Origin: Bryobacterales bacterium
Lineage (GTDB): Bacteria > Acidobacteriota > Terriglobia > Bryobacterales > Bryobacteraceae
DNA: 41,654 nucleotides
Reading direction: 5' to 3'
Assembly: GCA_003166875.1 (NCBI GenBank)
Contig: PMUN01000296.1
Span: 1 to 41,654, forward strand
In this document: positions 1 through 41,654 of the stretch, piece by piece
Layout of the letters: each line of letters starts with the position of its first letter
How positions within the stretch are numbered: the first letter of the stretch is position 1
Notes under the pieces: generated by a model
What the model saw: only the letters and a program-made list of their open reading frames with translations
The model's database searches: none
What the model was told of the DNA's origin: nothing
Program-made: the position numbers and the translations under genes

Positions 1-83
1 GCTTCACCAGCGGTTCGGCCCATAACTACCCAGCCCTGCAGCATCAACAGGTCGAATATAAAAAAGAGCAGCCTGCGCACTCC

Positions 84-500
84 TTAACGAAGTGCGTTCT
101 TTTCGACCTCAAGCCATTTCTCCGCCAGTTTGACGGGATCACTCGATAGGTCGATCGGGGTGCTCTCCTGCTCCCTGCCCTCGACGAGGAAAACCCCGAG
201 CACGCCAGTCGTCGTAGGACGCAATTCCAGTCTCTTAGCGCCGGTTTCCAGACGGAAAATGGAATCCACCCAAACTGCCCGCACCAGGATTCGTCTGGGG
301 TGACCAATGTCTCGACAAGCGGTCAGCAGACCATTTAGGAATGGTCCGTTGCGCAGGGCGTCGGCGTGCGGCGCGATTTCGAGTGCCGCCGATCGGGCGG
401 CTTCTCGCGCGGCTGCTTCGCGCGCGAGCGCTTTGGGGTCTCTTTCGTCCCGTGATTCGAGCGCCTTGAGATTGCTTTCCAGGTTGTCGAGGAAGCTCAT
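84..500 (-). CDS. conserved hypothetical protein (138 aa)
   Basis: Complete ORF with amphipathic, charged N-terminal helix region and compact C-terminal part; antisense ORFs have low-complexity composition. Confidence 0.65.
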   Translation of the reverse strand: MSFLDNLESNLKALESRDERDPKALAREAAAREAARSAALEIAPHADALRNGPFLNGLLTACRDIGHPRRILVRAVWVDSIFRLETGAKRLELRPTTTGVLGVFLVEGREQESTPIDLSSDPVKLAEKWLEVEKNALR

Positions 501-617
501 ACTTCCTAGGATAGCGATGTCTCGCGGAAGACCAGCTGATCGTATATTATTCGCTTCGCTGCTCGAACTGATTGAACTGGAAGAACCGATGTAATGGCCG
601 GGGCGGTGAGGTGCGAG

Positions 618-788
618 TCATTTATTCCGTCTCACAATCCCAAAGATCTCCTCAGGCCGCTTCTTCATCAATTGCTCATTCGGACTCTTCGCACCGCCCG
701 CAAGCCACGATTCCACCTTTGCCATCGACAGCTCATGCCGCGTCGCCGGCCCCGGGGCTGAGAGTCCATCAATCCGGATCGTCTAAAC
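618..788 (-). pseudogene. C-terminal remnant of a protein: TIRIDGLSAPGPATRHELSMAKVESWLAGGAKSPNEQLMKKRPEEIFGIVRRNK
   Basis: Manual reading of the minus strand gives a coding-like peptide ending in TGA at 618-620, preceded in frame by a stop and without a good start codon. Confidence 0.35.
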
Positions 789-908
789 TCGGCCACCCCG
801 AACGCCGTTGCCGGCAATTCATCGGATGGTTCGTGGGAATCTTTTGGATGAGCAAACGGAAGCTTTGGCCGCCGAAACCTGGATCCGAATTCTAGTCGGT
901 TCGTCGAG

Positions 909-1739
909 TCAGGCCCATACTCGGGTGTCATTTCCAATAATCTGCAATACACGCCATAGCTTTTCGTCATCGGCGCTGGCAGCGTATTTCGGTAAGCCGT
1001 CCTTAAGCTGTGTTTCATACTCCTGTGGATAGGCTTCACCGACAGCGATCAGCGCCCTCACAACGTTCTCCGGCACAGTCGCAAGGTCCGCATCTGGCTG
1101 CAGAATAACTTCTTTTGCGAGGATCGTCACGAGTTTACCGATGAGCGATTGCCTGAGATGACCCAGATATCGGCTGGATAGGAATGTCCGCACGTGATCT
1201 TGAGACGTCGGAAATGAAGGTTGAAGAAGGTCCGCTTTGAGGCGTCCAAAAGCAGCCTTCCCCTGCACTGGCGGGTTTTGAAGCACTGCTTTAAGGGACT
1301 GGACTATATGAGCGCGGACCTGTTCTGGCAGAGGGTTGAAAAGCGTACTCTCTCTGGTAAAAGCGGGGTGGGCGCATAGGTTTCTGTCGTTCTTCAGCCG
1401 TTCGAGCGCCTCCTGCTCAACTTGGTCAATTATTTCGAATGGATCGCGCGCAAGATCGAGAAGCTTACCTTCGATTGACTGAAGTTGAGTAACGTTGTTT
1501 GTGGCGATAGCCTGATCGAGATCAATTGTGAATTGGATGGCCGCGCCCTCTCCCTGTTCTCCCAGCTCTCGGTATTTCGTCATGAGGTCGTACGCTACTG
1601 CAGTCCAGGTTAAAATGACGGCAGCCCGGTTGAGTCCGGAACGATAGGCGTGAACTGCTTCACTTATATACTGCCGTGTGTTTTTATTATGGACGGTGAG
1701 CACCAGTTCATCAAGATCCGTGAGCGTAAAAGGAGTCAT
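909..1739 (-). CDS. HEPN-like domain protein (276 aa)
   Basis: Contains LKNDRNLCAHPAF, matching the HEPN Rx4-6H motif with a polar residue after the Arg; helical sequence throughout. Confidence 0.6.
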   Translation of the reverse strand: MTPFTLTDLDELVLTVHNKNTRQYISEAVHAYRSGLNRAAVILTWTAVAYDLMTKYRELGEQGEGAAIQFTIDLDQAIATNNVTQLQSIEGKLLDLARDPFEIIDQVEQEALERLKNDRNLCAHPAFTRESTLFNPLPEQVRAHIVQSLKAVLQNPPVQGKAAFGRLKADLLQPSFPTSQDHVRTFLSSRYLGHLRQSLIGKLVTILAKEVILQPDADLATVPENVVRALIAVGEAYPQEYETQLKDGLPKYAASADDEKLWRVLQIIGNDTRVWA

Positions 1740-1945
1740 ATTCGTCAGTCCGTAGTCGTCGTAATGTGAAACGCATTCGAATTGCGCAGCAAGACAATCG
1801 CATTTCTACATCTGCCAGTTGTTCCTCCAAAGATACAACAGCGCCAAGTCTGGTTTCCAATCGAGTGGTCGCGAACTTGAAACAGCTATTCCGACGCTGA
1901 CTCACGGGAGTTGGGCCGCTCCGACCAGCTACACTGAAATGGAGA

Positions 1946-2554
1946 TTGCCTCTCCCTCAGTTCACACCCGCCAGCCCCACGCTCCGGCCCAGCGCGTTCG
2001 ACCATGACGATTTCATCTTCGAGCTGAAGATGGACGGATTCCGAGCACTCGCCCATGTGGGCCTGGACGAAACGCGGCTGGTGTCTGGCAAAGGGAACAT
2101 CTACAATTTTTTTCCTGGCTTATGTGCAGCCATCCACGCCAACCTGGGCCGCGATGCCGTGCTCGATGGTGAGATCGTGATCCTCGATTCAGAGGGCCGT
2201 CCACAGTTCTATGAGCTGCTCCGACGCCGTGGACGCGGAGAGTCGGTGTTCTACGTCTTCGATCTCCTCTGGCTGGATGGCCAGGACCTCCGGGCCCGTC
2301 CTTTGATAGAACGAAAGCGCCTGCTCTGGTCCATCATCCCCGAGCAACCATGCGTCCTTCTCTACGCCAGCCACATCGAGCGGAGCGGCCTAGAGCTCTT
2401 TCGCCTGACCTGCGAGCAGGACTTAGAAGGAATCGTCGCCAAGCTGAAGCACGGGCGCTACGGCGAGGGATGGTTCAAGATACGCAATCCGGTCTATTCG
2501 CAGTATGAAGGCCGGCGTGAGTTGTTCGAAAAGAGGTACGCTACACGGAAGTAG
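1946..2554 (+). CDS. ATP-dependent DNA ligase, adenylation domain only
   Basis: TTG start. Nucleotidyltransferase motifs ELKMDGFRAL (motif I), LDGEIVILD, FYVFDLLWLDG (motif III), LEGIVAK (motif IV), WFKIRNP (motif V). Stops at 202 aa, so no OB-fold domain. Confidence 0.85.
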   Translation: MPLPQFTPASPTLRPSAFDHDDFIFELKMDGFRALAHVGLDETRLVSGKGNIYNFFPGLCAAIHANLGRDAVLDGEIVILDSEGRPQFYELLRRRGRGESVFYVFDLLWLDGQDLRARPLIERKRLLWSIIPEQPCVLLYASHIERSGLELFRLTCEQDLEGIVAKLKHGRYGEGWFKIRNPVYSQYEGRRELFEKRYATRK

Positions 2555-2572
2555 GGCAGCGATGGAGGCTTC

Positions 2573-2767
2573 ATGAATTTTGAAATGTCGGATGACGACC
2601 TCGAACTCGTGATCAGGGCCCTGGAGCATTACTACGCGTACAAGGTCGCCAGCAAGAGCGAGGACCAGCGCTACAAAGAACTGGCCGATCGCCTAAAGCG
2701 GAAGCCCACGGAGCGGGTTGGAGTCGCCGAAGCCCGGCAGGAGCGCGGCAAGAAACGTCGCGCCTGA
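2573..2767 (+). CDS. small hypothetical protein (64 aa)
   Basis: ORF shortly downstream of ligase, same strand; charged helical composition. Confidence 0.5.
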   Translation: MNFEMSDDDLELVIRALEHYYAYKVASKSEDQRYKELADRLKRKPTERVGVAEARQERGKKRRA

Positions 2768-2825
2768 CAACGAATAGCCGCAGTGAGCCGCGTGCGGGCA
2801 CACGGATAGCATCATCAATGAGTCT

Positions 2826-3005
2826 ATGAAGGAACTCCTCACCAAGAAATTCTGGCGGGACGTCAAAAAAACATTTGACGAAGCGCGCGAAGAGTCACCC
2901 AACAGCGGGGATTCACCGGCTGCTTCTCCCGCAAGTGCGAAGTCCAAGAGCAGTGAAGCGGGGGAGGTTCCACCGCCACCGGAAGCAACCCAGCCGAAAA
3001 ATTGA
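2826..3005 (+). CDS. small hypothetical protein (59 aa), MKELLTKKFWRDVKKTFDEAREE...
   Basis: Manual translation gives an amphipathic basic N-terminus and Ser/Pro-rich tail; not in the ORF track because of its length. Confidence 0.45.
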   Translation: MKELLTKKFWRDVKKTFDEAREESPNSGDSPAASPASAKSKSSEAGEVPPPPEATQPKN

Positions 3006-3276
3006 ACGATAGACATCCGCTGCCCTCACAGGCCCAGTTCCGAGAAACGCGCGGGCATGTTCGTCCAAGTGAGGCCCATACGTTTACGCTTGAGCTGAAT
3101 GACTATTAGTGAGATCGCGTGGCAACGAGACGGCATACTGTCTCAACGGACTTCCCTCCGCCCGTAGTAAAGCTCACGGTAGCAGGCGATACAGGGCCGT
3201 GCACGACGACATAGCGGGTCGTTGTGAACGCAGCGGTGGCGGCGGCGAAGGACCGCATAGAAAGCAATGCAGGCGA

Positions 3277-3510
3277 TCACCGCAGACAGCAGAACAAGGA
3301 CGATGTGCAAAGGCACAGCGTACTGCTTCCTTCCAGCATACGCTCTCGGCCGCAATACCCTCGCCGCACCTGAACCGTGGGGTTAAGCTGCATTTTCGAT
3401 TTGTGGCTAGCGTCCTGAATGGCTTTCCTTAAGGCTGCAATACAACACTGTAGCCCCCGGGCATTTACGCCGCCGCCGCTTTTCTCCGTATTGATTGTGT
3501 TCGTGCTCAT
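3277..3510 (-). CDS. small Cys-containing hypothetical ORF (77 aa)
   Basis: Preceded by strong SD GGAGAAAC at 3514-3521 within the repeated leader element; the C-terminal composition is not convincingly coding. Confidence 0.35.
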   Translation of the reverse strand: MSTNTINTEKSGGGVNARGLQCCIAALRKAIQDASHKSKMQLNPTVQVRRGYCGRERMLEGSSTLCLCTSSLFCCLR

Positions 3511-3567
3511 CGTGTTTCTCCTGACCGGGTTGCGGTCGTCACATCGATCACTCAGGTCCGGAGAAAT
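3511..3567 (-). promoter_or_regulatory. repeated 5' leader element, copy A (SD hairpin)
   Basis: Minus strand TTTCTCCGGACC...GACCGCAACCCGGTCAGGAGAAACACGATG, shared with copies at 10621 and 30231; alternative pairings described in findings. Confidence 0.5.
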
Positions 3568-3692
3568 CGCAACCAGAATCTTCGGCGATTAGGCACAAGC
3601 GGCATCCCGCCAATGTTGATCAAACCACTTGGCGGACACTGGTCCCTTTTTATGTACCAGACAAAACCTTTGCAGCCGCGCGCCAATCAATT

Positions 3693-4223
3693 TTAGCTTG
3701 GAGCCTGCAATCGGTCAAAACTCCGGATCGCCGCCGTCTCGTCTTCGAATGTCTGCAACACGGAATCGATCTTGGTCACGTTCAGCACTTGCTTTACCGA
3801 TGCGTCGGGATGCAGCAACTTCAAAGCGCCCGAGTTCTTGACGGCGTGACAATAACAGTTCATGAGTACGCCCAAACCTGTGCTGTCGATGCGGCTGACT
3901 TTGCTCAGATCGATCAGTACCTTAGTATCTTTTTCCACGCGAATGGCTTTGGTAAGTTCGGCCAATTCGAGTGATGCCGCCAGCAGTTGGCTTGATTCCG
4001 TGAATCGAATCACCGTAACATCATTCTCCTGTCTGCGTTCAATGACAGGTGCGGCCAGCCCGCGAATCAACAATTCGGTCCCGCGCACCTCTTCATAGCA
4101 TTCATTGCATTCCAGATAATGGCTCTCCAGCGCGTCCACCAGGTCCGCGCTCAGCCGGCGGTAAAGATACTTAGTGGCGAGTTGTTCCCGAAAAACCACG
4201 TCGCGGTGAAGACCCAGGTCCAT
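3693..4223 (-). CDS. anti-sigma factor antagonist (STAS domain) with N-terminal zf-HC2-like segment
   Basis: STAS core DLSKVSRIDSTGLGVLMN; N-terminal HYLECNECYEEV resembles a degenerate anti-sigma zinc finger. Confidence 0.75.
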   Translation of the reverse strand: MDLGLHRDVVFREQLATKYLYRRLSADLVDALESHYLECNECYEEVRGTELLIRGLAAPVIERRQENDVTVIRFTESSQLLAASLELAELTKAIRVEKDTKVLIDLSKVSRIDSTGLGVLMNCYCHAVKNSGALKLLHPDASVKQVLNVTKIDSVLQTFEDETAAIRSFDRLQAPS

Positions 4224-4237
4224 ATGACTAGGTGACC

Positions 4238-4744
4238 TCAGAGGCCCCGATGTTTCGTTTGCTCCAAATAAATATTGCGAAATCTTTCCTTAGCCCGGCA
4301 CAGTACTACGCGAAAATTCTCATCTGTCATCCCGGTTACTTTCAGAATCTCTTCCTTTGATTTTTCGTCGAGATAGTAGGCCCGCAGGATCCGGCGGTCC
4401 CGTGGGGAAAGCTGTTCCAAGCCGCTTGCGATCGCCTCGCGCATCTCGAATAGATCCGCGTCCTGCAATCCCTTCCCGGCCGGTTCGGGAACGGTTTCGG
4501 GCATTCGTTCGTCGCGCTGCGCCCGGCGGCGGTATTCGGAAATTACATTACGGCAGATACCATTCAGGAATGCGCCAGGCGCCGCCGTATTCCGAACCTT
4601 ATCGTCTTTCGCCGCTACGAAAAAGCGTGTTAAAGTTTCCTGAACGATGTCGTCGACATCCGGGCACAGAAACCCTACCTCATAGCAAACTTTGAAGCGT
4701 ACTCTGGGCCGAAGCTGTTCTATATCCTCGTCAGAAAACTGCAT
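4238..4744 (-). CDS. RNA polymerase sigma-70 family (ECF-type) factor
   Basis: VDDIVQETLTRFF (region 2) and LSPRDRRILRAYYLDEKSKEEILKVTGMTDENFRVVLCRAKERFR (region 4). Confidence 0.85.
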   Translation of the reverse strand: MQFSDEDIEQLRPRVRFKVCYEVGFLCPDVDDIVQETLTRFFVAAKDDKVRNTAAPGAFLNGICRNVISEYRRRAQRDERMPETVPEPAGKGLQDADLFEMREAIASGLEQLSPRDRRILRAYYLDEKSKEEILKVTGMTDENFRVVLCRAKERFRNIYLEQTKHRGL

Positions 4745-4846
4745 GTCCAGGAACGGAACAAGATTGTAACATGCCTTTCAGTGGGGTTGCGGGCGCTTGC
4801 TGGTCTTCTGTAATATGAGTAGCCACATCCACGGCCGCCAAACATC

Positions 4847-5179
4847 ATGAAGATCGAAGCCACCCAATTTGAAAAAGCGATTGTGCTGAAGGTCAGCGGC
4901 CGCATGGACGCCGAGAACGCGGGCGAATTCGACAAGGCCTGTGAGTTATGGATTTCCCAGGGCTTCAAACATCTGATTGCCGACCTGGCCGATTTGCAGT
5001 ACGTCAGCAGTATGGGGCTGCGCTCGTTCCTGGCGGCCGCCCAAAGATTAAAATCCGTGTCCGGTTCCCTGATGATCTGCGGGCTGAGGGGCTTACCACG
5101 GCAAGTTTTTGAAATGACTAAACTTGATAGCCTGTTTCCCATTTACGAAACGGCCCCACAGGCACTCGCCGCGCTCTGA
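4847..5179 (+). CDS. STAS-domain anti-sigma factor antagonist
   Basis: LKVSGRMDAENAGEFDKAC ... LADLQYVSSMGLRSFLAAAQRLK. Confidence 0.85.
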   Translation: MKIEATQFEKAIVLKVSGRMDAENAGEFDKACELWISQGFKHLIADLADLQYVSSMGLRSFLAAAQRLKSVSGSLMICGLRGLPRQVFEMTKLDSLFPIYETAPQALAAL

Positions 5180-5610
5180 TGGCCTCCCCGTTCGAACGGC
5201 TCTCGCTTCCAGCTCGAGTAGAGTCCGTGCGCCTGTTTCATCAATTCGTCCGAAGGGGAGCGGAAGCTGCTGGCCTGGATTCGCCCGATATGAATAAGCT
5301 GGATCTGGTCCTGGAAGAGATTCTGGTAAACATTGCCCGCTACGCTTACCAGGGCGGCGCGGGAGATGTCCAGGTGGCTTATTCCGCTGAGGCCGGTTCG
5401 CTCCTCGTAGAGGTTACCGATGCCGGCCGCAGCTTTAACCCTTTGGATTCAGCCCCGCCCGACCTGGCACTGGGATTGGCTGACCGTCCCATTGGTGGCC
5501 TGGGGGTCCTGTTGGTTAAGCAAATCGTTGGATCGCTTAGTTATCGTCGCCAGGACGGCCAAAACAAGCTGTCCTTCCGGTTTCCAGGCCCTGGAACTAT
5601 TAGTACTTGA
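5179..5610 (+). CDS. RsbW/SpoIIAB-like serine kinase (HATPase)
   Basis: LDLVLEEILVNIARYAY, EVTDAGRSFNPLD and GGLGVLLVKQIVGSLSYRR (N, G1 and G2 boxes); start overlaps the STAS gene end. Confidence 0.85.
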   Translation: MASPFERLSLPARVESVRLFHQFVRRGAEAAGLDSPDMNKLDLVLEEILVNIARYAYQGGAGDVQVAYSAEAGSLLVEVTDAGRSFNPLDSAPPDLALGLADRPIGGLGVLLVKQIVGSLSYRRQDGQNKLSFRFPGPGTIST

Positions 5611-5714
5611 AATAAGCTTTTTTTTGAGACTTGCAACATCTAGCCTAATTGCGTCACTCTATAACAACCGACCCGTTTGCGAAACCATCCGGGCGGAAAA
5701 GGAGAAAAAGCCAG

Positions 5715-6467
5715 ATGACAACGTTGCGGAAGCTGAGATTTCCCATCCTGATTGGGAGCGGCATCCTTGCGGCAGCCGGCCTGATTTACTTTGCGAACGG
5801 TCGCATAAATTCCGATAAGACCCAAGGCGCTATCGGCAAGCGGGATGTTTACCGCGACGGCCAGGTAGATGCGGCCAGCGTGGGGGCAACTCCCGGCGCC
5901 GCTCCGGTAGCCATGCAAGCGATCCTGGACAGCAAAGAGTTCAAATCGTTGGCGAAGAACCAGGCTTTCCAGAGCCTAATGGCCAGCCATGAATTCCAGG
6001 CTGTGGCCAAGGATCAGGCCTTCGTGTCGCTGCTCTCCAGCTCCGATTTTCGGCAGATGGCCCAGAGTTCCGCGTTCACGCAATTGCTGCAGAGTGAGTC
6101 GTTCCGCAGGGCGCTGGCTCAGTCCAACGTGAGGGAGCTGAATGCCCAATCGCATCAGGAAACCAATAAACAGGAGCTGGGAAGGTTCGACATGAGCTTC
6201 GCGGCCGTCAGGCAGGATGCCAACTTCCAGGTCCTGGAGCGCAACCAGGCGTTCGTCAATCTGACGCAAAATATGATGTTCCGGTCTATCGTACGGAATG
6301 AGGCTTTCGTGAACCTGGTTGCAGGATCCACATTCCAAGCCATGATGAGGGACAACGCTTTTCGAGGCCTGATTTCGCAGTCCCAGTTCCAGAGTGCGCT
6401 GCTGAGCGGTAGTTCCGCCAACCTGATATTTCGAGCCGGCGCTGGTGGCGGCGGCGGCAACCGTTGA
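5715..6467 (+). CDS. membrane-anchored protein with tandem 9-residue FxxL repeats
   Basis: Start chosen at ATG 5715 (AAAAGGAGAAAAAGCCAGATG). TM segment IGSGILAAAGLIYFAN; 15 repeat units in two blocks. Confidence 0.75.
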   Translation: MTTLRKLRFPILIGSGILAAAGLIYFANGRINSDKTQGAIGKRDVYRDGQVDAASVGATPGAAPVAMQAILDSKEFKSLAKNQAFQSLMASHEFQAVAKDQAFVSLLSSSDFRQMAQSSAFTQLLQSESFRRALAQSNVRELNAQSHQETNKQELGRFDMSFAAVRQDANFQVLERNQAFVNLTQNMMFRSIVRNEAFVNLVAGSTFQAMMRDNAFRGLISQSQFQSALLSGSSANLIFRAGAGGGGGNR

Positions 6468-9421
6468 GCAGGGTTACAAAACGCTTTAGAATTCCCGGAG
6501 TCCCGCGTTGCATCGCGGGACTCCTTCTTTTATTGGCGCCTTGCTTTGCAGCCCACCCACGTATCTACATCCAATCCTCGGAACATATCGAAGTTCTCTA
6601 TTACAGTCCTTCGCATGAATATCTGGTCACCCATCTCATTCGCTCCTACGAAAACGCGCTGAACTTCGAACGCAACCTCTTCCACTTCACGCCTTCCCGC
6701 AAAGTCAGCGTTCTGATCGAGGATTTTGGCGACTATGGCCACGGCGCTGCCGGAACCGTACCCTCGAACTTCATCAGCGTGGGTATCGCTCCTTTCAGCT
6801 ACACCTACGAAACTTTACCCGCGAACGAGCGCATGACCTGGATCATGAATCATGAGTCCATTCATATTGTGATGGGCGACAACGCCAACAACATCGACCG
6901 CCGTTTTCGATCGTTATTCTTCGGCAAGGTGGCGCCTACCGACGAAGAGCCCGTCTCCATGCTGTACAGCTCCTTGACCAGCCCCCGCCATTATTCCACA
7001 CGCTGGTTTCACGAAGGCATCGCAGCTTTTATGGAAACCTGGATGTCGGGAGGTCTGGGGCGCGCCATGGGCGGATACGACGAAATGGTGTTCCGCGCCA
7101 TGGTTCGCGACGATGCCCGCATCTACGATGTCGTCGGCCTGGAATCCGAAGGGACGTCCGCCGATTTTCAAACCGGCGCGAATTCATATCTCTACGGAAC
7201 GCGCTTCATGACCTGGCTGTGCTACACGTATGGTCCCGGCAAATTGCTGGAGTGGGTCACACGCGGCGAAAACACCAAACGCTATTTTGGATCGCGCTTC
7301 TCGCAGGTCTACGGCATGGGCATGGCAGAGGCCTGGAAAAAGTGGATCGCCGGCGAACGAACCTGGCAGGAAGCCAATCTCAAAGAGATTCGCAAGTATC
7401 CGGTCACCCAGCCGCAGCGGCTATCGTCGAAATCGCTCGGGTCTGTTTCGCGCGCTTATTACGATTCCAGGCTGAACGTGATCTATGCCGGCATTCGATA
7501 CCCCGCGCACATGGCGAGTATAGCCGCGGTTCACCTGGATACAGGAAATATCGAGGAGCTGAAAGACATCAAGGGACCGGCGCTTTACTACGTGACATCT
7601 TTAGCCTGGGACGCCCGCGGCAGAAAACTGTATTACACCACCGACAACAACGACTGGCGCGACTTGATCGTCTATGACGTTGATACGCACCACTCCCAGC
7701 GTCTGCTGAAGGATTTCCGCACAGGAGATTTAGCTTTCGATTCTGAGGACAGCTCACTGTGGGGTGTCCGTCACGAGAACGGCTTATCCACGCTGGTAGA
7801 GATCCCCTCACCTTATAGCGAATTCAAAACCCGTCATGAATTCGACTACGGCATCGACATCTTCGACATCGATGTTTCCCCCGACGGTCAATACCTCACC
7901 GGCGCCATCACCGATCTGAGCGGGCGCCAGAAATTGGTCCGCTTCAAAATCGATCAACTGCGCAAAGGTGAAGCGACCTTCGAAGTCCTCTATGACTTCG
8001 AATACAACACGCCGGGGAATTTCGTATTCTCCGCGGACGGACATTATATGTACGGCTCGTCCTACTACACCGGCGCGTCCAACCTTTTGCGCTACGATTT
8101 CTCGACCAAGAAGATGGAACCGATCAGCAACGCCGAAACCGGCCTGTTCCGGCCTCTGCCCCTTCCCGACGGATCTTTGATTGCTTTCGAATACACCAGC
8201 AAGGGATTCGTCCCAGGGCGTGTTCCCACCCAGCCGCTGGAAGATGTCAGCGCGGTAGAGTATTTTGGGATGGCCACGCTCAAAAAATATCCGGAACTGA
8301 AATCCTGGAAACTGCCGCCGCCATCCACCATCAGCTCCGAGAATCTCATTACCCGCGCGGGCGAATACAAGCCGTTGCAGAACGTGCAGTTGATTTCGGC
8401 CTATCCCATCGTCGAAGGCTTCGAGAATACGGTAGCGGCAGGAATGCGCGCTGAATTCTCCGATCGGCTGCGCCTGGCGGGCATCAATGTGGATGCCAGC
8501 TATTCTCTCGATCCGAATCTGGCCGCGGGCGCCCGCGCACACGCATCCTTTGACGCCCACTTGTGGGACTGGAAGCTCACCGGCTATTACAACTACGCCG
8601 ATTTCTACGACCTTTTCGGTCCAACTCAGTTGAGCCGCAAAGGCGAATCGTTAAAACTGGCGCATTCGAAGTTTTTGCTCTACGACACGCCGCGCACCCT
8701 GTCTTTCGATTGGAACGTAGCCGGCTACGTGGGGCTGGATCGTTTGCCCGAGTATCAAAACGTAACCACCTTCGTTCACAATTTGTTTGAAGCCAATGCT
8801 CTACTGAAATACGCGAATGTCAGCCGCGCCCAAGGCGCCGTGGATGACGAACAGGGAACGAAGTGGGGCATTTATTCGCGCATCTACTATGCCGATAACG
8901 CATTTCCTCGCTTGTGGGCCAACTACGATCACGGATTCCTGCTGCCGAAGAACAGCGCGTTGTGGCTGCGCGCCTCGGCCGGCAAGTCCTTCGGCGATTT
9001 CAACAGCCCATTTTCCAGCTTCTACTTCGGAGCCTTCGGCAATAACTACATCGACCACCAAGAAGTGGATCGCTATCGCGATTACTACAGCTTCCCCGGT
9101 GTCGGAATCGATCAGATCGCGGCGCGCAGCTTCGGCAAGTTTCTAGCGGAGTACAACCTGCCGCCCAAGAGATTTCGAGACTTTGGCGCCACCTGGTGCT
9201 ACGTGAATTGGGCGCGACTCAGTCTGTTCTCCTCGGGGCTCTTCACAAACTTCACCAGCGTGCCTAGCCGTGATTACTACGGGAATGTGGGAACGCAGCT
9301 GGATATCCGCGTGGTCCTTTTTAGCTATTTGAACACCACGCTTTCGGGCGGCTATGCGGCGGCAACCGATAAAACCGGTCACGTTTCGACCGAATATATG
9401 GTCTCTCTGCGGGTTCTCTGA
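6464..9421 (+). CDS. secreted/outer-membrane protein with gluzincin-like HExxH motif, TolB/WD-like propeller repeats and C-terminal beta-barrel
   Basis: TTG start overlapping upstream stop; signal peptide; NHESIHIVM (HESIH); repeats such as LAWDARGRKLYYTTD and DIDVSPDGQYL; aromatic beta-rich C-terminus ending YMVSLRVL. Confidence 0.75.
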   Translation: MSRVTKRFRIPGVPRCIAGLLLLLAPCFAAHPRIYIQSSEHIEVLYYSPSHEYLVTHLIRSYENALNFERNLFHFTPSRKVSVLIEDFGDYGHGAAGTVPSNFISVGIAPFSYTYETLPANERMTWIMNHESIHIVMGDNANNIDRRFRSLFFGKVAPTDEEPVSMLYSSLTSPRHYSTRWFHEGIAAFMETWMSGGLGRAMGGYDEMVFRAMVRDDARIYDVVGLESEGTSADFQTGANSYLYGTRFMTWLCYTYGPGKLLEWVTRGENTKRYFGSRFSQVYGMGMAEAWKKWIAGERTWQEANLKEIRKYPVTQPQRLSSKSLGSVSRAYYDSRLNVIYAGIRYPAHMASIAAVHLDTGNIEELKDIKGPALYYVTSLAWDARGRKLYYTTDNNDWRDLIVYDVDTHHSQRLLKDFRTGDLAFDSEDSSLWGVRHENGLSTLVEIPSPYSEFKTRHEFDYGIDIFDIDVSPDGQYLTGAITDLSGRQKLVRFKIDQLRKGEATFEVLYDFEYNTPGNFVFSADGHYMYGSSYYTGASNLLRYDFSTKKMEPISNAETGLFRPLPLPDGSLIAFEYTSKGFVPGRVPTQPLEDVSAVEYFGMATLKKYPELKSWKLPPPSTISSENLITRAGEYKPLQNVQLISAYPIVEGFENTVAAGMRAEFSDRLRLAGINVDASYSLDPNLAAGARAHASFDAHLWDWKLTGYYNYADFYDLFGPTQLSRKGESLKLAHSKFLLYDTPRTLSFDWNVAGYVGLDRLPEYQNVTTFVHNLFEANALLKYANVSRAQGAVDDEQGTKWGIYSRIYYADNAFPRLWANYDHGFLLPKNSALWLRASAGKSFGDFNSPFSSFYFGAFGNNYIDHQEVDRYRDYYSFPGVGIDQIAARSFGKFLAEYNLPPKRFRDFGATWCYVNWARLSLFSSGLFTNFTSVPSRDYYGNVGTQLDIRVVLFSYLNTTLSGGYAAATDKTGHVSTEYMVSLRVL

Positions 9422-10449
9422 TGTTGCCCGCCTCGATTCGATTGGCTCTTATCCAAGCTGGTCTGAGCATACTTCCAGTAATTCTCTTCTTGTTCGCTCT
9501 GGAACTGATCGACACTTACAAACTGCTCGCTCTTCGCCGCGTGCTCCGCAGCGTTGCGGTTGGATGCGGCGTCGCGATAGTTTGCTACGGTCTCAACACG
9601 GCGATTTACAAGCTTGGCATGGTCTCGCCGGCGCTGTGGGCACGCTCGGGAGCGCCCGTGATCGAAGAAATCGCCAAGGCGCTGTATGTCGCCTGGCTGC
9701 TGCGCTCGAACCGGGTAGGTTTCATGGTGGACACGGCCATTTCCGGATTCGCCGTGGGAGCCGGCTTTGCAGTTCTGGAGAACCTGACGTACCTCCCGGA
9801 TCTCAACGCCACGGGCCTGGTAACCAGTGCTATCCGGGGTTTGGGAACGGCCATGATGCATGGCGGAACGACAGCGATCTTCGGAACCGTATCCGCCAAT
9901 CTGGCCGAGATCCGAAGTTCGCGATCGCCGTTGGTGTACCTACCCGGACTGGCGATTGCCGTTATCATCCACGGCCTTTACAACCAGCCGTTCTTGCGCC
10001 CGGTCACGTCCGCGGTAGTAGTTCTGCTGACTCTGCCGGCCGGCATTGCGTTTATCTTCTGGCGCAGCGAAGCAGCCCTCGAAAAATGGCTGGGCACAAA
10101 GCTGGATAAAGACATCGATCTTCTTCAGATGATCACCAGCGGAACGTTTAGCTCCTCGCGCGCCGGATCCTACCTGCGTTCGCTTGAGAGCACCTTCGCG
10201 CCGGAAGTCCTGGGAGATATGCTTTGCTACGTGCAACTTTCGCTCGAGCTGAGCGCTCGGGCCAAGGGAGACCTGCTGCGCCGCGAGATGGGTTTCCCCG
10301 TCGTGAGCGACCCTGAATTGCCCGGCCAGCTTCGGGAGTTGACTTGGCTGGAATCACGGATCGGTCGTGCCGGAAAGCTGGCTCTCTCGCCCCTGACCGG
10401 CCAAAGCCGGCATGATCTCTGGGAACTTCAGCAACTCTCCGAAAGCTAG
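9421..10449 (+). CDS. PrsW-family intramembrane metalloprotease
   Basis: APVIEEIAKAL, GFAVGAGFAVLEN, MMHGGTTAIFG and IIHGLYN motifs in a multi-TM context; TGATG overlap with previous gene. Confidence 0.8.
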   Translation: MLPASIRLALIQAGLSILPVILFLFALELIDTYKLLALRRVLRSVAVGCGVAIVCYGLNTAIYKLGMVSPALWARSGAPVIEEIAKALYVAWLLRSNRVGFMVDTAISGFAVGAGFAVLENLTYLPDLNATGLVTSAIRGLGTAMMHGGTTAIFGTVSANLAEIRSSRSPLVYLPGLAIAVIIHGLYNQPFLRPVTSAVVVLLTLPAGIAFIFWRSEAALEKWLGTKLDKDIDLLQMITSGTFSSSRAGSYLRSLESTFAPEVLGDMLCYVQLSLELSARAKGDLLRREMGFPVVSDPELPGQLRELTWLESRIGRAGKLALSPLTGQSRHDLWELQQLSES

Positions 10450-10620
10450 CCACGGTGACGCGAATGTGGCGCACGGACTCCCCATGCCGCCGTTCACGAG
10501 ATCGATTCACAACAATTGGCTCAGCATGTCATTTTGTCGGATACATAAAAAAGGGCCCCAACCCGCCAACCGATGTCTGCATGATGTGGCCTCAGCATGA
10601 TCGTTGAACAATTGACTTGC

Positions 10621-10682
10621 TGTTTCTCCCGACCGGAGCGATGAATGGTCACGACCGCAGCCCGGTCACAGGAGAAACGAGA
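10621..10682 (+). promoter_or_regulatory. repeated 5' leader element, copy B (SD hairpin)
   Basis: GTTTCTCC (10622-10629) + GACCGG (10631-10636) complementary to CCGGTC (10662-10667) + GGAGAAAC (10671-10678); alternative hairpin GACCG/CGGTC 10653-10667. Confidence 0.55.
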
Positions 10683-10829
10683 ATGAACACCACGACTGAA
10701 TCGGAAAGAACCCATCGGCACCTGAAGTTCCGCAGCCGAAGACTTTTCACCTGGGTGTTCCGCGCGAGCCCCGGGTTGATGACCTCCTGGGACCAGTTCG
10801 AATCCATGTTGGGCCCCCAGAAACATTAA
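10683..10829 (+). CDS. small protein (48 aa), MNTTTESERTHRHLKFRSRRLFTWVFRASPGLMTSWDQFESMLGPQKH
   Basis: ATG 4 nt downstream of GGAGAAAC; the track ORF extends in frame to a TTG at 10617 inside the leader. Confidence 0.5.
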   Translation: MNTTTESERTHRHLKFRSRRLFTWVFRASPGLMTSWDQFESMLGPQKH

Positions 10830-11333
10830 GGAATCTTGAGAGAAAAAGTTTGAAAACCGTATTTTTGGGGAGCCAAGACTTCGAAGTTCGAACTGATGCT
10901 GACGTTTTGTTGACAGCATCGACCCGCTTGCCCGGTAGCTTTTATCCCCAACATTCCGAAGATCTTCGGTGTTCACGTGTCTCTCCGGTTTCAACCGAGA
11001 GACCTGAGCGCATACTGCCGGACCGTTCCTGTTGGGCGCTCTCGCCCCGATTTTCTCCGTTTTCTCTTATTGACAGGTCGCGTTTGTTGACAGGGGGGTT
11101 AAGCTTGGGGTGGCAGCAATTCTGTTCGAAATGCGGGTACCCATCTGATTCACTAACCCAGATCAGGGTACAGCCCGGCTGAAGTGTGAGCCTCTCCGTC
11201 GCGCCGAGCCGCCGCGGGGGCCGGTCCGCGATCTGCTGTTGAGAGCCGGCATCAGCGGTTTCCTTTTCCAACGAATTGCAGGATTTTCCCTTCTATTTCC
11301 AGGATTATCCACCGTGGTGTAAAGTGGTGAGTC

Positions 11334-11531
11334 ATGAAGACCCGCAGTACACCATGCCTCCGCGCGTCATTCAACTTCCCGTATGGCATTGACCAGAATC
11401 TCCAAGAATTAGCCACACAAAAAAAAGCATCTCTGCCGTGGTTTGTACAAGAAGCGGGGGAAAGGTACGTTGCTGAGGCAAAGGTAGAGGTCCGGAAAGA
11501 GCCCGGACAAACTGTCCGCACTTCCAAATGA
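11334..11531 (+). CDS. ribbon-helix-helix (CopG-like) DNA-binding protein
   Basis: LQELATQKKASLPWFVQEAGERYVAEAK resembles an RHH helix pair; ATGA overlap with next gene. Confidence 0.55.
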   Translation: MKTRSTPCLRASFNFPYGIDQNLQELATQKKASLPWFVQEAGERYVAEAKVEVRKEPGQTVRTSK

Positions 11532-12124
11532 CCAAGAAGACCAGGATGACACCTCTCGTCATAGCAGCCGCTATAGCCGCCGTGCCATTCGTTTTCTGGT
11601 TCTTATGGCGACGGACAAGACCCCGTCCAGTCAAAGGGAATGCGGCGCCCGTCCCGGCAAGGAGCGCTTCGGTGGTGGTCCCCGCCGATACCGCGCCACT
11701 CGAAGTCCCATGTCTTCCAGATAGTTCACTGCCGGTTGAGGATCCGCCGACGGCGCTCTGGGCCGTTTGCACAGCTCAATCTCGTGGAGAGACGATTACT
11801 TTTCCCTCACAAATCGAGCCCACGATATTCAACCCCGCGCGTTCCGAAGATAATCCGCCTGAGGTTGAGGCAGACGAGGCGTCCGCTATGCCGGACGAGA
11901 AACAGTCGGTTACAGTTGTTGCGCGGGCCGGGTCTCAAAGTGAGGCGGAGAATTCAACTTTAGGGGTTCGCAACGCAACAATCGAGCTGTTGCCACTCTT
12001 GGAGGTTGCCTCCCTGATTGAGACTGAAGAACTGACGCGCGGCGGAAGAAGAAGAGCTAGCAGCGTCACCGGCAGTTGTGGCAGCAGGGCCTCAGAGCGC
12101 AGAAATTGGGAGACAGCAGAATGA
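11528..12124 (+). CDS. N-terminal TM anchor and Pro/Glu-rich linker; probably 5' part of a frameshifted gene continuing at 12078
   Basis: TM segment LVIAAAIAAVPFVFWFLW followed by acidic disordered linker; C-terminal 30 residues become Arg/Ser-rich in the wrong frame. Confidence 0.6.
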   Translation: MTKKTRMTPLVIAAAIAAVPFVFWFLWRRTRPRPVKGNAAPVPARSASVVVPADTAPLEVPCLPDSSLPVEDPPTALWAVCTAQSRGETITFPSQIEPTIFNPARSEDNPPEVEADEASAMPDEKQSVTVVARAGSQSEAENSTLGVRNATIELLPLLEVASLIETEELTRGGRRRASSVTGSCGSRASERRNWETAE

Positions 12125-13658
12125 CCCACTTGAACCGTCTTCGCAAAATGCAGACGGTGTTCCGTCGCTGCCATCAACAGAAATACCCTTGGCCGGGACC
12201 GCGCCCGGCAACGATATGCAAGCCGGTCACACCGCCCCTGAGACGGCAGCCGCTCTAGCCGTGTTGCCTCCACCTGATGCGGAAGGTGCGGAAGCGGAGC
12301 TTCCTCACGGCGCGGAGGAATCCCATGAGGAAGACACCAGGGAGGCATCCCATATCTACCGTCCACCGCCGCAAAAACCGACGCGGCAAACAACTGTCAG
12401 GCCGGTTCCTCAAACACCCACGCGCCCGGTTTCCGATTTGGCTCTCGACATTCGTGTCCGCCTGACGTTTGACCGCTCGGGGTATTGCGAGGTCCGGCTT
12501 CTGCCCGAACGCACGGCAGAATTGGACACCGAGGTAGACGTGAAGAGCGGAGGAGCCCCGCTGCATCTGGTGGCACAGGAGGAATGGTATGAGGACCTTT
12601 CGTTCGAGAATATAGGGGAACGCTTATTGCGTGGGCTTGAACTAAAAGGGCTTCTTGCAGACGATCGCCGAGTCCGGTGGCTTCTAACAGGGCAGGAAAT
12701 CTATGTGCTCGCAAGCCATCCGCGCGCCAGCGGTTTTGTCTCCGCAACCCAGCTTGTTTTGGGCCGTTCTCACGTTGTGCTGTGCGCGGCCGGATTACTT
12801 CCGCAAGTCGAAGCGATACTGAATGCATCCGGGTGCAGGGGATACACGAAACTGGACGAAGCGCACGGAGTTCCATCCGGTTGGGTTGGGCTTCGCGGCG
12901 TGGCGCCCACTACGGCCGTGCCGCTGGAGCCAGGCAGCGACCCGTTTTACCCGATTAAGCCGGCACTGGACATTGAAATCGAACTTGAAGGCGGCGTGTG
13001 TTGCGCAACTCGATTTGGCTGGCGGGATTCCCCCAAAATCAGGTTGCTTGGAGACGCAAGAGGGCCGGTGAGAGTCCTGATCGACGAAAAAGATGCCATC
13101 CGGGCGGCTGATGGCTCTTTGACTGTGGAGGGCTGCGACTTACCGGGACAACACTTCGTTTACTGCGAAGGCCTGTCCTGTTCCCGCTCTTATTCGATTG
13201 AGGAGCCGCCGGACGCTTGGGAGGAATGGCCAGCCTACCGCTTCGGTCACGCTGAAATCTGCGGGCCCTTGGTTCATCTTCGTCCTGAAGCGGCTGGCAG
13301 GCGGATCTTTAGCGTTCCGATGTCAAATCCGCTTCTCCTTGGTGCTGAACCTGGTCAAATCTTCCGCTGTTCGTCTCGAAGGGTTGCAAACTGGAAAGGG
13401 TTCGTGCCGTTCGACGTCGTGTGGGCGCTCCCGAACCAACCGTATATTTGCGACAAGAAAACGGCGAGTATTCGTCAGTTCGCGAACGCTCCGCTTACGC
13501 CTCCCCAGAGCCCCAAGAAGCCTGTACTTTCTTGGTGCGCGGCGATCCTCGAAGCATCGGCAAAGGGGCTTCGGATTGAAAATGGCTTTCCCGATGGGAC
13601 GGTTCTCTGGAACGAGTATAAAAAGGCGGCCCGGAACATACGGAGGGCCGCGCGGTGA
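12078..13658 (+). CDS. large unknown beta-rich protein (track ORF 526 aa); likely C-terminal part of the gene starting at 11528
   Basis: Long coding-like ORF; acidic linker AEEEELAASPAVVAAG continues upstream of the annotated GTG to about 12032. Confidence 0.75.
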   Translation: MAAGPQSAEIGRQQNDPLEPSSQNADGVPSLPSTEIPLAGTAPGNDMQAGHTAPETAAALAVLPPPDAEGAEAELPHGAEESHEEDTREASHIYRPPPQKPTRQTTVRPVPQTPTRPVSDLALDIRVRLTFDRSGYCEVRLLPERTAELDTEVDVKSGGAPLHLVAQEEWYEDLSFENIGERLLRGLELKGLLADDRRVRWLLTGQEIYVLASHPRASGFVSATQLVLGRSHVVLCAAGLLPQVEAILNASGCRGYTKLDEAHGVPSGWVGLRGVAPTTAVPLEPGSDPFYPIKPALDIEIELEGGVCCATRFGWRDSPKIRLLGDARGPVRVLIDEKDAIRAADGSLTVEGCDLPGQHFVYCEGLSCSRSYSIEEPPDAWEEWPAYRFGHAEICGPLVHLRPEAAGRRIFSVPMSNPLLLGAEPGQIFRCSSRRVANWKGFVPFDVVWALPNQPYICDKKTASIRQFANAPLTPPQSPKKPVLSWCAAILEASAKGLRIENGFPDGTVLWNEYKKAARNIRRAAR

Positions 13659-14362
13659 CGCCAAACGAACTTCTCTTATGGCTTTCGGCGCGGAAGGCGG
13701 GCTCCTGGTCACAATTCCGGGGAGCGGTGGAAACACTCGATTTGGCGAATAGCTCTGCGGAGGGCGAGGAAGACGCCGGGCTGCCAATCCATCAACGGGT
13801 CCGCTTGAATCTGGAACGGCTCGGTCATATTGAATTTGGTGCAGCCGACAGCGAAGAGGGCTGGCGGGTAGTGCCTCCTACCTTGGCGCTCTTGCAATAC
13901 AATGGCCGGGTTACTGGCATTTTGTGCGGAGCACGAACCCTCCCTCTTTTAGAGAGAATTGAACGGGCGGCGAACGAATTGCCGTTCGAACGCGTGCCGC
14001 ACCCGGATTGCCCGGACATTCTGCGTATGCACGCGCCAAGCGCCCAAATCCTCATCGACATGGCTCAACGCGAGGGTATCTTCTGCCAAGCCGATGCCCC
14101 TACGGCTTTGCTCTCCCACCTCCCGTCCATTGATTCCGCTAAAAGCTGGCATCGCAGTCCGATGCCCGCAGCGGGCAAGGACTGGGATGTAAAGCAATTC
14201 GCTGTCGAAAGGAAGTCGATGAAGTGGGGGACGATTACGCTTCAGGAAGCGAATGCGCCCGGAGCGCAGGGGCTATTCCGTTTCACGCGCTTTCAAGTAT
14301 CACAGCATTTTCTGCGCGAAGGCCGGGAAACAATCAAACTCCCAGGTCCGGTTGCGATATAA
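13655..14362 (+). CDS. unknown protein (235 aa), MTPNELLLWLSARKAGSWSQFRGAVETL..., possibly 3'-truncated
   Basis: GTGA overlap with upstream gene; globular sequence with GWRVVPPTLAL and GILCGARTLPLLERI; ORF ends exactly where recombinase homology begins. Confidence 0.7.
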   Translation: MTPNELLLWLSARKAGSWSQFRGAVETLDLANSSAEGEEDAGLPIHQRVRLNLERLGHIEFGAADSEEGWRVVPPTLALLQYNGRVTGILCGARTLPLLERIERAANELPFERVPHPDCPDILRMHAPSAQILIDMAQREGIFCQADAPTALLSHLPSIDSAKSWHRSPMPAAGKDWDVKQFAVERKSMKWGTITLQEANAPGAQGLFRFTRFQVSQHFLREGRETIKLPGPVAI

Positions 14363-15482
14363 AGTCGATCGCTTCTCGCGCTCGCTTCTCGATTTCATGA
14401 AGATGATGGAGATTCTCGATAAGCACAGTGTGACCTTCGTTTCGGTAACACAGCCGTTCAACACAACGACGTCGCCAGGGCGGCTGCTGGTGAACATGCT
14501 GTTCTCGTTCGCCCAATTTGAGCGCGAGATGATTTCCGAAAGAACGCACGACAAAATGGGCGCGGCCCGGCGTAAGGGGAAGTGGATCGGTGGGAACCTG
14601 GTCTTGGGTTATGATTTGGCACCAAAGGGCGGCGCACTCGTCGTCAACCGAAAAGAAGCGGATCGAGTCTGTGAGATCTTCCGGTTGTATCTGGAATTTG
14701 GATCACTCATCCCGCTAGTAGCGGAATTGGAACGGCGCGCCTGGAAGATGAAGGCCTGGACGACCCTGGAAGGCCGCGAGACCGGCGGCTCTCGCTTCAA
14801 CAAGACCACGCTTTACAACTTGCTCACCAATGTCATTTACACAGGCCGCGTGAAGTATGAGGGCAAGCTTTATGATGCCGAACACGAGCGGATCGTTGAC
14901 GACGACACCTGGAACCGTGTCCAGGAACAACTAAACCGAAATGGCCGGCGGGGTGGACGGAACGTCCGGAATAAATGCGGGGCGTTATTGAAGGGGCTCG
15001 TGCACTGCGCGACCTGCAACTGTGGAATGGTTCACACCTACACACAGAACGCTAAAGCTCTATATCGTTACTACGTGTGCGTCAACGCCCAGCAGCGAGG
15101 CTGGAACAAATGCGAGACGCGATCCGTTTCAGCGCCTCTACTCGAAGACGCTGTCGTGGACCAGATCCGGGGCTTTGCTCAGCGTCCGGGGATGTTGTCG
15201 GAAGTGCTGCGCCAGTTGGAGGAGAACCGCCAACAGAATGGTCCGACATGGCCCATAGTCGAGCCGGGTGATGTTCGCGATGCTCTTCTGAAGTTCGATC
15301 CGCTGTGGAATCAGCTCAACGGTTGGGAACAGGAGCGGCTTATCCGCGCTCTGGTGAAGGAGGTCAGTTACGACGGCCCCAACCAGACTGTGACCGTTAG
15401 TTTCTTGTCCGAAGGGATTCGGGAATTGTGCCGGACAGAACCGATGGAGAAATCGAATAATGAAGAACTCAAATGCGTTTGA
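14355..15482 (+). pseudogene. large serine recombinase lacking catalytic N-terminus
   Basis: Homology starts at YKVDRFSRSLLDFMKMMEIL...FAQFEREMISERT; C-terminal zinc ribbon HCATCNC...YYVC; the expected N-terminal YxRVSTxxQ segment is absent. Confidence 0.8.
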
Positions 15483-15882
15483 GCTAAGCTTTCAACTTCG
15501 TGCTGGTCCGCGCGCTCCGGCTACTGGCTTAGACGGGCAGAAGCCAGCCGGGGCGGGACATCTCCCGCGCGTGACTCAAGTGCTGGCTCTCGCCATACAT
15601 TTTGATGACATGATTCGGCAAGGCGAGGCAAAGAATTTTGCCGATGTCGCGCGGCTCGCTGGTCTGTGCCGGGAGCGTATTAGCCAGTTGATGCGCCTGA
15701 CCTACCTGGCACCCGATATTCAGGTGGAGTTGTTGTACCTTCCTCCCACGTCCACGGGCCGATATCCGGTTAGCGAGACGAGTATACGACGTATCGCCAG
15801 TCTCCTTTCCTGGGTCGATCAACGCGATCAGTGGGAACGGCTCGAGGTTGAACACCGGCTCGGGAGAGGGCCCAACTTATAA
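15460..15882 (+). CDS. ParB/HTH-type protein partnering serine recombinase
   Basis: HLPRVTQVLALAIHFDDMIRQGEAKNFADVARLAGLCRERISQLMRLTYLAPDIQ; overlaps the recombinase end. Confidence 0.65.
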   Translation: MKNSNAFELSFQLRAGPRAPATGLDGQKPAGAGHLPRVTQVLALAIHFDDMIRQGEAKNFADVARLAGLCRERISQLMRLTYLAPDIQVELLYLPPTSTGRYPVSETSIRRIASLLSWVDQRDQWERLEVEHRLGRGPNL

Positions 15883-16069
15883 AGACATCAGCACGTTAAG
15901 CATCGTCCCCTCGAATACTCCGAATAGCAGACGATCATGCCAAAACGCCACAGGTGGCACTTCTACGCGGAGGATGTTTCCCGTAACTGTAAACCGCAGA
16001 TCCGCAGCCGCCCAACTTCCGGATGCCCCGTAACCCAGGACTAATCGATCGGTTCGTATCTTCCCTAAG

Positions 16070-16119
16070 TTGCAGAGCCAAAAATTGGGTCGCGGGTTCG
16101 ATCCCCGACCGGCTCACCA
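16070..16119 (+). tRNA. 3' tRNA fragment (T-arm, acceptor 3' strand, CCA); candidate att site
   Basis: GTCGCGGGTTCGATCCCCGACCGGCTCACCA: T-loop TTCGATC 16097-16103, stem GCGGG/CCCGA (one mismatch), acceptor CCGGCTC + A + CCA. No GAGCCGG 5' partner at the expected distance. Confidence 0.6.
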
Positions 16120-16126
16120 CTGTTTG

Positions 16127-19100
16127 TTAGTAAATCACCTTCATCGAAAACTGGATTTGCCGTGAATTGCTGGCAGTGTGGTTGATTTCGCCGAAGCCCG
16201 GCCCCAGCAGGATGTTCGAGGGCAATCCGAAGTTCACAAAATTAAAAATATTGAAAAATTCGGCGCGGAATTGGAGAAACGCGCGCGCGCCGCCGGCCCT
16301 TTCTGCCAGTGGCGTATCTTTAATCAATGCGAGATCGATGTCATGCAGTCCGGGACCACGAAATGTGTTGCGGCCTAACGTGCCGAATACGCCGCTATTG
16401 GAGCCGGTTCCACCGGGTACGCCGATGGGAATTGAGAAATAAGAAGCGTTGTTGGCGCCCAGACCGAAGTAATCCTCGCGCACGGTGCGGCTGGTGGAAA
16501 GAACCGGTGTTCCAATTTGATCCGGCCGGTCGGTGCCCATCGATCCCACGCCGGTTTGCTGGATGCCGGAGTAGATGGTGAATGGGAGTCCGGTTTGAAG
16601 CGTCCCGATGCCGAGCACCTGCCAGCCCGCGGTCAAGGTCTTGCCGAGGACTCTTCCGAGCGGCGTGCGGTCCGCATGTAAATCCTGAAATACATTGAAT
16701 GACAGCGCCTGCTTCACATCGAAATTGGACGGTCCTTTATCCAAGCGCGCATCGAACGGATCTTCGGGCGCGGGTTGCGCCACGGCGCCGGATCCTGAAA
16801 GGCCTGCATTGATCACGGCGCTGGTGTCGTCAATCGATTTCGAGAACGTGTAGCTAGCCTGGAAGCCGAAGCCAGAGGCTGTGAGCTCGCGCGTGGCCGA
16901 GATCTGCAAGGCGTGATAGGAAGAATGCGAGCGGTTGTCGATCACGCTTACCATACCGTAGCCGCCAATGAAATTGCCCGACGAATCGAACTGGCTGTAA
17001 GGCGCGAACGCCGCGGTAGCCCCTGGGAAACCGTTGGGAAAATCCACGGCAGGCAGTTTAATGCCGGCCGTGCCCACATATCCTGCGTTGATGGTTGCAC
17101 CGGCGAGCTTCTGTTCGAAGCCGGCCGCCCAGGTGCCGATATAACCATTCTCGAAGCCGGGCGAAATGCCCAGAATGTTAAATTGCGAGATTTGATGGCC
17201 CGGCGAAACGGCCGCCAGTTGTTGCTCGTAGAGCAGCAGATTCATCAGCGTGTTGGCTGGTACTTGCTTGGAGTTCCCCGAGGCGAACGCAGGCGCTCCG
17301 CTCATGTTGTATACAGTCGGCAACTGCTGGGGCGTAATCAAAGCGCCAAAATCGATCGGTTGACCGGGTGCGGCGGTCACATGCGGATAAAGAACGAACG
17401 GCGTACTGCCGGTGAGCGAATTATCCTGGTAGAGATTGATGAGCAGGGTAGTGATGGCGCCTCCCACGTGCACCGTGGTATTCGAGGCCGCTCGCCAATC
17501 GAACGACAAGCGCGGACCCCAGCCGTTCGGATCGAGTTTATAAGCCGGGCTGGGGTTGATCAATACCTCCGAGCCAGGCGTGACACCAGTGTTCAGTCCC
17601 AGCACGGGAGCGGAGGTGCGCATGTTTTCCTCGCGGATGCGCGACTCGATTTCGTAACGCAAGCCTGCGTTTACCGTCAGGCGATCGGATAGCTTCCAGG
17701 TGTCTTGGAAATAGAAGTTGTAGGCGTCACGATGAACGGCCGAATCGCCAATGGCCGCGCCGTGCGAGAAGATCGGCGGCGCCACCGCCTGGGTGAACGA
17801 GAATGCGTCGGCTTCGAGCAGACCGCTAAGCGCATCGGGCAGCGGTTGGCCGAGGGCGATATTGTGCAGGCCGCTGGTCGACACAATCGGAGCTGTTGCG
17901 TACGCCGTTCCACCCCCGAATTGATATCCGCCGTTGGGGTTGATTCCAAACATCGTGGTGTCGCGATTGCCACGCCATTCGCCGCCTGCCTTAAAGGTAT
18001 GCTTGCCGCGGATCCATTGAAAACTCTGCCGAACCTGAAAAAGATTGCCAAAAGCGGCGATCACCGTTCCCCCGGCGACATTGAACGGCTCGTAGGAACC
18101 GTCGCCGAAAGTCAGCGCAGGATCCGTGTGGTCGGGCGTAGGGAACTGCGGTGTGGTGCGCGTGAAACTGATGCCGGATTCCATCGTGAATGTGGGCGAC
18201 GGCGTGCGAGTCCAGGAGACAGCGGCGTTGCGTTGCCGATCGAGAAAGCCTGCGGCGAATTGCGGATCGATGACCGTCTGGCTGGGATTGATGATCGGCC
18301 CGTTCACGTCGGCCATAGTGAAGCGGCCGAACAGGCGCGACTTGTCCGATAGATTGTGATCGAGGCGCATCGAGAATTGATCGGAATCCGTGACGACCCT
18401 CGAAGGCGCTTCGTAGGTGCGCGCGCCATAGGGGCCGCTGGGATCGTTCGGCAGCGGATAACGCGCGAGGATCTTGGCGATGCGTGGATCCACGGGAACC
18501 ATCAGCGTATCGCCGGGAAAAGCGGTGGTGTCGAAGCCCTCGCGCTCTCGCGCGGTCGGCACCGGGATCACCTCGGTGTCACTCAGCACCTGCCGGAAGC
18601 CTTGATATTCCGCGAAATAGAACGTACGGTTGCGGCCGTTGTACCAGCCGGGAATCACCACCGGCCCGCCATTGGTGACGCCGAATTCATTGCGGATGAA
18701 GGGCGGAATGCGCTCCGGTTGCGCCAAAGACTGGCGGTCGAAGAAATTGCGCGCGTCCAGCGCCGCGTTCCGCAGGAACTCGAACGCCGATCCGTGAAGT
18801 GCGTTGGTGCCGGAACGCGTCACGATATCGGTATAACCCGCGGCGCCTCGGCCGATTTCGGCCGGCATCCATCCGGAACTCGAGTGGATCTCTTCCACGG
18901 CATCCACATTGAAATTCGTGAACGTAGCTCCGCCCATTTCGGGATCGCTCGAATCCGCGCCATCCATGGCGAAGACCGCCGCGGTACCGCGCTGGCCGTT
19001 GATCGCGAATTGCTGAGTGAAATTGGAAGCACCGTTGGTATCGGTCATGGTGCCGGCGGCGAGCAGCAGCAGCGCGCTGAAGTCGCGCTTGTTCAGGGGC

Positions 19101-19504
19101 AGATCGGACACGGCTTTGCCCGACAGTTTCTCTCCTCCCGAGCCCTGGCCGGTTTGGGCTTGGTCCACGATCGATAACGTGCCACCGGCGGAGAGTTCCA
19201 AAACGGCGCTCGCATCGCGGGGCAGTTGAACCGGCTGGGGACAAGTCACCGTCGTGCCCTGGTATTCGACGGATACCGTATAGGCTGCGGGGGCCAGGGC
19301 GCCGAACGAGAAAGAGCCGTCGCTGGCGGTCACTGCGGTTGCTCGATGGCCGCCTGACTCCACGCGAACCGATGCACCAGCGATGGGCCGCCGATGATCG
19401 TCGCGCAAAACTCCGCTCCACGGTTTGCCGGTGGTCTGCGCCGTGGCCGGCAGCGAGGCGAGAATCGCAAGACTGGCGATCATGGTCGATCGGATCGGGG
19501 TCAA
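16127..19504 (-). CDS. TonB-dependent receptor, Oar-like, with N-terminal carboxypeptidase-regulatory domain
   Basis: Signal peptide; GVLRDDHRRPIAGASVRVESGGHRATAVTASDGSFSFGALAPAAYTVSV; plug DLPLNKRDFSALLLLAAG; long beta-barrel. Confidence 0.9.
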   Translation of the reverse strand: MTPIRSTMIASLAILASLPATAQTTGKPWSGVLRDDHRRPIAGASVRVESGGHRATAVTASDGSFSFGALAPAAYTVSVEYQGTTVTCPQPVQLPRDASAVLELSAGGTLSIVDQAQTGQGSGGEKLSGKAVSDLPLNKRDFSALLLLAAGTMTDTNGASNFTQQFAINGQRGTAAVFAMDGADSSDPEMGGATFTNFNVDAVEEIHSSSGWMPAEIGRGAAGYTDIVTRSGTNALHGSAFEFLRNAALDARNFFDRQSLAQPERIPPFIRNEFGVTNGGPVVIPGWYNGRNRTFYFAEYQGFRQVLSDTEVIPVPTAREREGFDTTAFPGDTLMVPVDPRIAKILARYPLPNDPSGPYGARTYEAPSRVVTDSDQFSMRLDHNLSDKSRLFGRFTMADVNGPIINPSQTVIDPQFAAGFLDRQRNAAVSWTRTPSPTFTMESGISFTRTTPQFPTPDHTDPALTFGDGSYEPFNVAGGTVIAAFGNLFQVRQSFQWIRGKHTFKAGGEWRGNRDTTMFGINPNGGYQFGGGTAYATAPIVSTSGLHNIALGQPLPDALSGLLEADAFSFTQAVAPPIFSHGAAIGDSAVHRDAYNFYFQDTWKLSDRLTVNAGLRYEIESRIREENMRTSAPVLGLNTGVTPGSEVLINPSPAYKLDPNGWGPRLSFDWRAASNTTVHVGGAITTLLINLYQDNSLTGSTPFVLYPHVTAAPGQPIDFGALITPQQLPTVYNMSGAPAFASGNSKQVPANTLMNLLLYEQQLAAVSPGHQISQFNILGISPGFENGYIGTWAAGFEQKLAGATINAGYVGTAGIKLPAVDFPNGFPGATAAFAPYSQFDSSGNFIGGYGMVSVIDNRSHSSYHALQISATRELTASGFGFQASYTFSKSIDDTSAVINAGLSGSGAVAQPAPEDPFDARLDKGPSNFDVKQALSFNVFQDLHADRTPLGRVLGKTLTAGWQVLGIGTLQTGLPFTIYSGIQQTGVGSMGTDRPDQIGTPVLSTSRTVREDYFGLGANNASYFSIPIGVPGGTGSNSGVFGTLGRNTFRGPGLHDIDLALIKDTPLAERAGGARAFLQFRAEFFNIFNFVNFGLPSNILLGPGFGEINHTASNSRQIQFSMKVIY

Positions 19505-20347
19505 CAGATCAGCATATCCAAGTTGTCAGGCGAAATGGTCGAAGTTCATACCTTGAGTTGGACTGGTCGATGAAAGCCGGCGATGGGACGCGCCGTGATG
19601 AATGTCGAAACAAAACCCGGCGGCAACATAGACTGTATAAATCCGGAGTGTTTATTGGTGCGGCAATGCTTACTCTTTTCATGAGCCATTCTCTGAAGGG
19701 GCTGACGGTCCACAGAAATAGATGCGACGCAGACAGTAGTTCTCGTCGAGTTCGAGGATGCGCCCGGAACTCGCTGGCCGCGTCCGCCGGCTACCATCGG
19801 CGCCACCGCGAGAATAGAACGGACCTGGCAAGTTAAGAGGGGCCGCTACAAATTCAGGATTTCTCAGGTCGTCCAGTGAGAGCCCGAGCAAACGGATTGC
19901 GCCAGCTGCATCATTAGCCGCGAGGCGAACCGCTAGGCTCGGCGTCGCCAGCGGACAAGAAGAAACTGCGTGCAGACGCGCGGTAGTGCGAGAGGATTCC
20001 CTGTCTGGATTGGCGCCACTCGTCCGGCAACGCGTTACTCGTTGACGTGACTCCGGCGACTCTGTAGTCGTGAACTGCCGGATGGACGGATCAGGCGGTT
20101 CTGTCCAGTTGGTCGGGCACTCGGAAGTAATCCACGTGCGCGAGAAGTCGGCAACCGACTGCTGCAGGGTCGTCCAGTTCAAGGCGCAGCGCCGGCTCGC
20201 CAAAGACCCTAAGCGTCCGCACGTCTCAATTGGGAGTTGCCATCAGCCTTATCGATTCTCGGCGTTTTTCGCTCTCAGTGGAAGGCTGTTCGGAGGGTGC
20301 CGACATTCAGGTTTGTGAACGCCGTATGCACGAGCGCGCTCCAAGCT

Positions 20348-22399
20348 TCACTGCTTGGCGTACTTGGCCCACATTGTCGGATCGGACAGCATCTTGATGA
20401 ACAATCCTCCCACTACGGAGCGTGCTTGAAACCCCACTTGCTTGGCCGTCACAGTATCGTACCAGTCGGTGAGAGGCACGCGGCTCTCCGAATCGTTCGC
20501 GAACTGATACGCCGGCGCGACCAGCGTCTCAAAATCAGACTGATTGTCCGCGAGTGTCGCCGTCCAGAGCACCCAATCCAGCTTCGTGTAATCTTTGCGA
20601 TTGTCGAGCGGCAAGCCATACTTGTTCTGCCTAGTTTTGTAGTAGGCGATTTCGGTGCGAGCCACCTCAGCGGGAAACAGATTCAGGCCGAGCAGTTTGT
20701 CCCAAACCAGATTGTACTTCTGGCTCCAGGTTCCGGGTTTGTCAAAGGCCACGCGGTAATGATCGCCATCCTTTGCCAGATCGATCCACTTCTTTGCGAA
20801 TTCCTCGGCCGTGGTGCGATATTCGGCCGCGGCCTGCTTTCGGCCGGTCATTTCCGCCAACATGCCGTACGCGCCCAGTGCCAGGATTGCTTTGATCGAC
20901 AGATTCGCATTGTGAGCCAAGTGCCCCGCGAAATCGTCCGTGGAAAGCTGATTCTCCGGGTCCAGGCCTTTGCTCTGGAGGTACTCAGCCCACTTGGTAA
21001 GCTCACGCCAGTAGCGCTCGGCAAACGACGCATTGCCTTGCACCTTGGCCAACGCCGCAGTCAGGATCAGCATATTGCCGCTTTCCTCGACCGGCATTTG
21101 ATTTTCTTCGGTAAGCTCACCGCCACCATATACCTGCCCGTTCGCCAGCGGGTACGTTCCGAGATCATGCGGCGCGAACGGCCAGCGCCACCGCTCTAAG
21201 CGCGCGTATTCCATCACTGGATAAAGCTGCGCTTCCAGTAACCGCGGATTGAACAGGAGCGTAAACGGAGCGCTAGGATAAATGACGTCCACGGTGGCGA
21301 TGCAACCGTTGCTGAAATTCTCCTTAGGGAAGAACATCGGAGTCCCATCGGCGTCCGAAACCAGCTTGTGGGCGGCCAGCGTCTGGCGGTAAGCCAATGT
21401 AGCCAGGCGCGCATATTTTTCGCCGCCGACACTCCGCAGGTCACCCATCAGCCTTGCGTCGAAAGCTTTACTTTTTTGGAGCAGAGTATCGTGATCGCGT
21501 CGGGCCATACGAAGCAACATTGCCGCGTTCGCGCCGTTGCGCCTCCACCAAGCCCGTTCACGCCGTTCCAGATATTCAACGGCGTAGATGTCGTCGTAAC
21601 CGATCATCATGTAGCGGGACGCAGGCCGGGAATCGATCTTACCCAAATCGATGGAGAACGCAAGCACCGCGCCGTTGTCTGCCAAATCATCGGAATCCGG
21701 CAAGCGACCGTCCTTTGAAAATGAACTGGTCTCCTGCTTCCTCAATCCAATGGACGCTGTGACGCCGTCCGGACGGTCGGCCTCAAGATACAAATATCCC
21801 CAGTCGATCCGAAGGTCGTCACCGCGTTTGGCTAGAATCGGCTGTTCGCGCGAGCCGATCCGCAGGGCGGTTTGACCATCCACCAGAACGCGCGTTGCCG
21901 AAACGGGCTGATCGCGCGTGTTAACAACCAACTCCGAGGACGCATCAAAATAAAGCGCGACGTTATGTTGCTTGCCATCGGCGGAGCGGACATCCCATTC
22001 GACATAGCTGAGTGGCCGCGACAAAACATCCAGATCGTCCGGCAGTGCTGGCGTGAAGAACGTGAGTTCGAGACGCACCCCGCCGTCTAAGAATTGATAG
22101 ATGGTGCGCGTAGGCAAGACTTCCAGTCCAGCCTGATCCATAGCGGGAAATTTGCTGCCGCCCGTCAACGCGTACGTCTTGGAATCAATTCGAGCCAGCG
22201 CAGTCAGACTGTTGGGCTTGCCGGTCCAGTGCGTTGTGATGGAATCAGTCAATCGATCGGCCGCCGACCAGATGCTGAAATAAGGATCGTGCGCGATCAG
22301 CGGAACGGCGGGAGGCCGGATCGGCGCGAGATGGTCTGAAGAAGGGGGCTGCGCGCCTGCAAAAAGCACGAAGCTCACGAACAACATGCAGAGCTTCAT
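20348..22399 (-). CDS. glutaminase A-like (DUF5127/DUF4965) secreted protein
   Basis: RPPAVPLIAHDPYFSIWSAADRLTDSITTHWTGKPNSL...; DEKLLGLNLFP-like C-terminal features; ATGA overlap with upstream gene. Confidence 0.85.
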   Translation of the reverse strand: MKLCMLFVSFVLFAGAQPPSSDHLAPIRPPAVPLIAHDPYFSIWSAADRLTDSITTHWTGKPNSLTALARIDSKTYALTGGSKFPAMDQAGLEVLPTRTIYQFLDGGVRLELTFFTPALPDDLDVLSRPLSYVEWDVRSADGKQHNVALYFDASSELVVNTRDQPVSATRVLVDGQTALRIGSREQPILAKRGDDLRIDWGYLYLEADRPDGVTASIGLRKQETSSFSKDGRLPDSDDLADNGAVLAFSIDLGKIDSRPASRYMMIGYDDIYAVEYLERRERAWWRRNGANAAMLLRMARRDHDTLLQKSKAFDARLMGDLRSVGGEKYARLATLAYRQTLAAHKLVSDADGTPMFFPKENFSNGCIATVDVIYPSAPFTLLFNPRLLEAQLYPVMEYARLERWRWPFAPHDLGTYPLANGQVYGGGELTEENQMPVEESGNMLILTAALAKVQGNASFAERYWRELTKWAEYLQSKGLDPENQLSTDDFAGHLAHNANLSIKAILALGAYGMLAEMTGRKQAAAEYRTTAEEFAKKWIDLAKDGDHYRVAFDKPGTWSQKYNLVWDKLLGLNLFPAEVARTEIAYYKTRQNKYGLPLDNRKDYTKLDWVLWTATLADNQSDFETLVAPAYQFANDSESRVPLTDWYDTVTAKQVGFQARSVVGGLFIKMLSDPTMWAKYAKQ

Positions 22400-24351
22400 T
22401 TCGCGAAATCCCCCGCTCGTGGAAGCATGAATGGAAATGCAGTGATACGCAACTTAGCCGCGCCGTATGGGATCAACGTGATTGTTTCTGTCTCGCGGCC
22501 GTCAGCGACCGGGCTCACCGGAAGCGGCCCCGCCGAATCGTCCACCAACTGCCACCCTGGCAGCCGTCGCGCCCTCGCTGTGATTTCAACCGCTGCGGAG
22601 GTCGACTCAAAAGGCTGCTTCGCTACGGGATTCTCTTTCACAGTGAACCAATCCGCTGGATGGTTCGGGTCCAACACCAGCGCGTAGTTCCATGGCGTGG
22701 TGGGGTAAACCTCCCAATCCGCTGCCGGCCCGGTCTGTTTGATTTTGTGCCAGCTTTCGCCGATCTTGAGGGAGTACACAATGGGGCCGCGTTCCACCGC
22801 GACCGAGTTGTTGTACCAGGTGGATGTCCGCACCGGCATGGGGAATCGAATAGCGATGCGATCGCCGTCATTCCAGTTTCGAACCAAGCGATAGAAGCCG
22901 CCTGGTATCACGTCGCGCTGGGCATCACCGTTGACAGTGATGGTCGCGCCTTCCGCCCATGCAGGTATCCGCAAAACCAACGGGAAGCTGGCGGGCTTCG
23001 CCAGTTTAATTGCCAAGGAGACGCTGTCACGAAATGGGTAGTCGGTTTGCTCTTCGATGGTCACCGGTCGGCCTTGAAGTGATGTAGACACCTCACTTGG
23101 ACCATACGCGATTGCCGCAAGCCCGCCGTCTGACGTCGCCATCCACAGATGCGATGCCAGCTTTGGCCAACCCTGGTGCATATTCGCCGTACAGCAACCG
23201 AAATTCGGTTCCAGCCCGAAAATGTTGGATTCCGGGCCGTTGGTGGCCCACCGACGATTGGCGAGCGAGCACATCACCTGATTGGCTTGCTGATCGTATT
23301 GATGGGCCCACATGTCGGGGGAAAACGTACCGGGCAAGGCGTTGTAGGAAATTCGCTCCAGTCGATCAGCCAGCGCGGCATCGCCCAGGATCGAGATATC
23401 GGTCTCCAGCGAGAACATCGCTTCTACCACCGCACACAGTTCGGTGCCTTGAGAAGGATCGAGTCCCGCGTAGTGCTCGTCGGAGCTGAATATGCCGTTG
23501 GCTTGGCCATGATACCGGTCGAGCGACAACAGCATCTGCGAGAGAGCCTCGCGATCGCGTTGCTCGCCAGTGATTAACCACCACACGGCGGCCGCCTTCA
23601 TCGCCATTGCGTTGTTCACGCCGTGAGTCGCCAAACTGGCGTCTTGTTTGTTTACTCGTTCAGTAAACCGAAAATTCGCGAACTGTTGTTCCCAGTCATG
23701 ACCCTGAGCGTGTAGCTTGCGCGCCAGGTCCAGCAGACTGGCTTCGCCGGTGCGGTTATACAACCACAACACGGACAGCACCTCATCATGCCAGCGGAAA
23801 ATCGCCCACTCTTTTAACGGACGCTCGTCAAGATGCTTGGCCTGGTAGCCGAAGTATTTCGTGAGCAACGGAATCACCCGCGCGTCGCCCGCGGCCTCCT
23901 GGAATTGCGTGAGCGCCTTGAGCATGCCGTAATTCGGCCACCAGTCTGTGTTTTTCGTGGGGCCGATCCAACCCTCCGGCTGCTGGTGATCGAGCGTCCA
24001 GTCCATCCAATTCCGGACTTTGCCTATCAAGGCTGGATCTCGAGTTAGATAGGCTAACGGAACCAAGCCATCCAGGAAATAGGGCCCGCGTTCCCAACTC
24101 TCGCCAGTGCCGCCCAGCCATCCGCTATTGGTTCCAAGGTCCGGCCAAAATTCGTCGATGTGACCGCTAAGTCCTCGGGCTTGAATCCGCAGTTGTTCAA
24201 GAAGCCAGCCATTCGGCCTTACAGAGGTAAGCGGCAGCGGATCAAACGCGTTGGGATGCAACGGTGAGCGATTCGGAGTCGCGACCGGCGGCGCTGCGGT
24301 TAAGGTCGCGACGAGCAGCACCAGCAACGCATATGGGAACACACATCTCAT
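22396..24351 (-). CDS. GH127 (DUF1680) beta-L-arabinofuranosidase-like protein
   Basis: Start moved to MRCVFPYALLVLL signal peptide; FDPLPLTSVRPNGWLLEQLRIQARGLSGHIDEFWPDL, HRVEGCC-type region NFGCCTANMHQGWPKL. Confidence 0.85.
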   Translation of the reverse strand: MRCVFPYALLVLLVATLTAAPPVATPNRSPLHPNAFDPLPLTSVRPNGWLLEQLRIQARGLSGHIDEFWPDLGTNSGWLGGTGESWERGPYFLDGLVPLAYLTRDPALIGKVRNWMDWTLDHQQPEGWIGPTKNTDWWPNYGMLKALTQFQEAAGDARVIPLLTKYFGYQAKHLDERPLKEWAIFRWHDEVLSVLWLYNRTGEASLLDLARKLHAQGHDWEQQFANFRFTERVNKQDASLATHGVNNAMAMKAAAVWWLITGEQRDREALSQMLLSLDRYHGQANGIFSSDEHYAGLDPSQGTELCAVVEAMFSLETDISILGDAALADRLERISYNALPGTFSPDMWAHQYDQQANQVMCSLANRRWATNGPESNIFGLEPNFGCCTANMHQGWPKLASHLWMATSDGGLAAIAYGPSEVSTSLQGRPVTIEEQTDYPFRDSVSLAIKLAKPASFPLVLRIPAWAEGATITVNGDAQRDVIPGGFYRLVRNWNDGDRIAIRFPMPVRTSTWYNNSVAVERGPIVYSLKIGESWHKIKQTGPAADWEVYPTTPWNYALVLDPNHPADWFTVKENPVAKQPFESTSAAVEITARARRLPGWQLVDDSAGPLPVSPVADGRETETITLIPYGAAKLRITAFPFMLPRAGDFAK

Positions 24352-24502
24352 GTCTTCTCGCTTCCTCGTCCGAGCGTACCACTCAGAATCGTGAGAATGC
24401 GATGTTACAGGATCATCGCGCGAGGCCCAGGTCAATCCGTAGGCGCAAGGTTTCGTCAGACACGCCTCAACCATGAACGCCCCAGCGAGGTTAGTTCGAC
24501 TA

Positions 24503-24562
24503 GTAACTGTGATACTCATTTGGTAATCGTGATATCCACTTAGTAAGTCACGAATAGGTCTA
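24503..24562 (+). repeat. iteron-like array, 20-bp spacing, upstream of the element's first gene
   Basis: GTAACTGTGATACTCATTTG / GTAATCGTGATATCCACTTA / GTAAGTCACGAATAGGTCTA; units 1-2 share 14/20, unit 3 is weak. Confidence 0.4.
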
Positions 24563-24626
24563 ATAATTAGTTCTGGAAACTACAGCATTTTTGTATTAGA
24601 GTAAGCGCAGAACAAGAGATTGAAAT

Positions 24627-25928
24627 ATGCATTCTGCCACTTACTCGCAAGACGATTCACCACGCGTGATTCCGGCGGCTGCGACCAATGCCTCCGAGGT
24701 ACAACGTTGGCAAATCGAGCGGCTCATTCCGTACTCTCGCAATCCGCGCAAGAACGATGCCGCCGTGGATCGCATGGCTGCGTCAATCCGCGAGTTCGGT
24801 TTTAAGATTCCCGTGCTTGCGCGCAGCAGCGGCGAGGTGGTCGATGGCCACTTACGATTGAAAGCAGCAAGGAAGCTGGGCATAACCGAAGTCCCCGTGA
24901 TCCTGTGCGACGAATGGTCGGAAGCACAGGTCAAGGCATTCCGCTTGATGGTGAATCGCTCCGTCGCCTGGGCCGAGTGGGACGCGGAGCTGCTTGGCCT
25001 GGAACTCCTGGATTTGAAGAGTCTCGACTTCGATCTTGACCTCACGGGGTTCGATTCATCCGAGCTGGAGCGCTACCTCGCCGACATCGATGCCGCGCCG
25101 GGGCTCACGGATGAGGACGACGCGCCAGAGCCGCCGGAAACGCCCGTCAGTCGGGCGGGTGACCTGTGGTTGCTCGGAAAGCATCGCGTGTTATGTGGAG
25201 ACGCGACCAAGACCGTTGACGTCGAGCGGTTGGTGGCCAGTGACAAGGCTGACTTAGTCTTCACTGACCCTCCGTACAACGTTGACTATTCCGGATACAC
25301 GAAGGACAAGTTGACGATTCAGGGCGATCGAATGACCGACGAGGAATTCCGGCGATTTCTGGCTGCTGCTTTCTCCCATTACCGAAGGGCAATCAAGCCG
25401 GGCGCTTCGCTCTACATTTGCCACGCCTCCTCGGTCCAGCGCGATTTTCAGAACGCTATTGAGGCGGCAGGACTTGACGTGCGTTGTCAGATTATCTGGG
25501 CGAAGAATACTTTTGCCTGGAGATTCGGCAGGTACAAGTTCCAGCACGAGCCGCTCTTCTATTGCCACGTCGGCGGCGAGAAAGATCCTTGGTACGGCGA
25601 CAAATCTCAATCAACGTTGTGGACGGAAAAGAAGCCAGCAGCGAACCGGCTCCATCCGACCATGAAGCCCGTTGAGTTGGTCGAACGCGCCCTACGCAAC
25701 AGCAGCAAGGCTGGGGATATCGTGGCGGACTTGTTCGGAGGATCGGGTAGTTCACTTATCGCATGTGAACGGCGCGAGAGGTCAGCACGCCTGATGGAGC
25801 TGGACCCGAAATACGCCGACGTCATCGTCCAGCGTTGGCAGCAGTACACGGGCAAGGCGGCGACGTTAGAAGGCGACGGCCGAACCTTCGACGCGATCGC
25901 TGCGGAGCGAAAAAGCGATGCCGTCTGA
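24627..25928 (+). CDS. ParB N-terminal domain fused to DNA methyltransferase (DPPY)
   Basis: IPYSRNPRKNDAAVDRMAASIREFGFKIPVLARSSGEVVDGHLRLKAARKLG; FTDPPYNVDYSG; HPTMKPVELVERAL; VADLFGGSGSSLIACE. Confidence 0.9.
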   Translation: MHSATYSQDDSPRVIPAAATNASEVQRWQIERLIPYSRNPRKNDAAVDRMAASIREFGFKIPVLARSSGEVVDGHLRLKAARKLGITEVPVILCDEWSEAQVKAFRLMVNRSVAWAEWDAELLGLELLDLKSLDFDLDLTGFDSSELERYLADIDAAPGLTDEDDAPEPPETPVSRAGDLWLLGKHRVLCGDATKTVDVERLVASDKADLVFTDPPYNVDYSGYTKDKLTIQGDRMTDEEFRRFLAAAFSHYRRAIKPGASLYICHASSVQRDFQNAIEAAGLDVRCQIIWAKNTFAWRFGRYKFQHEPLFYCHVGGEKDPWYGDKSQSTLWTEKKPAANRLHPTMKPVELVERALRNSSKAGDIVADLFGGSGSSLIACERRERSARLMELDPKYADVIVQRWQQYTGKAATLEGDGRTFDAIAAERKSDAV

Positions 25929-26082
25929 AATCGAACGCTGTCGCAGGGAGTTCGCCGGGATCGAGGCGCAACTGCGTTCCGGCCATTGCGATTTGCACGG
26001 CCTCCTCTTGGCGCTGAACGACTGGCATGCCGAACTGCGGCTGCTTGAGCGCGAGGCGCTGGAGCACAAGGTGGCGGCGTGA
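25918..26082 (+). CDS. small helical protein (54 aa)
   Basis: MPSEIERCRREFAGIEAQLRSGHCDLHGLLLALNDWHAELRLLEREALEHKVAA; overlaps neighbours at both ends. Confidence 0.55.
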   Translation: MPSEIERCRREFAGIEAQLRSGHCDLHGLLLALNDWHAELRLLEREALEHKVAA

Positions 26083-26978
26083 GCGTCTCTTTGCAGCCGG
26101 GCGATGTCTTCAACCCGTTTGGGCTGTTCACAGGAGTCTTTGTGCCGTCAGGCATTACCGCGTGTCGGAAACTACGCCAAGGGGAAAAGCTTGCATACGG
26201 CGCGCTGCTGCGGTTTGCTGGCCGTGACGGTAGCTGTTTCCCATCCATGCGAACGCTGGGCGCTAGACTCGGCATTTCCGCCAGGCAGGCACGCTCCTAC
26301 GTTGCTGCGCTGGAGCATGCACAACTCATCCGGCGAGTGAAGCGCTCTGACGATGGCGGCCAAACGAGTAACGGGTTTCAGTTCCTTTGGCATGAGTTGC
26401 TAACTGATTCTGTGAAGAATACTTCCGGGGGTCCCCGGAACGATACTTCCGCCCTACCCCGGAACGGTTCTTCCGCCGAAGAGAGTCAATTAGAAGAGAG
26501 TCATCTTGAAGAGACAAACCCAGACATAGACTCTATGCCGCGGAATCGCAAAAACCGCGACTCCCCTTCAGGCATTGGTTCGCCGTCTGTTTGCAAACAC
26601 TATCCCCTCGTAAGAACGCGTCTCGCTCGGTACATGCAATTGCCGGGCGAGAAGAAGAAATACCCCAGCGAGCGAACCGTTGTGGACATCATGGACGCCG
26701 CCGGAACTCCCGACCAGCGGGAGGTGATCGAGGCTCTCAACTACCTCTACGACGAACGCGGGTTGAAGCCGTTAACCGAACATGGCCCGCGATCGTTTGC
26801 CTGGTTCATGACGGTCCTACAGGACCACTTCACGAAGAAACGGGATAGAGAATCGGCAGCCAATCCGTGCGGGTATGCCGAATGGGAGGGGCGCAACGAG
26901 ACCCGGCTGAGCAAAACGCAATTTGAGACTATGACGGACGCCATCGAATGTGCGCCTGAGATGGGCGCAAGCGCCTGA
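26079..26978 (+). CDS. winged-helix (phage replication-type) protein
   Basis: GTG start in GTGA overlap; KLAYGALLRFAGRDGSCFPSMRTLGARLGISARQARSYVAALEHAQLIRRVKR. Confidence 0.75.
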   Translation: MSVSLQPGDVFNPFGLFTGVFVPSGITACRKLRQGEKLAYGALLRFAGRDGSCFPSMRTLGARLGISARQARSYVAALEHAQLIRRVKRSDDGGQTSNGFQFLWHELLTDSVKNTSGGPRNDTSALPRNGSSAEESQLEESHLEETNPDIDSMPRNRKNRDSPSGIGSPSVCKHYPLVRTRLARYMQLPGEKKKYPSERTVVDIMDAAGTPDQREVIEALNYLYDERGLKPLTEHGPRSFAWFMTVLQDHFTKKRDRESAANPCGYAEWEGRNETRLSKTQFETMTDAIECAPEMGASA

Positions 26979-27096
26979 TGAGCCGCCAGGTTGGTCGAAG
27001 TTGTCCGGTTCGACTGGCAAAGGAGACGGGCGGACAACCGGTGAGGAACTAGCGCGACGGGGGACCATCGTCCTTCGAAGGAGGTAACGCTGAAAT

Positions 27097-27468
27097 ATGG
27101 CTGAGCGCGGAACGCGAGTAGAGATCGACTTGATCGAGCTGGAAAAGCTTTGCGCATTGCACCCAACCGACTCTGAGCTGGCGAGTTGGTTCAATGTCTC
27201 GACGAAGACCATCGAGCGACGCAAGAGCGAGCCAGCCTTCGCCGAAGCAATGGAGCGCGGACGGGCCCGAGGCAAGCTGAATCTCCGGCGCATCCAGAAC
27301 AAAATGGCGGAGAACAACGCTGCGATGGCGATCTTTCTGGGCAAGAATTTGCTCGGTCAATCGGATCAAATCACGCATAACTTCGACATCCAGATCGCAG
27401 TAGCGGGAGGCTCGCCCCAAATCGAGCCGGATGCGATCGATATCAAAATGCTGCGGGAAGGACGATAA
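27097..27468 (+). CDS. HTH protein, possible terminase-small-subunit-like, paralog 1
   Basis: IDLIELEKLCALHPTDSELASWFNVSTKTIERRKSEPAFAEAMERG; paralogous to 27683 ORF. Confidence 0.65.
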   Translation: MAERGTRVEIDLIELEKLCALHPTDSELASWFNVSTKTIERRKSEPAFAEAMERGRARGKLNLRRIQNKMAENNAAMAIFLGKNLLGQSDQITHNFDIQIAVAGGSPQIEPDAIDIKMLREGR

Positions 27469-27682
27469 ACCTCACGTCATCAAACAGATGGAGACTTCGA
27501 GCATTGATGCTTGCCGTTTTGGAATGCTTACGTCAGCGGCAAATAAGCGAAGACGGCCCGTTGAAGGAAGAAATGCTTGGCAATCAACGCATTGGCGTCG
27601 ACCGTTTGCCAGGAGCGGCGCAGAAATTGTGGAACGAACTGTCGGGGACTAAAATCAAACTTATGACGCGGAGGGGGGAGCA

Positions 27683-28144
27683 TTGCCAGCACGTCGAAGC
27701 GAAATAGACCTGGTCGAGCTTGAGAAGCTCTGTCAGCTTTCTTGCACCGACGAAGAGATCGCGGCCTGGTTCAACACTTCGACGCGCACAATCGAGCGCC
27801 GACGCAAGGAGCCGAGGTTCGCGGAAATAATGGCTCGCGGCAAAGCCAAGGGCCGCATCAGCGTGCGCCGAATGCAAATGAAGTTGCTGGAACAAGGCAA
27901 CGCAACGATGGGCGTGTGGCTCGGAAAACAACTGCTGGGGCAGCGAGACCAGATTGCAACCGAAGTCCGGCCCCGGCTCTCGTTGCGAGATCTCAGCGCA
28001 CAGGATTTGCGGGCAGTGCTGGAAGGCTACGCCAGGGATTATCCTGAACTCTTTGACGAGGCGAGCGCGCTGGATGCGGAGTTCACAGTCGTCAAGCCCA
28101 ACCGTCGGTTAGGCCTGCCGCCTTCCTCGGAGAGCAACGAATAG
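27683..28144 (+). CDS. HTH protein, possible terminase-small-subunit-like, paralog 2
   Basis: TTG start after GGGGGGAGCA; IDLVELEKLCQLSCTDEEIAAWFNTSTRTIERRRKEPRFAEIMARG. Confidence 0.65.
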   Translation: MPARRSEIDLVELEKLCQLSCTDEEIAAWFNTSTRTIERRRKEPRFAEIMARGKAKGRISVRRMQMKLLEQGNATMGVWLGKQLLGQRDQIATEVRPRLSLRDLSAQDLRAVLEGYARDYPELFDEASALDAEFTVVKPNRRLGLPPSSESNE

Positions 28145-28188
28145 ATCCGCTTGCTTGCGTTCGCGCGCAGAGGTAATGTCACCAATGC

Positions 28189-28875
28189 ATGAGAGTCATT
28201 GGGTACGCACGCGTTTCAACGGATAAACAAGCCGACCGAGGTGTTTCGCTCGACGCTCAGACCGAGAAGATCCGCGCCATGGTCGTTGTACACGCTGCTG
28301 AACTCACGGACATCATCGTGGAAGCCGGTGAGTCGGCGAAGAGTCTGAATCGTCCAGGCATGCAACGGCTGCTCGCGCTGGTCGATGCTGGCGACGTGCA
28401 GGCCGTCATCGTGGCGAAGCTCGATCGGCTCACGCGGAGCGTAAAAGATCTTTGCGAACTGCTCGAAAAATTTGAGAGACGCGGAGTGGCGCTGATCTCG
28501 GTGGCCGAATCCCTCGACACCGGCTCCGCAGCGGGCAGACTTGTGCTTAATATAATGACCGCGGTGAGCCAATGGGAGCGCGAGGCGATCGGCGAACGCA
28601 CGCGGGACGCGCTGAGCCACAAGCGCACTAACGGTGAGCGAGTTGGGAACATCCAGTTCGGCTACTGCCTGTGCGCCGACGGGAAACACATCGAGCCAGA
28701 TCCCCGCGAACAGGCCGTGCTCACGGAAATCCACCAACTGCGCCGGAGCGGCCTGACGCTGCGAGGTATTGCTGCGGCATTGAACCACCGCGCCCTCCGA
28801 ACGCGCCGTGGCTCCGCATGGAGGCTGGAGCACGTGGCCAGGATCATCAAGCAGGGCGCAACCAAAGAAATCTAA
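28189..28875 (+). CDS. serine recombinase / resolvase (intact catalytic domain)
   Basis: MRVIGYARVSTDKQADRGVSLDAQ; VAKLDRLTRSVKDL; SQWEREAIGERTRDAL; recombinase helices. Confidence 0.9.
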   Translation: MRVIGYARVSTDKQADRGVSLDAQTEKIRAMVVVHAAELTDIIVEAGESAKSLNRPGMQRLLALVDAGDVQAVIVAKLDRLTRSVKDLCELLEKFERRGVALISVAESLDTGSAAGRLVLNIMTAVSQWEREAIGERTRDALSHKRTNGERVGNIQFGYCLCADGKHIEPDPREQAVLTEIHQLRRSGLTLRGIAAALNHRALRTRRGSAWRLEHVARIIKQGATKEI

Positions 28876-29000
28876 GACGCCTTTGCCTCACTTGCTGTTC
28901 GCGAACTTCCGTTTAGTGACCGGACCATGGGACATCGGATCGGCGTGACTGGCCGAGAGGATGGTACGCTAAGTGCCGTTACGCTTCAACCGAGCGACAA

Positions 29001-29195
29001 TTGACAAACTCAGTCTTGCTGTCCATGGTAGCGGTGGCAGCCCTCATCGGTGGCCTGTGGTTGCCTTGGCGTGCCAGCAAAAAGGCCAAGGAGGCTTTTG
29101 CGCCTCTGTTTTCTAGGACCGATTACCTAGCAATCTTCCTGTGGCTACTGGTTGTGATTCTTGGGGCTGCGGCCATTCTCGGGTGGGGCAAATAA
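29001..29195 (+). CDS. small two-TM membrane protein (64 aa)
   Basis: TTG start; VLLSMVAVAALIGGLWLPW and YLAIFLWLLVVILGAAAILGW. Confidence 0.5.
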   Translation: MTNSVLLSMVAVAALIGGLWLPWRASKKAKEAFAPLFSRTDYLAIFLWLLVVILGAAAILGWGK

Positions 29196-29267
29196 CTCAC
29201 TACAGCGTAGATTGTAAATGGCCGACGGATAACTAACAGACTGAGGCTTGTGGGATTGGCCTCAAAT

Positions 29268-29310
29268 AGGCCCAGGACGCACTGTTCCTCCAGACTGCCT
29301 GGGCCTTTTT
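29268..29310 (+). terminator. rho-independent terminator
   Basis: AGGCCCAGG (29268-29276) / CCTGGGCCT (29298-29306) followed by T run. Confidence 0.75.
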
Positions 29311-29596
29311 CTCGATCAATCGAAGTGGGCAGCATCGCCAGCACCCACTGCACTCATCCAGTGACGTGACGGGTCCGTGATGTCACTTGGTGGCGCTGGC
29401 GGAGCCAGCCAAGCCGAAGTTCGTGGTTCCTTTCTGGGCGTTCGACGCGGAGGGAGGGACTACATGGCTACCCCCGGCGCGACGACGCGCCTGAGGGCGG
29501 TTTCTGGGCGCAACGGTCGCTATTCTGGCCGCTTTCCTGGCCGGAACATTTCAGGCTTCCGATGTTTTGGAGAGTATTGTGGACTACACAAGCGGG

Positions 29597-29630
29597 AAAC
29601 GCCGCCCAGGCTAGGCCCGAGGCGGCGTTT
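29597..29630 (-). terminator. hairpin at 3' end of the DUF3489-type gene
   Basis: Perfect 10-bp stem AAACGCCGCC/GGCGGCGTTT with 14-nt loop, just downstream of 29653 on the minus strand. Confidence 0.55.
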
Positions 29631-29652
29631 GAAGGAAGGTGGGGTTGGTCGG

Positions 29653-30231
29653 CTACTTGGCGATCCTGTACGTGCGCTCGCCCGCCGCGTTCTTGGACGA
29701 TTCGATCTTCTGGCCTCCTTTGCTGCCGAGGATGCTCACGAAACCGCGCACGGTATGCCGTTGCCAGTCGGTCGCTTTCATGATTTCGGCCAGCGTGGCA
29801 CCTTTGGCCCGCTGCATCATCGCAATTACCTCGGCCTTTTTGTTGGTGCGATCCGTCTTGGGCTTTCGGGCCGCCTTCTTGGCGGGCGTGGCTGTCTTCG
29901 CCGCCTTGGTCTTCTTCACGGGCTTTGCGACTTTGGCGGCCTTCTTGGGCTTGGCTTCGGATTTGCCAGGCTGGGCGTGACCCGCGAGTGGCAGGATTGC
30001 CTTCCATATGCGCGCCACCGCCTTCTTCCGGTCCCCGAGCTTGCTGACTTCGGTGTTGCCGGGGATGCTGTTCCAAATCTCTACGAACCGGCTCATGGGC
30101 CAGTCGGCGGATAGCTTGGCCAACGCAGCCTCCGAGTCGAACTGCGCGAGGTCCGGATTGCACTCGCTTGCGTCGGTAGCGTTCGGGTAAGCCGTGATGT
30201 TGTTTTCGGCGTCGATTGTGAATGTGGTCAT
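29653..30231 (-). CDS. DUF3489-type protein with histone-H1-like Lys/Ala linker
   Basis: Start at MTTFTIDAENNITAY (CAT 30229-30231, SD GGAGAAAC); GKSEAKPKKAAKVAKPVKKTKAAKTATPAKKAARK linker; C-terminal TNKKAEVIAMMQRAKGATLAEIMKATDWQRHTVRGFVSIL HTH. Confidence 0.8.
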   Translation of the reverse strand: MTTFTIDAENNITAYPNATDASECNPDLAQFDSEAALAKLSADWPMSRFVEIWNSIPGNTEVSKLGDRKKAVARIWKAILPLAGHAQPGKSEAKPKKAAKVAKPVKKTKAAKTATPAKKAARKPKTDRTNKKAEVIAMMQRAKGATLAEIMKATDWQRHTVRGFVSILGSKGGQKIESSKNAAGERTYRIAK

Positions 30232-30298
30232 TGTTGTTTCTCCTTTGCCAGCAATAGTTTGCGGCAGGACCATTTCATCGCTCTGTTCCGGGAGACAA
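30232..30298 (-). promoter_or_regulatory. repeated 5' leader element, copy C (SD hairpin)
   Basis: Minus strand TCTCCCGGAACAGAGCGATGAAATGGTCCTGCCGCAAACTATTGCTGGCAAAGGAGAAACAACAATG, aligning with copies A and B. Confidence 0.5.
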
Positions 30299-30890
30299 GC
30301 AAGTCAATTCTTTTTGCCAACATATTGAATCTCCATGGCTTAGGTCGCGCGAATCCTAAATCGCCGACCCGGGTAGGGCCATCTTTTGGGAATCGAAGTT
30401 CGATCTCAATCCCGATTTGCCCCCTCGCATACGCAGACACATTTTGGAAGTTGCGATTATGAATTCCCCGTGCAGCGAAACCGAATTCCGGAGAGCCGGT
30501 ATAGGCATTTCGAGGAAGGGTCCCCTTTGTTACCCCTTTAAGGCGATTCTCGAAGAGCGGTCAGCGCCCACCAGGGGGCCGTTCCTTAATTTCGCGCGCG
30601 GGATGGGCAAATAGAAATCGTCTGTCCGACTGAGCAGGAATTTCGGATTCGGGTGCGGCCAAAAAAGCATGAGGAACGTAGACGTGCGTACTCCCATGCG
30701 GCACATCGACGGAAGCCGACTACACGCTCAAGTGGATCGCCCGACCCTGGCTCGTTTATCAGTCCCAATCCTCCTGCACGCTTACTTTCTTCAGGATATT
30801 TTGCCGACGTGATCGTCGCGAGTTTCTCCGGCGATTCTGAGAACCGTGGAAAACCGGAATCGAAAGGTAACTCGGCCAACCTGAAACCGG

Positions 30891-32168
30891 TTACTTTTGA
30901 GCGGTCAACGGATGATCAACATAGTAAGTGATCCCGGAGTACTGCATTTCCTCCCAGGTCTGGTCGCCCCAGTGCACTTCGTTCTTTGGATCGGGGTTGG
31001 AGGGGTTGTTCACTGAATTGTCGTAGTGGGCCGTAGCCTCAAGGCGAGACCCTTTCGGCACCGCCAGCGGAGTGGTGAAGAGGTAATAGGTCTGCCAGTT
31101 GAAATCGTATTTCGGAACCGCCAGTACAACTTCGGATCGGCCATCGGGATAAATCAGCCGGTACTCCCAGCTCTTGCCGCGCAAATGGGTATGCGGGAAC
31201 AATGCCGTGATGTGCGAGTCCTCGGTGAACTCAATGGCTGAATCCACTGCCTGGTTGTCAGCGCCGGGGGGAAGCCGCAAGAGAAGGTTGACGAACGCGC
31301 TGTTGTGTATCTCCTGCTTCGGCGCCTCCTTGGCGAAGATCATTCCGACGCTGCTCTGATCCGTGGCTTCCTTGCCGTTGGCAGTGTAGTGCACCTGGAA
31401 GAGTAACTGAGAGCCCGCTGGGATCCGGATAGCCTGCCTTGGTTCGAAGGTCATCGCGTTAGTGCCTGGTGCGGTGGTGGCAATGAGCGTGCCCGGGAAT
31501 TGAGTTTGGGAAGCGTTCGGGTCGCTGGGAGGGGGCATCTTGGGCACAACCGGCATGAACGCCGCAGCGGAGGGCGGCCCCCCTCTCTGGCGAACGAACA
31601 CCAAGATGTGATGGACGACGCTCCGAGTACCAGGCCGGACCTCGATGGCTTGCACCCACTTGTCTTCGGTGAAATTCGTCGGGACGGTGAAATACTGATA
31701 AGCAATCGTGCCGCTGGCAGTTACGTTGAAAGGCTTCGTCATGCTGAGCACCACGTCCGGAGTGCCGATCTCCCAGCCTTCGGTGAACTTCGGTTGAGGC
31801 GGCAGATCCTTCGGGTCGCCCTGCGGCGCGCCGGCATCCGTCCAGCGGATGAGCGTGTTCTTTTCCAGCTCGCTCAGGCGGCGATCGTTCGAGAAGGTAC
31901 CGCGCGGCTGAACGGCATGCCAGGGCGGCATCTGGCCCAGCGATACTTTTTCACGAATGGACTTTGCCCAGGGTCGCGTCTGTTCGTAAGTGAGTAACGA
32001 CATCGGCGCGATCTCGCCCGTGCGGTGGCAACTCGCGCAATTCTTGTAGAGAATAGGCGCGACGTCTTTCGTAAATGTCGGCGGAGCAGAGGAGCCCGGC
32101 TCTCCTGGCCAAATGACACTCGATGCCAAAAATGTTGCGCAAACCACTCCGATAAGCGATCGATTCAT
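30891..32168 (-). CDS. c-type cytochrome / copper monooxygenase-like protein
   Basis: Signal peptide; DVAPILYKNCASCHRTGEIAPMSLLTYEQTRPWA (CxxCH); GTRSVVHHILVFV and HTHLRGKSWEY. Confidence 0.8.
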   Translation of the reverse strand: MNRSLIGVVCATFLASSVIWPGEPGSSAPPTFTKDVAPILYKNCASCHRTGEIAPMSLLTYEQTRPWAKSIREKVSLGQMPPWHAVQPRGTFSNDRRLSELEKNTLIRWTDAGAPQGDPKDLPPQPKFTEGWEIGTPDVVLSMTKPFNVTASGTIAYQYFTVPTNFTEDKWVQAIEVRPGTRSVVHHILVFVRQRGGPPSAAAFMPVVPKMPPPSDPNASQTQFPGTLIATTAPGTNAMTFEPRQAIRIPAGSQLLFQVHYTANGKEATDQSSVGMIFAKEAPKQEIHNSAFVNLLLRLPPGADNQAVDSAIEFTEDSHITALFPHTHLRGKSWEYRLIYPDGRSEVVLAVPKYDFNWQTYYLFTTPLAVPKGSRLEATAHYDNSVNNPSNPDPKNEVHWGDQTWEEMQYSGITYYVDHPLTAQK

Positions 32169-32380
32169 CCTATTTGACTCTTGCCCTTAAATTAGCATAA
32201 GGCATGCCTTGGGCTTGCTCGCCAGAGTAGGGCCACAATTCCATTTCACTTAGCCGGATTCCAATTGAAAGCCGGCATCTCATCACGTGAGAGCTTCTCG
32301 CTGGTCCCACAAAACCATTCTGACTGAAGGCCGTTTATGGGGAGGAATCCGTCGTGCCTGAGGCGATTGCGCGCGGTCCG

Positions 32381-33940
32381 CTACCGTGCGGCAAAGGGTT
32401 TGCCGCGCACCATGGTGTAGACGGAGTCGAAGACGGTCAGGCCATTGATATTCGCCACGCTACCAACGGTGATCGGATCGGAGAGATATTGGACCGTGCT
32501 GTCAGCGTTGATGAACGCAGGCCACACGGGAAGGCCTGGGCCGTTTGGATCGCCCGACTTGGCGAAGTTGACCCAGTAGCTGGACATCTCGCCCGCTAAT
32601 TTCCGATCTCCCGCGGTCCAGTTCCAGGGCGACTGATCCAGGTGGTCGAAGACATACCAGAGCTCGGCGAAGTGGCTCGCCCCCCAACCCGCGTAGACGG
32701 AGCCGACGGGGAACGGCGGCTGCTGTCGAAACGAGTAGTAAAAGACAGGATGCCGGCCGGTTCCAGCTTGTAACCTCGCCCAGGCCCACATGTCCCAGCC
32801 GAAGCGGAGGTCGCGCTCGAGGCCGAGTTGCGCCTGCCGCGCCTCTTCGTCGGTGGCGTGGGGATATGCCGCAATCAGCGCAGGTGGAAGTTGGCCAACG
32901 CTGCGCTCGAGATCGCTCGAGAACGTGGCGGCCGTCTCGTGTGAGACATCCACCATCGCACGCGCTTCATCGACGTTCGAACCGATCAGCAGCGGGACAT
33001 CGTTTTGCTGCCCTGAAGCGAACGCTTCGTAGGGCGAAGCGGGAAGCACATAGGGTTCGATCACTGCGTGAACGATGCCTCCTGCGTTGCCGACGAGTTG
33101 GCTCGCGGGCAGCCGGCGCAGTTCCTTGAGCGAGGGTGCACCCAGAGAAACAGCGTACTTCTCCCCGTCGCGTTCTGCATTAGCCAGAAGGAACTGTGGT
33201 CCTAGCTGCAGCGGCTCAAACAGGCCGCCACTTTCTCCGATGGCCCGCTGAAACAAGCCTTTCGCCAAAGGCGAAGCCATCAGGATGCTGACCGATATAG
33301 AACCGGAGGATTGACCGGCGATGGCTACGCATTTCGGGTCACCGCCAAAGGCTGCGATATTTCGGTGCACCCATTCGAGTGCGGCAATCTGGTCCATCAG
33401 GCCGTAGTTCCCGGACGAGTGGTGCGGAGACTCGCGCGTCAACTCAGGAGTCGCAAGAAAGCCAAGTGGACCGAGGCGATAGGCGATGGTGACAACGATC
33501 ACGCCTTTGTGGGCGAGTCGATCACCCCAGTACAACGGCATTGAGGCCGACCCGTTGATGTATCCGCCGCCATAGATCCAGACGATCACCGGCAGATGCT
33601 CCTCTGGCCTATCGGCCGGCGTCCAGACGTTGAGGTAGAGGCAATCCTCACTCACAGCCGGCGGCGTCTCGCCCGGCATGGACACGCCCACTTGCATACA
33701 CGCCGGAGCGAACGTATCCGCCTTCCGCGTGCCAGTCCAGGGCGCGGCAGGCATCGGGGGACGCCAACGCAGGTCGCCGACCGGCGGTGCGGCAAACGGG
33801 ACTCCTTTATAGACGCTCAAGCCATTTGCGCTCACGCCGGATATTGTGCCGGACTCCGTCAGCACTTTCGGCGTAACGGCGGCAGTGGACAGATTTGCCG
33901 CCGCTGCTAGCACACACACGAGTTTCCATCGATTCTGCAA
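32381..33940 (-). CDS. carboxylesterase type B family protein
   Basis: TTG start proposed at 33938-33940 before signal peptide; YKGVPFAAPPVGDLRWRPP, EDCLYLNVWTP, VAIAGQSSGSISVSI (GxSxG). Confidence 0.88.
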   Translation of the reverse strand: MQNRWKLVCVLAAAANLSTAAVTPKVLTESGTISGVSANGLSVYKGVPFAAPPVGDLRWRPPMPAAPWTGTRKADTFAPACMQVGVSMPGETPPAVSEDCLYLNVWTPADRPEEHLPVIVWIYGGGYINGSASMPLYWGDRLAHKGVIVVTIAYRLGPLGFLATPELTRESPHHSSGNYGLMDQIAALEWVHRNIAAFGGDPKCVAIAGQSSGSISVSILMASPLAKGLFQRAIGESGGLFEPLQLGPQFLLANAERDGEKYAVSLGAPSLKELRRLPASQLVGNAGGIVHAVIEPYVLPASPYEAFASGQQNDVPLLIGSNVDEARAMVDVSHETAATFSSDLERSVGQLPPALIAAYPHATDEEARQAQLGLERDLRFGWDMWAWARLQAGTGRHPVFYYSFRQQPPFPVGSVYAGWGASHFAELWYVFDHLDQSPWNWTAGDRKLAGEMSSYWVNFAKSGDPNGPGLPVWPAFINADSTVQYLSDPITVGSVANINGLTVFDSVYTMVRGKPFAAR

Positions 33941-34230
33941 TTGACCCTTCCTTCCAATTTCCTCCTTCCGGCGTATTCCCGCTGAGCAATAATGCTCACG
34001 TCCCAACAAATCGGCTGTCGAAACCCCAGCATAGATTCTGGCAGCAGTCGGCATCAGGGAAGTGGCGCGCTCGCTGAAAAGGTAACGAGAAGGCGGCCAG
34101 CATCCGGCAACCCCATTGGGACTGCCACTTGGACGAAAAGCGCGCGTTCGTTCCTTGTGGCTCGCGGACCAGGGCGTCCCACGCGCCGGATACGATCAAC
34201 TCCGGCCTTTGCCGCATGTAAAATCTCTTC

Positions 34231-34479
34231 ATGGTATTCACCAAGCGATTACGCGATGGAGTTCGTCGCGGAGAAATCACTTGCAGTGTCCGAATATGGA
34301 CGCGTCCTCATGTCAAAGTGGGCGCCCGGTACCCCATGGACGAAGGTGCGATCGAAGTGGATTCGATCAAGCCGATCGGTTTTCCGGATATCACTCCAGA
34401 GTTGGCTCGCGAATCGGGTTTCCTTGGTATCATCGATCTGCTCAAGGTTGCGAAACACGGTAAAGGCGAAAATAATTAA
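34231..34479 (+). CDS. ASCH-domain-like small protein
   Basis: FTKRLRDGVRRGEITCSVRIWTRPHVKVGARYPMDEGAIEVDSIKPIGFPDITPELARESGFLGIIDLLKVAKHGKG. Confidence 0.6.
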   Translation: MVFTKRLRDGVRRGEITCSVRIWTRPHVKVGARYPMDEGAIEVDSIKPIGFPDITPELARESGFLGIIDLLKVAKHGKGENN

Positions 34480-34876
34480 TCGGTTCAGTTCCACTAGGTG
34501 CGTCCACGCACTAAGCAGCCAAGTCAACGCAAGCCCGCCTGAGGAAAGTTTAGGCTAATCCTGGTCGAGTACACCAAACCTCGGATGTAGGTATTTAGGC
34601 AACAACCTTCGGCAGGTCCTGTTTTGCCGAACCAAACAGGCAGGAGGATAATTCCGCGCTTTGCTAACTGCCGTGAGCGAAGTTTCACGGGACGAATCCG
34701 TCAGCGCCCCTGCATGTGGGCCCCGCTCAGGCTGGATCAATGTACGAGTGGCGCGTGATCCGGACAAAACAGGTGGCCCTCCCGGGACAGGCTTCCGAGC
34801 CGCCTCCTTTGGGTGAGTGACCAGCAGCCTAAGGGCCGCAGAGTGCGTTTTCGATAGAGCCATCAAAGGAATTGAG

Positions 34877-34951
34877 ATGGAGGACATCGACGCACGCGTC
34901 ACGGCATTGGAACTGGCTGCTGAGGAAAATAAACCTGGCGGTCGGAGATGA
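34877..34951 (+). CDS. short ORF (24 aa) coupled to the next gene
   Basis: MEDIDARVTALELAAEENKPGGRR, AAAGGA upstream, ATGA overlap with 34948. Confidence 0.3.
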   Translation: MEDIDARVTALELAAEENKPGGRR

Positions 34952-35154
34952 CAAACCTTCAGAGACGCTTGGGCAAACTCAAAGCGCAACTCACCGATAG
35001 CTCGGGTCTGGTGCCGCACACAGCACCGTGGCTGGAATACTGGCGGAACTGGCTGGACAGATCAGCAAACGATCCGAACTTTCGATCGCAGGAACTTATG
35101 CCACTCGAGGCTGCACGTGCCATCATCTCGGGCGACGGCATAAACCCCTACTGA
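34948..35154 (+). CDS. small hypothetical protein (68 aa)
   Basis: MTNLQRRLGKLKAQLTDSSGLVPHTAPWLEYWRNWLDR; coding-like composition. Confidence 0.45.
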   Translation: MTNLQRRLGKLKAQLTDSSGLVPHTAPWLEYWRNWLDRSANDPNFRSQELMPLEAARAIISGDGINPY

Positions 35155-35512
35155 ATCCGGGAGGATCAGTGAAATCGACATTGCTCCGGCGCCTACAGCA
35201 GCTTGCGCTTCGGGTTCAGGAGGGAAAGCTTGACACGTCGATTGTTTAAAAGTTTTTGAATTCCCTAATAATTCAGGGGCCCCTAAGAGCTGTTCAAGCA
35301 CAGCCAAACGTCCATTGATCCACAGACCCTCGCGGCCTTGCCTAGGTACCGCTCGGGTCGAATCGGCTCTCTCAATGGAAGAGCGCTCGATCTCCCTGCC
35401 CACAAAATACGCCCAGGACGGGCAAAATCACACAAAGTACTTATGCGTGTGATTGAAGGCTCGGGAGATCGAGTTTTGCTCGAACCTGATTTCGCGCAAA
35501 GTCCGAGCGCGC

Positions 35513-36328
35513 TTACTTCTTCTTGGCTGTCTTCTTTTTGGCGGCGGCCTTTTTCTTGGGGGCTGACGCGCCCTTGGGATAGATAGTGGCGGAGAACGCG
35601 TAGTCGGAGGCATCAATGTCCAGGCCGCCGATGATCGGCTCGCCATCTATCGTGATTTCGCCGGGGATTTGGTAGCACATGATCGACTTCGGGTCGGGGG
35701 TTGTGCCATTGATGGTCGAGTCTTCGATAGGGGTCAGAACTTGATCGGTGGTTTCCTGCGCGCTCCACCCATCGTTCTTGAGGAAATAGGCGATGGCTTT
35801 CTTTTTATCGATCTTCTTCACGAGCGCCTTCCGCATATGCTCGTGCACAAACCCGAGCGTATGGCCGGTTTCGTGCCGAACGACGCGGTAAAACTCCCCA
35901 TCCTCAGTCTGCATGGTGAAAGCCTCAAGGTTCATCGTGGCTTCACCCTTCTTGATGGTCTTGATCTGCGTGCCTACATAGGACCAATAACCGCCGTCCT
36001 GGCCGCCCGCGCGCGCGATGCGCACGTCGGCGTTATCGCGGTCCTTGGTGGGAGTGAAGGTGACGTTGGCGTTCTTGTTCCATGCGTTCATGTGGCTCAG
36101 AATCCTGTTCTTGAGCGCGGATTCTGGACTATCCAGAAATCCGACCGTCAGCTTCACGCCGCTCGTACCCCAGTAAGCGGTGGTCAACAGCGCAATGTGC
36201 AAGGGCGAGGGCGCGCCCATCCCCAAGGCTGCCATGCGCTCCACTGGCGGGCGATTCATGGGGTTGATGGTGATCGCGTGATGCGCCGCCTCGATTAATT
36301 GGCCTGCGTCAATCGCTTGGGCAGGCAT
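35513..36328 (-). CDS. metzincin (astacin/matrixin-like) zinc protease with Lys-rich C-terminal tail
   Basis: RHETGHTLGFVHEHMR (HExxHxxGFxHE), Met-turn SIMCYQ, tail KKKAAAKKKTAKKK. Confidence 0.8.
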   Translation of the reverse strand: MPAQAIDAGQLIEAAHHAITINPMNRPPVERMAALGMGAPSPLHIALLTTAYWGTSGVKLTVGFLDSPESALKNRILSHMNAWNKNANVTFTPTKDRDNADVRIARAGGQDGGYWSYVGTQIKTIKKGEATMNLEAFTMQTEDGEFYRVVRHETGHTLGFVHEHMRKALVKKIDKKKAIAYFLKNDGWSAQETTDQVLTPIEDSTINGTTPDPKSIMCYQIPGEITIDGEPIIGGLDIDASDYAFSATIYPKGASAPKKKAAAKKKTAKKK

Positions 36329-36387
36329 ACGAGCTGCTTCGCTACTTTGTCCTTCATTTGTTCTCCTTGTTCTTTCTCTAAAAATTG

Positions 36388-37641
36388 CTAAACGACTTCG
36401 ACCTCGATCGGTACAACGGTGGCTTTCTTGCCGAGCGTACTTTCCAACTTGCTCCCGCTCTTTAGCGCCTTCACGAGGTTCGTGGACGGCACCTTGCCAT
36501 CTTCGGACTTGTCATAGACGCCGGCCGCGGTAGACATCAATGTCTTCAGCTTCTTGCCTTTGCGCTTATCGAAGAAATCCCATAGCTTGTGGGGAGTGGC
36601 GTTGCGGCTGCCGTGGTGGCCCACTTTGTACACGTCCACGTCGTGAAGAAGTTCCTTGATTCCCTTTTGCGAAAGCGCCCATTGCCAGTTCTCAAGCTGC
36701 GCGTCTCCGGGGAAGAGAAGCTTCTTGCCGGCCACCTCAAACAACAGAATCAGACTTGTATTGTTGAGGTAGTTGTCCAGGATCCGGACGATTCCCAAAA
36801 CGTTTTTCTTGAGAGCCGCATCGGCGTGCTGTACGAACCAGCGCATCTCCGTTGGTATCGCGCTACGGTACGCGGCGGCTCCCGGGAAAAGTTTGAATTT
36901 TCCCTTCTCCACCCCGCGCTGTTGCAAGCCCCAGTACTTGGAGGCGATCCAGTATTCATCACTATTCTTGGCGTATTTCTTGAGGTTCGCCTGCTTGAGC
37001 GTCGGCGGCCCCAAGACGGTAACTTTGACACCGGGGAGAAGTTTGCTGTTTTCAAGTCCGGACGGATCTCCGTAGGCGAGAAACTTGGGAGGCTTGCTTC
37101 CCATTTTCTGGAGATTCTGTACGGCGTCGGGATTCTTGGTGTTATTGGAAGCGAGCTTCTCTAAACGTGTCGTCTGGTTGCCCGGCCCTCGCCACAACGA
37201 CGCCCGGTCTACGACGGACTGCGCGTACGCCTGCATCGCATTGAGCGAAGCGAAATAAACTTGCGTAGCCTGCGCCGGTTGATTTTTTTTGAACAACGCC
37301 GCGGAGGTTGCGTTGGCGCCCGCCTTCGGATCTTCGGTCCAGGGCTGAATCACGATCTCCGGCTCGCACGAAGCGATGATGGCGCCGCCGCTCTTGTCGG
37401 AAAATCCGCTGATGTGGTCCTTGTGCCGGTGGGTGGCGACGACCGCGTAGAGCTTCTCGCCGCACGCTTCTTTGATCTTCGCGGCGATGCCCTTCATGTC
37501 CGCGCTACCGCTCGCGGTGCCGAAGTCGATCAGAATACTTTGGTCCTTCAGCGGCGGCTCGTAATGGAACGTCAGCAGAAAGCAATCGCCAAAGCCGACG
37601 ACGAACATGCGGATGGTTACTTTGATGGGTTTAGTCGCCAA
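36388..37641 (-). CDS. MBL-fold (ComEC/Rec2-like) hydrolase
   Basis: TTG start; VVATHRHKDHISGF (HxHxDH-type), LILLFEVAGKKLLFPGDAQ, DVYKVGHHGSRNATP. Confidence 0.85.
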   Translation of the reverse strand: MATKPIKVTIRMFVVGFGDCFLLTFHYEPPLKDQSILIDFGTASGSADMKGIAAKIKEACGEKLYAVVATHRHKDHISGFSDKSGGAIIASCEPEIVIQPWTEDPKAGANATSAALFKKNQPAQATQVYFASLNAMQAYAQSVVDRASLWRGPGNQTTRLEKLASNNTKNPDAVQNLQKMGSKPPKFLAYGDPSGLENSKLLPGVKVTVLGPPTLKQANLKKYAKNSDEYWIASKYWGLQQRGVEKGKFKLFPGAAAYRSAIPTEMRWFVQHADAALKKNVLGIVRILDNYLNNTSLILLFEVAGKKLLFPGDAQLENWQWALSQKGIKELLHDVDVYKVGHHGSRNATPHKLWDFFDKRKGKKLKTLMSTAAGVYDKSEDGKVPSTNLVKALKSGSKLESTLGKKATVVPIEVEVV

Positions 37642-39388
37642 TGTGGTCGTCCTCCAAATCCGCCTCGAGCGTAGGCTGCCCGCGCAGGATGCTCTCGAGG
37701 TGCATGGCGCTAAACGACATCTTTGTATTGAAGGCGCCGGTCTTCCAGAGATATTCGAGGCGCTGGTTTTGGCGGGCGTGTGTTCCGATCCGGTTCCGCA
37801 CGTGATACTTCAAGCGGCCGGCTTCATCAAAGATCAGCGCTCCGCCGCCGTAGATGGTGAGGTCCTGATCGCCGGGCATTCCACGCGGTTTTTTGAGCCC
37901 GAACTGGTCCAGATCGCTGGCTTGCAAGCGAACCTGCTGCGAGTAGGTCGCCACGGTTTCGTGCAGCACGAAGCCGTCAGAGCTCACCCGATAACATGGG
38001 TCTACGCTACCCACGTTCGTGTAGGCCCGAGTCTCTACCTTGAGCGCATCCCGGTTCTCCCACAAGAAGCGGAAGATCTCGTCTTTATCGTGCTGCATGG
38101 ACTCAAAGTGAGTGCGGTTGTAGATCAAACCTTTGTTCTCTGTTTCGTTTTCGTCGGGCGATCCCCACAACCCGGGCTCCGGCTGATTCTTGCTTGTGGC
38201 CGCGGGCTGGAATCCGAACGATTTGAATCCGTCAATGAGCGACTTGCGATATCCGTAGCGCGAGTCGTCGCGATGCATTTCGAAGTCGGCGGTCAGCATC
38301 GCGCTCAAGAAATCCCCAAACACGAGGTCCGTGGGCGGACAGTAGTCCAGCGCGCGGATGCACATGTTCAGCAAGTGCTCCGCGGTTTCGATCGCAGCAT
38401 CGACAACGCCCACCCGGCTGACTTTGCCTCGTCCGAGATCTCCGTACAGTACGATTCGGCCTAGCCAAACCTTCAAAAACGTTCCCAGCACCGCGGCCAC
38501 CAGCAGTTCTCCGCGGCGGTGGGACTCCTGATACTCATCCGTATCTTTCAACGCCGGGCTAGGGGCGATGTTGATGGAGCGGCGCAAGGACATTCCACGC
38601 ACGCCGTACATAGCTTCGCCAACCTGGTCCGCGAGCCCCAGGAGCAAGCTGTTCTTCAACGCATCTTCCGTCACGTCCTTCGCGTCGACTAGTTCCTTGC
38701 TCAACGATTTGCCGCGATCCAACCCGACACTCACGATTTCGCGAAGGGAAAGAACCGACAAAAGCGCCACGATATCGCCGAACGCTTCGTGAAATGCGGC
38801 TTGATCCGCAGAAGAAGGACGCAGGTAGCCAGGGCGCAGGCCGTCCACGAGAGCGTGCGTGGTCTCATGCGCGACCACGTCGTGCGAGAGACAAGTGAAC
38901 ACCATTCTCTGGGTATCGGGATAGTAACCAAAGAAGATGGCTCGATCGCCTTGCGAATAGAACGCGTTGAGATCGAGAAACGCGTGAGGAGCAATGGTGA
39001 TCTGATGGCCTGCGAAGCTCCACGGCACGCGGCGGCCCAGCGCGCGCTCAAACCGCGCGAGCACGCTCATCACGATCGCGTAGGTGCTGCGGGCGTGGAA
39101 GGCGCGGTCCGTTTCCGGGTGCGCGACTTTCTTTTCGAGATCCTCGCCGCGGTATGGCGCCGCCTTGTAAAGGACGCGATTCGTCGCGTCGTAATCGACG
39201 ACCTGTACTCGATAGCCGCGCGGCCCGGGCATCAACTGTTCGTTGGGAATCTCGATCACAGCGGTAAGGACTTTGCCGTCGCGATCTTTGATGGTGGGGT
39301 CGAGCGCGATGATCCGGTACTTGCACGTAGGCTGGGGATTCGGAATAATCGCGACGTGTCTCGCCGATTTCGGCAACCTTGTAGCCAT
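37631..39388 (-). CDS. thermolysin-like (gluzincin, HETTH) peptidase
   Basis: Start placed at MATRLPKSARH (SD GGGAGA); VVAHETTHALVDGL with downstream FHEAFGDIVALLS. Confidence 0.8.
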   Translation of the reverse strand: MATRLPKSARHVAIIPNPQPTCKYRIIALDPTIKDRDGKVLTAVIEIPNEQLMPGPRGYRVQVVDYDATNRVLYKAAPYRGEDLEKKVAHPETDRAFHARSTYAIVMSVLARFERALGRRVPWSFAGHQITIAPHAFLDLNAFYSQGDRAIFFGYYPDTQRMVFTCLSHDVVAHETTHALVDGLRPGYLRPSSADQAAFHEAFGDIVALLSVLSLREIVSVGLDRGKSLSKELVDAKDVTEDALKNSLLLGLADQVGEAMYGVRGMSLRRSINIAPSPALKDTDEYQESHRRGELLVAAVLGTFLKVWLGRIVLYGDLGRGKVSRVGVVDAAIETAEHLLNMCIRALDYCPPTDLVFGDFLSAMLTADFEMHRDDSRYGYRKSLIDGFKSFGFQPAATSKNQPEPGLWGSPDENETENKGLIYNRTHFESMQHDKDEIFRFLWENRDALKVETRAYTNVGSVDPCYRVSSDGFVLHETVATYSQQVRLQASDLDQFGLKKPRGMPGDQDLTIYGGGALIFDEAGRLKYHVRNRIGTHARQNQRLEYLWKTGAFNTKMSFSAMHLESILRGQPTLEADLEDDHIGD

Positions 39389-39555
39389 AGTGTTGGTCTC
39401 CCGTGGGCTGTATTTCTCCGGAGACCTCCTCCCTTTTCCCTTTTCCAGGACCTTCTCTAGTGTTAGCGCAATTATAGCGATGAAAGGGACATATTTGTAC
39501 AGGTGTCTTTTAGAAATGAGGTAAACTTCTGGTAGTTCCCTTTCGAACAACTTCC

Positions 39556-40080
39556 ATGGCCGATGAAAACACAACAGCGGAAGATCTGATCGCCGAAATC
39601 AGGGAAGCAGCGAGCGATTTTACGGCAGGGGAGGCGGAGATCTTCGCCCAGGAAGCCAGGCAGGAGGTCGCTCAATACCGGCAGGCCGCTCTGACCTTCG
39701 GGTTTGGAGAGGAAACACGCATACGCGCCGTCGGCCTCGGGCAGACGTTCGTAGTTCCTGAGCCCTATAGATCTCGGGCTGAGGTTTTTCTGGTTTTTGA
39801 GGTCTTTGTGAGATTCTTTATTGACCCGATCCTCGTTGGAGCCTCCTTGCCGGAACTGCTCGGCGAAATCGATCCGGAAGTCGAACGGCTTGAGTTCGTC
39901 GATTCACCGTTCAATTCGGGCCGCGAGACAGGAAATCCGGAACCCCGAATACTTTATCTTGGGGAAACTGGGGAGCTGAGGGCGGGCGCTTCCGGTCTTA
40001 TTGAGATCGCTACCGAATTAGGCCGAGCGCTGTTCGGCGAGGCGTTTCGGGCTGGTGAGTTTTGGGAGACGAACGAGTGA
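39556..40080 (+). CDS. unknown acidic protein (174 aa), partner of downstream nuclease
   Basis: ATG ORF divergent from the peptidase; GTGA overlap with next gene. Confidence 0.65.
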   Translation: MADENTTAEDLIAEIREAASDFTAGEAEIFAQEARQEVAQYRQAALTFGFGEETRIRAVGLGQTFVVPEPYRSRAEVFLVFEVFVRFFIDPILVGASLPELLGEIDPEVERLEFVDSPFNSGRETGNPEPRILYLGETGELRAGASGLIEIATELGRALFGEAFRAGEFWETNE

Positions 40081-40778
40081 GCTCGATTAATCCAGGGTTG
40101 CTCCGCCGTTTCTTCCGAGCGTTTTCCAGGCTGCGGGTTGTCGTACCTACGAGCAAAGGAAACCAGTACGAGTTGTTCACGTTTCTAAATGTGTGCCTGA
40201 CGGCAAAGAGAGCTAGATTGCGCGTTAGCATGACAGGCCACAAAGGAAAGTACGTGGTTCGCTCGTCGCCCGGAAATTTGGGAGGGCCATACGGCTATGC
40301 GATTCTCACTACGCAGAACTCGACGGATTACGAATTGCACAATGGCATAGAGATCGACGGGCAGTCGGGAATGAAACACGAGGCCGACCTCTTGCTGTTA
40401 GGTGCGAGGGGAACGGCGGCTGCGGGTCCTCCGCGATCCGCCCTTCTCACCCAAGACCTCATGTGGGCGGCGGAATGCAAGTTCTACAGTGCATCCAGCC
40501 GGCTGAAGGGGGAGTCACGAAAAGCTGTGGGAGTGACTCTCGACTTTTCCTTGAAGGGACACTCAAGCTGGCGCGCCGGCGTCATGTCGGGATGTCTTCA
40601 TTGCGGAATGGGTTTCGAGGCTTGCTTCGTCACCAACGTGCGTCAGGGTCTGCGGCCTGATATTGAGGACTACCTAGACGCGTACAGAATCAGTCCCCTA
40701 TTCGGAGTTCTTCCAAAACGGAAGAGTTTGAGAGGACTTCACGCACACGCACGGCAGATGTTGTCCAATCTCCCGTAG
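40077..40778 (+). CDS. PD-(D/E)XK nuclease-like protein
   Basis: GTG start at 40077; YELFTFLN ... GQSGMKHEADLLLL ... WAAECKFY pattern (E, D, ExK). Confidence 0.65.
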   Translation: MSSINPGLLRRFFRAFSRLRVVVPTSKGNQYELFTFLNVCLTAKRARLRVSMTGHKGKYVVRSSPGNLGGPYGYAILTTQNSTDYELHNGIEIDGQSGMKHEADLLLLGARGTAAAGPPRSALLTQDLMWAAECKFYSASSRLKGESRKAVGVTLDFSLKGHSSWRAGVMSGCLHCGMGFEACFVTNVRQGLRPDIEDYLDAYRISPLFGVLPKRKSLRGLHAHARQMLSNLP

Positions 40779-40808
40779 AAGCCCAGCTAGCCCCGCCGCA
40801 CGGTGCTG

Positions 40809-41243
40809 CTATATTGAGGCATCAGTCGCGTGCGTGTGCGTTCCTGCCAGGATGAGCTGCGAAGCATCGATTTTCGAAAAACCCGTCAATGTGTAGGCCG
40901 CCGCCTGGTGCAGCAGATACCGCGACGCGCACCAAAGGTCAACAAAGCACAACGCCGCCGTGTGGCCGACGCCATCGTCGATGTAGAGGGCCCGCGCGAA
41001 CAGCGGATGCCCCACGCCTTTGGCGGTTGTTCCCGCCAGACTGTACCCGGCCATGGCGACAAGTTCGCTCGGAGTGATGTCGACCTCCGCCACGCCGCAG
41101 CGGGCCACGCCGGTTCGCGCCGCCGCTCGGGCGGTCCCTGTCTTCACCTGAAATGTGACACGGCGGCGGCTGGACGCGCGTGCAACCATCTTTTCCAGCG
41201 CGCGAAGTTTTTGCGACAGTGTGGTTCGTGAGGGAGCGGGCAT
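40809..41243 (-). pseudogene. neutral ceramidase-like N-terminal fragment
   Basis: AEVDITPSELVAMAGYS, GVGHPLFARALYID, CFVDLWCASRYLLHQAA, LILAGTHTHA then stop after TDASI. Confidence 0.65.
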
Positions 41244-41619
41244 TGTGGTTTGACCTTCGAGCGAGATTTGGTTAACGGGAAATACTTAGCCATGATATCT
41301 AGTAGGCGCCGTTCGCCGGTTTTGGTGCTATGAGTAACCCTCGGGAGGTATTATCGCACCGAAAGTTGGACTCAGCTTTGCACTCGTCCTGATTTATGCG
41401 GGGGGGAATCAGCGATGGTTGTCCCCACCTCGACACTGACCAGCCGCCGGTCCGGCATCAAGTTGACGGAAAACGCCTACTCGTTGAAGTGTATCGATGG
41501 CGCTCGGGTCGGATGGTCAGCCACTCGTACAGAGCTGGCCCCAAAACGGCGTTCGAGTAAAATTGCTAGGCGGCCTCGACCTGAAGCGATGTACATCTCC
41601 TCGAACGCGACTTCCGGCT

Positions 41620-41654
41620 CGCGTGTTCATATTCCGTTGGTCGTAGGTTCAAGT
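41620..41654 (+). tRNA. partial tRNA-like 3' region (T-arm) cut by window end
   Basis: TTCATATTCCGTTGGTCGTAGGTTCAAGT resembles an anticodon-to-T-arm segment; the preceding stem is not canonical. Confidence 0.35.

Follow-up and report, generated by a model that had tools for sequence, protein, structure and literature searches.

Relationship to described systems

In E. coli, mRNAs of the ompA type are stabilised by a 5'-terminal stem-loop that lies at or near the first nucleotide and is followed by a single-stranded Shine-Dalgarno (SD) sequence. The stem-loops described here are compared with these as predicted structures that are tied to a putative phage promoter and vary in sequence among leaders. 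In anatomy, the nearest described system is that of the SAS/ESAS repeats of cluster K mycobacteriophages, in which the SAS, GGGATAGGAGCCC, is a 13-bp consensus that holds the SD, is set 3-7 bp away from the start codon and has been proposed to act in translation, with its function unproven, and in which about half of the sites have an inverted repeat directly upstream (PMC3203893). Like SAS/ESAS, where the genes concerned are non-structural, the motif reported here is a short repeat found before many phage genes and mostly in one orientation; unlike SAS, it consists of two boxes 15 bp apart that precede the SD without including it and behave like a promoter, its hairpin is 3' of the boxes, and its consensus is a different one from GGGATAGGAGCCC (PMC3203893). 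Two boxes, rigid spacing, an AT-rich upstream edge, a terminator before and a gene start after are features shared with sigma-specific promoters. To our knowledge, CTTGC / GAGTGATGAAT matches no standard sigma-70, sigma-54, sigma-32, sigma-28 or ECF consensus. Copies B and A (below) can fold with the SD paired, as translational riboswitches do, but they differ from these in having no conserved aptamer and no covariation, in that the pairing is found in one copy set, and in that the anti-SD arm is probably untranscribed. The motif string CTTGC-N15-GAGTGATGAAT was not found printed in the relevant literature, where DUF3489 received a single mention, and the combination of motif and 5' hairpin appears to be undescribed so far.

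The window (the whole 41,654-nucleotide stretch of Bryobacterales DNA analysed here) holds three related copies of this element, A, B and C. Copy B is probably a gene-start module of a phage or mobile element, made up of a promoter-like motif, a transcription start, a 5' hairpin, an SD and a gene. More broadly, and with about as much doubt as confidence, CTTGC-N15-GAGTGATGAAT may represent an undescribed class of phage promoter used both by phages and by elements with serine recombinases in Acidobacteria, Clostridia and one member of the Armatimonadetes. A probably element-encoded factor would read it, and hairpins at the 5' ends of the mRNAs would be linked to it. Should the motif be a promoter, gene control in uncultured phages of Acidobacteria and in Clostridial recombinase elements could be approached through its sequence; there would also have to be a transcription factor able to work with the RNA polymerases of different phyla, and DUF3489 genes, which encode a domain of unknown function, would belong to this phage regulon. 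Because the spacing is exactly 15 bases and terminators lie close by, the promoter reading can be tested directly.

Copies in the window

In copy B (plus strand), the bipartite promoter-like motif, CTTGC-N15-GAGCGATGAATG, occupied positions 10616..10647. It was followed by the hairpin GACCG-CAGCC-CGGTC (10653..10667), with the predicted mRNA 5' end at or near 10653, by the SD AGGAGAAAC (10670..10678) and by a 48-aa ORF (10683..10829) that had no Pfam match and reads as what a frameshift has left of the 5' part of a DUF3489-type gene, with homology ending near 10743. The pairing segments named in a first-pass annotation of this region, GTTTCTCC (10622-10629), GACCGG (10631-10636), CCGGTC (10662-10667) and GGAGAAAC (10671-10678), were all present at these positions, as was the hairpin at 10653-10667 that it had regarded as a competitor of the long stem formed by them. 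The anti-SD arm of that stem (10622-10636) falls inside the spacer of the copy B motif. Immediately 5' of copy B, a gene for a PrsW-family intramembrane protease occupied positions 9421-10449 of the window.

The two other copies that had been proposed for the window exist, both on the minus strand. By sequence comparison, the motif was GTTGC-N15-GAGTGATCGATG in copy A (3542..3573) and CTTGC-N15-GAGCGATGAAATG in copy C (30271..30303); folding placed the hairpin GACCG-CAACC-CGGTC at 3523..3537 in copy A, and TGCCGCAAACTATTGCTGGCA, directly 5' of the SD, at 30246..30266 in copy C. In copy C, the common layout did not extend to the long stem, of which only about 5 contiguous bp are kept. Nor do the copies stand ahead of unrelated ORFs, as had been thought. 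Copy C precedes an intact DUF3489 gene on the minus strand (29653..30231; ATG at 30231, 192 aa; PF11994, Pfam E 9.8e-20), and copies A and B retain the beginning of a gene of that class, frameshifted in B; in copy A, only about the first 30 nt of the 77-aa ORF (3277..3510, minus strand), itself a relic, match a DUF3489 gene. As the ORFs downstream of A and B are DUF3489 relics, they are not unrelated genes. On sequence grounds, the putative promoter, hairpin and SD of the relics A and B have outlasted the gene, and only copy C likely acts on an intact gene in the window. The companion suggestion, that the element is the leader of a repeated gene class, was borne out, in that the element lies at the start of DUF3489 genes and of the phage genes near them. 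Beside copy C, the plus strand encoded a terminase-small-subunit-like protein (phrog_309; 27683..28144) and a serine recombinase (Resolvase and Recombinase domains; PF00239, PF07508; 28189..28875), the latter convergent with the copy C DUF3489 gene. Next to the prophage remnant, a minus-strand ORF (30891-32168) gave cytochrome-like matches and matches to the C-terminal part of copper type II monooxygenase.

The two-box motif at gene starts

The motif had the consensus AWWT-N3-CTTGCTTT-N-ACCRGAGTGATGAATSGT, CTTGC and GAG being separated by exactly 15 bases. This spacing was kept in 205 of 217 fuzzy motif instances, and column statistics over 205 instances resolved two boxes, AWWT-N3-CTTGCTTT and a very strongly conserved ACCRGAGTGATGAATSGT, around an unconserved spacer, with the sequence T-poor from about position 40. 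Across IMG/VR, CTTGC-N15-GAGTGATGAAT (searched as CTTGC-N15-GAGTGATGAATSGT) occurred in at least 120 stretches, compared to none with N14, one with N16 and none with N18. Conserved boxes at a fixed spacing are what a two-box promoter would show, and a rigid distance across an unconserved, unpaired spacer suits recognition of two boxes in DNA better than it suits RNA.

Intrinsic-terminator-like hairpins were found within 100 nt upstream of 31 of 215 instances (14%), compared to 1.0% in shuffled sequences, 2.1% in random windows of the same loci and 1.4% on the opposite strand. All but three of the 31 ended 23-31 nt 5' of CTTGC, so that 28 of the 215 instances, in gene orientation, lay between such a terminator and the next gene start. 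Terminators this close leave no room for another promoter upstream, which would sit inside the terminator. Downstream of the motif, some genes had a start codon after 7-8 nt without an SD, others started about 20 nt away with an SD only, and DUF3489 genes started 35-50 nt away with both hairpin and SD. Terminators upstream and start codons 7-8 nt downstream make it most likely that the motif is a promoter, from which transcription would start at about position 35-37.

We postulate that a sigma factor or activator reads the bipartite motif and that transcription would then start a few bases past the second box (in copy B, near 10653). DUF3489 mRNAs would begin at or near a stem-loop of variable sequence and kept structure, followed by the SD and then the gene. 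Among 20 element records, Sigma70_r4_2 was above the cut-off in one, which was Clostridial, and the Acidobacteria-type virus records among the 20 contained no element-encoded sigma factor above the cut-off. The second box, GAGTGATGAAT, does not resemble a known -10 element, and the motif could also be bound by another DNA-binding protein.

It is unlikely that CTTGC-N15-GAGTGATGAAT is instead transcribed as a whole from promoters farther upstream and serves as an RNA signal for translation enhancement, processing or antitermination. The terminators ending 23-31 nt before the motif speak against this, as does a spacer fixed in length and devoid of conserved sequence or pairing, although the very strong conservation of the second box would suit an RNA signal, and the tail of the upstream ORF overlaps the motif in some Clostridial elements. 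The tight association of the motif with serine recombinases and DUF2924/DUF3489 genes across phyla could point to a site for an element-encoded DNA-binding protein (the serine recombinase, the DUF3489 protein or a repressor) rather than a sigma-type promoter, a reading that we consider quite improbable. Up to five copies were present per locus, each directly before a gene and in its orientation, the packing of terminator, motif and start codon indicates transcription initiation, and an operator would still require a promoter within the same 60 bp.

The predicted 5' hairpin and the long anti-SD stem

On the promoter reading, the hairpin that follows the motif would form the 5' end of the mRNA. 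A stem was present in the same region in 50 of 52 non-redundant DUF3489-type leaders, and in 32 it was significant at p<=0.05 against single-base shuffles, in a test that takes the best stem per sequence, which favours stems, and makes the same choice in the shuffles. MAFFT left the variable hairpin arms unaligned, so per-sequence shuffling was used in place of column pair counts. At nearly the same place, the arms differed widely in sequence between leaders and still paired (GACCG/CGGTC, TGCGC/GCGCA, GCGGT/ACCGC, CCGCGC/GCGCGG and TGCTCC/GGAGCG). The hairpin first described as a competing fold is the conserved structure of these leaders. Folded from 10653, copy B leaves its SD largely open, and by analogy with work on 5'-terminal stem-loops, the hairpin would most likely keep the SD open and shield the mRNA from 5'-end-dependent decay.

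Only one group of closely related copies had the long stem of 14 bp; about 50 related leaders lacked it. Covariation was looked for in nine copies of the stem, and no two-sided change was found: copies A and C and loci L003, L024 and L109 carried mismatches, copies B and L002 had perfect pairing with the SD, and L004 and L381 kept 8/8 standard pairs by using G-U. Across 51 other leaders, spacer-SD complementarity was similar to that of shuffled spacers (median p 0.42; p<=0.05 in 5/51), and CTCC occurred in 13 of 191 distinct spacers. Against dinucleotide shuffles, the 81-nt leader of copy B folded well (MFE -27.4, z -3.23; 1/200 shuffles equally good), the copy A leader also folded above shuffles, less strongly than B (z -2.03), and the copy C leader was at chance level (z -0.46).

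Very little probability therefore attaches to the riboswitch-like control proposed in the first-pass annotation, a cis-acting RNA (translational riboswitch, thermosensor or protein-responsive switch) in which the anti-SD:SD stem hides the SD and GACCG-CAGCC-CGGTC frees it. Such a switch would account for the folding of B and A above shuffles and for the SD pairing kept in B, L002, L004 and L381, and its alternative hairpin is indeed the conserved one; however, the long stem lacks compensatory change and is broken in several copies, copy C folds at chance and other leaders are without the stem. The anti-SD strand lies between the two promoter-like boxes and is thus probably not transcribed, as exact spacing and terminators place the transcription start after this arm. 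At the gathering score, Rfam gave no match in the window and nothing but a tRNA in 18 related loci, and a permissive search around copy B yielded chance-level matches only. The pairing of GTTTCTCC with GGAGAAAC is a trait of this copy lineage and not a regulatory stem, which removes a false riboswitch candidate.

Three further readings were rejected: N-terminal coding sequence (a frame open from TTG 10617), as the frame is closed or elsewhere in related leaders such as L024 and L047; a conserved upstream ORF from GATGAATG, as position 27 may be C and several leaders have immediate stops; and an exact serine-recombinase attachment site as the main role, as loci hold several copies, each of them ahead of a gene.

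Further copies as probable remains of mobile elements

Further genomic copies were looked for and found, dispersed in the same genome (8.0 Mb, 485 contigs), which contained seven more at E <1e-5 besides copy B, plus locus L024, where the same leader stood ahead of another intact DUF3489 gene. The leader and the first codons of the DUF3489 gene were common to B, L003 and L381, the last from another Bryobacterales genome. Similarity between copies begins abruptly at CATTTTGTCGG (10530), the onset of a left-end repeat, CATTTTGTCGG...AAAAAAGGGCCC (10530..10558, plus strand), and a right-hand stretch of copy B (10797..10875, plus strand) recurred in the contig C162 copy (89% over 80 nt). Given this sharp left start and the 80-nt stretch common to B and the C162 copy, the copies look like the remains of mobile elements. 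The left-end repeat probably represents one end of a mobile element found in this genus. In the form CATTTTGTCGG...ATAAAAAAGGGACC...ACCCGCCAATT (10530-10558; 3641-3666 on the minus strand; loci L030, L032, L033 and L381), it was also found without the promoter motif 3' of it.

Distribution in hosts and phages

DUF3489 was present in 51 of 101 genomes of the host family (probably Bryobacteraceae or a close relative). CTTGC-N15-GAGYGATGAATS was situated 5' of most stand-alone DUF3489 genes and of the first genes in DUF3489-containing operons, and a pattern search in 61 genomes returned 68 matches, compared to nine with the reversed pattern. Recognised DUF3489 genes followed 99 of the 228 motif instances that had an ORF; in Bryobacteraceae and in phages of this family, the motif was also found 5' of further small phage genes, and five consecutive genes of genome G033 had one copy each. 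Around the motif clusters, inspection of the translations by eye picked out genes for portal, protease, terminase and ParB/methyltransferase proteins, and within any one virus record all copies were on the same strand.

When one genome per GTDB species was considered, 55 stretches carried the motif, mostly from Acidobacteria. Clostridia formed a second host group, with the motif before serine-recombinase genes and phage genes, e.g. the MKTQTFGIEIELTG gene; many Lachnospiraceae matches were near-identical copies of one cassette, leaving by our reading about seven independent Clostridial contexts. The one match in Armatimonadetes preceded a DUF2924 gene, and a handful of matches in Nostoc, Calothrix, Paenibacillus and one member of the Actinomycetota look like chance. 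Directly 5' of serine-recombinase genes of Clostridial mobile elements, which often have a TTG start, the motif took the form CTTGC-N15-GAGTGATGAATGGT; loci with the motif before a serine recombinase were L342, L344, L359, L365, L367, L369 and L376 from Lachnospiraceae, and L214 and L225 from IMG/VR. At L379 (Desulfosporosinus) and L233 (IMG/VR), the motif was followed by a TGCG-AAAA-CGCA hairpin at the offset seen in Acidobacteria, before the MKTQTFGIEIELTG phage gene. The only isolated phage with a DUF3489-like protein in the phage collection was the Acidithiobacillus phage AcaML1 (JX507079.1), which encoded it at 21352-21594 (E 8e-11).

Follow-up and report, generated by a model that had tools for sequence, protein, structure and literature searches.

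A zinc metalloprotease paired with a ComEC-type MBL hydrolase as a probable gated-nuclease module of bacterial defence

The window, a stretch of 41,654 nucleotides from an Acidobacteriota contig of 43.7 kb, encodes a protease with a HETTH zinc motif directly upstream of an MBL hydrolase of the ComEC type. This HETTH-MBL pair is probably a metalloprotease that unlocks a gated pro-nuclease in abortive anti-phage defence; unlocking is the likely relation because the pair is conserved and often located among anti-virus genes. For Hachiman and AVAST, Tuck et al. (2025; PMC12799240) showed that the MBL nuclease is a proenzyme whose active site is covered by two insertions and that a partner trypsin-like protease activates it by cleavage; Canu uses a caspase. 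LmuA, Avs1a and RTasMBL belong to the set in which they found gating insertions. The window MBL has two insertions at the positions expected for the gated pro-nucleases of Hachiman, AVAST and Canu; a HETTH-unlocked gated nuclease is the simplest reading. The likeness to gated pro-nucleases, from which the specific mechanism follows, was missed by a sequence-only reading of the locus.

ORF reading of the window recovered all five ORFs of that earlier reading in the layout it had described. On the minus strand, the genes for the HETTH protease (585 aa; 37,631–39,388, with its ATG at 39,388) and the MBL hydrolase (417 aa; 36,388–37,641) overlap by 11 nt, and the gene for an astacin-like metzincin (271 aa; 35,513–36,328) starts after a 59-nt gap behind the MBL gene. 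A divergent intergenic region of 167 nt (39,389–39,555) separates them from two plus-strand genes, which encode an accessory protein (174 aa; 39,556–40,080) and a putative PD-(D/E)XK-like nuclease (233 aa from GTG; 40,077–40,778) and are coupled by GTGA (40,077–40,080). The truncated ceramidase noted at the right edge was confirmed as a minus-strand N-terminal fragment of a neutral ceramidase (144 aa; 40,809–41,243) that covers positions 3–98 of 509 of the Pfam profile; it forms the right boundary and lies outside the system. HETTH and the metzincin reach a best 12-mer hydropathy of 0.78 and 1.15, respectively, versus 1.65–2.80 for four ORFs of the same window presumed to be exported; the value of 2.04 for the MBL stems from a conserved strand of its core and not from a signal. 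The proposed absence of signal peptides from the three hydrolases is borne out by this comparison, and their interpretation as secreted enzymes was rejected, as none has a hydrophobic N-terminal signal.

Other parts of the contig contain further genes of interest. Two serine recombinases and a ParB-DNA methylase (window positions 14,253–15,482, 24,627–25,928 and 28,189–28,875) are signs of mobile elements, and a 985-aa ORF without any Pfam match is followed by a PrsW-type intramembrane protease (6,464–9,421). To the right of the window, past the ceramidase fragment, an RHH-like DNA-binding protein (contig positions 41,855–42,451) and a small HTH-like protein (42,937–43,209) were recognized by eye; these are possible mobile-element remnants.

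The zinc motif of the HETTH protease (38,855–38,869, minus strand) belongs to a ligand and catalytic set of H174, E175, H178, E201 (the third ligand, in FHEAFGD), D205 and H290, all of which are invariant in 24/24 pairs, so that the HExxH, the downstream Glu ligand and the catalytic His of peptidase family M4 are present throughout. Pfam M4 matches the protein weakly (0.0048), under the Pfam gathering score, and we therefore class it as M4-like only. A PDB search with the single sequence returned no relative, and the profile of the family matches the Bacillus neutral protease 1npc over the HExxH...E region (E 0.09). Judged by these motifs, the protein is a putative zinc gluzincin of the M4/thermolysin-like type. 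It shares with thermolysin the HExxH, the Glu in FHEAFxD and the distant His, but differs from it by having an additional C-terminal region and no signal peptide or recognizable secretion propeptide.

HETTH domains also occur in other arrangements. A signal-less subtilisin (S8) domain with a HETTH domain behind it forms a two-protease fusion of about 1030–1240 aa, which is found with an MBL on plasmids (L044, L072, L076 and L077) and in L118, and without one in L030, L032 and L033; many HETTH homologues lack an MBL, including also those of L027, L028 and L031. In L027 (8,743–11,730) and L028 (4,162–6,972), HETTH adjoins, by eye, a large peptidoglycan amidase/PGRP-like protein, possibly another HETTH partnership. 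In L031 (3,593–6,525), the neighbourhood of HETTH includes two M43-like metalloproteases, neither of which has an obvious signal peptide, and one matches Pfam M43 at 2e-13. Plasmid-encoded MBL partners annotated as 'serine protease' or 'S8 peptidase' (L071, L072 and L077) were considered as a different protease class, which was rejected because they proved on inspection to be a HETTH-family protein and S8-HETTH fusions. The 'serine protease' of L071 (4,619–6,010), encoded on a plasmid of Rhizobium close to a gene for HamA (DUF1837), is a zinc protease of the HETTH family with the motif HEFGH.

The MBL contains the active-site motifs HRHKDH (residues 71–76; 37,414–37,431, minus strand), D313, K339 and HHGS (residues 342–345). 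Its catalytic residues are intact in 24/24 pairs, and HxHxDH is invariant in 24/24 MBLs. Pfam Lactamase_B matches weakly, while defence MBLs match clearly (LmuA, 1e-21; Avs1a, 4e-15; RTasMBL, 1e-10), and the top matches of the family profile are the ComEC structures 9vc6, 9ic4 and 30bt. Like the gated nucleases, the protein combines a ComEC-related MBL fold and an intact active site with two insertions between the active-site motifs that are missing in ComEC. Motif spacing against ComEC places insertion 1 at about residues 100–200 (37,042–37,344) and insertion 2 at about residues 214–288 (36,778–37,002), both on the minus strand. Measured by alignment, with the ComEC of the same genome as the reference, the distance from HxHxDH to LGPP is 135 aa in the window MBL and about 67 aa (to LSPP) in ComEC, and that from LGPP to NNxS is 81 aa versus about 12 aa (to NNDS). 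Over 24 MBLs, the HxHxDH–LGP and LGP–NNxS spacings are 112–158 and 74–132 aa, respectively. Long insertions in MBLs also arise for other reasons. The window MBL has the HxHxDH, GD and KxGHHGS motifs in common with the ComEC MBL domain and matches solved ComEC chains, but it has no channel domain and contains the two additional insertions of about 70 aa each. AlphaFold2 models from two-sequence alignments reached pLDDT values of 30 for the MBL and 37 for HETTH.

Basic terminal tails are found in 6/28 MBLs versus 7/156 neighbour and control proteins (Fisher p 0.006), which would fit a DNA substrate. Such histone-like Lys/Arg-rich tails recur on the MBL (L021, L043, L072, L076, L117 and L119), at the C-terminus of the window metzincin and on an SGNH-like hydrolase neighbour in L021 (8,940–10,043), with an HC2 match among them. 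In L082 (1,384–5,800; genome G025), consecutive genes encode a patatin-like lipase, a protein of unknown type and an Avs1a-like MBL, which may be a further MBL-lipase module lacking HETTH.

In 24 measured pairs from five phyla, the protease gene is always first, with a gap of −19 to +119 nt. Because the pair recurs in all these loci, the association is not due to chance. The distance matrices of the HETTH and MBL trees are strongly correlated (Mantel r 0.906, permutation p 1e-4, 24 pairs); as in the gated pairs, an adjacent protease coevolves with the MBL. Shared descent may be a partial cause of the tree agreement, and the obligate adjacency is beyond what shared descent alone explains. A profile of the MBL clade matched 7/247 Acidobacteriota genomes, 7/7 directly beside HETTH, and a HETTH protein search matched 18/247. 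In a 396-genome census, the MBL is adjacent in 11 of the 23 HETTH genomes; the others carry HETTH fused to subtilisin, have a divergent form or stop at a contig end. Of the plasmid regions, 10/10 retrieved through HETTH contained the MBL and 8/8 retrieved through the MBL contained HETTH, with the same gene order in 18/18 (rhizobia, Hymenobacter, Isosphaeraceae, Deinococcus and Methylorubrum). The MBL clade was never seen without HETTH in the 7/7 Acidobacteriota genomes and 18/18 plasmid regions, and the pairing is obligate from the MBL side.

The pair is distributed over at least five phyla (Acidobacteriota, Planctomycetota, Alphaproteobacteria, Bacteroidota and Deinococcota) and is often present on plasmids, some of which are conjugative. 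No relatives were detected in IMG/VR contigs using either alignment, and phage records yielded only two matches, on which grounds a phage-borne module was rejected. The plasmid pairs sit among CBASS, Hachiman, Gabija-like and multiubiquitin genes, whereas control windows of the same plasmids do not. A PADLOC scan of eight plasmids at E ≤ 1e-15 matched 94 families among 66 neighbour proteins versus 8 among 90 control proteins, figures that count families and not independent systems; the control was one similar-size window per plasmid, at least about 90 kb from the pair. The neighbour matches include HamA, HamB, GajA, a CBASS cyclase, TRIP13 and WYL. A SMODS cyclase and HNH-SAVED are found beside the pair in L029, and multiubiquitin/E2 genes in L039. 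This defence-island context of the plasmids is guilt by association. We agree with the earlier suggestion of cytoplasmic hydrolases that act together in the manner of a conflict system. Around the metzincin-bearing chromosomal copies (those of the window, L019 and L021), most genes are metabolic, and this branch may therefore serve another use.

The metzincin of the window matches Pfam Astacin (1e-8), with myroilysin as its nearest solved structure (6e-25), and contains HETGHTLGFVH (residues 152–162) and the Met-turn SIMCY. The HExxHxxGxxH motif and the Met-turn are shared with myroilysin and astacin family M12A, from which the protein differs by having no signal peptide, a Lys-rich C-terminal tail (PKKKAAAKKKTAKKK) and a coupling to the HETTH-MBL pair. 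The nearest relative of the locus, L019 (67% identity), has HETTH, MBL and metzincin in this order and no plus-strand pair; the metzincins themselves are 64% identical in L019 and 61% in L021, where the order is the same. Beyond the metzincin of these three loci, the third gene encodes a patatin in L025, L029 and L042, a Tle1-like DUF2235 protein in L036, L037 and L039 (also near the pair in L072 and L078), a PLD-like protein in L043 and an SMC-like ATPase in L040 and L041. The metzincin was rejected as an obligate member, since a 53% relative in genome G125 lies away from its HETTH. The third hydrolase is coupled to the pair yet variable. The proposed multi-hydrolase system is retained for the obligate HETTH and MBL; the metzincin is one of several alternatives, and the accessory and nuclease-like genes appear to be separate.

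No HETTH-MBL relative that was read contains the plus-strand pair, nor do 198 other Acidobacteriota genomes. The nuclease-like ORF matches no Pfam family; its sole relative found, on a Hymenobacter plasmid, is 30% identical and retains the D, E and K of the candidate PD-(D/E)XK core (D105, E133 and K135). The accessory protein matches no family either, and its Hymenobacter relative is weak (23%, E 7e-4) but stands in the same two-gene order. These relatives are near an integrase and BREX genes, and HETTH and MBL are absent there. The accessory and nuclease-like genes are probably an independent small defence module, so that the window would hold two modules back to back. A single five-gene system including both genes, as first suggested, is compatible with the divergent layout and its 167-nt shared promoter region. 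It was nevertheless rejected because the plus-strand pair is missing from all relatives, and with the only relative of that pair located beside BREX, we consider it highly improbable.

No named system in Pfam, NCBIfam or PADLOC corresponds to the module, which agrees with its earlier description as undescribed in that respect, and a literature search for an M4-MBL pair found no description. Tuck et al. may already have seen the clade, because they state that homologues are partnered by proteases of 'other diverse families'. Like HETTH-MBL, the HamMAB, Avs1a-Avs1b, Lamassu and DRT pairs (PMC12799240) consist of coevolving neighbours, a protease and a ComEC-type MBL whose active-site motifs are separated by two insertions, and they occur in defence islands. 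The MBL is typically upstream in those pairs, and HamA, Avs or LmuA carries the trypsin domain as a fusion. In contrast, the HETTH protease is an M4-like zinc enzyme, usually stand-alone and upstream of the MBL. The module was found to contain no trypsin-like domain, no fusion with HamA, Avs, LmuA or RT and no fused sensor. The MBL scores 55.5 bits against the Avs1a NCBIfam cut-off of 420 bits, and no STAND gene is present within the module, which separates it from AVAST type 1. In Canu (same paper), a gated MBL nuclease likewise follows a stand-alone protease gene, as the presumably gated MBL follows HETTH here, but the Canu protease is a caspase with an Ig domain and a CanB partner, whereas the module has a metalloprotease with a variable third hydrolase and no caspase-family protease. 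A core with interchangeable effectors, including patatin phospholipases, is shared with CBASS, but the module itself contains no cyclase.

The mechanism that we infer extends to DNase activity, gating, partner cleavage, the trigger, the role of the third gene and defence. The MBL would be a DNase that the two insertions keep inactive by covering its active site. Once activated by a trigger, probably phage infection, the HETTH metalloprotease would cut the insertions of its partner MBL; the released DNase would then degrade DNA and stop the infected cell. The third hydrolase would be a second effector, possibly a zymogen that HETTH switches on too. No sensor was identified for the pair, and no cut sites were found in the MBL insertions. 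A wider proposal is tentative: a cascade in which HETTH senses infection and unlocks not only the gated DNase but also a second, exchangeable hydrolase, which may be a protease, a phospholipase or a PLD.

A defence module with the roles distributed differently, in which the protease kills and the MBL senses, or in which the substrate of the MBL is not DNA but RNA, a nucleotide signal or a lipid head group, is equally compatible with the island context. The weak similarity of the MBL to the phosphorylcholine esterase CbpE (E 0.03) and the frequent lipases among the third genes point in this direction, but the MBL profile matches best to ComEC-type structures and defence MBLs. Moreover, HETTH exists without the MBL while the MBL clade was not seen without HETTH, as expected if a substrate depends on its activator, and we regard this redistribution of roles as rather unlikely. 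It is more doubtful still that the genes are cargo of interbacterial attack, delivered by a T6SS or a contractile injection system, with signal-less proteases and Tle1, patatin and PLD lipases entering rivals. The absence of signal peptides, the basic tails and the assignment of DUF2235 to the T6SS Tle1-like catalytic family would suit such cargo; however, the annotation of the 18 plasmid regions shows no VgrG, PAAR, Hcp or immunity gene next to the pair, and the neighbours are antiviral genes. Ordinary proteolysis or peptide metabolism with incidental neighbours, for which the largely metabolic surroundings of the window, L019 and L021 copies speak, is less plausible again: the absence of signal peptides, the obligate MBL pairing across phyla and plasmids, and the defence-island enrichment all argue against it.

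If HETTH does unlock the MBL, an unrelated protease class, a zinc metalloprotease, would be added to the principle of bacterial immunity in which a protease unlocks a nuclease, which suggests that the same gated nuclease has been paired with proteases several times independently. The second effectors are interchangeable, and the cascade idea is therefore directly testable. If it is true, the genome would be destroyed together with the membrane or proteome, and the subtilisin-HETTH fusions would represent a further upstream step.
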